From Muribaculaceae bacterium Isolate-104 (HZI) (lineage in GTDB: Bacteria; Bacteroidota; Bacteroidia; Bacteroidales; Muribaculaceae): a stretch of 42,337 bases of DNA. Below, in pieces: positions 1-42,337 of the stretch. Below the pieces are notes generated by a model. That model saw only the letters and a list, made by a program, of their open reading frames with translations, searched no databases and was not told where the DNA came from. Numbering within the stretch: the first letter of the stretch is position 1; each line of letters starts with the position of its first letter. The DNA lies in contig RIBJ01000065.1 in NCBI GenBank assembly GCA_003762715.1, positions 1-42,337 on the forward strand, given 5' to 3'. Both the position numbers and the translations under genes were made by a program.

Positions 1-17
1 GGTCTCTTTAACCTTAT

Positions 18-127
18 TCAGGTGGTGATAGCGTAAGGGCTCCACCTCTATCCATTCCGAACAGAGAAGTTAAACCTTACCACGCCGATGATACTGCGAA
101 AGCGGGAAAGTAGGTAACCGCCCCCTT
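18..127 (+). rRNA. rrf: 5S ribosomal RNA
   Basis: The stretch has the typical 5S layout. A 5' strand (TCAGGTGGTGATAGCG) pairs with the 3' part (GTAGGTAACCGCC). Between them are the conserved CCATTCCGAACAGAGAAGTTAA segment, here split as CCATTCCGAACAG and AGAAGTTAA, and the GCCGATGATACTGC segment. Length is about 110 bases. It lies at the very start of the window, so a 23S gene is expected just upstream, outside the view. A hairpin terminator follows directly. Exact ends are uncertain by a few bases. Confidence 0.95.
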
Positions 128-130
128 AAG

Positions 131-168
131 AAGAGCCGCGACTCACACGAGCCGCGGCTTTTCTTTTT
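131..168 (+). terminator. Intrinsic terminator of the rRNA operon
   Basis: AGCCGCG at 134-140 pairs with CGCGGCT at 153-159. The stem extends outward by A-T and G-U pairs to 131/162, and a T-rich tract (TTTTCTTTTT) follows. It sits a few bases after the 5S gene and most likely ends the rRNA transcript. Confidence 0.9.
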
Positions 169-240
169 ATATACCTGCCGGAATTACATACCTGCGGGCT
201 TCATATGCGCGCGGCTGTTGCGCTATGTAATAGCAGTAGG

Positions 241-280
241 TAAAAAAGCAACGAGGAGATGTTTTCACAACGTCTCCTCG
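241..280 (-). terminator. Hairpin with minus-strand terminator character
   Basis: CGAGGAGATGTT (252-263) pairs with AACGTCTCCTCG (269-280), with one G-U pair and a five-base loop. Read on the minus strand, the stem is followed by TTGCTTTTTT, as in an intrinsic terminator. No minus-strand gene lies to the right, so it may stop antisense or read-through transcription before the rRNA operon. Confidence 0.5.
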
Positions 281-391
281 CTTAGATAATAAACCAATCA
301 TTATCACATTTCTTGCAATGGAAAAAGTAATTTTGCTATGTACTATTATAACACGGCTGCGCCGGGATAGTTTTCAGCTTTTGTATCTATA

Positions 392-409
392 ACAAAGGTT
401 AACCTTTGT
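392..409. promoter_or_regulatory. Perfect 18-base palindrome upstream of recA
   Basis: ACAAAGGTT (392-400) is directly followed by its reverse complement AACCTTTGT (401-409), without a spacer. It lies about 30 bases upstream of the recA -7 box, a common place for a repressor or activator site. No binding protein can be named from the sequence. It is not the Gram-negative LexA box (CTG-N10-CAG). Confidence 0.5.
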
Positions 410-413
410 GTGC

Positions 414-445
414 TGTGTTTTTGCTCACACAATTTTGTACCTTTG
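414..445 (+). promoter_or_regulatory. Candidate recA promoter
   Basis: TACCTTTG at 438-445 fits the Bacteroidetes -7 consensus TAnnTTTG, 25 bases before the recA start codon. The -33 box is weak: TGTG at 414-417 has the right 20-base spacing, while a better TTTG at 420-423 is too close. Confidence 0.5.
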
Positions 446-470
446 TATCAGAAACAAATAACAAAGCAAT

Positions 471-1670
471 ATGGCAAAAAAAGAAACATCGTCCAAGAAG
501 GAGAAAGCTCCTGTGGATCCCAGGAAGGCAAAGCTCGAGGCATTGTCTGCGGCAATGGAGAAAATAGAGAAAAACTTCGGTCGCGGAGCTATAATGAAGC
601 TCGGTGAGGAGTTTGTGGAGGAGGTTGAAGTTATTCCCACCGGCTCTATCGGTCTTAATTTCGCGCTTGGCGTCGGTGGTTTTCCGCGTGGGCGAATCAT
701 TGAGATATACGGCCCTGAGTCCTCCGGTAAGACTACCCTGGCAATTCATGCTATAGCTGAGGCGCAGAAGCAGGGCGGTGTTGCCGCGATAATCGACGCT
801 GAACACGCTTTTGACCGTTTCTACGCTGAGAAACTTGGCGTGGATGTGGATAACCTTCTTATATCGCAGCCTGACAACGGCGAGCAGGCGCTGGAGATTG
901 CAGAGCAGCTGATACGCTCCGGCGCGGTAGATATTCTGGTGGTAGACTCGGTTGCCGCCCTTACTCCGAAAAATGAAATCGAGGGGGTGATGGGTGACAA
1001 GAATGTCGGCTTGCACGCGCGTCTCATGTCACAGGCAATGCGTAAGCTCACCGGTGCTATCTCCCGCACAAATACAACCTGTATTTTCATCAACCAGCTG
1101 CGTGAGAAAATCGGTGTGATGTTTGGCCCGTCCGAGACCACTACAGGCGGTAACGCGTTGAAATTTTATGCGAGTGTGCGTGTGGACATCCGTTCAAGCA
1201 GTCCGCTTAAGGATGGCGATGATGTAATAGGCCGTCACACCAAAGTAAAGGTTGTCAAGAACAAGGTTGCGCCTCCATTTCGCAGAGCTGAGTTTGATAT
1301 AATGTTCGGCGAGGGTATTTCGCGTGCCAGCGAGATTATTGACCTTGGTGTGGACTATGGCATAATTCAGAAGAGCGGCGCATGGTTCAGCTATGACGGC
1401 TCCAAACTTGCCCAGGGCAGGGATGCCGCCAAGCGAGTGATTCAGGACAACCCCGAACTCGCCGAAGAGCTCGAAGAAAAAATAATGAAGGCGCTCAAGG
1501 AGAATCCTCAGGGCAAGGAAAAGAAAAAGTCAAGCAAATCTGCCAAGTCTGACAAATCCTCGTCAAAGTCTGACGAAGAGGAGTCGGTAGACGACATAGA
1601 TTTGGATGACATGGATTTTGATACGGATCTGCCCGATGATTTCAGCATTGAGGAAGATGCAGATGCATAA
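471..1670 (+). CDS. recA: Recombinase RecA
   Basis: RecA forms ATP-dependent filaments on single-stranded DNA for homologous recombination and DNA repair in the cytoplasm. The 399-residue product has the Walker A motif GPESSGKTT at residues 81-89, the DNA-binding loop region around [20 protein letters not shown], and the conserved [15 protein letters not shown] segment. It is about 45-50 residues longer than typical RecA. The extra part is a C-terminal Lys/Ser-rich stretch followed by a strongly acidic Asp/Glu end. The ATG start is preceded by an A-rich leader as usual in Bacteroidetes. It is the first gene of a packed same-strand run, with the next start only six bases after the stop. An 18-base palindrome upstream may be its control site. 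Confidence 0.98.
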
Positions 1671-1676
1671 CAGACA

Positions 1677-2687
1677 GTGAAAAAGAAAGTACTGATAATA
1701 GGTGCCGGAGGCTTCATCGGCGGCTTTATTGCCGATGAAAGCCTCCGTCGCGGTTTTGATACATGGGCGGGAGTCCGTCCGTCAACCTCGCGTGAGTTTC
1801 TGACAGATGACTCGCTGAAATTTGTGTCTCTCGACTATGAGGATGCCGACAAAATGGCGTGTCAGCTGAGAGACGCATTGCCTGAGGGCGAGAAGTGGGA
1901 CTGGATTGTGTATAATCTCGGAGCCACGAAGTGTGCAAATTTTGCCGACTTCAACCGCATTAATTATATCTATCTCCAGAATACGGTGAGTGCGTTGCGC
2001 AAGTCAGGAATGCTACCGGAGAGGTTTCTGTTCATGAGCAGTCTCAGCGCCGTGGGTCCCGGTGACGAAAAGAATTACAGTCCGTTGACCAGCCGTTCCA
2101 TTCCGCAGCCTAACACCAGGTACGGCGTTTCGAAAATCAAGGCGGAAACATTTCTTGAAACATGCCCCGATGTAGCGTGGACAGTGTTCAGACCTACCGG
2201 TGTGTACGGTCCGCACGAAAAAGACTACCTTATGATGATAAAGTGCATAGACGGTCATTGTGATTTCGGGGTGGGTTACCGCCGGCAGATGCTGACTTTC
2301 ATATATGTCAGAGACCTTGCGTCTGCTGTGTTCGATGCGCTTGCTGTGCCTGAGACCCTGCGCAGAAAGTACATAATATCAGAGCCGCGCGCCTACACGC
2401 AGAGCGAGTTTCGCAAGATAGTGGCTCGGGCGCTCGGGCGCAGGTTTGTCATTCCTGTGCGTCTTCCACTCTGGGCTGCGTATATAGCCTCGGTGGTGTC
2501 GGAAAAGTACGGGGTTGCGAAGATGAAGGCTTCAACGCTCAATCGCGACAAATTCAAAATCATGAAACAGCGCAACTGGAACTGCGATGTGTCTGATGCA
2601 GTTCGCGATTTCAATTTCACCGCGAGGTATCCTCTGGAGAAAGGTATAGCCGAAACGGTTGAAGCATACAGGAAAGGAGGCGTGTAG
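1677..2687 (+). CDS. NAD-dependent epimerase/dehydratase (extended SDR)
   Basis: A member of the extended short-chain dehydrogenase family, which acts on nucleotide sugars or related substrates. The N-terminal Rossmann motif is GAGGFIG at residues 9-15. The catalytic Tyr-x3-Lys is Y149-GVS-K153 in RYGVSK, with an upstream serine in MSSLSAVG (about 122-124). Length (336 residues) is normal. The start is a GTG at 1677, six bases after the recA stop; no ATG is nearby in frame. The stop overlaps the next start by one base. The substrate cannot be told from the sequence. It could also be a dihydroflavonol-reductase-like enzyme. Confidence 0.88.
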   Translation: MKKKVLIIGAGGFIGGFIADESLRRGFDTWAGVRPSTSREFLTDDSLKFVSLDYEDADKMACQLRDALPEGEKWDWIVYNLGATKCANFADFNRINYIYLQNTVSALRKSGMLPERFLFMSSLSAVGPGDEKNYSPLTSRSIPQPNTRYGVSKIKAETFLETCPDVAWTVFRPTGVYGPHEKDYLMMIKCIDGHCDFGVGYRRQMLTFIYVRDLASAVFDALAVPETLRRKYIISEPRAYTQSEFRKIVARALGRRFVIPVRLPLWAAYIASVVSEKYGVAKMKASTLNRDKFKIMKQRNWNCDVSDAVRDFNFTARYPLEKGIAETVEAYRKGGV

Positions 2688-2965
2688 TGAGCTCATTGGA
2701 AAAGGTACCCCGCCTGGTGATTGCAGCGATTCTTCTGTTGGTGCTGCCGGTGTTTCAGATGCCGGGGCTGCTTGCGGCTGCTCCTGCGGCAATTCCGTTT
2801 GTCAGAGTTTTGCTGTGGGTATATCCTTTTTATATAGCAGTGGCGGCGTACCTCGCTTATGTGTGCTACCGCACGCGACCGCTTGTCAGCTGGATTCTTA
2901 TGGCGCTTATGCTTCTGACCCACCTTGCCATGTGGCACCTTGTTTATTCGGACTTAAAAATGTGA
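2687..2965 (+). CDS. Small three-helix membrane protein, unknown function
   Basis: A 92-residue protein with three hydrophobic stretches (about residues 10-32, 38-60 and 66-86), so a likely inner-membrane protein. No known family is recognised. The start is GTG at 2687-2689, overlapping the upstream TAG by one base. A strong purine-rich site (GGAAAGGAGG, 2671-2680) sits at good distance, which is unusual for this lineage and supports this start. A longer alternative frame from 2659 runs through the region and joins aroQ, but its first 100 residues are the out-of-frame shadow of this gene. Confidence 0.75.
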   Translation: MSSLEKVPRLVIAAILLLVLPVFQMPGLLAAAPAAIPFVRVLLWVYPFYIAVAAYLAYVCYRTRPLVSWILMALMLLTHLAMWHLVYSDLKM

Positions 2966-2967
2966 TT

Positions 2968-3387
2968 ATGGAAAAGATTCTTATTATAAACGGTCCAAAC
3001 CTCAACCTCCTCGGGACGAGGGAGCCGGGCATATATGGTTCTGAGACAATGGAAGCTCAGCTCGACCTGCTTAAGCGGAAATATCCGGAGGTTGTTTTCG
3101 AGTATTTCCAAAGCAACCATGAAGGCGCGCTTATCGACAGAATACACGCGGCTGACCATGAGGACTTCCGTGGGGTGGTGCTTAACGCCGGAGCCTATAC
3201 CCATACCTCGCTTGCCATAGCCGATGCCATAGCAGCAGTGGGCGTTCCGGTGGTGGAGGTGCACATTTCCAACATCTCGTCGAGGGAGCCTATCCGTCAC
3301 AAATCGCTCATCACACCTGTCTGCCGGGGTATAATTGCCGGTTTCGGGCTTGACAGTTACAGACTTGCAGTAGAAGCACTGTTATGA
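2968..3387 (+). CDS. aroQ: 3-dehydroquinate dehydratase, type II
   Basis: Catalyses dehydration of 3-dehydroquinate to 3-dehydroshikimate, the third step of the shikimate pathway, usually as a cytoplasmic dodecamer. The 139-residue product has the signature NGPNLNLLGTREPGIYG near the N-terminus with the catalytic arginine and tyrosine. It also has FQSNHEG, LNAGAYTHTS and EVHISN with the catalytic histidine. Length is that of the family (about 140-150). The frame stays open upstream to 2659, but the ATG at 2968 gives the canonical N-terminus MEKILIINGPN and starts two bases after the preceding stop. The TGA stop overlaps the next ATG (ATGA). Confidence 0.96.
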   Translation: MEKILIINGPNLNLLGTREPGIYGSETMEAQLDLLKRKYPEVVFEYFQSNHEGALIDRIHAADHEDFRGVVLNAGAYTHTSLAIADAIAAVGVPVVEVHISNISSREPIRHKSLITPVCRGIIAGFGLDSYRLAVEALL

Positions 3388-4409
3388 CACACACCAGAGT
3401 AATGGCAACCATTGCCGACAATCGCGCCACAGCACAGTTTGTGCGCGAGTTGCATGCCGCCGGAATGGAGGGCGTGAGAATAAACTCCGCGCATGTCACC
3501 CCTGAGGCTATCCGCGCTATCATACCGACTGTGCGGGCTGTCGACCCCGCAATCGTGATTCTTATGGACACCAAAGGCCCGGAGATGCGCACTACAGCTC
3601 TTGAGCCGGGGATTGAATCGGTCAGGATGAATGCCGGAGCGGAAGTCCGAGTTTGCGGAGGAGACGCACATTCGGGCAGCAGCCGGATATTTGTCAACGC
3701 TCCGGCTGTAGGCAGTTATCTTGCTTCGGGCGACAGGCTGTTTATAGACGACGGCGAAATTGAACTGAAAATAAAAAGAGTGGAAAACGACAACACGTTG
3801 CTTTGCGAAGTTATCAGAGCAGGCGTGCTCGGTTCGCGCAAGAGTGTCAACGCGTCTGAGGGTGCCAAACTGCCACCCATGCCGGCTGTGTCGGAAAAAG
3901 ACCGTGTCAATATAAAGGCAGCCCTTGAGTGTGGAATAGACATAATAGCCCACTCGTTTGTCCGGACAGCCGACGATGTGCGGCAGGTGCGCGAAGAGTT
4001 AGGCTCTTCGGCGGTGAAGCTGTTTGCCAAGGTCGAGACCAGAGAGGCGCTTGACAACCTTGAGGCGATAGCAGACGCCGCAGACGGGCTGCTGGTGGCG
4101 CGTGGCGACCTCGGCGCGCAGATACCTCTTTGCGAAGTGCCTGCCGCGCAGATGCGCATAATGGCGTTGTGCAGAACTGCCGGCAAATCAACCATCATAT
4201 CCACGCAGATACTCGATTCGATGATGCGCCGACCCCAGCCTACCCGCGCCGAGGTGAGCGATATAGCCTTCGGAGTGTGCCAGGGAGCCGACTGGCTGCT
4301 GCTCACCGGCGAAACCGCAAAAGGCGATTATCCAGCCGAGGCGGTGAGCGTCATGCACGGCACTATTGCCGCCACCGAAAAATATCTTGAGCCATGCAGC
4401 GTGAAATAG
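3384..4409 (+). CDS. pyk: Short pyruvate kinase lacking the C-terminal domain
   Basis: Pyruvate kinase converts phosphoenolpyruvate and ADP to pyruvate and ATP. The product keeps the barrel and B-domain core: MDTKGPEMRT (about 61-70), a FAKVET segment with the catalytic lysine and metal-binding glutamate, the glycine-rich VARGDLGAQIP, and the signature around TRAEVSDIAF plus SGETAKGDYP-like TGETAKGDYPAEAV. At 341 residues it ends soon after this motif, whereas usual enzymes have about 470-590 residues with a C-terminal regulatory domain. The usual TIGP and NFSHG segments are altered (TIADN; RINSAH), so the serine ligand of the monovalent cation appears to be alanine. It overlaps aroQ by 4 bases and the next gene by 16. 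It may be a catalytically changed paralogue. Confidence 0.85.
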   Translation: MTHTRVMATIADNRATAQFVRELHAAGMEGVRINSAHVTPEAIRAIIPTVRAVDPAIVILMDTKGPEMRTTALEPGIESVRMNAGAEVRVCGGDAHSGSSRIFVNAPAVGSYLASGDRLFIDDGEIELKIKRVENDNTLLCEVIRAGVLGSRKSVNASEGAKLPPMPAVSEKDRVNIKAALECGIDIIAHSFVRTADDVRQVREELGSSAVKLFAKVETREALDNLEAIADAADGLLVARGDLGAQIPLCEVPAAQMRIMALCRTAGKSTIISTQILDSMMRRPQPTRAEVSDIAFGVCQGADWLLLTGETAKGDYPAEAVSVMHGTIAATEKYLEPCSVK

Positions 4410-5023
4410 ACGACTATATAACGCTACACACATCAGCCGAGCCGCCTCATCTTGCCAGGCTGTATCGCCACACATGGCTCCACCGGCTGTATCCTCAGAT
4501 GTGTTCAGGACATGTGCAAGGACGAATCATAAAGATGCTTACGGCTATGATAAATCCCGCCAAAGTGCTTGAACTGGGCACATTTACCGGCTATTCAGCC
4601 CTTTGTATCGCCGAGGCGCTGGAGCCGCACGGCGAGCTGCACACTGTCGAGATTGATGATGAGAACGCCGAGGCGCTTGAACAACTGTTTGCAAGCTCTC
4701 CCGGCGGTGACAAAGTGAAGTTGCATGTCGGCGATGCGCTGGAAATTATTCCGGCCCTTGACATTCAATGGGACATGGTGTATATAGACGCGAACAAACG
4801 CCATTACTGCGAATACCTTGAGGCGGTGTTGCCCCGCCTGCGTCCGGGCGGGTTCATTATTGCCGACAATACCCTTTGGGGCGGCAAGATAGCAGAGGGT
4901 GCCACCGACGCGCAGTCGGCGGGGATAGCCCGCTTTAACGACCTTGTTGCGTCAGACCCTCGGCTTGAAACCGTAATATTGCCGCTGCGCGACGGGCTGT
5001 CGCTCATCCGCAAACTCCCGTAG
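4394..5023 (+). CDS. SAM-dependent O-methyltransferase (caffeoyl-CoA OMT-like family 3)
   Basis: A class I methyltransferase of 209 residues. The SAM-binding motif I is ELGTFTGYSALCIAEAL, followed by an acidic residue at the end of the next strand (HTVEIDDENAE). The metal-dependent family-3 features are DMVYIDANKRHYCEYLE and RPGGFIIADNTLWGG (Asp and Asn as divalent-metal ligands). The substrate is unknown; bacterial homologues act on catechols or other small hydroxylated compounds. Its ATG lies inside the end of the pyruvate kinase gene, so translation is probably coupled. It is the last gene before the accessory island. Confidence 0.88.
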   Translation: MQREIDDYITLHTSAEPPHLARLYRHTWLHRLYPQMCSGHVQGRIIKMLTAMINPAKVLELGTFTGYSALCIAEALEPHGELHTVEIDDENAEALEQLFASSPGGDKVKLHVGDALEIIPALDIQWDMVYIDANKRHYCEYLEAVLPRLRPGGFIIADNTLWGGKIAEGATDAQSAGIARFNDLVASDPRLETVILPLRDGLSLIRKLP

Positions 5024-5388
5024 GCGCGCCAGTCCTGAATTTCCGGAGAGTCTGTATTTGTTCATTGCACTCTATTCAGAGAGTGGAAGTGTCTTCAAGT
5101 CGGAAAACGTCAAAAATAATAGCAACTATAACAGACCGATTTTTAGTAGTTAAGAGCGCGATCCTTAAAATTTCGCGCTCTAAAGTCACGTCGGGAATCT
5201 TGGGTAGGCGCTAATGTTACTTTATATTACCACCTGTCCTCGTTAATGAGACAGGAGGATGCTAATTTTGCCGCCGCAGCTTGTAAATATGTTATGTAGC
5301 ATATTTATGTATGGAATATATTTCGTAATTTTGCAATTAACAATAAAATACATATTTACGAAACAGACATACGAAAAGTATACATAAC
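5024..5388. other. Left flank of the accessory island, non-coding
   Basis: No supported gene. There is a 9-base-pair stem (AGAGCGCGA at 5153-5161 with TCGCGCTCT at 5173-5181), without a clear T tract. A small imperfect hairpin CCTGTC...GACAGG lies near 5233-5256. An AT-rich inverted repeat (TAAATATG 5284-5291, CATATTTA 5300-5307) has a further copy of CATATTTA at 5351-5358. Two TAATTTTG boxes fit the -7 consensus, at 5263-5270 and 5326-5333. No direct repeat shared with the right end of the island (9833-9862) was found by eye. Confidence 0.5.
5304..5333 (+). promoter_or_regulatory. Candidate promoter of the island operon
   Basis: TAATTTTG at 5326-5333 matches TAnnTTTG. The nearest -33-like sequence is TTTA at 5304-5307 with an 18-base spacer, so the match is only partial. 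If used, the transcript would carry about 300 untranslated bases before the first gene at 5648. The box sits between copies of the CATATTTA repeat. Confidence 0.4.
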
Positions 5389-5630
5389 GATTTGCATTGA
5401 CATGCAATGACCAAATCTCGATTCGGTTAAATCTGGTAAATCTAACAATGGGTCGAAAAGAAAGGTCAAAGCTTGCTTGGTGCGTCCTCCCGCGAGGGCA
5501 CAGGCTGCTTTTTCTAATTCTTGACCCAATGGCTTTACCAGAGCCAAACCGAAGAGATGCAGGTAAAGAGTGCTGTGTCCTCTTTTAATACAGCCGGAGA
5601 TTGCCGAAGCCCGTCAGTCGGACGCACGAA
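5356..5630. other. Structured patch: possible leader/ncRNA or remnant of a minus-strand gene
   Basis: Several complementary segments lie here. A hairpin spans 5389-5417 (GATTTG-CATTG with CAATG-AC-CAAATC). TGGGTC (5449-5454) pairs with GACCCA (5523-5528), enclosing GTGC-CCTC with GAGG-GCAC (5480-5500). Also GTGCGTCC (5480-5487) is the exact reverse complement of GGACGCAC (5620-5627), and CTTTACC (5533-5539) is that of GGTAAAG (5562-5568), so two alternative folds are possible. On the minus strand a frame stays open for about 87 codons (5617 down to 5356) with protein-like composition (for example LYLHLFGLALVKPLGQELEK) but lacks a plausible ATG start. Which reading is right cannot be settled by eye. 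Confidence 0.35.
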
Positions 5631-5647
5631 ATTTTTGAATAATCAAG

Positions 5648-6028
5648 ATGGCAAATTATTTTTGTAAATACTGTGGAACAAAAGCATGTTCTGCTTCGTC
5701 TCTCACGAGTGCTTACTGTACCCGTCATCCTAATGGTTCCGGAAAAGGGAAACATGTGGTATACGAAGGTGCTGAATCTTCAAAATATATCTGTGAGTAC
5801 TGTGGTACCACGGCAAGTTCTATATCATCTCTGACAAGCAGCTATTGTTCGCGTCACCCGAACGGTTCGGGCAAAGGGAAGCATTCTCCGTTTGAAGGAG
5901 GAATCAAAAGCCGGTATACCTGCAAATATTGTGGCACAAGCGCAAACTCCCTGTCATCTCTGACAAGCAGCTACTGTACACGCCATCCTAATGGATCGGG
6001 AAAAGGAAAACATTCACCACTAAGATAA
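5648..6028 (+). CDS. Three-repeat Cys3His zinc-finger-like protein
   Basis: A 126-residue protein built almost entirely of three copies of a 43-residue unit (Y4-H36, Y47-H79, Y90-H122). Each unit reads C-x2-C-x14-C-x2-H followed by PNGSGKGKH. The cysteines and histidines (C6, C9, C24, H27 and equivalents), together with the second histidine (H36 and equivalents), look like a zinc site, and the SGKGKH tail is basic. No enzymatic motif, signal peptide or membrane segment is seen. I do not recognise a named family. It may bind nucleic acid or serve as a partner of the next gene, whose ATG follows seven bases after this stop. The repeats are also very similar at DNA level, which suggests recent duplication. 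Confidence 0.82.
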   Translation: MANYFCKYCGTKACSASSLTSAYCTRHPNGSGKGKHVVYEGAESSKYICEYCGTTASSISSLTSSYCSRHPNGSGKGKHSPFEGGIKSRYTCKYCGTSANSLSSLTSSYCTRHPNGSGKGKHSPLR

Positions 6029-6035
6029 TATCACA

Positions 6036-7970
6036 ATGAAAGACGAAAATAAAACCTCCCTGTCAGACATCCCATTCAAGGAATGTGTAAATGACTTCGG
6101 AACTGAACGTTATGTCAACGGACTAATCAAGTTTATTGAAAATTCATCAGCCCCTATCACAATTGCATTGCAAGGAGAATGGGGAAGTGGTAAAACATCA
6201 ATGATGACCCGCCTGGAACGCGCTCTTTGTTCCAAAGAAGACTCTCCGTTCATAGGGGTGAATATAAATACATGGGAATATTCAATGATGTCTTCTCCCG
6301 AAATGACGGTCTATAAAATTCTCGCCAAACTTGTGCGCGAATTGACAGGAGAAAATTCTGATTCCAAAAAGAAAGTATCGAAAATTTTAAGAGGCTTGTA
6401 TCGTGGAGGGCGAGAAGCGCTCAAAATGATACCGGGTGTGAACGTAGCAGTGGAAATGGCGAAAATTCCCACTGATATATCTGTCGATGAGAAAGATAAT
6501 GATGCTTCTTTGTCAGAGCTGAGAGAAGAGCTGCAACAAGTGATAAACAGCAGGATAGCTGACACTGGTCAGCGAGGAGTGATAGTGTTCGTCGACGACC
6601 TCGACCGTCTCAATCCCCCTGTAGCCGTAGAGATACTGGAACTTCTTAAAAATGTTTTTACCTTAGACAACTGCATCTTTGTGCTCGCAATAGACTATGA
6701 TGTCGTAGTCAAGGGGCTTGAGCCAAAATTTGGAAAACTCACAGACAAAAACGAGAGAGAGTTCCGATCTTTCTTTGATAAAATAATTCAGGTTCCTTTC
6801 TCTTTGCCCGTAAGCAGTTATAGACCTATGGACTTTGTGTTGAATGCTTTGGTCGGAATAGGATACCTGAAAGATATTGACACATCAGATCCTAATGTCA
6901 GAGCTCGCTTTTCCTCTGTGGTAGAATCCTCCGTAGGAAAGAATCCACGTTCTATAAAGCGATTGATCAATACCCTTTCGTTGCTTGACTGTATCGCACA
7001 ATGTGGTTCTGAAAAGGATGAAGTTGCAACTATGGATGAAAAGCTCCTGAATTTTATAATAGTCGCCATACAGATTTGTTATCCGCAGATATACAGACTG
7101 CTTGTTCATAAACCCGGGTTTACCTCATGGGATGCCGCTTTCGCACATAAAGAAGGAGTTGCCCTAAGCACGGACGGACAAGAAGTTCAAGAATGGGGTG
7201 ATGTGCTTGACGCGGCATGTTCCATTGACAAGTATCTCACGCAGCACATCTCCGATATAACAAATCTTTTCTCAATGATTATTGAGATTCTCGGTCGTTC
7301 CAATATAACCACTTCTGATGCAATAAGTATGAAGCTCAAACAAATTCTTGATAAATCATCTGTAACCGGAGTTAATGCCGGCGTCAACGCTGAAGACTTT
7401 GACAAAAAGGGTCTAATCGGTAAACTTCACAACAATGTAGTGGAGAGGATAAAGCAGCTTCGCCCTGATATCACCCGTTATCAGTTGAAACGCAACACCG
7501 GCAATGGCGGGATTTACATCTGGTTTGATGATGATGCTTACTTTGATGTCACCTTCACTCCCGCAATCAATTCCAAAAATGAAATAGCACTGAGAATATG
7601 GCTTGATTTCCATATTGCACGCCCGGAAAGAATGGGCGGTATGTCTTTTGACGAGTTATTGCAAGATGAACAGTTATCATCTTCGCTAACGGCATTGGAC
7701 GCTATTTTGGCACCGCTTTTAAAATCAGCATGGTATTTTAATGGACGCACATACGACGGACAATCGTCTTATTTCTCATCTTTCGTTGATGAGTTACGTT
7801 ACATCCATAAAATGGGTTGGATGGCTGGAGATATTACAAACAATCCTCAATACTGGATTGATTTGCAAAAACCATCTCATTTTGAAGACAGTAAAATCGT
7901 TGATACTATTGCAAAAGTGCTAATTGCTAATTACGATTTCCGCAAATCAATGAAAAATTGGGGAAAGTAG
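6036..7970 (+). CDS. KAP-family P-loop NTPase
   Basis: The product (644 residues) has the KAP NTPase layout. The N-terminal FGTERYVNGLIKFIE leads into Walker A GEWGSGKT (47-54), then the family-typical NTWEY (about 78-82). Walker B is GVIVFVDDLDRLNPP (181-195), followed by LKNVFTLDNCIFVLAIDYDVV. KAP proteins often carry membrane helices between Walker A and B; here that insert (about 105-165) is charged or amphipathic, so the protein is probably soluble. The region after about residue 480 is unassigned. KAP ATPases are known in phage-exclusion factors such as PifA and in the Qat system. The gene follows the zinc-finger gene by seven bases and is AT-richer than the housekeeping genes around it. 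Confidence 0.9.
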   Translation: MKDENKTSLSDIPFKECVNDFGTERYVNGLIKFIENSSAPITIALQGEWGSGKTSMMTRLERALCSKEDSPFIGVNINTWEYSMMSSPEMTVYKILAKLVRELTGENSDSKKKVSKILRGLYRGGREALKMIPGVNVAVEMAKIPTDISVDEKDNDASLSELREELQQVINSRIADTGQRGVIVFVDDLDRLNPPVAVEILELLKNVFTLDNCIFVLAIDYDVVVKGLEPKFGKLTDKNEREFRSFFDKIIQVPFSLPVSSYRPMDFVLNALVGIGYLKDIDTSDPNVRARFSSVVESSVGKNPRSIKRLINTLSLLDCIAQCGSEKDEVATMDEKLLNFIIVAIQICYPQIYRLLVHKPGFTSWDAAFAHKEGVALSTDGQEVQEWGDVLDAACSIDKYLTQHISDITNLFSMIIEILGRSNITTSDAISMKLKQILDKSSVTGVNAGVNAEDFDKKGLIGKLHNNVVERIKQLRPDITRYQLKRNTGNGGIYIWFDDDAYFDVTFTPAINSKNEIALRIWLDFHIARPERMGGMSFDELLQDEQLSSSLTALDAILAPLLKSAWYFNGRTYDGQSSYFSSFVDELRYIHKMGWMAGDITNNPQYWIDLQKPSHFEDSKIVDTIAKVLIANYDFRKSMKNWGK

Positions 7971-8069
7971 AACCCATATACACATTCATTAGAGAAGGTG
8001 TAACCTTGGCTATTAGACTCCAAGCTCCTTGGAATACAATAATTGTTGATTTTACAGCAGAAACAGAAT
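7971..8069 (+). other. Short gap with small hairpins inside the island operon
   Basis: Ninety-nine bases between the KAP gene and the next start. CTTGG near 8006 can pair with either flank of CCAAG...CTTGG near 8020-8033, giving only five-base stems. No clear promoter of the TAnnTTTG type is present, so the downstream genes may be read from the upstream promoter. Confidence 0.3.
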
Positions 8070-8930
8070 ATGAAAGATATTAAGTTTAAAGCGATAGAAG
8101 AGAATACGTTGAACGATAAACTGGTGAATCTCTACGGAGCCAAAATTCCGGGGCTATACTCTGCTATAAAACCCCTGTTCGAGAATCCGGAGGCAATTAA
8201 GCCGGCTTTACCTTTGCTTATTGAACTGAACGGCGATGAATCATATGAGAACGCCGACCTGCGTGTGATGATATTCGGACGCGAAACCAACAACTGGAAC
8301 GACCCAAAAGACTTTAGAAAGGACTTTCCATACGGCACATATAATTTAGATCTCCATACATCAGAAGATGTAGTTGCCGAGATAATGGGTCGGCATGTAG
8401 AAGGAGAAGACGATTATTATGGAATCGGAGATCTGTATCATGGATATTTCTTTGAAAAAGATGAAAATGGCAATAGGCTGAATACTACACCATTCACCCG
8501 TCGCGCGGATCAGCTGATAGACATCCTGCGAACTAAAATGCCGAATATTAATATTGAATATCTGTGGAACAATGTCTCAAAAATTGGATGTGGAGGAACA
8601 GACTTTGGTAAAAGTTGCCGCAAACCGACAGCTGAAATCCGCGAAATTGAACGCCAATATTTTAATGTTGTTGCGGATGAAGTGAAAATCCTAAACCCCG
8701 ATATCATAATCTTCCTCACCGGATTCAACGCAGACTCAGAGATAAAAGATAAATTCGCACTTGCTGATGATGCTTTCCATCCGGTGAAAAACGGCGTTTT
8801 TCTTGATAGAATCGAGATTCCGGGAGTGAAATATGCTGCCCGCACAATTCACCCGTCGCGCCAGAGTAATGAAAATCTTAAACAGCATTACGATGCTTTA
8901 GTTGACGATATTATCAGCGTTTTACGATGA
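8070..8930 (+). CDS. Uracil-DNA-glycosylase-superfamily-like protein
   Basis: A 286-residue soluble protein. The order of motifs resembles the uracil-DNA glycosylase fold. VMIFGRETNNW (about 66-76) is at the place of the water-activating loop after strand 1, NPDIIIFLTG is a buried strand, and ARTIHPSRQSNE (HPSR at 261-264) is at the place of the HPS DNA-intercalation motif. Residues differ from true uracil glycosylases (GQDPYH becomes GRETNN), so substrate and even activity are uncertain. I chose ATG 8070; the frame is open to a TTG at 8043, nine codons upstream, but that has no better start context. Its TGA overlaps the ATG of the WYL gene. Fold assignment is from motif memory only. Confidence 0.6.
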   Translation: MKDIKFKAIEENTLNDKLVNLYGAKIPGLYSAIKPLFENPEAIKPALPLLIELNGDESYENADLRVMIFGRETNNWNDPKDFRKDFPYGTYNLDLHTSEDVVAEIMGRHVEGEDDYYGIGDLYHGYFFEKDENGNRLNTTPFTRRADQLIDILRTKMPNINIEYLWNNVSKIGCGGTDFGKSCRKPTAEIREIERQYFNVVADEVKILNPDIIIFLTGFNADSEIKDKFALADDAFHPVKNGVFLDRIEIPGVKYAARTIHPSRQSNENLKQHYDALVDDIISVLR

Positions 8931-9832
8931 GTCGCCGGTTAAAACAACATATATGGCTGATTAACATTATCCGACGGCACAGAAAGATTTCATTTAAAGA
9001 CCTTTCTGCTCTTTGGGAATGTAACAAAGACATGAGCGATTACAAGCCGCTCCATCGAGGCACATTCAATAGATGGAGAACTGATATCCGTTTGAAACTT
9101 GGCATTGACATCGGTTGTCAGACAACAGGAGGCTATCTATACTATATCACCAACCCCGATGATATAGATGATGACAAACTCAGGCGATGGATGATAGATA
9201 CATTTTCTGTCGGCAATCTTGTTGAAGAGAACCTCTCTTTGAAAAATCGTATTATTGTTGAAGAGATACCTTCCGGGCTATTGTATCTTACACCTATCAT
9301 GGAAGCGATGAAAGGGAATAAGGTTCTTGAAATGACTTATACCTCTTTCAGAACGGGTGATACGCTTTCTGTTGTCGTAGAGCCATACTGCGTGAAGCTA
9401 TTTGAATGCAGGTGGTATCTATTGGCGAAAACGGCAGGGAAAACGATGTTAGGAATCTATTGTCTTGACCGGATACAGTCGCTTACAATACTTGAAGATA
9501 CGTTCAATTTGCCCAAGAACTTCTCGACGGCGCGATATTTTGAAACAATGTACGGAATAGTCTCAGAGAATGTCAAGCCGCAAAAAATCGTTCTCCGAGC
9601 CTATAAACAACACAAACACTATATCAGGTCGCTGCCGATACATCATTCACAGCGCCTGACAGAAGATTACGGGGAATATGCCGATTTCGAACTCTATTTA
9701 GCTCCAACCTTTGACTTTATCATGCGTCTTCTTCACGATGGCGCATGGGTAGAAGTCATCTCGCCGGCTCCTTTGCGCATGGCTATGAAGGGTTGGATTT
9801 CAGACATGAGTGACCATTACGAAGAAGATTAG
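8927..9832 (+). CDS. WYL-domain transcriptional regulator
   Basis: The product (301 residues) has an N-terminal helix-turn-helix-like part (about 1-70, with RHRKISFKDLSALW and FNRWRTDIRLKLGI). A WYL domain follows (about 125-190, W163-Y164-L165 in ECRWYLLAKTAGK), then a C-terminal extension with PIHHSQRLTEDYGEYADFEL, ending in the WCX-like VEVISP segment. WYL proteins sense ligands, often nucleic-acid related, and commonly control or accompany phage-defence genes. The start overlaps the upstream stop (ATGA), so the two proteins are probably made together. The AT-rich inverted repeats near 5284-5358 are possible binding sites, which is a guess from position. Confidence 0.9.
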   Translation: MSRRLKQHIWLINIIRRHRKISFKDLSALWECNKDMSDYKPLHRGTFNRWRTDIRLKLGIDIGCQTTGGYLYYITNPDDIDDDKLRRWMIDTFSVGNLVEENLSLKNRIIVEEIPSGLLYLTPIMEAMKGNKVLEMTYTSFRTGDTLSVVVEPYCVKLFECRWYLLAKTAGKTMLGIYCLDRIQSLTILEDTFNLPKNFSTARYFETMYGIVSENVKPQKIVLRAYKQHKHYIRSLPIHHSQRLTEDYGEYADFELYLAPTFDFIMRLLHDGAWVEVISPAPLRMAMKGWISDMSDHYEED

Positions 9833-9913
9833 TAAAAAACGCAATTTAAACAGGTTTGGCGGGTGCCGGAATATATTTTTCTTCGGGAGAAGATTTTTTA
9901 TTACTTTTGGGGC

Positions 9914-12900
9914 ATGGGAATCAGGATATTTATACAGACCTTGGTTTGTATAACAGGAATATTTTATGCCGCTGTGTTTGCCAAGGCGGAGACGGTGTGT
10001 GTGCCGGTAACTCAGTATTTCGAGGAAACAAACGGCATTGTGAAGCCGGAAAATCCGCTTCATGAAACTGTCGAATGGTGGTTTGAACTGGAAGCGTCTT
10101 CCGGCTCTGCAACGCTTGTAGCGCCTCCGACCGGTGCCTACTCCTTTGAATTTCCCGGTGCTGCGGGAAGAAAGACAACCTATAAAGATGGCAGCGTGGC
10201 ATACGATTTCTGGAGTCCTTCCATGGGTTCTCTTTATGGTCTGGACACATACTTCACCGCTGTAAAGATTCCCGAAGTGGTGGTTAATCCTGATGACGGA
10301 AAGTCATATACAGTCACGGCGATAGGAGCCGAAGCCTTTGCCGGCTCGAATATCGCGGTAGTGCATGTGCCATCTTCTGTCACATCCCTCGGCGAGAGAG
10401 CCTTTGCCGGGTGTGAGTCTTTAAAAGGTATTGAGCGCACGTCGGCATACGAGCTGATTCCTGACGCGGTGACTTCCGTTGGCGAGGGGCTGTTTGCGGG
10501 ATGTGTGAGCCTGGAGCGTGTGGATATAGGAGACGGAGTGGAAACTATACCTTACGCAATGTTTGACGGGTGCGAATCGCTGAAGCAAGTGAAATTCGGA
10601 GCCAAGGTCAGGCAGATAGAATGTGAGCTGCCCCGGCTCACCGCCGTATCCTTCCATTCCGAAGCGCCTCCGGCAATATCCGGCACCCTTCAAGCCGACG
10701 AGATATGGGTTCCGGCAGCAAGCGTTGAAAAATATAGCGCGATGTCTGCGTCGGGAACAGTCAAAGGTTTCGAGGTAACGGCAAATCAGCCTCAAAAACT
10801 GAAATTTTATACATTGCATAGCCGGCAGGTGCGTTTTGACATGACATCCGCACCAATGAAGCCTGAAAACAGCAACGAGTCTTACTATTTTATTTACAGG
10901 ACTCTCGATTTCGGCGGATTTGGTATAAGAAAAGAAAAAATGGGCAGGTATGTGGGGGAAGACAGATCCGATTTGCCTTATACTCTGTATTTCAGCGACC
11001 CCGAAAAGGGGCTTGTTCATGGACCCCACACATTTCCTTGTTCGAACGACACGAGTTTTTATGCCCAGTTTACAGCCCCCGGCAACTATGAGCTGAAAAT
11101 AATGAGCAATGATGTCAGCAGGGCATCATACACCTGGCAGGTTGAAGTTGTGAACGGAACGCCGGCAGACTTTATATATGTGGAAGGTCCCAACCAGCTT
11201 GCCCCCGGAGCCGTAGAGAAATATACGGCGAAAGTCTATGTCCGGGACTCAGGCATAGAGCCGTCGGTTACGGACGTGTTGTGGAGCTCGGACAATGAAG
11301 AGGTGTTTACGGTCGACTCTGACGGCACGCTCCATGCTGTTGGCGAAGGAGAGGCGCACCTTGTGGCAAGAAGTGCCGACCCCGCGTGTCCGTATGTGTC
11401 ATACACCAAAACGGTATATGTGGGTAAAAACGCCACGGCAGTCTATAGCGTAGCGCAGACAGTTGCCACGCGGCGGAATATTACCGGCGCTTTGCCGGAG
11501 TGCGAGGATATAGATATTGAATTTCATGTGTCGAGATTTCCTGACGGCAGCTATGCCCTGACTGCGCCTGGAGGCGATATAGACTATTCGGCGGGCAAGC
11601 CTGTAACTCCATATGATTTTGCCTACACCGGAGCTGAAAGTCTGCTGAAGTCAGGTATGAGACGGATGTACTCTTCGACGTTGGAGCTGATAGCGGCTAA
11701 CAAACCTGCTTATCTCGGCTATACGACCCCTTTGGAAATCAATACCGAGTTTCTGATAATTAATGGCGTTAGCGCTGAGTTTATACTTATATCAAAAATA
11801 GATGATTACGCCTTTGCGGGCAGCAATATCCGCTACGTCACCATGCGGGGCCCTGTTTCTGTCGATGAGTGTCTTACAGAAATCGGCGATTATGCTTTTG
11901 CCGGCTGCACAGCGTTCAAGGGCATAGAGGAGGGCAGTGCGTATGATGTCATTCCGGAGTCGGTTGTGCGGCTTGGGCGCGGAGTGTTCAAGGGGTGCAG
12001 CGCAATGGAGATAATGATGATAGGCGACGGTGTGACCGAGCTCCCCGAAGAAACGTTTGACGGCTGCACTTCGCTGCGTCAGGTGCGCATCGGAGCCGCA
12101 GTCGGGGTGGTGAAATGTGACATAGTGGCATCGGAAAAAATAGCCTTTGCGTCACAGCAGCCTCCGTTGCTGCAAACCGGATGTGTCATCTCAGCCCCCG
12201 AAATATGGGTGCCGGCAGAGGCGGAGCAGGCGTATCGGGAGGTCTTTGCTGAGGCAAATGTTATTCCTTACAGCCTTGTGGTAGAGGAAGGTCGTTCGGG
12301 CATAGGTTGCTATGTCGGTTATGACCGCCGGCTGTCGGTAAAACTTACATCCCCCGGGCTTTCGGGCAATAATTGCGTTTATCCCTATCCGGTGGACGGG
12401 GTTGCCAATGTTGGGTTCTCCGCACCGGCTTCAGCCGCGTCATTGCCGGGCTATAGGGTCGGATATGATAATAAAAAGGTATTGTCCAAAATAGTGCCTT
12501 ACGAAACATACGCGGAGGTGAGTTATAATGCCGAGACGACCACTCAGCTCACCTTTGTGAGTCTTGACATCACCAGGGCTAAAGCAACTGTGCCTTTTAC
12601 GGTCAGGAAAGGCGAGCCTTCGGTACTTATGTCAATACGCCCTGCTTCAGCCGCGCCGCTCACGGTGGGAGCGTCAGTGCAGTTTACGGCGACCTGGACG
12701 GCATCCTCAACATCAGCAAATACAGTGAAATGGGAGGTGTCTGACACGGACATCGCTACAATTTCAACAAGAGGCAAACTTACGGCAAAGGCTCCGGGTG
12801 CTGTTACGGTAACCGCCACAAGCACCAGTCCGCTGAGCGATATCTCGCGGGTGCAATACAATATCGAAATCAAAGCGCTTTATTCGGATTTCGCTCTTGT

Positions 12901-13651
12901 CAGACTGACTGAATCATCGGAAGTGCCGCTTAAAACCAATGAGCTGATAACCGGTACAGAGGGCGACGAGATTCGTTTAAAAGTGAACACCACGCCGACC
13001 TCTGCCACTCCTCCCGAACTTGTATGGACAATTCTTAATAACGGCAACTCTATATGTGAGTTTGACAAGGAAACCCTCACGCTTAAACTTCTTAAACCGG
13101 GTTCTTGCACACTTGCTGTTCGAATGCCGGCAACACTTACCTCGACAGGCGAGGCGATAGACAAACTGTTGAGAATAACCGTAGAAGGCAAGGAAGAGGA
13201 GCCTGAGCCTCCGGTCGATCCCGAGCCTGAGCAACCTGACAATCCGGAGCCTGAGCCGCCGGTCGACCCCGAGCCGGTCGACCCCGAGCCTGAGCAACCT
13301 GACAATCCGGAGCCTGAACCGCCGGTCGACCCCGAACCCGAACAGCCCGAAATTCCTGACAATCCTGAACCGGAGCCACCGGTCGACCCTGAACCCGAAC
13401 AGCCTGAGAATCCCGATAAACCAAGCGGGCTTGACGGAGTGCGCCTCCCGGAGTTGAAAGTCAGCACAATAGCCGGAACAGTAATGATAGAGGGAGCCGG
13501 ACACGGCAGTCAGATACGGATTTATTCTCATGAGGGAATGCTTGTTTTCCGTACTGTTGCCAAAGAGGAAGAACCGGTATCATACACAACGCACCGCAGA
13601 GGGGTGTTCATTGTCACAGTCGGTTCAAAAGCATTCAAAGTGGCTTTGTAA
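9914..13651 (+). CDS. Large secreted BspA-like LRR / Ig-like surface protein
   Basis: About 1245 residues. The N-terminus MGIRIFIQTLVCITGIF...AKA looks like a signal peptide; the frame is open to a GTG at 9863, but the ATG at 9914 puts this peptide at the end. Two similar modules follow. Each has LRR_5 repeats (about 134-236 and 629-732, with GIGDGVETIP-type units) and an EIWVP segment. Bacterial Ig-like (BIG2) segments lie near 416-493 and 900-973, and a third Ig-like part near 990-1070. A Pro-Glu-rich linker with repeated PEPPVDPEPEQPDNPEP spans DNA 13195-13425. The last 70 residues (GSQIRIYSHEGMLVFRT...GVFIVTVGSKAFKVAL) resemble a type IX-secretion sorting or related C-terminal domain. A role in adhesion is likely but unproven. 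Confidence 0.85.
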   Translation: MGIRIFIQTLVCITGIFYAAVFAKAETVCVPVTQYFEETNGIVKPENPLHETVEWWFELEASSGSATLVAPPTGAYSFEFPGAAGRKTTYKDGSVAYDFWSPSMGSLYGLDTYFTAVKIPEVVVNPDDGKSYTVTAIGAEAFAGSNIAVVHVPSSVTSLGERAFAGCESLKGIERTSAYELIPDAVTSVGEGLFAGCVSLERVDIGDGVETIPYAMFDGCESLKQVKFGAKVRQIECELPRLTAVSFHSEAPPAISGTLQADEIWVPAASVEKYSAMSASGTVKGFEVTANQPQKLKFYTLHSRQVRFDMTSAPMKPENSNESYYFIYRTLDFGGFGIRKEKMGRYVGEDRSDLPYTLYFSDPEKGLVHGPHTFPCSNDTSFYAQFTAPGNYELKIMSNDVSRASYTWQVEVVNGTPADFIYVEGPNQLAPGAVEKYTAKVYVRDSGIEPSVTDVLWSSDNEEVFTVDSDGTLHAVGEGEAHLVARSADPACPYVSYTKTVYVGKNATAVYSVAQTVATRRNITGALPECEDIDIEFHVSRFPDGSYALTAPGGDIDYSAGKPVTPYDFAYTGAESLLKSGMRRMYSSTLELIAANKPAYLGYTTPLEINTEFLIINGVSAEFILISKIDDYAFAGSNIRYVTMRGPVSVDECLTEIGDYAFAGCTAFKGIEEGSAYDVIPESVVRLGRGVFKGCSAMEIMMIGDGVTELPEETFDGCTSLRQVRIGAAVGVVKCDIVASEKIAFASQQPPLLQTGCVISAPEIWVPAEAEQAYREVFAEANVIPYSLVVEEGRSGIGCYVGYDRRLSVKLTSPGLSGNNCVYPYPVDGVANVGFSAPASAASLPGYRVGYDNKKVLSKIVPYETYAEVSYNAETTTQLTFVSLDITRAKATVPFTVRKGEPSVLMSIRPASAAPLTVGASVQFTATWTASSTSANTVKWEVSDTDIATISTRGKLTAKAPGAVTVTATSTSPLSDISRVQYNIEIKALYSDFALVRLTESSEVPLKTNELITGTEGDEIRLKVNTTPTSATPPELVWTILNNGNSICEFDKETLTLKLLKPGSCTLAVRMPATLTSTGEAIDKLLRITVEGKEEEPEPPVDPEPEQPDNPEPEPPVDPEPVDPEPEQPDNPEPEPPVDPEPEQPEIPDNPEPEPPVDPEPEQPENPDKPSGLDGVRLPELKVSTIAGTVMIEGAGHGSQIRIYSHEGMLVFRTVAKEEEPVSYTTHRRGVFIVTVGSKAFKVAL
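13195..13425 (+). repeat. Pro-Glu-Asp coding repeat within the surface protein
   Basis: Repeated units of about 15-20 codons encode variations of PEPPVDPEPEQPDNPE, with near-identical DNA such as CCGGTCGACCCCGAGCC. The encoded stretch is an extended, charged linker that would lift the protein from the cell surface or pass through capsule. Such tracts easily change copy number. Confidence 0.85.
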
Positions 13652-13729
13652 CAGCAGCCTGAGCCGCGGATAGCGCTGTTACTGCATCACAGCGCATATA
13701 GCCGGCGATAGAAAGTGGCGATAGAAAGT
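13649..13729. repeat. Hairpin at the stop codon and a 13-base tandem repeat
   Basis: TAACAGC (13649-13655, including the stop codon) pairs with GCTGTTA (13675-13681), a possible weak terminator without T tract. Further on, GGCGATAGAAAGT occurs twice in direct tandem (13704-13716 and 13717-13729). No role is evident for the repeat. Confidence 0.5.
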
Positions 13730-13785
13730 GGAAGAAAAATCTTTGTATAAATTAAATTAGAACACTTACTATAGTGAAATAATTG

Positions 13786-13793
13786 TAACTTTG
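13786..13793 (+). promoter_or_regulatory. Candidate -7 box for the TPR gene
   Basis: TAACTTTG at 13786-13793 fits TAnnTTTG; no clear TTTG lies 19-21 bases upstream. It argues for the ATG at 13817 as start, since an alternative GTG at 13793 would lie inside the promoter box. Confidence 0.45.
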
Positions 13794-13816
13794 TGCAAAG
13801 ATTAATCTTCAAGACA

Positions 13817-16795
13817 ATGAAATGCCTTAAAATAGCAACCATAGCTCTGGGTATGAGCGCTCTGTCGGTTAGTGCAACCGCGCAGACAAACAGTGTTGAC
13901 GCTGCCGGCTATATAGCCCGTGCAAGAGCCATGCTTGTAGACAACAACCCTGTGGGCTGTGTGGACCAGCTGTCGCTCCTCGGAGGGCTGAACCCTACTG
14001 AAGGTCAGCTCAGTGAAGCCGGGCTGCTGAGGGCGTTGGCGGCTGTCGAGTCGCAAAACGAAGACGCTGTGCAGCTGCTCCGGCAATGGATTGCCGAAAA
14101 CCAGTCATCGCCATTGAGGGCGGAAGCGTATCTCACTTTGGGCAACTGTCTGTTCAATTGCGGAGACTATTCCGGCGCGCTTGAACAGTATGGCAAGGTG
14201 GTGCGAGACAACTTTGCCGCGCCTGTGGCGCAGGAGCTGCTGTATCATCAGGGCTACGCAACGCTTGCCACCGACAACAGCGACGGGGCAAAAGCTATAT
14301 TCTCGTCAATGTCAGGAGTCGGCGAATATGCTCCGGCAAAGAACTTTTATCTCGGCTACATAGCCTATTGCGAAGGCGACTATGCCGCCGCATCGGGCGA
14401 TTTTCAGAAAGTGGTTTCTGATGTCGGCTACGGTCCTAAGGCACTTTACTATATTGCCCAGATAGAATTTGTGCGCGGCGACTACAGCAAGGCGCTGGAA
14501 ACAGCGCGCCGCGTCATAGCAACCAAGGCTGTGCCGGAGTACGAGGCTGAGGCGCAGCGTATTGCCGGCGAGTCGCTGTTTAATCTCAACCGTGAGCGCG
14601 AGGCGATTCCCTATCTGAGAAATTATGTGGCGGTAGCCGGAGAAGACATACTGCCGTCCACCGCATATATTTTGGGCGTCAGCGAATACCATGCCGGAGA
14701 TTACGGAAATGCCGCCACCATGTTTCAGCGAGTTACATCTCAGGACGACGCCATGGGGCAGAGCGCCAACCTGTATCTCGGTCAGAGCTATGTCCGTGAG
14801 GGCAACACCCCCGCCGCGCTGATGGCTTTTGAAAGAGCCTACCGCATGGGATTTGACAAAAATGTCAGCGAAGAGGCTCTTTACAATTACGCTGTGGCGA
14901 AATCCAACGGCGGCCGCACTCCGTTTGGCAATTCAGTGGCATTGTTCGAAGGCTTCCTGCGCCAGTATCCTTCATCGCACTACGCGCCTGAGGTGGAAAA
15001 ATATATAATAAGCGGCTATATGAGCGACAACGACTACGAGGGTGTGCTCAAGGTGGTCGCCGGAATGCGCAGCCCCTCTGCCGAGGCTCTTCTTGCAAAG
15101 CAGCGGGCTTTGTTCATGACCGGAACAAGAGACTATGCCGCCGGCGAGACCTCTGCCGCGATGAGGCGTTTTGCGGAGGCGGCGACAATGACCCCCTCGG
15201 AGGCATCCATAGCCCGGCAGGCGCTGTTGTGGCAGGGAATATGCCTGTATGACAACCACAGCTATGACAACGCAACAGAGTGTTTCCGCCGTTATCTGAG
15301 AAACGCGCCTGCGTCAGACACAAACGCGTTGCTTGCAAGGTACAACCTTGCTTATTCGCTGTACGGAGCCGAACAGTACGAAGACGCTCTCGCCGAATTT
15401 CGCAAGGTGACAGGCTCTGCGCCGCAGGCTGATATGAAGGCGGATGCCTACAACAGAGCAGCCGACTGCCTGTACTATAAATCCGATTTCGGAGGCGCCG
15501 CCGAGTATTATGCCAAGGCATACGCCGCCAATCCGTCATCGGGTGACTACGCGTTGTATCAGCAGGCTATAATGAAGGGTCTGCAGCGCGACAACAAAGC
15601 TAAAATAGCCGGTCTTGACAACATGATGTCTCATTTCCCGTCATCGGCGCTGGTGCCTGCGGCTCTGCTTGACAAGGCTGAGAGCTATGCGGCTATGGGC
15701 AACAACGCCAAGGCTATCGAAACGTACAATGAGCTGATACGCGACTACGCTTCGTCGGCCTATGCCCGCAAGGGGCTGCTCCAGCTCGCCATAACAAATC
15801 TTGACAACGGCGACCGCACAACGGCGACCGCCAACTACAAGAAAATCATAACGACGTATCCCACCAGCGATGAGGCTCGCCTTGCAGCCGATGACCTCAA
15901 GAGAATATATGCTGAGAGCGGACAGCTGTCAGAATTCGCATCGTTCATGAACTCCGTGCCCGATGCCCCGAAGGTAAATCCTTCCGAACTTGACGCTCTT
16001 GCATTCTCTGCCGCCGAGGCTGAATATATCAACAGCGACAACACGGCACAGCTGCTGCAATATGTAAGAGATTATCCCAAGGGAACCCACAAGGCTCAGG
16101 CGCTGTACTATCTTGCCGATGCCGCAACATCTGCCGGCAATGACGAAACGGCACTGAAATATGCTTCCGAACTTCTGGAGTCATATCCCGACGCTTCTGC
16201 CGCCGAGGATGCTCTGCTCATCAAGGCAGAGGCAGAGCTGGCTCTGGGCAAGGGCGAGCTCGCCCTTGAGTCGTACCGGACACTCGCCGCCAAGGCAAGC
16301 GGAGCGCGCAACCTGCACGACGCACGTCTCGGCATGATGCGCACCGCTCTTGTGCTGGGAAAGAACGAGCCGGTGATAGAGGCTGCCGACGCATTGCTGT
16401 CGTCAACAGCCACTCCGCAGTCAAACATGTCGGAGATTCTATACTCCAAGGCTCTTGCGTTGAGCCGTCAGGGGGTGTCGGCGCAGGCAAATGAAATATG
16501 GACAGAGCTGAGCGCCGATGTAGCCGATATATATGGATGCAAAAGCGCTGTGGCGCTGGCTGAAAGCCTTCTTGGCTCAGGCGATGCAGCAGGTGCCAGA
16601 ACCGCAGCCGACAAATTTATAAACTCAAATCCCCCTCATGCCTACTGGCTTGCGCGCGGATTTATTGTACTCAGTGACGCGCTCCGCGCCCAGGGTGACA
16701 CCTTCGAGGCAGACGAGTACCTCCGTACCTTGAAAGAAAACTACCCCGGCAGCGAGGCGGATATTTTTGAAATGATTGAAAAACGACTTAAATAA
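13817..16795 (+). CDS. Secreted TPR-repeat protein
   Basis: About 992 residues, starting MKCLKIATIALGMSALSV with a signal peptide ending near ATAQ. The rest is a long run of tetratricopeptide-like helix pairs (for example AEAYLTLGNCLFNCGDYSGALEQY and ADAYNRAADCLYYKSDFGGAAEYYAKA), giving an extended periplasmic scaffold for protein-protein contacts. No catalytic motif is seen. It is followed after 11 bases by a beta-barrel gene, and such TPR plus outer-membrane-protein pairs are common in Bacteroidales. A role in an outer-membrane assembly or export complex is inferred from this pairing. The GTG at 13793 is rejected as start because it falls in the -7 box. Confidence 0.85.
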   Translation: MKCLKIATIALGMSALSVSATAQTNSVDAAGYIARARAMLVDNNPVGCVDQLSLLGGLNPTEGQLSEAGLLRALAAVESQNEDAVQLLRQWIAENQSSPLRAEAYLTLGNCLFNCGDYSGALEQYGKVVRDNFAAPVAQELLYHQGYATLATDNSDGAKAIFSSMSGVGEYAPAKNFYLGYIAYCEGDYAAASGDFQKVVSDVGYGPKALYYIAQIEFVRGDYSKALETARRVIATKAVPEYEAEAQRIAGESLFNLNREREAIPYLRNYVAVAGEDILPSTAYILGVSEYHAGDYGNAATMFQRVTSQDDAMGQSANLYLGQSYVREGNTPAALMAFERAYRMGFDKNVSEEALYNYAVAKSNGGRTPFGNSVALFEGFLRQYPSSHYAPEVEKYIISGYMSDNDYEGVLKVVAGMRSPSAEALLAKQRALFMTGTRDYAAGETSAAMRRFAEAATMTPSEASIARQALLWQGICLYDNHSYDNATECFRRYLRNAPASDTNALLARYNLAYSLYGAEQYEDALAEFRKVTGSAPQADMKADAYNRAADCLYYKSDFGGAAEYYAKAYAANPSSGDYALYQQAIMKGLQRDNKAKIAGLDNMMSHFPSSALVPAALLDKAESYAAMGNNAKAIETYNELIRDYASSAYARKGLLQLAITNLDNGDRTTATANYKKIITTYPTSDEARLAADDLKRIYAESGQLSEFASFMNSVPDAPKVNPSELDALAFSAAEAEYINSDNTAQLLQYVRDYPKGTHKAQALYYLADAATSAGNDETALKYASELLESYPDASAAEDALLIKAEAELALGKGELALESYRTLAAKASGARNLHDARLGMMRTALVLGKNEPVIEAADALLSSTATPQSNMSEILYSKALALSRQGVSAQANEIWTELSADVADIYGCKSAVALAESLLGSGDAAGARTAADKFINSNPPHAYWLARGFIVLSDALRAQGDTFEADEYLRTLKENYPGSEADIFEMIEKRLK

Positions 16796-16806
16796 TAACG
16801 GGCGAT

Positions 16807-18507
16807 ATGAATAAAAAACACCTGTTTCTGTCTGCCGCACTGTTTGCAGTAGCATGCAATTGCGGCGCGCAGTCGCTAAACAAGGAAATAACAGTAGAAC
16901 GCGACATTGTGCCCGAGTACCGGGATGCCGACCGTCTGCGCATATCGCCGGTGGTGTCCTTGCCGCAGGTTGTGCGTCAGAACCTCACATACAGTTTCGT
17001 TGACCGTCCGGTAGGCGTGACACCGTCTATTTATCCGCTCGCTCTGCAAGCCCCTGCCATAGAGCGGAATGACCAGTTTCCGGGGTATGCCGCGATAGGC
17101 TATATGCCGTTGTTCAATATGGCGGCATCTGCCGGCTACCGGTTTATAGACAACGACAAAACCCGTCTTGGCGCATGGCTGCAATACAACGGCATCACCT
17201 ATCATGGCGATGTGGCTTCGCTGACCGCCGGAACAAAAGAAAAAACCATGCTGCGGCGCCATACCTTCACACTGGGCTCAAAGTTGAGACAGAGTACCGG
17301 AGAACAGTCATGGCTTGACGCGCAGATAGACTATACCTACTCGCGCTACAACCTCCCGGCATACACTCTCACCGAGGGCGGGGCGCTGACAAGAAACCAG
17401 GCTGTCAACAACCTGAATGTGGCGGCAGGCTGGAGACACGAGGACAAGTCGGCATTTTCATACGGAGCCGGTGCCGGATTTTCACGTTTCGCATTTGTGC
17501 ACGGTTCGGACGAACTCTTTTACAACAGGTATTATGATGCCGCTGCCGCCCGTCAGAGCAATTTTACAGTCAACGGCGATGCGTCTCTGGCATTTTCCGA
17601 TGAATCCACTGTGTCGCTCGGTCTTGATTTCTCTTATCTCAAAGGCAATGACAGCTTCAGATACTATATAGACGGCATGCCTGCCGGTCTTTTGCCGACC
17701 GACCTTAACACATGGCTTTTGCGGCTCACCCCCGGCTATCATTACACCGGAGCCAATGCCGCTTTTGACGCAGGGGTAAGAATTGACTTGACACATGGGT
17801 CAGGCAGAGCGTTTCATATAGCTCCCGACGTGCGTTTCAGCGCCACTCCGTCACCGTACTTCGGCTTTACGGTAAAGGCGGGCGGAGGCGAGGTGCAAAA
17901 CAGTCTCGCATCGCTGTTTGCGGTTATGCCTTATATGTCGCAGATTCACACATACGGCAATTCGCACATACCCTTTACATTTGACGCGTCTGTGACAGTG
18001 GGCCCGTTCAAGGGCGCTTACGCCGAGCTGTTTGGCGGCTATGCCCGAGCCAACGACTGGCTGATGCCGGGCTATTTCCACTCCGGCGTGCTCCAGGCGT
18101 TCAATGTGCGCGGCTGGCATGGCGGGCTGGCTCTCGGCTACCGTCACGGCAAGCTCGCCCAGGCAAGAGTGTCGGCTGAAGTGGCGCGAAGCAACAGCGA
18201 GGATGCCGGAAAGGGCTACTATCTGTGGCGCGACAGAGCAAAGTATGTAATAGGAGCCACTGCGAAAGTGTCGCCGATAGACAAACTGAACATAAATGCC
18301 GGCTACTCTTTCCGTGGCAAACGCAAGGCCGGGGCGTACTCTCTGGGTTCGGTGAGCAATCTCAGCCTTGGAGCCGACTATGCGGTTAATGCCCGCACAA
18401 CGGTGTTTCTGACCGGCGAAAATCTACTTGACCGCAAGTTCTATTTCATAGGCGGTGTGCCTTCGCAGGGCATTACCGGACTTGCGGGTGTAACATACAA
18501 ATTCTGA
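16807..18507 (+). CDS. Outer-membrane beta-barrel protein (TonB-receptor-like, no plug)
   Basis: 566 residues with an N-terminal signal peptide (MNKKHLFLSAALFAVACNCGAQ). Many alternating hydrophobic/aromatic beta strands follow, and the chain ends with a terminal phenylalanine (TYKF), as usual for outer-membrane barrels. The C-terminal part (NARTTVFLTGENLLDRKFYFIGGVPSQGITGLAGVTYKF, in pieces) resembles the last strands of TonB-dependent receptors. A TonB box and plug domain are not seen, and the length is short for a full receptor. It probably works with the upstream TPR protein. The substrate is unknown. Confidence 0.78.
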   Translation: MNKKHLFLSAALFAVACNCGAQSLNKEITVERDIVPEYRDADRLRISPVVSLPQVVRQNLTYSFVDRPVGVTPSIYPLALQAPAIERNDQFPGYAAIGYMPLFNMAASAGYRFIDNDKTRLGAWLQYNGITYHGDVASLTAGTKEKTMLRRHTFTLGSKLRQSTGEQSWLDAQIDYTYSRYNLPAYTLTEGGALTRNQAVNNLNVAAGWRHEDKSAFSYGAGAGFSRFAFVHGSDELFYNRYYDAAAARQSNFTVNGDASLAFSDESTVSLGLDFSYLKGNDSFRYYIDGMPAGLLPTDLNTWLLRLTPGYHYTGANAAFDAGVRIDLTHGSGRAFHIAPDVRFSATPSPYFGFTVKAGGGEVQNSLASLFAVMPYMSQIHTYGNSHIPFTFDASVTVGPFKGAYAELFGGYARANDWLMPGYFHSGVLQAFNVRGWHGGLALGYRHGKLAQARVSAEVARSNSEDAGKGYYLWRDRAKYVIGATAKVSPIDKLNINAGYSFRGKRKAGAYSLGSVSNLSLGADYAVNARTTVFLTGENLLDRKFYFIGGVPSQGITGLAGVTYKF

Positions 18508-18509
18508 TT

Positions 18510-19256
18510 ATGTCCGACAGTGTAGTTATAATACCTACTTATAACGAAAAAGAAAACATCAGGGCTATCACCGAGGCGGTGCTTGCCCTTGAGCCTTTGT
18601 TTGACATTCTTGTCATTGACGACGGGTCGCCAGACGGCACCGCCGATATAGTGCGTGTTTTGCAGAAAGAGCATCCGGGGCGCATACAGATGATAGAGCG
18701 TTCCGGCAAACTCGGTCTCGGCACCGCGTACCTTACCGGCTTCAAAAAAGCGCTTGAAAGCGGCTATGAGTATATTTTTGAGATGGATGCCGATTTCTCG
18801 CACAACCCCGCCGACCTGCCGGCGCTTCGCAAAGCCTGTGCGGCAGATGGCGCGGATGTGGCAGTGGGCTCGCGCTATGTCACCGGAGTGAATGTTGTGA
18901 ACTGGCCTATGGGCAGGGTGCTTATGTCGTACTATGCGTCGGCATACGTGCGTTTTGTCACCGGGCTGCCTGTGCGCGACACTACTGCGGGATTTGTGTG
19001 CTATACCCGCCGTGTGCTTGAGGCGTTGCCTCTCGACAAGGTGCGCTTCAAAGGCTATGCTTTCCAGATAGAGATGAAGTTTACCGCGTATAAGTACGGA
19101 TTCAAAATAAAGGAAGTGCCTATTGTTTTTGTCAACAGGGTGCTTGGCGAGAGCAAAATGAGCAGCGGCATTTTCAGCGAGGCGGTTCTCGGAGTGGTAA
19201 AACTAAAAATTGCAAGTTTATTCAAAAAATATCCCGATTATGGCAACCGACAATAA
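18510..19256 (+). CDS. Polyprenol-phosphate mannosyltransferase (GT2 family)
   Basis: Transfers mannose (or a related sugar) from a GDP-sugar to a polyprenyl phosphate at the inner membrane, giving the donor for extracytoplasmic glycosylation. The 248-residue product has the GT2 start VVIIPTYNEKENI, the DILVIDDGSPDGTADI nucleotide-sugar site, the hallmark FEMDADFSHNPADLP, and FKGYAFQIEMK near the end, as in dolichol-phosphate mannose synthases (DPM1/Ppm1 type). It has no C-terminal membrane segments, so it is peripheral. It starts three bases after the barrel gene and overlaps the next gene by 17 bases. A GDP-mannose pyrophosphorylase lies about 10 kb downstream. Confidence 0.92.
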   Translation: MSDSVVIIPTYNEKENIRAITEAVLALEPLFDILVIDDGSPDGTADIVRVLQKEHPGRIQMIERSGKLGLGTAYLTGFKKALESGYEYIFEMDADFSHNPADLPALRKACAADGADVAVGSRYVTGVNVVNWPMGRVLMSYYASAYVRFVTGLPVRDTTAGFVCYTRRVLEALPLDKVRFKGYAFQIEMKFTAYKYGFKIKEVPIVFVNRVLGESKMSSGIFSEAVLGVVKLKIASLFKKYPDYGNRQ

Positions 19257-20607
19257 CCGCACCTTAATATATAATGCCCGCATTGTCAACGAAGGCACTG
19301 TGACCTCGGGCTATGTGCTGATTGACGGCGAGATCATAGGTGAGGTGGGAGCCGGAGCCGCGCCTCAGGCGCTGGAAGAACTGGCTTCGGAAAAGATAGA
19401 TGCGGCGGAGCGTCTGCTGCTGCCCGGAGCTATAGACGGGCATGTGCATTTCCGTGACCCGGGGCTTACCCACAAGGCGGATATGGCAACGGAGAGCCGG
19501 GCTGCTGTAGCCGGCGGGGTCACATCATTCATTGATATGCCCAATACGGTTCCTGCCACCACCAGTATTGCGGCAGTCGAGGACAAAATGGCGAGAGCTG
19601 CTCAGGTGAGCTGCGCCAACTACGGTTTTTTCATCGGAGCCACGAATACGAATCTTGACGAGCTTCTTGCCGCCGACTACAGCAAGATTGCGGGAGTAAA
19701 ACTGTTTTTGGGTTCGTCAACCGGTAATATGTTGGTAGACAGCGAATCTGCCATATCAAGAATTTTTTCGGAGGTTCCTGCTCTCATAGCCGTGCATGCC
19801 GAAGACGAAAATATCATAAGCGCCAACCGCAAGACATTCGGCGAGGAGTATGGCGATGACGCTCCCATAAACTTCCACCCCGCAATCAGAAGCCGCAAAG
19901 CTTGCCTGGAAGCTACGCGCCGGGCTGTCGAGGGGGCAAGGAAGTATGGGGCGCGGCTGCATGTGCTGCATGTGTCTACGGCAGACGAGCTTCAGTTTTT
20001 CAGCGCCGGACCGGTGGAGTGCAAGAGAATAACCGCCGAAACATGCCCGCAGTATCTGCTGTTCTGCGACGAGCATTATCAGACATTCGGCGCCCGTATA
20101 AAATGCAATCCGGCTATAAAAAGAGCCTCGGACCGCGAGGCACTGCGCAAGGCGGTTGCCGACGGCGTGATAGATGTCATATCCACCGACCACGCGCCGC
20201 ATCTTGAGCAGGAGAAGCAGGGTGGCGCGCTTAAGGCTGTGTCGGGAATGCCTATGGTGCAGTTTTCGTTGCCGGTCATGGTGACTCTTGCTTCCGAAGG
20301 CACCTTTACAATAGAGCAGGTGGTTGAGAAAATGTGCCACAACCCGGCAAAGATATTCGGTATAGAGCGGCGAGGGTTCATCCGTCCGGGCTATTATGCC
20401 GATCTTGTGCTTGTGGATGACTCATGCGAACCGTATAGCGTAGACTCCGGCATGATATTGAGCAAGTGCGGCTGGAGTCCGCTCGAAGGAGCTCCGCTCA
20501 GGGCGAAAACAGACATTACATGGGTGAACGGCAGGCAGGTGTGGCGCTACGGAGTTTTATTTTCATCCGCGTCGGCAAAGGCGCTTGTCTTTAAGCAAAA
20601 TCAATAA
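19240..20607 (+). CDS. pyrC: Dihydroorotase
   Basis: Interconverts carbamoyl-aspartate and dihydroorotate in pyrimidine biosynthesis (zinc enzyme, cytoplasm). The 455-residue product has the metal motif DGHVHFRDPG (H68, H70), GVKLFLGSSTG with the carboxylated lysine (K154), a histidine in AVHAEDE (H186), LHVLHVST (H244) and the catalytic aspartate in STDHAPH (D317). Length and motifs fit the class I (PyrC/AllB-like) branch; allantoinase is the main alternative but no ureide genes are nearby. I chose ATG 19240, which overlaps the end of the mannosyltransferase; the frame is open ten codons further upstream. Confidence 0.92.
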   Translation: MATDNNRTLIYNARIVNEGTVTSGYVLIDGEIIGEVGAGAAPQALEELASEKIDAAERLLLPGAIDGHVHFRDPGLTHKADMATESRAAVAGGVTSFIDMPNTVPATTSIAAVEDKMARAAQVSCANYGFFIGATNTNLDELLAADYSKIAGVKLFLGSSTGNMLVDSESAISRIFSEVPALIAVHAEDENIISANRKTFGEEYGDDAPINFHPAIRSRKACLEATRRAVEGARKYGARLHVLHVSTADELQFFSAGPVECKRITAETCPQYLLFCDEHYQTFGARIKCNPAIKRASDREALRKAVADGVIDVISTDHAPHLEQEKQGGALKAVSGMPMVQFSLPVMVTLASEGTFTIEQVVEKMCHNPAKIFGIERRGFIRPGYYADLVLVDDSCEPYSVDSGMILSKCGWSPLEGAPLRAKTDITWVNGRQVWRYGVLFSSASAKALVFKQNQ

Positions 20608-20608
20608 A

Positions 20609-20645
20609 AAAGGTATTGATATGTGCTAAATATTCAATACCTTTG
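20609..20645 (+). promoter_or_regulatory. Hairpin that overlaps the korAB promoter
   Basis: AAAGGTATTGA (20609-20619) pairs with TCAATACCTTT (20634-20644). It could end the pyrC transcript. The right arm contains TACCTTTG (20638-20645), a -7 box, and the left arm contains TTG at 20616-20618 with a 19-base spacer, a good -33/-7 pair. The start codon of korA is 79 bases beyond the -7 box. Thus terminator-like structure and promoter share the same bases. Confidence 0.6.
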
Positions 20646-20723
20646 CCACGTTTCGACAACAGACTCGCAAAGAGTTATCAATACCCGAAAAACAAGAGCA
20701 AATATTGTAATTAAGAGACAGAC

Positions 20724-22577
20724 ATGTTAGAACAGACTAATGTCAAGACGCTGGAAAAGGTAGTGGTACGTTTTTCCGGCGACTCCGGTGACGGAATGCA
20801 GCTTGCAGGCAATATTTTTACAAATGTTTCCGCCGGCATCGGCAATCAGGTGTCCACATTTCCGGACTATCCGGCTGAGATACGCGCTCCGCAGGGCAGC
20901 CTTGGCGGTGTCAGCGGCTTCCAGGTGAGTGTCGGCAACAAGGTGCACACACCCGGCGACCACTGCGATGTGCTGGTAGCCATGAATCCTGCCGCGCTTA
21001 AGCAGAATCACCACCATGTCAATCCCGGAGGCGTGATAATAGTGGATATAGATTCGTTCAAGGAAGCGGATTTGCGCAAGGCGCTGTACTCCACCGACGA
21101 GCCTTTCAAGGAGCTTGGCATCAAGGCTCAGGTGGTGGAGGTGCCCGTAACCACCCTGACAAAGGAGGCGCTTGCCGACAGCGGACTCGACAACAAGAGT
21201 GTACTTAAGTGTCGCAATATATTCGCGCTTGGTCTGGTGTGCTGGCTCTTTGACCGTCCTCTTGAGAGCGCGCTGCATTTCCTGCGCAAGAAATTTGCCA
21301 GAAAGCCGGCTATTTTCGAGGCTAATTCCAAAGTCATCAATGCCGGATACAATTATGGCGCCAACAGACATGCGTCCGTGTCCACATACCGTATTGAAAG
21401 CGAACCCGCGCGCCCGGGAGTGTACACCGACATCAACGGCAACACTGCCACGGCGTGGGGTCTCATCATGGCATCAGAAAAAAGCGACCGCCCGCTGTTT
21501 CTCGGAAGCTATCCTATAACTCCCGCAACCGACATCCTTCAGGAACTTGCCAAACGCAAGGACCTTGGCGTGAAGGCTTTGCAGATGGAGGACGAGATTG
21601 CGGGCGTGTGCTCGGCAATAGGAGCGTCGTTCGCAGGCAATCTCGCCGTAACCTCTACCTCCGGTCCCGGACTCGCTCTCAAAAGCGAGGGCATAGGACT
21701 GGCTGTGATAGCGGAACTGCCTCTGGTGGTGATTGACGTGCAGCGTGGCGGTCCCTCCACCGGTCTGCCCACAAAAACCGAACAGACCGACCTGCTGCAG
21801 GCTCTTTACGGACGCAACGGCGAAAGCCCTGTGGCTGTTGTGGCACCCGCTACCCCGACCGACTGCTTTACCATGGCGTTTGAGGCCTCGCGCATAGCGA
21901 TAGAGCACATGACCCCGGTGATACTCCTTACCGACGCGTTTATCGGCAACGGCTCATCGGCATGGCGCATACCCGATTCCGATGAGTATCCTGAAATAAA
22001 ACCGAATTACATATCGCCCGAAAAAGCGGCTGAAATATCATGGCGTCCTTATCTCCGCGATGAAAAGACAAAGGTGCGTTACTGGGCTATTCCCGGCACG
22101 GAGGGGCTTACCCACCGTCTCGGAGGCCTTGAGAAAGACTATGTTACCGGCGCAATCTCTACCGACCCGGAAAACCATGAGAAGATGGTGTACACCCGTC
22201 GCGAGAAAATAGCGCGCATAGCCGACGACATACCCGCTCTTGAGGTGATCGGCGATGACGACGCAGACACCCTGCTGCTCGGATGGGGCGGTACCTACGG
22301 TCATCTGCGCACAGCCGCGCAGGATCTTTGCTCCGAGGGTAGGAAAGTGGCGTTCACTCACTTCCGCTATATCAATCCGCTGCCGTCAAATACCGGCGAA
22401 GTACTCCGCAGCTACAAAAAAGTCATTGTGGCTGAACTTAACACCGGACAGTTTGCCGACTATCTTCAGGCAAAATACCCCGATGTGAGAATAGAGCGCA
22501 TAAACAAGGTTCAAGGTCAGCCGTTCCTTGTCGAGGAAGTGGTTGAAGGTGTAAAACGTATAATGGATGAAAAATAA
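20724..22577 (+). CDS. korA: 2-oxoacid:ferredoxin oxidoreductase, fused gamma-alpha subunit (KorA)
   Basis: With KorB it forms a two-subunit 2-oxoacid:acceptor oxidoreductase, most likely 2-oxoglutarate:ferredoxin oxidoreductase, which makes succinyl-CoA and reduced ferredoxin or runs in reverse. The 617-residue chain begins with the gamma domain (VVRFSGDSGDGMQLAGNIF, then APQGSLGGVSGFQV). The alpha pyrimidine-binding domain follows (YPITPATDILQELAKR, EDEIAGVCSAIGASFAG, TSTSGPGLALKSEGIGLA, QRGGPSTGLPTKTEQTDL). No ferredoxin-like subunit gene is adjacent, in line with the two-subunit type. The stop overlaps the korB ATG by one base. Substrate choice between oxoglutarate and another oxoacid is by family habit. 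Confidence 0.92.
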   Translation: MLEQTNVKTLEKVVVRFSGDSGDGMQLAGNIFTNVSAGIGNQVSTFPDYPAEIRAPQGSLGGVSGFQVSVGNKVHTPGDHCDVLVAMNPAALKQNHHHVNPGGVIIVDIDSFKEADLRKALYSTDEPFKELGIKAQVVEVPVTTLTKEALADSGLDNKSVLKCRNIFALGLVCWLFDRPLESALHFLRKKFARKPAIFEANSKVINAGYNYGANRHASVSTYRIESEPARPGVYTDINGNTATAWGLIMASEKSDRPLFLGSYPITPATDILQELAKRKDLGVKALQMEDEIAGVCSAIGASFAGNLAVTSTSGPGLALKSEGIGLAVIAELPLVVIDVQRGGPSTGLPTKTEQTDLLQALYGRNGESPVAVVAPATPTDCFTMAFEASRIAIEHMTPVILLTDAFIGNGSSAWRIPDSDEYPEIKPNYISPEKAAEISWRPYLRDEKTKVRYWAIPGTEGLTHRLGGLEKDYVTGAISTDPENHEKMVYTRREKIARIADDIPALEVIGDDDADTLLLGWGGTYGHLRTAAQDLCSEGRKVAFTHFRYINPLPSNTGEVLRSYKKVIVAELNTGQFADYLQAKYPDVRIERINKVQGQPFLVEEVVEGVKRIMDEK

Positions 22578-23590
22578 TGGAAACTAAAGAATATACCCCA
22601 GCGAATTATAAAAGCGACCAGCCTGTGCGCTGGTGTCCGGGATGCGGTGACCATGCCATACTCAATTCCCTTCACAAGGCAATGGCTGCAGTCGGGGTGC
22701 CTCCTCACAAAACAGCCGTTATTTCCGGTATAGGATGCTCTTCGCGTCTGCCTTACTATATGAACACATACGGATTTCATACAATTCATGGACGCGCGGC
22801 GGCAATTGCCACCGGCTTCAAGGTTGCTAATCCTGAGATGACAGTATGGCAGATTTCCGGCGACGGCGACGGGCTTGCAATCGGCGGCAATCACTTCATT
22901 CACGCAGTGCGCCGTAACATCGACATAAACATGCTGTTGTTCAATAACAAGATATACGGTCTCACAAAGGGTCAGTATTCGCCCACAAGCGACCGCGGCT
23001 TTGTGTCCAAGTCATCGCCTTACGGCACTGTCGAGGATCCGTTTATCCCCGCCGAGCTTGTGTTTGGCGCCCGTGGCAATTTCTTTGCCCGCAGCATTGA
23101 CGTGGAATTGCAGATTTCTCAGGAAGTGCTTACAGCCGCAGCGCGTCACAAGGGCACTTCTGTGGTGGAGATTTTGCAGAACTGTGTCATCTACAACAAC
23201 GGCATCCATAACTTTATCACCGACAAGGAGCACCGTGCCGAACGCACCATCCACCTTGTACATGGCGAAAAGATGCTTTTCGGCAAGGAGAAGGAGCGCG
23301 GACTTGTGCGCGACGGTTTCCTGCTCAAGGCTGTGGAAGTGGGCAAGGACGGATATACGCTTGACGATGTTCTGGTGCACGATGCCCACACAAAGAGCAA
23401 TTTCCTGCATCAGCAGCTTGCCATGATGGACGGCACCGACCTGCCTCTCGCGGTTGGAATAATTCGCGATGTGGATTCGCTGACATACAACGAAGAGCTT
23501 GAGAGTCAGGTGGCTACAGTCCGTTCTGCGAAAGGGTTTGACTGCCTGCGCGACATGATTCTTGCCGGAGAGACCTGGGAGGTCAAATAA
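22577..23590 (+). CDS. korB: 2-oxoacid:ferredoxin oxidoreductase, beta subunit (KorB)
   Basis: The thiamine-diphosphate and iron-sulfur subunit, 337 residues. The CPGCGDH motif at 20-26 and C54 supply cluster cysteines. The TPP-binding motif is GDGDGLAIGGNH (95-106) with the closing asparagines in LLFNNKIYGLTKGQ. It is coupled to korA through TAATG, so the two are made in equal amount. Together they link the TCA-type branch to ferredoxin in an anaerobe. Confidence 0.95.
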   Translation: METKEYTPANYKSDQPVRWCPGCGDHAILNSLHKAMAAVGVPPHKTAVISGIGCSSRLPYYMNTYGFHTIHGRAAAIATGFKVANPEMTVWQISGDGDGLAIGGNHFIHAVRRNIDINMLLFNNKIYGLTKGQYSPTSDRGFVSKSSPYGTVEDPFIPAELVFGARGNFFARSIDVELQISQEVLTAAARHKGTSVVEILQNCVIYNNGIHNFITDKEHRAERTIHLVHGEKMLFGKEKERGLVRDGFLLKAVEVGKDGYTLDDVLVHDAHTKSNFLHQQLAMMDGTDLPLAVGIIRDVDSLTYNEELESQVATVRSAKGFDCLRDMILAGETWEVK

Positions 23591-23648
23591 ACCTATCGGG
23601 CAGCCATCGTGTTATCATTAATAACTACAAACTTCAAAAGATACGAAG

Positions 23649-24512
23649 ATGAAAATAAAAATTCTGGCACCTGCACTTATGGCTGCGGCCATGATTGCCA
23701 CAAGCTGTACCAGCAATAAGAAATTTGCCGAGCTGCAGACCCGGTACGACTCCCTTGCCAAGGAGTATCACGACTCGGAAGTGGCGCTTGCGGCATCGCG
23801 CGCCAATGCGTCCAGCCTAGAGGCTCTTCTTGCCGAGGCACGCAGAAACAACGAAGACCTGAAGCGCAATTACGAGGCTATGCAGGGCTCGCTTAACCAG
23901 AGCCTGCTGCAGAACCAGCAGGGCAGTATAAACATTTCTAAACTGGTTGACGAAATCAACGCCTCCAACCAGTATATCAAGCAGCTTGTGCAGGCGAAAA
24001 GCAAAAGCGATTCGCTCAACATGGTGCTGACCAACAACCTGACCCGCTCTCTGACCCGCGATGAGCTCAAGGAGGTGGATGTAAAGGTGCTCAAAGGAGT
24101 TGTGTACATATCTCTTGCCGACAACATGCTCTTCAAGTCGGGCAGTTACGAAGTCAATTCAAGGGCAATGGAGACCCTTAGCAAGATTGCCAAGATTATC
24201 AAGGACTACGGCGACTATGATGTTCTTGTAGAGGGCAATACGGATGATGTGCCCATATCGCGCACCAATATCCGAAACAACTGGGACCTAAGCGCACTGC
24301 GGGCATCTTCCGTAGTACAGGTGTTGCAGAAAGACTTCGGAGTAAATCCCCAGCGCCTTTCAGCTGCGGGACGCGGCGAATACAATCCGATTTCCGACAA
24401 CAGCACCGACCTCGGTCGCCAGCGCAACCGCCGCACGGAAATCATAATCACTCCCAAACTCGACCAGTTCCTTGATCTCATAGACAAGGCTCCTGATACG
24501 GCTGAACAGTAA
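23649..24512 (+). CDS. OmpA-family lipoprotein with coiled coil
   Basis: 287 residues. A lipoprotein signal with lipobox IATSC (C20) is followed by an Asp/Glu/Arg-rich coiled coil (about 30-120). A C-terminal OmpA-like peptidoglycan-binding domain follows, with NTDDVPISRTNIRNNWDLSALRA and AAGRGEYNPISDNSTDLGRQRNRRTEI. The domain would hold the outer membrane to the cell wall. The gene stands 58 bases after korB and may have its own promoter, none of which is clear. A 10-base-pair hairpin lies downstream. Confidence 0.92.
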   Translation: MKIKILAPALMAAAMIATSCTSNKKFAELQTRYDSLAKEYHDSEVALAASRANASSLEALLAEARRNNEDLKRNYEAMQGSLNQSLLQNQQGSINISKLVDEINASNQYIKQLVQAKSKSDSLNMVLTNNLTRSLTRDELKEVDVKVLKGVVYISLADNMLFKSGSYEVNSRAMETLSKIAKIIKDYGDYDVLVEGNTDDVPISRTNIRNNWDLSALRASSVVQVLQKDFGVNPQRLSAAGRGEYNPISDNSTDLGRQRNRRTEIIITPKLDQFLDLIDKAPDTAEQ

Positions 24513-24544
24513 GATTACCGCTGTCAGTACCGCAACGATACGCC

Positions 24545-24590
24545 TCCGGCTCCGCGTTTCTCTAAAAAGGAATGTCGGAGCCGGATAGTA
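24545..24590 (+). terminator. Probable terminator after the OmpA lipoprotein gene
   Basis: TCCGGCTCCG (24545-24554) pairs perfectly with CGGAGCCGGA (24576-24585) across a 21-base loop. The tail TAGTATTTATA is only partly T-rich, so termination may be incomplete. Confidence 0.6.
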
Positions 24591-24606
24591 TTTATAAAAT
24601 AATTCG

Positions 24607-24614
24607 TACTTTTG
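24607..24614 (+). promoter_or_regulatory. Candidate -7 box for the YqeY-like gene and serS
   Basis: TACTTTTG fits TAnnTTTG and lies 37 bases before the ATG at 24651. No TTTG is found at the expected distance upstream, so it is only a partial promoter match. Confidence 0.4.
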
Positions 24615-24650
24615 CGTATTATTATTAAACAAGCTCTAAGACACAGTAAC

Positions 24651-25100
24651 ATGGATTTGTTTGAAAGAGTAAGCGCCGACATAAAAGCGGCAATGCTTGC
24701 CAAGGACAAGGTGCGCCTCGAGACCCTGCGCGGCATCAAGAAAGAGTTTCTTGAAGCGAAAACAGCTAAAGGTGCGGACGGCGAACTTAGCGACGACACC
24801 GCAATAAGAATAATGACAAAAATGGCAAAACAGCGTCGGGAAACCGCCGAGATATATTCTTCGCAGAACCGTCCTGAGCTTGCCCAGAATGAACTTGCCG
24901 AGGCGGCAGTGATAGAGGAATACCTGCCCCGCCAACTCTCGGAAGAGGAGCTTGTGGCGGAGCTGAAAAAAATAATCGAGCAGACCGGCGCCACTTCGGC
25001 AAAGGAGATGGGCAAGGTTATGGGAGTGGCTTCGAAAGCGCTCGCCGGCAGAGCTGACGGCAAAGCCATATCTGCAAAAGTAAAGGAACTTCTCGCTTAA
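24651..25100 (+). CDS. GatB/YqeY domain protein
   Basis: 149 residues, of the YqeY family, which is related to the tail domain of the amidotransferase GatB and is thought to contact tRNA. Typical features are MLAKDKVRLETLRGIKKEF at the start, QRRETAEIYSSQNRPELAQNELAE in the middle and the C-terminal TSAKEMGKVMGVASKALAGRADGK. The frame is open to 24612, but ATG 24651 gives the family N-terminus. It precedes serS by 17 bases, so the two probably share a transcript. Function in the cell is not settled. Confidence 0.9.
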   Translation: MDLFERVSADIKAAMLAKDKVRLETLRGIKKEFLEAKTAKGADGELSDDTAIRIMTKMAKQRRETAEIYSSQNRPELAQNELAEAAVIEEYLPRQLSEEELVAELKKIIEQTGATSAKEMGKVMGVASKALAGRADGKAISAKVKELLA

Positions 25101-25117
25101 TAATTCATTTCGCGTTT

Positions 25118-26389
25118 ATGCTTACCATACAGCAAATCAAAGAGAATCCTGAAAGGGTTATAGAACGTCTTGCCGTGAAAGGCTTCGACGGCAAGGACGC
25201 TATAAACAAAATAATAGAACTGGACGACAGCCGCCGTGCGCTGCAGCTGTCCAACGATACAAAGGCTGCCGAGCTGAACAAGCTCTCAGCCCGTATTGGC
25301 GCCCTTATGAAAGAGGGCAAGAAAGATGAGGCTGAGGAGGCCAAGGCTAAGGTGGCGTCCATGAAACAGGAGCAGAAAGAAACCGCCGAGCGTCTTGCCG
25401 CCGCCGAGTCGGAGATACGCAATATCCTCCTGACAGTGCCCAATCTGCCTTGCGATGCGGTTCCTGCCGGTCGCACCGCGGAGGACAATGTTGTTGAGAA
25501 AACCGGCGGAAACATGCCCGACCTCGGCGATGACGCTTTGCCTCACTGGGATCTCGCGAAAAAATACAGCCTGATAGACTTTGACCTGGGTGTCAAAATA
25601 ACGGGAGCGGGATTTCCGGTGTACACCGGCAAGGGCGCGCGCCTTCAGCGTGCACTGATACAGTTTTTCCTTGACGAGGCAGGCAAGGCGGGCTATCTTG
25701 AGATACAGCCTCCCTATGTTGTCAATGAGGCGTCGGGCTACGGCACCGGTCAGCTGCCTGACAAGGAGGGACAGATGTACTTCGTGGGTGAGGACAATCT
25801 GTATCTGATACCCACAGCCGAAGTGCCGGTGACAAACCTGTACCGTGATGTGATACTGTCCGAGGACCGTCTGCCGGTCAAGAATTGCGCTTACAGCGCG
25901 TGCTTCCGTCGCGAGGCAGGCAGCTATGGCAAGGATGTGCGCGGTCTTAACCGTCTGCATCAGTTTGACAAGGTGGAGATTGTGCGCATAGAGAAACCTG
26001 AGAATTCGTATGCCGCTCTCGAGGAGATGAAAGACCATGTGCAGGGGCTTCTTGACAAGCTCGGTCTGCCCTGGCACATTCTGCGTCTGTGTGGCGGCGA
26101 CATGAGTTTTACATCAGCAATAACATTTGACTTCGAGGTGTTCTCTGCGGCGCAGAAACGCTGGCTTGAGGTAAGCTCGGTGTCAAATTTCGAGACATAT
26201 CAGGCAAACCGTCTCAAATGTCGCTACCGTGATGCCGACAAGAAGACTCGCCTTTGCCACACACTCAACGGCTCGGCGCTCGCGCTTCCGCGCATCATGG
26301 CGGCGCTGCTTGAGAACAACCAGACCCCGGAAGGCATTGTGGTGCCGGAGTGTCTGCGCAAGTACACCGGATTCGATATCATAGACTGA
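25118..26389 (+). CDS. serS: Seryl-tRNA synthetase
   Basis: Charges tRNA-Ser with serine in the cytoplasm. The 423-residue chain starts MLTIQQIKENPERVIERLAVKG and has a long N-terminal coiled-coil arm (about 30-105) that reads the tRNA. The class II core follows, with PYVVNEASGYGTGQLPDKEGQMY, the active-site LIPTAEVPVTNLYRD, motif 2 (SACFRREAGSYGKDVRGLNRLHQF), EVSSVSNFETYQANR and motif 3 in HTLNGSALALPRIMAALLE. Length is typical. Confidence 0.97.
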   Translation: MLTIQQIKENPERVIERLAVKGFDGKDAINKIIELDDSRRALQLSNDTKAAELNKLSARIGALMKEGKKDEAEEAKAKVASMKQEQKETAERLAAAESEIRNILLTVPNLPCDAVPAGRTAEDNVVEKTGGNMPDLGDDALPHWDLAKKYSLIDFDLGVKITGAGFPVYTGKGARLQRALIQFFLDEAGKAGYLEIQPPYVVNEASGYGTGQLPDKEGQMYFVGEDNLYLIPTAEVPVTNLYRDVILSEDRLPVKNCAYSACFRREAGSYGKDVRGLNRLHQFDKVEIVRIEKPENSYAALEEMKDHVQGLLDKLGLPWHILRLCGGDMSFTSAITFDFEVFSAAQKRWLEVSSVSNFETYQANRLKCRYRDADKKTRLCHTLNGSALALPRIMAALLENNQTPEGIVVPECLRKYTGFDIID

Positions 26390-26399
26390 CTTCCGGTGC

Positions 26400-26936
26400 A
26401 TGGATAAAAAGACTATATGGGACCTCGGCCGGGATTCGGTCGAGGTCTTTCGCTCCAAGGAGAAGATGCCGCTTGTGGTTGTGCTTGACAATGTGCGTTC
26501 GCTCAACAATATAGGTTCGGTGTTCCGTACCAGCGATGCCTTTCTTGTGGAAAAGATAATGCTTTGCGGCATCACGGCGTGTCCGCCGTCTGCGGAAATC
26601 CACAAAACCGCGCTCGGCGCAGAGGATTCTGTCGCGTGGGAGTATTATGAAAACACGGTGGACTGTGTGCGCGCTCTTCAGGCGCAGGGCTATACGGTGT
26701 GTGCCCTTGAGCAGGTTAAGGAGAGCATAGCTCTTCAGGATTTCACGGCGCTGCCGTCAGGGCGCTATGCCCTTGTGGCGGGGCATGAGGTGCATGGTGT
26801 GAGTCAGGAGGTGGTGGATGCCGCCGACTGTTGCATAGAGATACCGCAGTGCGGCACCAAGCATTCGCTTAATGTGTCGGTGTCGGTGGCGCTGGGCATC
26901 TGGCATTTTTTCAACGCTCTTTATCTTTGTCGCTGA
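26400..26936 (+). CDS. TrmH/SpoU-family RNA 2'-O-methyltransferase
   Basis: 178 residues of the SPOUT class. Motif 1 is VVVLDNVRSLNNIGSVFRTSDAFLVEKI, motif 2 is PSGRYALVAGHEVHGVSQEV, and motif 3 is CCIEIPQCGTKHSLNVSVSVALGIW, together forming the knotted SAM site. It methylates the ribose of a tRNA or rRNA position that cannot be named from the sequence. It starts 10 bases after serS. Its 3' end overlaps the oppositely oriented ribF by 26 bases. Confidence 0.93.
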   Translation: MDKKTIWDLGRDSVEVFRSKEKMPLVVVLDNVRSLNNIGSVFRTSDAFLVEKIMLCGITACPPSAEIHKTALGAEDSVAWEYYENTVDCVRALQAQGYTVCALEQVKESIALQDFTALPSGRYALVAGHEVHGVSQEVVDAADCCIEIPQCGTKHSLNVSVSVALGIWHFFNALYLCR

Positions 26937-27837
26937 GGAGCGCCACGGCGGCTTCTTTGTCAAGCGTCAGCTGGCGGCGCAGGCTGTCTACCGAGTCAAA
27001 TTTCTGTTCGTCGCGCAGCCGTGAAACAAGTTCTACAGACACCTGACATCCGTACAGGTCTCCCTCAAAGCCGATTATGTGCAGCTCTATGGTCATTGCC
27101 GGAGCAGCCGAATTGTCAACAGTGGGTCTGTAACCTATATTCAACATGCCGTACCGTGAGCCGGAGCCGGGTATGTTTGCTCTTACGGCATAGACTCCGG
27201 GGCGGGGAATGACGAGTGCTTTGCAGTCGGGCGTTATGTTTGCGGTCGGAAAGCCTATTGTGCGTCCGAGCTGTTTGCCTTTGCCCACAGTGCCGCGTAT
27301 GGTGAACGGATGTCCTGTGAGCCGGTTGGCAAGTTCAATTTCGCCGTTGGCGATAGCTTTGCGTATGCGGGACGAGCTGACAGGAGAGTCCTCGCATTTG
27401 AGTTCGGGCGCCTCGATGATTTCAACGCCGGCTTCGGCTCCGATAGCCTTGTATTCAGAGAATTTCTCCGGTCGGTCGTGTCCGAATTTTGTGTCGTAGC
27501 CGAGCAGCAGTGCGGTTATTCCATGTTTTGCCTTCATGGTTTCCATGAACTGCAATGCCGATAGGCTTCGTAGCTCTTCGTCAAACTCAAGAACAATTAT
27601 TCTGTCGGCTCCGCTTTTTTCAAGCAGTTTTATCTTGCTGTCGGTAGGAGTGATGGTCGGAGGTACTCTCTGAGGTCTTATGATTTCGAGCGGGTGGTTT
27701 GAGAATGTTATTACCGCGCTGCTGTATCCTCGCTGCCGTGCAGTGCTTTTAAGGAAGTCGATGAGGTATGAGTGACCTCTGTGAACCCCGTCAAAAGTGC
27801 CTATTGCGGCAATGCACCCTTTGGTAGCCGCGCTCAT
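26911..27837 (-). CDS. ribF: Bifunctional riboflavin kinase / FAD synthetase
   Basis: Makes FMN and then FAD from riboflavin. The 308-residue product has an N-terminal adenylyltransferase domain (AIGTFDGVHRGHSYLI with the HxGH-type site, LGYDTKFGHDR, SSSRIRKAIANGEIELAN). A C-terminal riboflavin kinase domain follows (RLTGHPFTIRGTVGKGKQLGRTIGFPTANI with the PTAN motif, PGVYAV, DLYGCQVSVELVSRLRDEQKF). Length is typical. Its ATG overlaps the stop of the upstream HAD gene by four bases (ATGA), so they are co-translated, and its end overlaps the SpoU gene tail-to-tail. Confidence 0.96.
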   Translation of the reverse strand: MSAATKGCIAAIGTFDGVHRGHSYLIDFLKSTARQRGYSSAVITFSNHPLEIIRPQRVPPTITPTDSKIKLLEKSGADRIIVLEFDEELRSLSALQFMETMKAKHGITALLLGYDTKFGHDRPEKFSEYKAIGAEAGVEIIEAPELKCEDSPVSSSRIRKAIANGEIELANRLTGHPFTIRGTVGKGKQLGRTIGFPTANITPDCKALVIPRPGVYAVRANIPGSGSRYGMLNIGYRPTVDNSAAPAMTIELHIIGFEGDLYGCQVSVELVSRLRDEQKFDSVDSLRRQLTLDKEAAVALLSDKDKER

Positions 27838-28451
27838 AGACCGCGGGCGCTTAGCAATGCGTCAAACTCATTGCCGGGGGCAACGTGTATGGTATGAAAA
27901 CCGAGAGCTGCAGCGGCGGCGGTGTTTGCCTCGGAGTCGTCAAGAAAAACGGTGTCTTCCGGTTTTATGCCGAGTTTTGAACATGCCGCCTCGAAGATTC
28001 TGGCATCGGGTTTCATTACTTTTTCCTCGAAAGAGGTCACAACGCCGTCGCAATACGCCGATATGTCGGCTCCCTGTTTGGCAAACTCGTCGGCAATGCG
28101 GCTGTACCACATAATGGGGTTGGTATTGCTGAGTATGTACACCTTATATTTCTTTTTGAGGGCTTTCAGCTCTTCGAGCCGGTGCTCGGGAATGCCTTTG
28201 AGAAATTCGCAAAAGGCGGAGTCAATCTGAGAGTCGGTGACATTCTCAGGCAGGTACGGGCGCAGAGCTTCGTGAAACTGAGCAGGGGTAATCTGTCCGC
28301 TTTCAAGCAAGCCGAACGGACCTGTCTGGGAGTATTCTCCAAGGAATTCCTCGGGATTTTTCATACCCAGAGCCTTGTAGGCGTCAACGCATCTGAGACG
28401 GTCTATATCCATGATGACGCCACCCAAATCAAAAAGAAGATTTTTAATCAT
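27834..28451 (-). CDS. HAD-family phosphatase (YihX-like)
   Basis: 205 residues. Motif I is LLFDLGGVIMDID, where the usual second aspartate is replaced by glycine as in the YihX sugar-phosphatase branch. Motif II is YILSNTN, and motif III/IV is KPDARIFEAACSKLGIKPEDTVFLDDSEAN. The substrate is unknown, perhaps a sugar phosphate or FMN (its neighbour is ribF). It is translated ahead of ribF on the minus strand, and the start lies 90 bases from the divergent Lrp gene. Confidence 0.9.
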   Translation of the reverse strand: MIKNLLFDLGGVIMDIDRLRCVDAYKALGMKNPEEFLGEYSQTGPFGLLESGQITPAQFHEALRPYLPENVTDSQIDSAFCEFLKGIPEHRLEELKALKKKYKVYILSNTNPIMWYSRIADEFAKQGADISAYCDGVVTSFEEKVMKPDARIFEAACSKLGIKPEDTVFLDDSEANTAAAAALGFHTIHVAPGNEFDALLSARGL

Positions 28452-28465
28452 AGTTACCGCAGTAT

Positions 28466-28518
28466 TTGCTGCAAAATTAGCAAAATGTTTGCAAACTCGC
28501 TCGGAATGCTTAATTTTG
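28466..28518. promoter_or_regulatory. Divergent promoter region with TTTGC/GCAAA half-sites
   Basis: For the plus strand, TTTG (28488-28491), a 19-base spacer and TAATTTTG (28511-28518) form an excellent promoter ahead of the Lrp gene. For the minus strand, TAATTTTG at 28479-28472 can serve the HAD-ribF pair. A palindrome GTTTGCAAAC covers 28487-28496 on the plus -33 box, and further GCAAA/TTTGC copies lie at 28464-28495. Such an arrangement suits autoregulation by the Lrp protein. Confidence 0.7.
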
Positions 28519-28541
28519 TCACGGAATCAAGCCAGTAGTAC

Positions 28542-29006
28542 ATGGAAAAGATTGACAATCTCGACAGAAAAATACTTGAAATAGTCATGTCAAATGCCCG
28601 CATCCCGTCGAAGGATGTGGCTATAGAGTGCGGGGTGTCCCGCGCGGCGATACACCAGCGTATACAAAGGATGATTGACACCGGAGTCATAACCGGTTCT
28701 GGCTATCATGTCAATCCGAAGGCGCTGGGCTACCGGACCTGCACATATATAGGTGTCAATCTGGAGAGCGGTTCCATGTACCGCCAGGTTGTGCCCGAAC
28801 TTGAAAAGATACCTGAGGTTGTGGAGTGTCATTTCACAACCGGTCCCTACTCAATGCTTATAAAGCTCTATGCCCGTGACAACGAGCATCTGATGGAGCT
28901 TCTGAACGGCAAAATCCAGACAATACCCGGAGTCAAGGGTACAGAGACTCTTATATCTCTTGACCACAGTATTGTGCGCGAAATGCCGGTACACTATAAC
29001 CCGTGA
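28542..29006 (+). CDS. Lrp/AsnC-family transcriptional regulator
   Basis: 154 residues. The N-terminal helix-turn-helix is LDRKILEIVMSNARIPSKDVAIECGVSRAAIHQRIQRM, and a C-terminal RAM ligand/oligomerisation domain follows (about 65-150; PEVVECHFTTGPYSMLIKLYARDNEHLMELL). It probably controls genes in response to an amino acid or similar small molecule. The start follows a strong promoter by 23 bases. It converges on the GDP-mannose pyrophosphorylase gene with 18 bases between the stops and no clear terminator. Confidence 0.93.
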   Translation: MEKIDNLDRKILEIVMSNARIPSKDVAIECGVSRAAIHQRIQRMIDTGVITGSGYHVNPKALGYRTCTYIGVNLESGSMYRQVVPELEKIPEVVECHFTTGPYSMLIKLYARDNEHLMELLNGKIQTIPGVKGTETLISLDHSIVREMPVHYNP

Positions 29007-29024
29007 CCGGCATTCCGGCGTCGG

Positions 29025-30110
29025 CTACAGGTACTTTTCGTCAAATTTTCCCTGCACGTCGTTCACAATCTGTTTGATGCGCTGTTCCTCGCTTTTGGGG
29101 CATACGAGCAGCACATCGCCGGCGTCGGCTACAATATAGTCGTGCAGCCCTGACACCACAACGAGCTTTTCATCGCGCACGGCAAATATATTGCCGGAGG
29201 AGTCGTATGTCATCACGTTGCAGTTCTGGGTTACATTTCCGTCGTTGTTTTTTGAGGAGTTGTCGTACAGAGCGCTCCATGTGCCGAGGTCGCTCCAGCC
29301 GAAATCCACGCATTCGACAAATACGTTGGGCGCTTTCTCCATGATTGCGAAGTCAACCGAAATGCTGGGGCAAGCGGGGAAGTGTTCCTTGATGAAGTCG
29401 TTTTCAGCTGGTGTGCCGAAATACTTGCCGGAGTCAGAGAATACTTCGGCAAGGTCGGGAGCCAGATTGGCGAATGCTTCAAGCACATCTGTGGTTTTCC
29501 AAAGGAATATGCCGGAGTTCCAGAAAAATTCGCCCGATTCGACAAATACCTGAGCCAGTTCGAGATTAGGCTTTTCGGTAAATGTCTTCACTTTGAGTAT
29601 TCCGGGCTGTACTTCGCTGCCAATCTGTATGTAGCCGTAACCGGTTTCCGGTCTGGTAGGCTTTATGCCGAGGGTGAGCAGGGCGTTGTTGGCTTCGACG
29701 AACTCGAAGCCTTTGCGCAGTTTGTCGACAAACTCGATTTCGTTTGTTATAAGGTGGTCGCTCGGTGTCACAATCATGCTTGCCTGCGGGTCTAAGGCGT
29801 GTATGTGGTTTGCCGCCCAGGCTATGCACGGAGCGGTGTTTCTGCGGCAGGGTTCGAGCAGTATATGCGCGGGGTCTATGTGCGGCAGCTGTTCTCTGAC
29901 GAGGTCGGCGTATATTGCATTTGTGACAACTATTATGTTGTTTTCCGGCACGAGCGGTTTGACACGGTCGTAGCACATCTGCAGCAGTGTTCGTCCGGTG
30001 CCGAGAAAGTCGATGAACTGTTTGGGACGGCATGAGCGGCTGTAGGGCCAGAACCGGCTTCCAACGCCTCCGCACATTATCACGCAGTATCTATGGTTGT
30101 CTGTTGTCAT
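29025..30110 (-). CDS. Mannose-1-phosphate guanylyltransferase (GDP-mannose pyrophosphorylase)
   Basis: Makes GDP-mannose from mannose-1-phosphate and GTP. The 361-residue product has the nucleotidyltransferase signature MCGGVGSRFWPYSRSCRPKQFID. It also has ILLEPCRRNTAPCIAWAA, TPSDHLI, the FTEKP sugar-binding motif, NSGIFLWK and WSDLGTWSALYD. It lacks the C-terminal isomerase domain of the bifunctional enzymes. The product feeds the polyprenol-phosphate mannosyltransferase at 18510-19256 and other glycosylation. It is a single gene on the minus strand after tRNA-Asp and its terminator. Confidence 0.95.
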   Translation of the reverse strand: MTTDNHRYCVIMCGGVGSRFWPYSRSCRPKQFIDFLGTGRTLLQMCYDRVKPLVPENNIIVVTNAIYADLVREQLPHIDPAHILLEPCRRNTAPCIAWAANHIHALDPQASMIVTPSDHLITNEIEFVDKLRKGFEFVEANNALLTLGIKPTRPETGYGYIQIGSEVQPGILKVKTFTEKPNLELAQVFVESGEFFWNSGIFLWKTTDVLEAFANLAPDLAEVFSDSGKYFGTPAENDFIKEHFPACPSISVDFAIMEKAPNVFVECVDFGWSDLGTWSALYDNSSKNNDGNVTQNCNVMTYDSSGNIFAVRDEKLVVVSGLHDYIVADAGDVLLVCPKSEEQRIKQIVNDVQGKFDEKYL

Positions 30111-30195
30111 GGTGTCACTTTTCAGTTTTTATATGTTGCCGTGAAGCAATGCGCTAATTTAGGAATAATATGTAGAATGCTAAAGAAAAAGGCAC

Positions 30196-30242
30196 AAAAA
30201 AAGAATGAGTAAAGAAATCCGAAGATTTGCAATTACTCATTC
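30196..30242 (-). terminator. Intrinsic terminator after tRNA-Asp
   Basis: On the minus strand GAATGAGTAA (30242-30233) pairs with TTACTCATTC (30212-30203). An inner AAATC-TTCG-GATTT stem tops the hairpin, and a run of seven T residues (30202-30196) follows. It ends the tRNA transcript. Confidence 0.92.
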
Positions 30243-30256
30243 TCCTCTCTCCTCTG

Positions 30257-30330
30257 CGGTATGGACGGGACTCGAACCCGCGACCCCCTGCGTGACAGGC
30301 AGGTATTCTAACCAGCTGAACTACCACACC
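30257..30330 (-). tRNA. tRNA-Asp (GTC)
   Basis: Read on the minus strand, the 74 bases fold as a cloverleaf. The acceptor stem is GGTGTGG with CCATACC (one G-U pair). The D arm is AGTTCAGCTGGTTAGAAT. The anticodon arm is CCTGC-CTGTCAC-GCAGG with anticodon GTC. The T arm is GCGGG-TTCGAGT-CCCGT. No CCA is encoded. Confidence 0.97.
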
Positions 30331-30379
30331 GGATATTTTTGTGAGGTGCTCCGGGGAGTTTGTTTCCCTTTTGCGAGTG

Positions 30380-30411
30380 CAAAGTTAAGGTCAAAAAACG
30401 GACTGTGCAAA
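30380..30411 (-). promoter_or_regulatory. Promoter of tRNA-Asp
   Basis: On the minus strand TTTG (30411-30408), a 20-base spacer and TAACTTTG (30387-30380) match the Bacteroidetes promoter closely. The tRNA starts 49 bases beyond the box. Confidence 0.75.
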
Positions 30412-30485
30412 TATTTCAGCGATTTTTTTTCAAAAAAAGCATCTTTTTTTTGATTTTTCTTTCGAAAGGTGTGTGTCTACTGCAT

Positions 30486-30518
30486 AAAAAACGTCGGACT
30501 CCGGTATGGAATCCGACG
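30486..30518 (-). terminator. Terminator of the FKBP operon
   Basis: On the minus strand CGTCGGA (30518-30512) pairs with TCCGACG (30498-30492). The stem is extended by inner pairs with one mismatch, and TTTTTT (30491-30486) follows. It lies 27 bases after the stop of the last FKBP gene. Confidence 0.88.
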
Positions 30519-30544
30519 CTATGTGGTTGTAAACCAGCGGTTGT

Positions 30545-31456
30545 TTACTTGTTGGCTGTGATGTCAAGCACCTCAACGTCAAAAATGAGGGTAGAGCCGG
30601 GAGGTATTGAACCGGTTGCGTTGTTGCCGTAAGCGAGGTTTGCGGGGATGTAAAGGGTGTATTTCGAACCCTTGTTCATCATTTTGAGTCCTTCGCCGAA
30701 TCCGGGCACAACCTGGGTTATAGCGAAGTTGGCGGGTTCGCCGCGGTCAACAGAACTGTCGAATACGGTTCCGTCGATGAGTTTGCCGGTGTAGTGAACC
30801 TTTACCATGTCGTTTTCAGAGGGGGTTGCACCTGTGCCATGTGCCACTACTTTGTAGGCAAGTCCGCTTTTGGTTGTTTTGATAGAGGGGTCTTCTTTTA
30901 TTGCGTTTGCAATGAATTCGGCTCCTTTTGTCTGGTTTTCTTCAGCCTGCGCGTTGCGTTCAGCTTCTTCGCGCTGACGGCTCTGCATCTGACGGTTCTG
31001 TATTGTCTGCTGCAGACGGTTCATGAGGCTTTCGAATGTCTGCATGTTCTGTCCGAGCTCGGTCTGGTTGATTGAGTCGGCGAGGAATGCTTTGGAGAAG
31101 TTGCTGAACAGTTTGTCGCGGTCGATGTTCACGCTGTCTTTGTCAAACATCTGGAGCTGGCGTGCCATGTTGAGGCCGATCTGGATGCCGTACATGTAAG
31201 CGACATCACCGGTGTCAGCCATAAGTACGCTCTTGAAGCCGCGCAGGAATGATTCTTTTTTGAATTTAGCGAGTTCTTCTGCGGGGAGCTGGTCCATGTT
31301 CTGTGAGAGCATTGCGCCGTTTGTGCGTCCCATGAATTCAGCAACGGAGTCGTTGAAAGCCTTGTCGGCTTCGCTGATGCCTGAATTGTTTTTGTTGCAG
31401 CTGACAGACGCGAGGGCGAGACCTGCCATTGCAAAAGCGACTAAAGTCTTTTTCAT
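30545..31456 (-). CDS. FKBP-type peptidyl-prolyl isomerase, lipoprotein
   Basis: 303 residues. The lipoprotein signal has the lipobox ASVSC (C20), so it is probably fixed to a membrane facing the periplasm or surface. An N-terminal dimerisation domain rich in Gln/Glu (about 30-185) follows, as in Mip/FkpA proteins. The C-terminal FKBP domain has MVKVHYTGKLIDGTVFDSSVDRGEPANFAITQVVPGFGEGL and YIPANLAYGNNATGSIPPGSTLIFDVEVLDI. It helps fold exported proteins. It is the third gene of a run of three FKBP genes, 25 bases after the second. Confidence 0.94.
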   Translation of the reverse strand: MKKTLVAFAMAGLALASVSCNKNNSGISEADKAFNDSVAEFMGRTNGAMLSQNMDQLPAEELAKFKKESFLRGFKSVLMADTGDVAYMYGIQIGLNMARQLQMFDKDSVNIDRDKLFSNFSKAFLADSINQTELGQNMQTFESLMNRLQQTIQNRQMQSRQREEAERNAQAEENQTKGAEFIANAIKEDPSIKTTKSGLAYKVVAHGTGATPSENDMVKVHYTGKLIDGTVFDSSVDRGEPANFAITQVVPGFGEGLKMMNKGSKYTLYIPANLAYGNNATGSIPPGSTLIFDVEVLDITANK

Positions 31457-31481
31457 AAATGTTTTTTATTTGTTGGTTGTA

Positions 31482-32279
31482 TTATTGTCTTATTTCTATG
31501 AGTTCTATGTCAAACCTCAGGGCGCTGCCTCCGGGTATCACTCCGGGAAAGCCTTCTTCGCCGTAGGCGAGGGGGGCGGGGATGTACAGCGTTGATTTGT
31601 CACCGACCTGCATTGCGGCAAGTCCTGTGCGCATTCCCGGCACAAGCGAGTCGTATTCGAGAGCCGCCGGTTCTGAGCCGGTGGAGTCAAACACGGTTCC
31701 GTCGCTCAGGGTGGCCGTGTATGCCACCAGAACGGTAGAGCCGGGAGCCGGAGTGGCTCCGGAGCCTCGGCTTACGGGAATTAGTACTACTCCGCCGTCA
31801 AGAATGCGTGCGTCGGGCGAGGATGCGGCTTTTTTCATGAATGCGGCTTCGGTGTCCGGGTCGGCAGTGGCGGCGCGCGGGTTCATCGCGTCGGCATATG
31901 CTTTTTCAAGGGTCTGCTGTGCCTGCCGGGCAGGCATAGGGGGCAGTTCACCTTGTATATACGCGCACAATAGGGCAATGATTTTTGAAGGCTCAATGCC
32001 GAGAGCCAAAGAGCCGAAATCGCGGCTGATGATTCTGCTGACACTCTCGCCGACAAGAACCGCGCGGGCGTATTGTACCAGCGTGGAGTCGGAGGCTCCG
32101 TCCCTTAGGCCTTTTGCGAATATGTGACCGGGAGTGCCGGCGGAGTTCGGCTCTATGACCGGGTAAAGGTACGATGCGACTGCATGTTCCACCGAGTCGG
32201 TGTGTGTATCGGCAGTCCGGGCGTGAGCCGGAGAGAGCCACGCCCATAGAATCACGGCGATTGCGGCTGCAAGCCTCAT
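31482..32279 (-). CDS. FKBP-type peptidyl-prolyl isomerase, exported
   Basis: About 265 residues from the ATG at 32279, starting MRLAAAIAVILWAWLSPAHA, a signal peptide without lipobox, so a periplasmic protein. The N-terminal half resembles the dimerisation domain of Mip-like proteins. The FKBP domain has the altered core VLVAYTATLSDGTVFDSTGSEPAALEYDSLVPGMRTGL and YIPAPLAYGEEGFPGVIPGGSALRFDIELIEI. Active-site residues are less conserved than in the two neighbours, so activity may be weaker or chaperone-like. The frame continues upstream to 32393, but that part is the shadow of the preceding gene. The start overlaps the preceding stop (ATGA). Confidence 0.88.
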   Translation of the reverse strand: MRLAAAIAVILWAWLSPAHARTADTHTDSVEHAVASYLYPVIEPNSAGTPGHIFAKGLRDGASDSTLVQYARAVLVGESVSRIISRDFGSLALGIEPSKIIALLCAYIQGELPPMPARQAQQTLEKAYADAMNPRAATADPDTEAAFMKKAASSPDARILDGGVVLIPVSRGSGATPAPGSTVLVAYTATLSDGTVFDSTGSEPAALEYDSLVPGMRTGLAAMQVGDKSTLYIPAPLAYGEEGFPGVIPGGSALRFDIELIEIRQ

Positions 32280-32902
32280 TTGCCGAGAACCTTTATCAGC
32301 TCTACCTCGAATATGAGGGTTGAGTCGGGTCCTATTGCCGCGCCTGCGCCGTTGGGACCGTATGCGAGTGCAGAGGGTATGAAGAGTTTCCATTTGGCTC
32401 CTTCTTTCATCATCTGCAGGGCTTCTACCCAGCCGGGAATAACCTGAGTGACACCGAAGGTGGCGGGTTCGCCGCGCTCTACGGAGCTGTCAAACACAGT
32501 GCCGTCAATCAGCGAGCCGGTGTAGTGAACCATAACGCGGTCATCGCGGGTGGGCATGGGACCGTTGCCCTCTTTCACCACTTCGTACTGGAGCCCGGAG
32601 GGGGTTGTCTTTACTTGTTCGCGTTTGCCATTCTCGGCGAGGAAAGCTTCGCCGGCGGCTTTGTTTACCTTGCCCATTTCGGCGGCTGCCGCGCGCTGTC
32701 GTTCTTCCATTTCGGTGAAGAATTTTCTGATTTCTTCCTTAGCCTCGTCGTATGTCATGCGGGGAGTCTCGCCAGAGAAAACGGCTGCAACTCCGTCGGC
32801 AAAGTCTTTTACGTTAATCTTCTCAATGCCGCTGCTGCGGAAATTGTTTCCCATGCTCAGTCCGAGAGCGTAGCTGATGCGGTCTAATTCTTTATTTTCC
32901 AT
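32276..32902 (-). CDS. FKBP-type peptidyl-prolyl isomerase, FklB-like, cytoplasmic
   Basis: 208 residues without signal peptide. The N-terminal part (MENKELDRISYALGLSMGNNF...) is the FklB/Mip dimerisation domain. The FKBP core is VMVHYTGSLIDGTVFDSSVERGEPATFGVTQVIPGWVEALQMM and FIPSALAYGPNGAGAAIGPDSTLIFEVELIKV, with all usual active-site residues. It is the first gene of the FKBP operon. A TACCTTTG box at 32955-32948 on the minus strand is a likely promoter element. Confidence 0.94.
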   Translation of the reverse strand: MENKELDRISYALGLSMGNNFRSSGIEKINVKDFADGVAAVFSGETPRMTYDEAKEEIRKFFTEMEERQRAAAAEMGKVNKAAGEAFLAENGKREQVKTTPSGLQYEVVKEGNGPMPTRDDRVMVHYTGSLIDGTVFDSSVERGEPATFGVTQVIPGWVEALQMMKEGAKWKLFIPSALAYGPNGAGAAIGPDSTLIFEVELIKVLGK

Positions 32903-32947
32903 CTGATTCGTGTTTTTTTAGTTAAAAGTCAGTGGCTTTTGAAACTG

Positions 32948-32980
32948 CAAAGGTATGCCAAATATCTGTCACCGGGTCAA
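32948..32980 (-). promoter_or_regulatory. Candidate promoter of the FKBP operon
   Basis: On the minus strand TACCTTTG (32955-32948) fits TAnnTTTG. The -33-like TTG (32980-32978) is 22 bases upstream, slightly far. Confidence 0.5.
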
Positions 32981-33125
32981 TAATTTGTAAAAAAAATATT
33001 AAACGTCGCAATGGTCAGTCTCTTTGAGTGTTTCGAGGTGTCGGAAGTATAACAACCAGAAGGGGTATAAGTTGGAGCGCGATAGCCGGGATTCGACAAA
33101 GAAGTTAATGAAAAATCGCGTATAT

Positions 33126-33157
33126 TTTGCGCTTTTCATGGCAAAAGTCTATTTTTG
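33126..33157 (+). promoter_or_regulatory. Promoter of pyrH-frr
   Basis: TTTG (33126-33129), a 20-base spacer and TATTTTTG (33150-33157) match the Bacteroidetes consensus. The pyrH ATG is 19 bases beyond the box. Confidence 0.75.
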
Positions 33158-33175
33158 TAAAAAAACTGACAACAG

Positions 33176-33886
33176 ATGAGAAGCAAATACAACAGAGTAC
33201 TGCTCAAACTGAGCGGGGAGTCTCTTGCCGGCGCCAAGGGTACCGGCATTGACACAGAGCGTCTTGGTGATTATGCCCGTCAGATAACGGAGATTGCGCA
33301 GAGTGGTGTGCAGGTAGCCATAGTTATCGGCGGCGGCAATATTTTCCGTGGTCTAAGCGGAGCCGCAAAAGGTTTTGACCGAGTCAAGGGCGACCAGATG
33401 GGTATGCTTGCGACGGTAATCAATTCTCTGGCGCTCAGTTCGGCTCTTGAGGCGGAGGGGCAGCCGGCAAAGGTGTTCACGGCGATAAACATGTTTCCTG
33501 TGGGCGAGCACTACAGCAAATGGAAGGCTATAGAGGCTCTTAATGACGGCTGTGTGGCTATCATAGCGGGCGGTACAGGCAATCCGTTTTTCACCACAGA
33601 CACCGGCAGCGCTCTGCGCGGCATAGAGGTCGAGGCGGATGTGATGCTCAAGGGCACCCGTGTGGACGGCATATATACGGCAGACCCCGAAAAAGACCCG
33701 ACGGCGACAAAGTTCAGCGAAATAAGCTACGACGAGGTGTACACCCGCGGGCTCAAGGTTATGGACCTCACCGCGACAGCGCTTTGCAAAGAGAACGGTC
33801 TGCCTATAGTTGTGTTTGACATGGATACGGTGGGCAATCTTGCTAAGGTTATAGCCGGAGAGCCTATCGGCACATTGGTATATTGA
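33176..33886 (+). CDS. pyrH: UMP kinase
   Basis: Phosphorylates UMP to UDP; a hexameric cytoplasmic enzyme of the amino-acid-kinase fold, unlike eukaryotic UMP kinase. The 236-residue product has RVLLKLSGESLAG at the start, the glycine-rich IVIGGGNIFRG, a nucleotide site in IIAGGTGNPFFTTDT, and the VDGIYTADPEKDPTATKF segment of this family. It is followed by frr after 18 bases, a linkage found in many bacteria. Confidence 0.97.
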   Translation: MRSKYNRVLLKLSGESLAGAKGTGIDTERLGDYARQITEIAQSGVQVAIVIGGGNIFRGLSGAAKGFDRVKGDQMGMLATVINSLALSSALEAEGQPAKVFTAINMFPVGEHYSKWKAIEALNDGCVAIIAGGTGNPFFTTDTGSALRGIEVEADVMLKGTRVDGIYTADPEKDPTATKFSEISYDEVYTRGLKVMDLTATALCKENGLPIVVFDMDTVGNLAKVIAGEPIGTLVY

Positions 33887-33904
33887 TTAAATAACGATTA
33901 TATT

Positions 33905-34462
33905 ATGGATGTAAAAGATTATCTGACCCCTGCGGAGGAAAAAATGGAACTCGCGGTGGCGTATCTTGACGAATCGCTCGCGCATATCCGCGCAGGTAAG
34001 GCGAACCCCAAGATTATTGACGGCATAAAGGTGGAGTACTACGGCAGCGCCGTGCCGGTGAGCCAGGTTGCGAATATCTCTGTTCCCGATGCGCGCACAA
34101 TCACTATCACTCCGTGGGAAAAGCCTATGTTCAAGGAGATAGAGAAGGCTATCATCAATTCCGAGCTGGGCATTACTCCGGAAAACAACGGCGAGGTGAT
34201 ACGCATATCTATACCGCCGCTCACCGAAGAGCGCCGCAAGCAGCTTGTCAAGCAGAGCAAGGCGGAGGCAGAGCAGGCAAAGGTGTCTGTGCGCAACGCG
34301 CGCCGCGATGCCATTGACGGGCTTAAAAAGGCAGTGAAGCAGGGTATGCCCGAAGATACCGAGAAGGATGCCGAGGCTTCAGTGCAGAAAATTCACGACA
34401 AATATCTGAAACGCATCGACGATATTTTCGCCGCAAAAGAAAAAGAGATTCTGACAGTGTGA
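33905..34462 (+). CDS. frr: Ribosome recycling factor
   Basis: Splits the post-termination ribosome together with EF-G. 185 residues, normal length. Typical segments are [49 protein letters not shown] and [37 protein letters not shown], which form the tRNA-like L shape. It is the second gene of the pyrH operon. Confidence 0.97.
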
Positions 34463-34499
34463 TTCTTGCAGATGCAAGTCATGCAATGAAGTTTAATAT

Positions 34500-34533
34500 A
34501 TGCCCTCCGCTACTGTGTTTCGGAGGGCATTTA
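34500..34533 (+). terminator. Probable terminator after frr
   Basis: ATGCCCTCCG (34500-34509) pairs perfectly with CGGAGGGCAT (34521-34530) across an 11-base loop. Only three T residues follow. It lies between frr and the kinase gene and may also fold in the leader of the latter. Confidence 0.6.
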
Positions 34534-34550
34534 CAGATATATACAGCCGT

Positions 34551-35438
34551 ATGAAGGAAAAAGTTGTGGTTGGTATAGGCGAGGTGCTGTGGGATGAATT
34601 GCCTGACGGTAAGAAACTTGGCGGCGCTCCTGCCAATTTTGCGTACCATGTGTCGCAGTTCGGATTTGACAGCATGGTGGTCAGTGCAGTCGGCGATGAC
34701 CGTAGTGGAGCCGAGATAGTGGAGCTGTTTGGCGACAAGGGGCTTGAGGGTCTGCTTGCCACGGTGGACTATCCGACAGGCTCTGTTGCGGTGAAAGTGG
34801 ATGCCGCCGGGGTGCCAGAGTATGATATAAAGGAGAATGTGGCGTGGGATCACATACCGTTTTCCGAGTCGCTTGAGGCTCTTGCCGCAAGAACATGCGC
34901 GGTGTGTTTCGGCACTCTCGCCCAGCGAAGCGAGGAGTCGAGGCGTACTATTATGCGGTTTGTCGACTCTATTCCGGCGTCAAACAACGCGCTTGTGGTG
35001 TTTGATGTTAATCTGCGTCAGCACTATTATAGCAAGAAGCTGATAGAGGAGTCTCTGCGTAAGTGTGACGTGCTTAAGATAAATGACGAGGAGCTTGCGG
35101 TGGTGAGCGATATTTTCGGATTGCCGGGCGGCGAGCTGTCGTGCACGGCTCTGAAATCGGAGTTCGGGCTTAAAATGCTTGTGCTGACCTGCGGCACAGC
35201 GGGCAGCTATGTATATTCGGACGGAGGTGTTTCTTTTCAGCCGACACCGGTGGTGGAGGTTGCCGATACAGTAGGCGCGGGCGATTCATTTACGGCGGCG
35301 TTCATCTCGGCGGTTCTCAGCGGGCTGTCTGTGGGCGAGGCTCATGAGGTGGCAGCCGCCACATCGGCGTTTGTCTGCACAAAGTACGGAGCTATGCCCG
35401 AATTGCCCCCTCATCTTAAAAAGCGGGCCGGAAAGTAA
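34551..35438 (+). CDS. PfkB-family carbohydrate kinase (fructokinase-like)
   Basis: 295 residues of the ribokinase/PfkB family. The first signature region is GEVLWDELPDGKKLGGAPANFAYHVSQFG, and the second is DTVGAGDSFTAAFISAVLSG with the catalytic aspartate. The sequence resembles fructokinases, giving fructose-6-phosphate, but the sugar cannot be fixed by eye. The ATG at 34551 gives the family N-terminus (MKEKVVVGIGEVLWDE); the frame is open to 34500, where it runs through the upstream hairpin. A perfect palindrome downstream ends the transcript from both sides. Confidence 0.9.
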   Translation: MKEKVVVGIGEVLWDELPDGKKLGGAPANFAYHVSQFGFDSMVVSAVGDDRSGAEIVELFGDKGLEGLLATVDYPTGSVAVKVDAAGVPEYDIKENVAWDHIPFSESLEALAARTCAVCFGTLAQRSEESRRTIMRFVDSIPASNNALVVFDVNLRQHYYSKKLIEESLRKCDVLKINDEELAVVSDIFGLPGGELSCTALKSEFGLKMLVLTCGTAGSYVYSDGGVSFQPTPVVEVADTVGAGDSFTAAFISAVLSGLSVGEAHEVAAATSAFVCTKYGAMPELPPHLKKRAGK

Positions 35439-35460
35439 GAACTGTGTGTAAATACGCAAG

Positions 35461-35498
35461 CACAAAAACGCCCCGGAAATTTCCGGGGCGTTTTTGTG
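35461..35498. terminator. Bidirectional terminator, perfect 38-base palindrome
   Basis: The two halves, 35461-35479 and 35480-35498, are exact reverse complements without spacer (core AACGCCCCGGAAA). A runs and T runs at the outer ends make it a terminator in both directions. It separates the kinase (plus) from the oxalate operon (minus), which converge here. Confidence 0.92.
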
Positions 35499-35517
35499 TT
35501 ATTGTGTGGTTTTGGGG

Positions 35518-36495
35518 TCAGCAGAAGCCGCCTTTCAGCGCCAGGTCGGTAAGCCATATCCACAGTGGGCAGAAGCCGATGAACAGAATTACGGACAGGG
35601 TAAGGGATGAGGTGCCGGTTGCCACATAGGTGTTGTATTCGTCGGCGATTATTATGCCGGAGAACGCCGGTGGAAGTGCGGCTGCTACAACAAGCATCTT
35701 GAGGTTGAGAGGGTCCATGTGGAAGAGCAGTCCGAGAATCAGCACTACCGCAGGCATCATTACCATCTTCATTATTGAACCGAGTACAGCCTGCCAGTTG
35801 ACAGTGAATTTTATGGCAGCGAGAGTTATGCCGGCAGAGAACACTGCCATGGAGGCGTTTGCCTTGGCTATGAGGTTGAATGACGGGCTGAGATAGTCAG
35901 GCCAGGGGATGCCGGCTATTACCCATATCACGGCGAGGATAGGACACCACGCCACGGGCTGCTCAAGCGCGTGGATTACAGGTTTCCAGGCGCTCTCCTT
36001 GCTGGTGCTGCCGGGATTCTGTTTTTCCAGCGAGGCGTTCATGAGAGACAGCCCCACAGGAATGCCGATGGCATTTACCACTATGCCTACAATCGCTACA
36101 ACAAGGGCAACAGACGGGGAGGTGCCGAAAATCGGTTCAAGAACGGCAAAGCCGAGGAATCCGATGGTGGGAGAACCGCTTATCAGGGCGCTGACCGCCG
36201 CGTCGGCTCCGGTGTTTTTCTTGAACATCCTGAACACGAAGTAGACAATCATGAAGCATGCCATTATGCCGATTGTTGAAACGAGTGTGAGCTTGATATC
36301 CTTGATAAGGTCTTCGCGGGTAGCCTGCACAATGGAAACGAACAGGGCTGCGGGCAAAGCGTAGTCAAGCACCACTTTGTTGAATTTTTTTGCGTCGGCT
36401 CCGGAAAAAATTCCCTTTTTGCCGGAGATATAGCCCGCGAGCATCACGACGATAATCGGGACTATGGCGTATAGTATTACGTGAGAAAGATCCAT
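35518..36495 (-). CDS. AEC-family transporter, probable oxalate/formate carrier
   Basis: 325 residues, almost wholly hydrophobic, with about ten membrane segments in two halves, as in the auxin-efflux-carrier (AEC) family. Examples are MDLSHVILYAIVPIIVVMLAGYISG and SGSPTIGFLGFAVLEPIFGTS. It is 20 bases after the oxalyl-CoA decarboxylase gene. The same neighbourhood occurs in E. coli, where yfdV (AEC family) stands with frc and oxc. Substrate (oxalate, formate or another carboxylate) is inferred from this context. Confidence 0.85.
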   Translation of the reverse strand: MDLSHVILYAIVPIIVVMLAGYISGKKGIFSGADAKKFNKVVLDYALPAALFVSIVQATREDLIKDIKLTLVSTIGIMACFMIVYFVFRMFKKNTGADAAVSALISGSPTIGFLGFAVLEPIFGTSPSVALVVAIVGIVVNAIGIPVGLSLMNASLEKQNPGSTSKESAWKPVIHALEQPVAWCPILAVIWVIAGIPWPDYLSPSFNLIAKANASMAVFSAGITLAAIKFTVNWQAVLGSIMKMVMMPAVVLILGLLFHMDPLNLKMLVVAAALPPAFSGIIIADEYNTYVATGTSSLTLSVILFIGFCPLWIWLTDLALKGGFC

Positions 36496-36515
36496 AAAGC
36501 GGTTATTTAACGGGG

Positions 36516-38258
36516 TTAGACAGTGTAGTCAATAAGAGGCGCCGGATTGAGGTAGCCTATGTGACCGCTCTCTTTGCCGGCGTCAGCGGCAAGCTGTACG
36601 TCGATGAGGCACGGTTTGCGCGAGGCTATGGCGGCAGTTAGCGCGGCGGAGAGGTCGGCAGGTGTTGCCACCCGGTAGCTGTCGGCTCCGAATGCCTTGC
36701 CTATGAGGTCGTACTGCGCGTTTATGTCAAGGGTGGTCGGCGCGGGCGCGTCGCCGCCTGACGGGTTTACACCGATACCGTTGTATATGCCTCCGTTGTT
36801 GAACACCAGTACGGTTACCGGCAGTTTGTAGCGGCAGATTGTGGCGAAGTCCATGCCGGAGAATCCGAAAGCGGAGTCGCCCTCTATTGCCACAACGCTT
36901 TTTCCGGTAGCCACGGCGGCTCCTACGGCGGAGCCCATGCCCATGCCCATTATGGACCATGTGGCGCAGTCAACTCTGTGGCGCGGCAGGAACATGTCTA
37001 CAGAATCGCGGGTGTCGTCAAGGGTATTGGCACCTTCGTTTATCAGGATTACATCGGGGTTTGATTCGAGAATGGGTTTTACAGCCGAGAGCGCGCTCCA
37101 GTGGTTCATGGGGCTGAGTTTTGCCGCATCTGCAAGCCGAGCCTGGAATTTGGCGTTCTTGACTTTGGTTTCAGCCTGCAGCGAGGCGAGCCAAGCAGGG
37201 TCGGCTGACATGGTTTTTCCTTTCAGCGCCTGAAGAATCATCGACAGCGATTCGCCCATGTCGCCTACTACCGGTGCTGCAACAGGCACATTGCGGTCAA
37301 TTTCCATCGGCTCGACCTCGAGCTGTATGAATTTGCCCTCTTTGTTCCATTTTCCTTTGCCGAACGACAGCATCCAGTTGATTCTTGCTCCGATTACCAT
37401 AACCACATCTGCCTGCTCCATGATTGTTGAGCGGCAGCTGAGGGCGCTCAGCTCGCCGTTGTCGGGGAGAAGCCCTTTTGCCATGGACATTGACAGGTAA
37501 GGTATGCGGTATGTTTCTACAAGGGTTTTCACGAGGTTGTCCACCTGAGCGTATGCTGCGCCTTTGCCAAAAAGTATAGCTGGGCGCTTAGCGGAGGCGA
37601 GCAGTTCCACGGCGCGGTTTACAGCTTCGGCGGTAGGGGCTGTCGGCGAGGCTATGTCAACAGGTTCGAAGAACAGGGCTTCGGCGTCTGCGGCGTTCAT
37701 CACCTCGGCAAGAGCCGGAGTTGTCATGTCGATGTACACACCGCCGGGACGTCCGCTCACAGCCGCTCTGTAGGCGCGCGCCACCGCTGCGGGAATGTCT
37801 TTGGCGTAGGAGCAACGGAAGGCTGCCTTTACAAGCGGGCGCGCGGTGTTGAGCTGGTCAAGCTGTTCGTATGTGCCCACATTCATGTCTACCATTGTCG
37901 GGTCGGAGGCTCCGGAAATCTGAATCATGGGGTAGCAGTTGACAGTGGCGTTTGCCGTGGCGGTGAGCCCGTTCATGAAGCCGAGTGATGACACGGTGAG
38001 AAGAACGCCCGGCTTTTTGGTGAGAAAACCGTGTGTAGCGGCTGCCATGCCTGCCTGCTGCTCAAAGCGGAAGCCGTAGTAGTTGATGCCTATTTTCTGC
38101 ATGGCGTATGCGGCTTCGGTCACCGGAATGCCGACAAGCCCGTACACATCCATTAGCCCGAGGCGTTTCAATGATTCGGCAAGAATGTACATTCCGGTCA
38201 CCTGCTCCGGAAATTTCGGAGCAGATGCGGCGGTATTGTTGTTTGTGTTTGTAGTCAT
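36516..38258 (-). CDS. oxc: Oxalyl-CoA decarboxylase
   Basis: Decarboxylates oxalyl-CoA to formyl-CoA and CO2 with thiamine diphosphate. The 580-residue chain has the N-terminal VYGLVGIPVTEAAYAM with FRFEQQAGMAAATHGF (catalytic glutamate). SSLGFMNGLTATANATVNCYPMIQISG and NTARPLVKAAFRCSYAKDIP are close to Oxalobacter oxalyl-CoA decarboxylase. The C-terminal TPP motif is EGDSAFGFSGMDFATICRYKLPVTVLVFNNGGIYNGI. It stands 37 bases downstream of the CoA-transferase gene and belongs to the same transcript. Confidence 0.95.
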   Translation of the reverse strand: MTTNTNNNTAASAPKFPEQVTGMYILAESLKRLGLMDVYGLVGIPVTEAAYAMQKIGINYYGFRFEQQAGMAAATHGFLTKKPGVLLTVSSLGFMNGLTATANATVNCYPMIQISGASDPTMVDMNVGTYEQLDQLNTARPLVKAAFRCSYAKDIPAAVARAYRAAVSGRPGGVYIDMTTPALAEVMNAADAEALFFEPVDIASPTAPTAEAVNRAVELLASAKRPAILFGKGAAYAQVDNLVKTLVETYRIPYLSMSMAKGLLPDNGELSALSCRSTIMEQADVVMVIGARINWMLSFGKGKWNKEGKFIQLEVEPMEIDRNVPVAAPVVGDMGESLSMILQALKGKTMSADPAWLASLQAETKVKNAKFQARLADAAKLSPMNHWSALSAVKPILESNPDVILINEGANTLDDTRDSVDMFLPRHRVDCATWSIMGMGMGSAVGAAVATGKSVVAIEGDSAFGFSGMDFATICRYKLPVTVLVFNNGGIYNGIGVNPSGGDAPAPTTLDINAQYDLIGKAFGADSYRVATPADLSAALTAAIASRKPCLIDVQLAADAGKESGHIGYLNPAPLIDYTV

Positions 38259-38295
38259 TTCAATAATGGTTTAAGGAGTGAGACATGCGGTTGAA

Positions 38296-39612
38296 TCACA
38301 TTTTGCCCTCGGTGACGGGGGCGGTTGTGCCGTTTTTGGCAAAAGACGCTATCTGGTCGTCGGTATAGCCGAGCGATTTGAGCACCTCTTCGGTGTTGCC
38401 TCCGAGCGACGGGCATGGACCGTAAACCGGCTGGTAGTTCGACATTGTGAAGGGGCAGCCGACGGTGACAAATTCACCGATTTTCCCCCCCTGGTTTATT
38501 TTTACAAGGGTGTTGCCGTCGTAGAGGGTCTGGTCGCTCATAATCTCTTTTGTAGAGAGAACCGGACCTACCGGAACACCGGCGGCGCCGAGAATTTCGG
38601 TGACTTCAAATTTGGTTTTGTCGGCGCACCAAGCTCCTATGCGGGTGTATATCTCCTGTTTGTGGCGGTCGCGAGCGTCTGCGGTGTTGAAGTCCGGGTT
38701 TGTGAGCCAGTCTTCAAAGCCCATGGCTTTGCAGGCGAGCTCGAAGTCTTTGGCTCCGCGTTGCAGTATGACATAGACATAGTTGTTGGCATCGATTGCA
38801 GAGTCCAGGTTGTCAGCAGGCTTGCACTTGTAGGTCCAGCCGAGCACGCCGCCGCCTTCGATGTTGCCGGAACGGGGCACACAGTCTCCGAATTTGCCGT
38901 CGGGGTACTGCGGAAATTGCGACAGGTAGCCGATTTTGTCAAGAGTCAGCTGGTCACGGGTCTTGATTCGGCAAAGGTTCAGGCAGGCGTTGTGCATTGA
39001 CTGGTACACATACACGCCTTCTCCGGTTTTTTCTCTCTGGCACAGTGCCGCGAGCAGTCCTATGAGCAGGTGCATCCCTGTGTTGGAGTCGCCGAGCGCG
39101 GCGCCGCTTTGGGTGGGCACATTGTAGTCGCCGTCGTACCAGCCTGTGGTTGAGGCTGCTGCGGCTGTAACCTGTGCTATGGGTTCATACGCTTTCAGGT
39201 CTTTGTATTTGGACGAAACCGGAAAGCCTTTTATGGTGCCGTATATGCATCTGGGGTTGAGCGCGTGTACCGCTTCCCATGAAAAGCCGAGCTTGTCCAT
39301 TGCTCCGGGGTGCAGGTTTTCGACAAAGATGTCCGCTTCCTTGATGAGCTTGGTAAGTATCTCTTTCCCATCGGGTGTCTTGGCGTCAAGAGCTATTGAT
39401 TTTTTGTCGGAGTTGAGCTGTAGAAAGTAATAGGAGGGCAGGTTGGGGTCAAACTGCAGTTCCTTTCTTGTTGCGTCGCCCACGCCGGGACGTTCTATTT
39501 TGATTACTTCCGCGCCGAGCCACGCGAGCATCTGTGTGCATGAGGGTCCTGATTGTACTTCTGTAAAGTCTACTACTTTGATTCCTTGTAGAGGTGCTGT
39601 GTTCATAGCCAT
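38296..39612 (-). CDS. frc: Formyl-CoA:oxalate CoA-transferase (family III)
   Basis: Moves CoA from formyl-CoA to oxalate, giving oxalyl-CoA for the decarboxylase. The 438-residue product has the family III features VVDFTEVQSGPSCTQMLAWLGAEVIKIERPGVGD. The catalytic aspartate is in SGAALGDSNTGMHLLIG. A glycine-rich lid (VPRSGNIEGGGVLGWTYKCK) matches the loop of Oxalobacter Frc. Other family III transferases are possible, but the oxc neighbour makes the call firm. The start could be ATG 39612 or the in-frame ATG at 39606. A 9-base inverted repeat lies in front. Confidence 0.93.
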   Translation of the reverse strand: MAMNTAPLQGIKVVDFTEVQSGPSCTQMLAWLGAEVIKIERPGVGDATRKELQFDPNLPSYYFLQLNSDKKSIALDAKTPDGKEILTKLIKEADIFVENLHPGAMDKLGFSWEAVHALNPRCIYGTIKGFPVSSKYKDLKAYEPIAQVTAAAASTTGWYDGDYNVPTQSGAALGDSNTGMHLLIGLLAALCQREKTGEGVYVYQSMHNACLNLCRIKTRDQLTLDKIGYLSQFPQYPDGKFGDCVPRSGNIEGGGVLGWTYKCKPADNLDSAIDANNYVYVILQRGAKDFELACKAMGFEDWLTNPDFNTADARDRHKQEIYTRIGAWCADKTKFEVTEILGAAGVPVGPVLSTKEIMSDQTLYDGNTLVKINQGGKIGEFVTVGCPFTMSNYQPVYGPCPSLGGNTEEVLKSLGYTDDQIASFAKNGTTAPVTEGKM

Positions 39613-39624
39613 AATAGTATGTGT

Positions 39625-39661
39625 GTTATAGTTAATATTTTGTTTGTGATAAAACTATAAC
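39625..39661. promoter_or_regulatory. Inverted repeat upstream of frc
   Basis: GTTATAGTT (39625-39633) and AACTATAAC (39653-39661) are exact reverse complements with 19 bases between. The site lies 13-50 bases before the frc start, so it may be an operator of the oxalate operon or a hairpin in its leader. No TAnnTTTG box is seen on the minus strand here. Confidence 0.45.
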
Positions 39662-39703
39662 AATCCAGTGCCGTTAAAGTTGCTGTGCGGCAGTGAGGCT
39701 ATG

Positions 39704-39741
39704 AAAAAACGGCGGGCAGGCTGTGCAGCCGTGTCCGCCGT
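39704..39741 (-). terminator. Terminator of the branching enzyme gene
   Basis: On the minus strand ACGGCGG (39741-39735) pairs with CCGCCGT (39715-39709). An inner GGCTG/CAGCC stem sits inside, and TTTTTT (39709-39704) follows. It is about 30 bases after the stop of the gene. Confidence 0.85.
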
Positions 39742-39768
39742 GTGGTATTTCGGTCAAGGAAAGGAATC

Positions 39769-41886
39769 CTATTTCTTTTTTGAAGCCGTTTTTGCGGTTT
39801 TCGATGCCGTTTTTTTTGCCGGGGCTTTCGCGGTTGCGGTCTTTCGGGCAGTCTTAGGCTTCTGGGGTCTCAGTTTCAGCACCATAGCCGAGCGTGCGGG
39901 TAGATACAGTCTCAGCCATTCCACTCCATGGGGAGAGTATAGCGGGTCGTTCTGGGTGAAGTGTTTTACACTTTCGTCGATGTTGCCGTAGCCTCCGAAC
40001 GCAGGGTTGTCTGTCGACAGCACTACATCGTACTCGCCGGGAGGTGTCAGTATGCCATATCCGTCAAATGATTTGAACGGGTTGAAGTTGAACACGAAAA
40101 CAAGGTTTCCGCGCTTGTATGCGAGCACCTGGTCGTCGTCTTTTTCCCATAGTTTTTCAACCGGCATGGACTGGAAGTTGTACACCCCGCTGATGAGGTG
40201 TATCATGGCGTTGTCAAAATCGTTGAGGTAGCAGTACTTCAGCTCCTGACGGTCGACAAGGTCCCACTGGCGGCGTGCGTATTTGTAAGACCAGCCGTTG
40301 CCTTCGCGTGGAAAATCAATCCATTCGGGATGCCCGAACTCGTTGCCCATGAAGTTCAGATAGCCGCCGTTGATTGTAGATGCGGTGACAAGGCGTATCA
40401 TTTTGTGCAGCGCAATGCCGCGGGCAACAGTCATGTTGTCGTCATCTTTCATCATGTGCCAGTACATCTGGTCGTCTATTAGTCTGAAAATGATGGTTTT
40501 GTCTCCGACAAGAGCCTGGTCGTGGCTCTCGACATAAGATATTGTCTTTTCGTCGGCACGCCGGTTGGTGAGCTCCCAGAAAATTGAAGTGGGGTGCCAG
40601 TCTTCGTCCTTTTTCTCTTTCAGGGTCTTGATCCAGTAGTCAGGTATGCCCATTGCCATACGGTAGTCAAACCCTATGCCGCCGTCCTTTACCGGAATGG
40701 CGAGTCCCGGCATGCCGCTCATCTCTTCGGCAATGGTTATTGCCGACGGGTTTATTTCGTGTATCAGCTTGTTGGCTATTGTCAGGTAAGTTATGGCGTT
40801 GGTGTCCTGATGTCCGTTGTAATAGTCGTCATAGCATCCGAATGATTCGCCAAGCCCGTGGCTGTAGTAAAGCATTGATGTGACGCCGTCAAAACGAAAT
40901 CCGTCAAACCTGAACTCTTCGAGCCAGTACTTGCAGTTTGACAGCAGAAAATGCAATACTTCGTTTTTGCCATAGTCGAAGCACAGCGAATCCCATGCGG
41001 GATGTTCGCGCCGCCCGTCTCCATAAAAATACTGGTTGTGGCTGCCGTCAAGACACCCGAGCCCTTCTGCCTCGTTTTTTACCGCGTGGCTGTGTACAAT
41101 GTCCATAATCACGGCAATGCCAAGCTCGTGGGCTTTGTCTATGAGCGACTTAAGCTCTTCAGGAGTGCCGAAACGGCTTGACGGGGCAAAGAAACTCGAC
41201 ACATGGTAGCCGAACGACCCGTAATAGGGGTGTTCCTGGATTGCCATAATCTGGATGGCGTTGTAGCCGTCGGCATGGATTCTGGGCAATATCAGGTCGC
41301 GAAATTCGGTGTATGTGCCTACCCCTTCGCGCTCCTGCGCCATGCCTATATGGCACTCATATATTAATAAGGGCTTTGTCTCTGGCTTGAACCGGCTTAC
41401 TTTCCACTCATAAGGCTGTTCGGGAGCCCACACCTGGGCAGAAAACAGATGTGTGTTTTCGTCCTGTACCACTCTTGTGGCATAAGCCGGGATTCTCTCT
41501 CCTTCTCCGCCGTTCCATCTCACAAGCATTTTGTAAAACTGTCCGTGCTTCAAAGCGCCTGCGGGGAGTCTCAGCTCCCAGACTCCACCTTCGGGCAGCC
41601 GTGTCAGGGTGTAGCGAGCCTGCTCTTTCCAGTCGTTGAAATCGCCGATTAAGGTTACCGAAGTGGCGTTGGGCGCCCATTCGCGAAACACCCAGCTGCC
41701 GTCGTCGCAGCGGTGCAAGCCGAAATAGTTGTGGGCGTTGGCAAAGCTGTCAAGTGAGCCGGTGGCTGCGGTCAGCTCCTTTTCTTTCTTTAAGGCATCT
41801 TCGTGCCTTCCCGTTATAGCCGGCGCGAAAGGTTCGAGCCAAGGGTCGTTTTTGATTAGGTTTAGAGTCTTTTTAGTTTTTGGCAT
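39769..41886 (-). CDS. glgB: 1,4-alpha-glucan branching enzyme, eukaryote-like GH13, with basic tail
   Basis: Makes the alpha-1,6 branches of glycogen. The 705-residue product has an N-terminal CBM48 domain (about 50-150; VFREWAPNATSVTLIGDFNDW) and then the GH13 barrel. Regions seen are MDIVHSHAVKNEAEG, GFRFDGVTSMLYYSHG (nucleophile Asp), TIAEEMSGMPGL (acid/base Glu) and YVESHDQALVGDK. These resemble the eukaryotic branch (GH13_8) rather than the E. coli type. The last about 30 residues are a Lys/Ala/Thr tail (KTARKTATAKAPAKK and similar), histone-H1-like, not part of the enzyme. A TACCTTTG box on the minus strand at 41969-41962 may belong to its promoter. Confidence 0.93.
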   Translation of the reverse strand: MPKTKKTLNLIKNDPWLEPFAPAITGRHEDALKKEKELTAATGSLDSFANAHNYFGLHRCDDGSWVFREWAPNATSVTLIGDFNDWKEQARYTLTRLPEGGVWELRLPAGALKHGQFYKMLVRWNGGEGERIPAYATRVVQDENTHLFSAQVWAPEQPYEWKVSRFKPETKPLLIYECHIGMAQEREGVGTYTEFRDLILPRIHADGYNAIQIMAIQEHPYYGSFGYHVSSFFAPSSRFGTPEELKSLIDKAHELGIAVIMDIVHSHAVKNEAEGLGCLDGSHNQYFYGDGRREHPAWDSLCFDYGKNEVLHFLLSNCKYWLEEFRFDGFRFDGVTSMLYYSHGLGESFGCYDDYYNGHQDTNAITYLTIANKLIHEINPSAITIAEEMSGMPGLAIPVKDGGIGFDYRMAMGIPDYWIKTLKEKKDEDWHPTSIFWELTNRRADEKTISYVESHDQALVGDKTIIFRLIDDQMYWHMMKDDDNMTVARGIALHKMIRLVTASTINGGYLNFMGNEFGHPEWIDFPREGNGWSYKYARRQWDLVDRQELKYCYLNDFDNAMIHLISGVYNFQSMPVEKLWEKDDDQVLAYKRGNLVFVFNFNPFKSFDGYGILTPPGEYDVVLSTDNPAFGGYGNIDESVKHFTQNDPLYSPHGVEWLRLYLPARSAMVLKLRPQKPKTARKTATAKAPAKKTASKTAKTASKKK

Positions 41887-41961
41887 GGTGTGAGATGAGG
41901 GGTTATGGTTTTGTTGTATGAGCTTTTGCGGCTAACTCATCCAAGAGCCGGACACGCAACG

Positions 41962-41969
41962 CAAAGGTA
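41962..41969 (-). promoter_or_regulatory. Candidate -7 box of the branching enzyme gene
   Basis: TACCTTTG on the minus strand fits TAnnTTTG, 76 bases before the start codon. A TTTG at the right distance is not found. Confidence 0.4.
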
Positions 41970-42132
41970 CACAAAAAAACGAGGGGTGGCGCAGAGTACA
42001 AGCAAAATTTGATATTTTAGTAGATGACAAAAATTAAATTTATGCTGTTAAACACTTAATTTTCAGTCGATTAAATTTGCAAAAGTCCCTGAAAATTAGT
42101 AATTTAAAGGAAAAGTTTGGACGCTTTTTCTC
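41970..42132. other. AT-rich right-edge region, possible end of an insertion sequence
   Basis: No gene up to the transposase-like start at 42133. TAATTTTCAG (42057-42066) and CTGAAAATTA (42089-42098) form a 10-base-pair inverted repeat, which could shield an insertion-sequence gene from outside transcription. Composition is clearly AT-richer than the branching enzyme gene. Confidence 0.4.
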
Positions 42133-42273
42133 ATGAAAACTACTAATTTCAAGGACTCGGTCAAAGTTAACCAAATCCTCCCGATTATGCAAGAGCACTT
42201 TGGTCAAAGTCAGGGCTGGCGCATGAGATTTAACTCAAATTCAGTCAAAAATTCACCTGATTATGTGAAATAA
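42133..42273 (+). pseudogene. N-terminal fragment of an IS transposase (IS4-like)
   Basis: A 46-codon frame whose first 26 residues (MKTTNFKDSVKVNQILPIMQ then EHFGQS) look like the start of a Bacteroidales DDE transposase of the IS4 type. After that the sequence diverges (QGWRMRFNSNSVKNSPDYVK) and stops, where a full transposase would run for several hundred residues. So this is a broken or recombined copy. The family name is from memory of similar N-termini. What follows to the window end (42274-42337) could not be identified. Confidence 0.5.
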
Positions 42274-42337
42274 ACTTTCAGATATTGCATATATTGCTGA
42301 AGATGGATATATTAGAGGTATGCAAATAGAAATTTTC

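What the first reader, a model, noticed from the sequence alone, without database searches (positions are those of the whole stretch)
5024..9838. Candidate new defence-type cassette: zinc-finger repeats, KAP NTPase, glycosylase-like protein and WYL regulator
Seen: four co-directional genes with gaps of 7 and 99 bases and one ATGA overlap, AT-richer than the housekeeping genes on both sides, with no metabolic theme. Known: KAP NTPases occur in phage-exclusion systems (PifA, Qat), and WYL regulators often sit with defence genes. Inferred: a single transferred system in which the KAP ATPase is the motor or sensor, the glycosylase-like protein acts on DNA and the zinc-finger protein is an adaptor. 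I know of no described system with this set; none of the QatB, QatC or QatD partners is present.
Basis: partly seen in the sequence, partly recalled or inferred. Interest (0 to 1): 0.78.

Follow-up and report, generated by a model that had tools for sequence, protein, structure and literature searches.

The report
Swappable DNA-attack cassette with leader RNA
A gut bacterium carries an acquired four-gene cassette, probably for fighting viruses, in which a ring-type ATPase is joined to an enzyme with the fold of DNA-base-removing enzymes; close relatives join the same ATPase to a different kind of DNA cutter, and the cassette starts with an undescribed structured RNA and what looks like its own switch sequence.

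The parts
5024..9862 (+). Inserted stretch between an O-methyltransferase gene (4394-5023) and a BspA-like gene (9863-13651)
   Evidence: In sister genome G410 (L096) the two flanking genes lie 40 bases apart with no cassette
5245..5270 (+). Promoter/operator-like element AATGAGACA-N9-TAATTTTG heading the cassette
   Evidence: 27 matches in 80 sources, all 26 bases long (spacing 9) although spacing 5-18 was allowed; 8 permuted motifs give 0-1 each; own genome 3 exact, 5 with at most 1 mismatch
5326..5333 (+). Second TANNTTTG (-7-type) element, 45 bases before the RNA
   Evidence: Such an element lies 25-54 bases before the RNA in 12 of 15 RNA-family members; motif meaning recalled
5379..5621 (+). 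Structured leader RNA, not in Rfam
   Evidence: 5263-5625 is 82-86% identical to the same place in L196, L198, L199; R1 278.6 bits; two-sided changes at 47 of 65 pairs in 15 members, 0 of 500 shuffles; no Rfam match at E<=1
5648..6028 (+). Zinc-finger repeat protein, 126 aa, three CxxC-x14-CxxH repeats
   Evidence: directly before KAP in 6 of 23 KAP places
6036..7970 (+). KAP-family P-loop NTPase, 644 aa; Walker A GEWGSGKT at 47, Walker B near 182-191
   Evidence: PF07693 E 4.3e-41; motifs; best fold RdrA ring
8070..8930 (+). UDG-superfamily-fold protein (UDGL), 286 aa; invariant G70, W166-N167, H261-P262
8927..9832 (+). WYL/WCX transcription regulator, 301 aa
   Evidence: PF13280 41.1 bits, PF25583 25.1 bits, both above cut-off

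Best explanation
An inducible anti-phage cassette assembled from swappable modules. The WYL protein senses an infection or damage ligand and acts at the 26-base element at 5245-5270. The transcript begins with a structured leader RNA and then encodes a zinc-finger adaptor, a KAP AAA+-type NTPase and a UDG-fold enzyme. The KAP protein forms a ring on nucleic acid, as RdrA and QatA do, and with the zinc-finger protein it loads or licenses the effector. The effector flips out and excises (probably modified) bases of invading DNA, leaving abasic sites. In relatives the same ATPase is paired with GmrSD-type proteins instead. Shown: gene content, insertion, module swapping, UDG fold (predicted model), shared element, RNA structure by covariation. 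Inferred: phage defence, enzyme activity and substrate, ring assembly, WYL binding to the element.
For: UDG fold. The gene after KAP is GmrSD_N-type in 8 of 23 places and UDGL in 3. GmrSD cleaves glucosylated hydroxymethylcytosine DNA (PMC4619093, abstract in listing), and the UDG-superfamily proteins Brig1 and Brig3 excise such bases (PMC11078745, PMC13160076, passages), so both partner types fit attack on modified DNA. The KAP-UDGL join is not one event on the UDGL side (AU p 1.8e-5 on 12 of the 19 rows). RdrA entries are 19 of the first 20 fold matches of KAP; QatA is a KAP NTPase that binds DNA and appears to form a 7- or 8-mer (PMC13279940 passages). Insertion and low GC. The shared element occurs in this genome only in WYL/UDG-type islands. 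An Abi_2 gene lies about 1.5 kb from UDGL-WYL in L016.
Against: No plaque or enzyme data. PADLOC gives nothing for the zinc-finger protein or UDGL. KAP and UDGL share genomes only slightly above chance (3 of 397 against 0.95 expected, p 0.062). UDGL-WYL mostly lives without KAP. Of the ten other loci checked, seven have a TANNTTTG between the preceding gene and UDGL (six with gaps of at most 103 bases), so UDGL may often be transcribed separately. In mutant QatABCD the KAP protein was dispensable for defence against some phages (PMC13279940 passages). The C-terminal half of KAP does not track the effector type. The RNA also precedes lipoprotein genes and was not found in the other two KAP-UDGL loci. 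The KAP model is moderate (pLDDT 74.5; TM about 0.25).
Confidence: 0.5

Rival explanations
1. A stress-induced repair or nucleic-acid-damage cassette rather than anti-phage defence: the WYL regulon (RtcB RNA ligase, DnaQ-type exonuclease, ADP-ribosylglycohydrolase, metallophosphoesterase, UDG-fold enzymes) mends or clears damaged RNA/DNA after toxins, antibiotics or phage attack, and KAP is its remodelling ATPase.
For: UDGL and this WYL subfamily often lie in islands with RtcB, MPE, DnaQ and ADPRGH (only ADPRGH was confirmed with Pfam, the rest named by eye from sequence); the 26-base element is shared between the cassette and the RtcB-WYL island of this genome; canonical UDG enzymes are repair enzymes (established knowledge).
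Against: The window cassette holds no RtcB or other repair gene; KAP swaps to GmrSD_N proteins, a restriction family; patchy distribution (KAP 21 and UDGL 18 of 397 genomes) and an empty site are unlike housekeeping repair.
Confidence: 0.25
2. Independent neighbours: a KAP module and a UDGL-WYL module that share an insertion hotspot without working together.
For: Each module occurs more often without the other; UDGL has its own promoter-like element in several loci; genome-level co-occurrence p 0.062.
Against: Three KAP-UDGL joins, not of one origin on the UDGL side, each co-directional with 61-99 base gaps; in the window the element sits at the head of the cassette and no TANNTTTG is left between KAP and UDGL.
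Confidence: 0.2
3. The leader RNA is a working part in trans (a guide, sensor or scaffold for KAP), not only a cis leader. This can be true together with the best explanation.
For: It is more conserved than the genes (82-86% against 67-76% DNA identity in L196, L198, L199); strong hits at 9 of 23 KAP places; overlapping 3' helices that could form a pseudoknot.
Against: The family also precedes lipoprotein and weakly nuclease-like genes and ends close to the next start codon, the layout of a cis-regulatory leader; no hit at E<=1 in the other two KAP-UDGL loci.
Confidence: 0.2

Closest known systems
Brig1 and Brig3-BapA (UDG-superfamily DNA glycosylases against T-even phages; PMC11078745, PMC13160076, passages)
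   Same: UDG-superfamily fold; defence-type setting; an ADP-ribosyl glycohydrolase sits beside Brig genes there and beside related WYL genes here (L048 by Pfam; own-genome C65 by BLASTP)
   Different: Brig acts alone or with BapA; here there is a KAP ATPase, zinc-finger protein, WYL and leader RNA. Sequence kinship to Brig was not tested; substrate unknown.
GmrSD-family type IV restriction (PMC4619093, passages)
   Same: GmrSD_N proteins occupy the same place after the same KAP in 8 of 23 places; a second GmrSD_N gene follows in 7 of these, and the eighth contig ends there
   Different: The window has no GmrSD; KAP occurs in that paper's main text only inside an author name; its supplements were not read
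QatABCD (PMC13279940, passages)
   Same: QatA is a KAP-family NTPase with an extra C-terminal domain
   Different: No QatB, QatC or QatD match; QatA model far below cut-off
RADAR RdrA ring (PDB 8hra, 8hr8, 8fnt)
   Same: Best fold match of KAP: ring ATPase that works with a separate enzyme (RADAR abstract in listing)
   Different: No deaminase RdrB; TM only about 0.25
PifA (KAP phage-exclusion protein)
   Same: PADLOC PifA model matches the NTPase domain, E 1.8e-29
   Different: Only model positions 39-315 of 720 match; here a multi-gene cassette

Membership tests
Uracil-DNA glycosylase superfamily (P0003) | UDG alpha/beta fold | tested here: met
Uracil-DNA glycosylase superfamily (P0003) | Sequence match to a curated model | tested here: not met
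   0 Pfam, NCBIfam or PADLOC families at E<=1; 0 PDB chains by profile at E<=10
Uracil-DNA glycosylase superfamily (P0003) | Motif A (Gly-rich loop), an Asn after strand 2, His-Pro motif B | tested here: inconclusive
   G70, N167, H261-P262 invariant in 19 of 19 rows; assignment to the motifs is recalled, not superposed
Brig DNA glycosylases | Excision of hydroxymethylcytosine-type bases | not testable with these tools
   needs enzyme assay
Brig DNA glycosylases | Sequence kinship to Brig1 or Brig3 | not tested
   no Brig sequence was compared; the PDB profile search listed none
KAP NTPase (P0002) | PF07693 domain with Walker A and B | tested here: met
   141.5 bits, cut-off 20; Walker motifs
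QatABCD | QatA equivalog score | tested here: not met
   92.1 bits, cut-off 600
QatABCD | QatB, QatC, QatD partners | tested here: not met
   none of the other three cassette proteins matches them in PADLOC or NCBIfam
RADAR | RdrA-type ring ATPase fold | tested here: inconclusive
   Foldseek E 3.8e-6, TM 0.24, model pLDDT 74.5
RADAR | adenosine deaminase RdrB partner | tested here: not met
   no deaminase among the four proteins
GmrSD type IV restriction | GmrSD_N domain protein | tested here: not met
   absent from the window's four proteins; present at the same place in 8 relatives
WYL regulators (P0004) | WYL and WCX domains above cut-off | tested here: met
Known RNA family (Rfam 15) | match to a covariance model | tested here: not met
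   0 at E<=1 for window 4900-10000; 5 matches in 5 further sources, none overlapping the RNA

The most novel reading that the evidence does not exclude
A new class of RNA-headed defence: one structured leader RNA family, read from a dedicated WYL-controlled promoter, heads interchangeable DNA-attack units (KAP+GmrSD pair, KAP+UDG, lone UDG-like, nuclease-like) and itself senses infection or takes part in target recognition by the KAP ring.
Probability: 0.22. Interest if true: 0.88.

Novelty: new variant of a known kind. Interest (0 to 1): 0.72.

Why it matters
If true, it joins two known ways of attacking modified phage DNA (GmrSD cleavage and glycosylase base excision) to one interchangeable ATPase platform. 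It also adds a UDG-fold branch that curated models miss, an RNA family absent from Rfam, and a 26-base regulatory element that marks a compact putative WYL regulon in Muribaculaceae. The element gives a direct test of what these WYL regulators bind and lets other members of the regulon be found from sequence alone.

Tried and rejected
Rejected: Qat (score and partners). Rejected: the RNA as a KAP-only part (copies head other genes). Not supported: a viral source of the RNA or UDGL. Three viral contigs pattern scans gave 0, 0 and 1 match, the one lying inside a coding frame. The A1 profile confirmed no relative in viral contigs. P0001 gave one weak viral contig match, 37% over 30 residues, not followed. 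UDGL had no match in phages and one 25%-identity match in a Polaromonas plasmid. The RNA had no match in plasmids or phages. Genome-level KAP/UDGL co-occurrence is not significant (p 0.062). KAP-side monophyly of the three UDGL-linked KAPs is not rejected (p 0.097). On the 8 close RNA sequences alone only 3 of 65 pairs had two-sided changes and the covariation term gave no support; the support comes from the divergent members. RNA matches in L183, L062, L182, L204 and own-genome C33, C18 and C79 are weak (18-41 bits) and may include chance; the antisense strand also matched weakly, as a long hairpin does. Model R2 kept only 36 pairs and is poorer than R1. P0003 alone against PDB sequences gave only chance hits. 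Papers: PMC13160076 passages and section 8; PMC11078745, PMC4012209, PMC13279940, PMC4619093 passages; the RADAR paper PMC9994260 and GmrSD papers PMC12409352, PMC13390438 seen only in listings. 'Not in print' rests on open-access searches and is weak.
Full report
What is there. The window is contig C15 of a 2.84-Mb genome; the one named relative found for its UDG-like gene is in an uncultured Muribaculaceae genome. Their GC is 41.8% against 52.7% for the rest of the window.

It is an insert. On one side is an O-methyltransferase gene (ending at 5023), on the other a BspA-like gene (from 9863). In sister genome G410 these two genes are 40 bases apart with nothing between. The methyltransferase was found in 30 of 34 genus genomes, own included. 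I fetched its surroundings in 16 of the 29 relatives. No cassette gene was found in any of the 16 (tblastn E<=1e-8), although several contigs end soon after the methyltransferase, and only G410 shows the BspA neighbour directly.

Who has the parts (own genome included in each count). UDGL relatives: 10 of 393 order genomes and 18 of 397 family genomes. KAP at E<=1e-60: 21 of 397, in 23 places. Zinc finger: 14 of 342. WYL at E<=1e-40: 353 of 397, so WYL by itself says little.

Two modules, not one system. I read the neighbourhoods of the 23 KAP places and of 20 distinct UDGL places. The gene after KAP carries GmrSD_N in 8 places (L048, L196, L198, L202-L205, L208), all above Pfam's cut-off. A second GmrSD_N gene follows in 7 of them; the L048 contig ends there. 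The gene after KAP is UDGL in 3 (window, L047, L049), something else in 5 (L199, L201, L206, L207, L211), not co-directional in 2 (L197, L212) and cut by a contig end in 5 (L058, L200, L209, L210, L213; the last two may be halves of one gene). The zinc-finger gene precedes KAP directly in 6 (window, L047, L048, L202, L203, L208). UDGL is directly followed by WYL in 9 of 20 (window, L016, L046, L049-L054), and WYL lies within a few genes in 3 more (L055, L056, L059). The gene before UDGL varies: KAP in 3, a 625-695-aa LRR/Sel1-type protein in 4 (L016, L046, L051, L053), RtcB in L052, and others.

The full set of four was seen only in the window. Two relatives have three of the four: L047 lacks WYL, and L049 lacks this zinc finger. 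On the UDGL tree the window's protein groups with L046, not with the other two KAP-linked ones (100/99 support). Holding the three together is rejected on a tree of 12 rows (AU p 1.8e-5; the 7 most distant of 19 rows were left out). On the KAP tree the same test is not significant (p 0.097). Mosaic origin is visible inside the window too: the zinc finger is 89-91% identical to those of G554 and G608, whose KAPs are 80 and 78% identical in the N half but 38% in the C half; the KAP C half is closest to L196 (70%). Against a tight link: KAP and UDGL co-occur in 3 genomes against 0.95 expected (p 0.062).

KAP. Walker A and B are intact. The best structural match is the RdrA ring of RADAR (E 3.8e-6; 19 of the first 20 rows are RdrA or RdrA-RdrB entries), but the model is moderate (pLDDT 74.5) and TM is about 0.25. 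QatA, another KAP protein, is reported to bind DNA and to look like a 7- or 8-mer, though it is not needed against some phages (PMC13279940 passages).

The leader RNA. Bases 5263-5625 are 82-86% identical to the same place in L196, L198 and L199, above the coding identity of those loci (67-76%). RNAalifold on 8 close sequences gave 65 pairs, only 3 with two-sided changes. Model R1 finds strong copies at 9 of 23 KAP places and a partial one in L204, among 78 sources; it finds none at E<=1 in L047, L049, L016, L046 or L050-L054. On 15 members, divergent ones included, 47 of 65 pairs show changes on both sides (shuffle mean 18.1, 0 of 500 as high; slid structures 12-21). That alignment was fitted to the structure, so the number leans towards it. 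Rfam has no match. The 3' end holds two overlapping helices, one with a terminator-like T run (14 pairs, 7 with two-sided changes; one of five measures no better than shuffled). A TANNTTTG element lies 25-54 bases before the RNA in 12 of 15 members, and the next start codon follows within some 60 bases (by eye). The genome has further copies: before a second UDG-like gene (C6; hhalign E 5.6e-4 but probability only 30%), a weakly REase-ARP-like gene (C29; E 0.0032, under cut-off), and weak ones at C79 (before a DUF4595 lipoprotein), C18 and C33. It is therefore a dispersed leader family, and I favour a cis-regulatory role.

The shared element. It was first noticed in the gaps before UDGL and is thus post hoc there. 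A pattern for AATGAKACA, 5-18 bases, then TANNTTTG gave 27 matches in 80 sources; all 27 have spacing 9, and eight permuted motifs gave 0-1 each. Matches sit just before UDGL in 7 loci, WYL in 4, MPE in 2 and at the head of the window cassette (5245-5270); the other 13 are before other or unnamed genes. The own genome is an independent check: 3 exact sites and 5 with at most one mismatch (reversed-pattern control 1 and 2). They are the window, two in the C6 island with the second UDG-like gene, and two in the C65 RtcB-WYL island, one of them ending 46 bases before the WYL match. Window and C6 share the spacing from element to RNA (108 and 109 bases). In seven of ten other loci a TANNTTTG lies between the preceding gene and UDGL, but the window's 99-base gap has none. 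This is the best evidence that the window genes form one transcription unit. WYL binding is inferred.

Mechanism, with status. Shown: mosaic insert, predicted fold, structured RNA, shared element. Inferred from family knowledge: the KAP ring acts on nucleic acid; GmrSD and Brig-type partners attack modified phage DNA, so UDGL probably excises a modified base. Guess: the zinc-finger protein is the adaptor between ring, DNA and enzyme. Main rivals are a repair/stress regulon (0.25) and independent neighbours (0.2).

Novelty. Open-access searches found no paper joining KAP with UDG or GmrSD partners; the library is incomplete. I call it a new variant of a known kind, with an RNA family and an operator-like element that may be new.

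Noticed in passing
own genome C6:54926-55168 and L221 9166-9879: A second copy of the leader RNA and of the 26-base element heads a 237-aa protein with UDG-like motifs (hhalign E 5.6e-4, probability 30%), followed by several small unknown genes with a further 26-base element.
   Followed up: partly
L214 (own genome C65), L048, L052-L054, L185-L195: Islands in Muribaculaceae combining RtcB RNA ligase, metallophosphoesterase, WYL, ADP-ribosylglycohydrolase, DnaQ-type exonuclease and unknown small families in various sets; some carry the 26-base element; possibly an RNA-damage regulon.
   Followed up: partly
L196, L198, L202, L203, L204, L205, L208: KAP NTPase followed by two consecutive GmrSD_N proteins: a candidate KAP-GmrSD defence operon in its own right.
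   Followed up: partly
L215 6264-7889: Leader RNA copy heading a weakly restriction-endonuclease-like gene (REase-ARP, E 0.0032) and a 240-aa unknown, then a WYL gene.
   Followed up: partly
L050 2474-3475, L056 7339-8412, L199 4834-5835: Similar secreted-lipoprotein genes flank UDGL-WYL in two genomes and KAP in a third (seen by eye and by clustering for the first two), suggesting a common insertion hotspot.
   Followed up: no
window 9863-13651: BspA-like surface protein of 1262 aa with a proline-rich repeat tail, next to the insertion.
   Followed up: no
L016 11461-12447: An Abi_2 family gene close to a UDGL-WYL locus.
   Followed up: no
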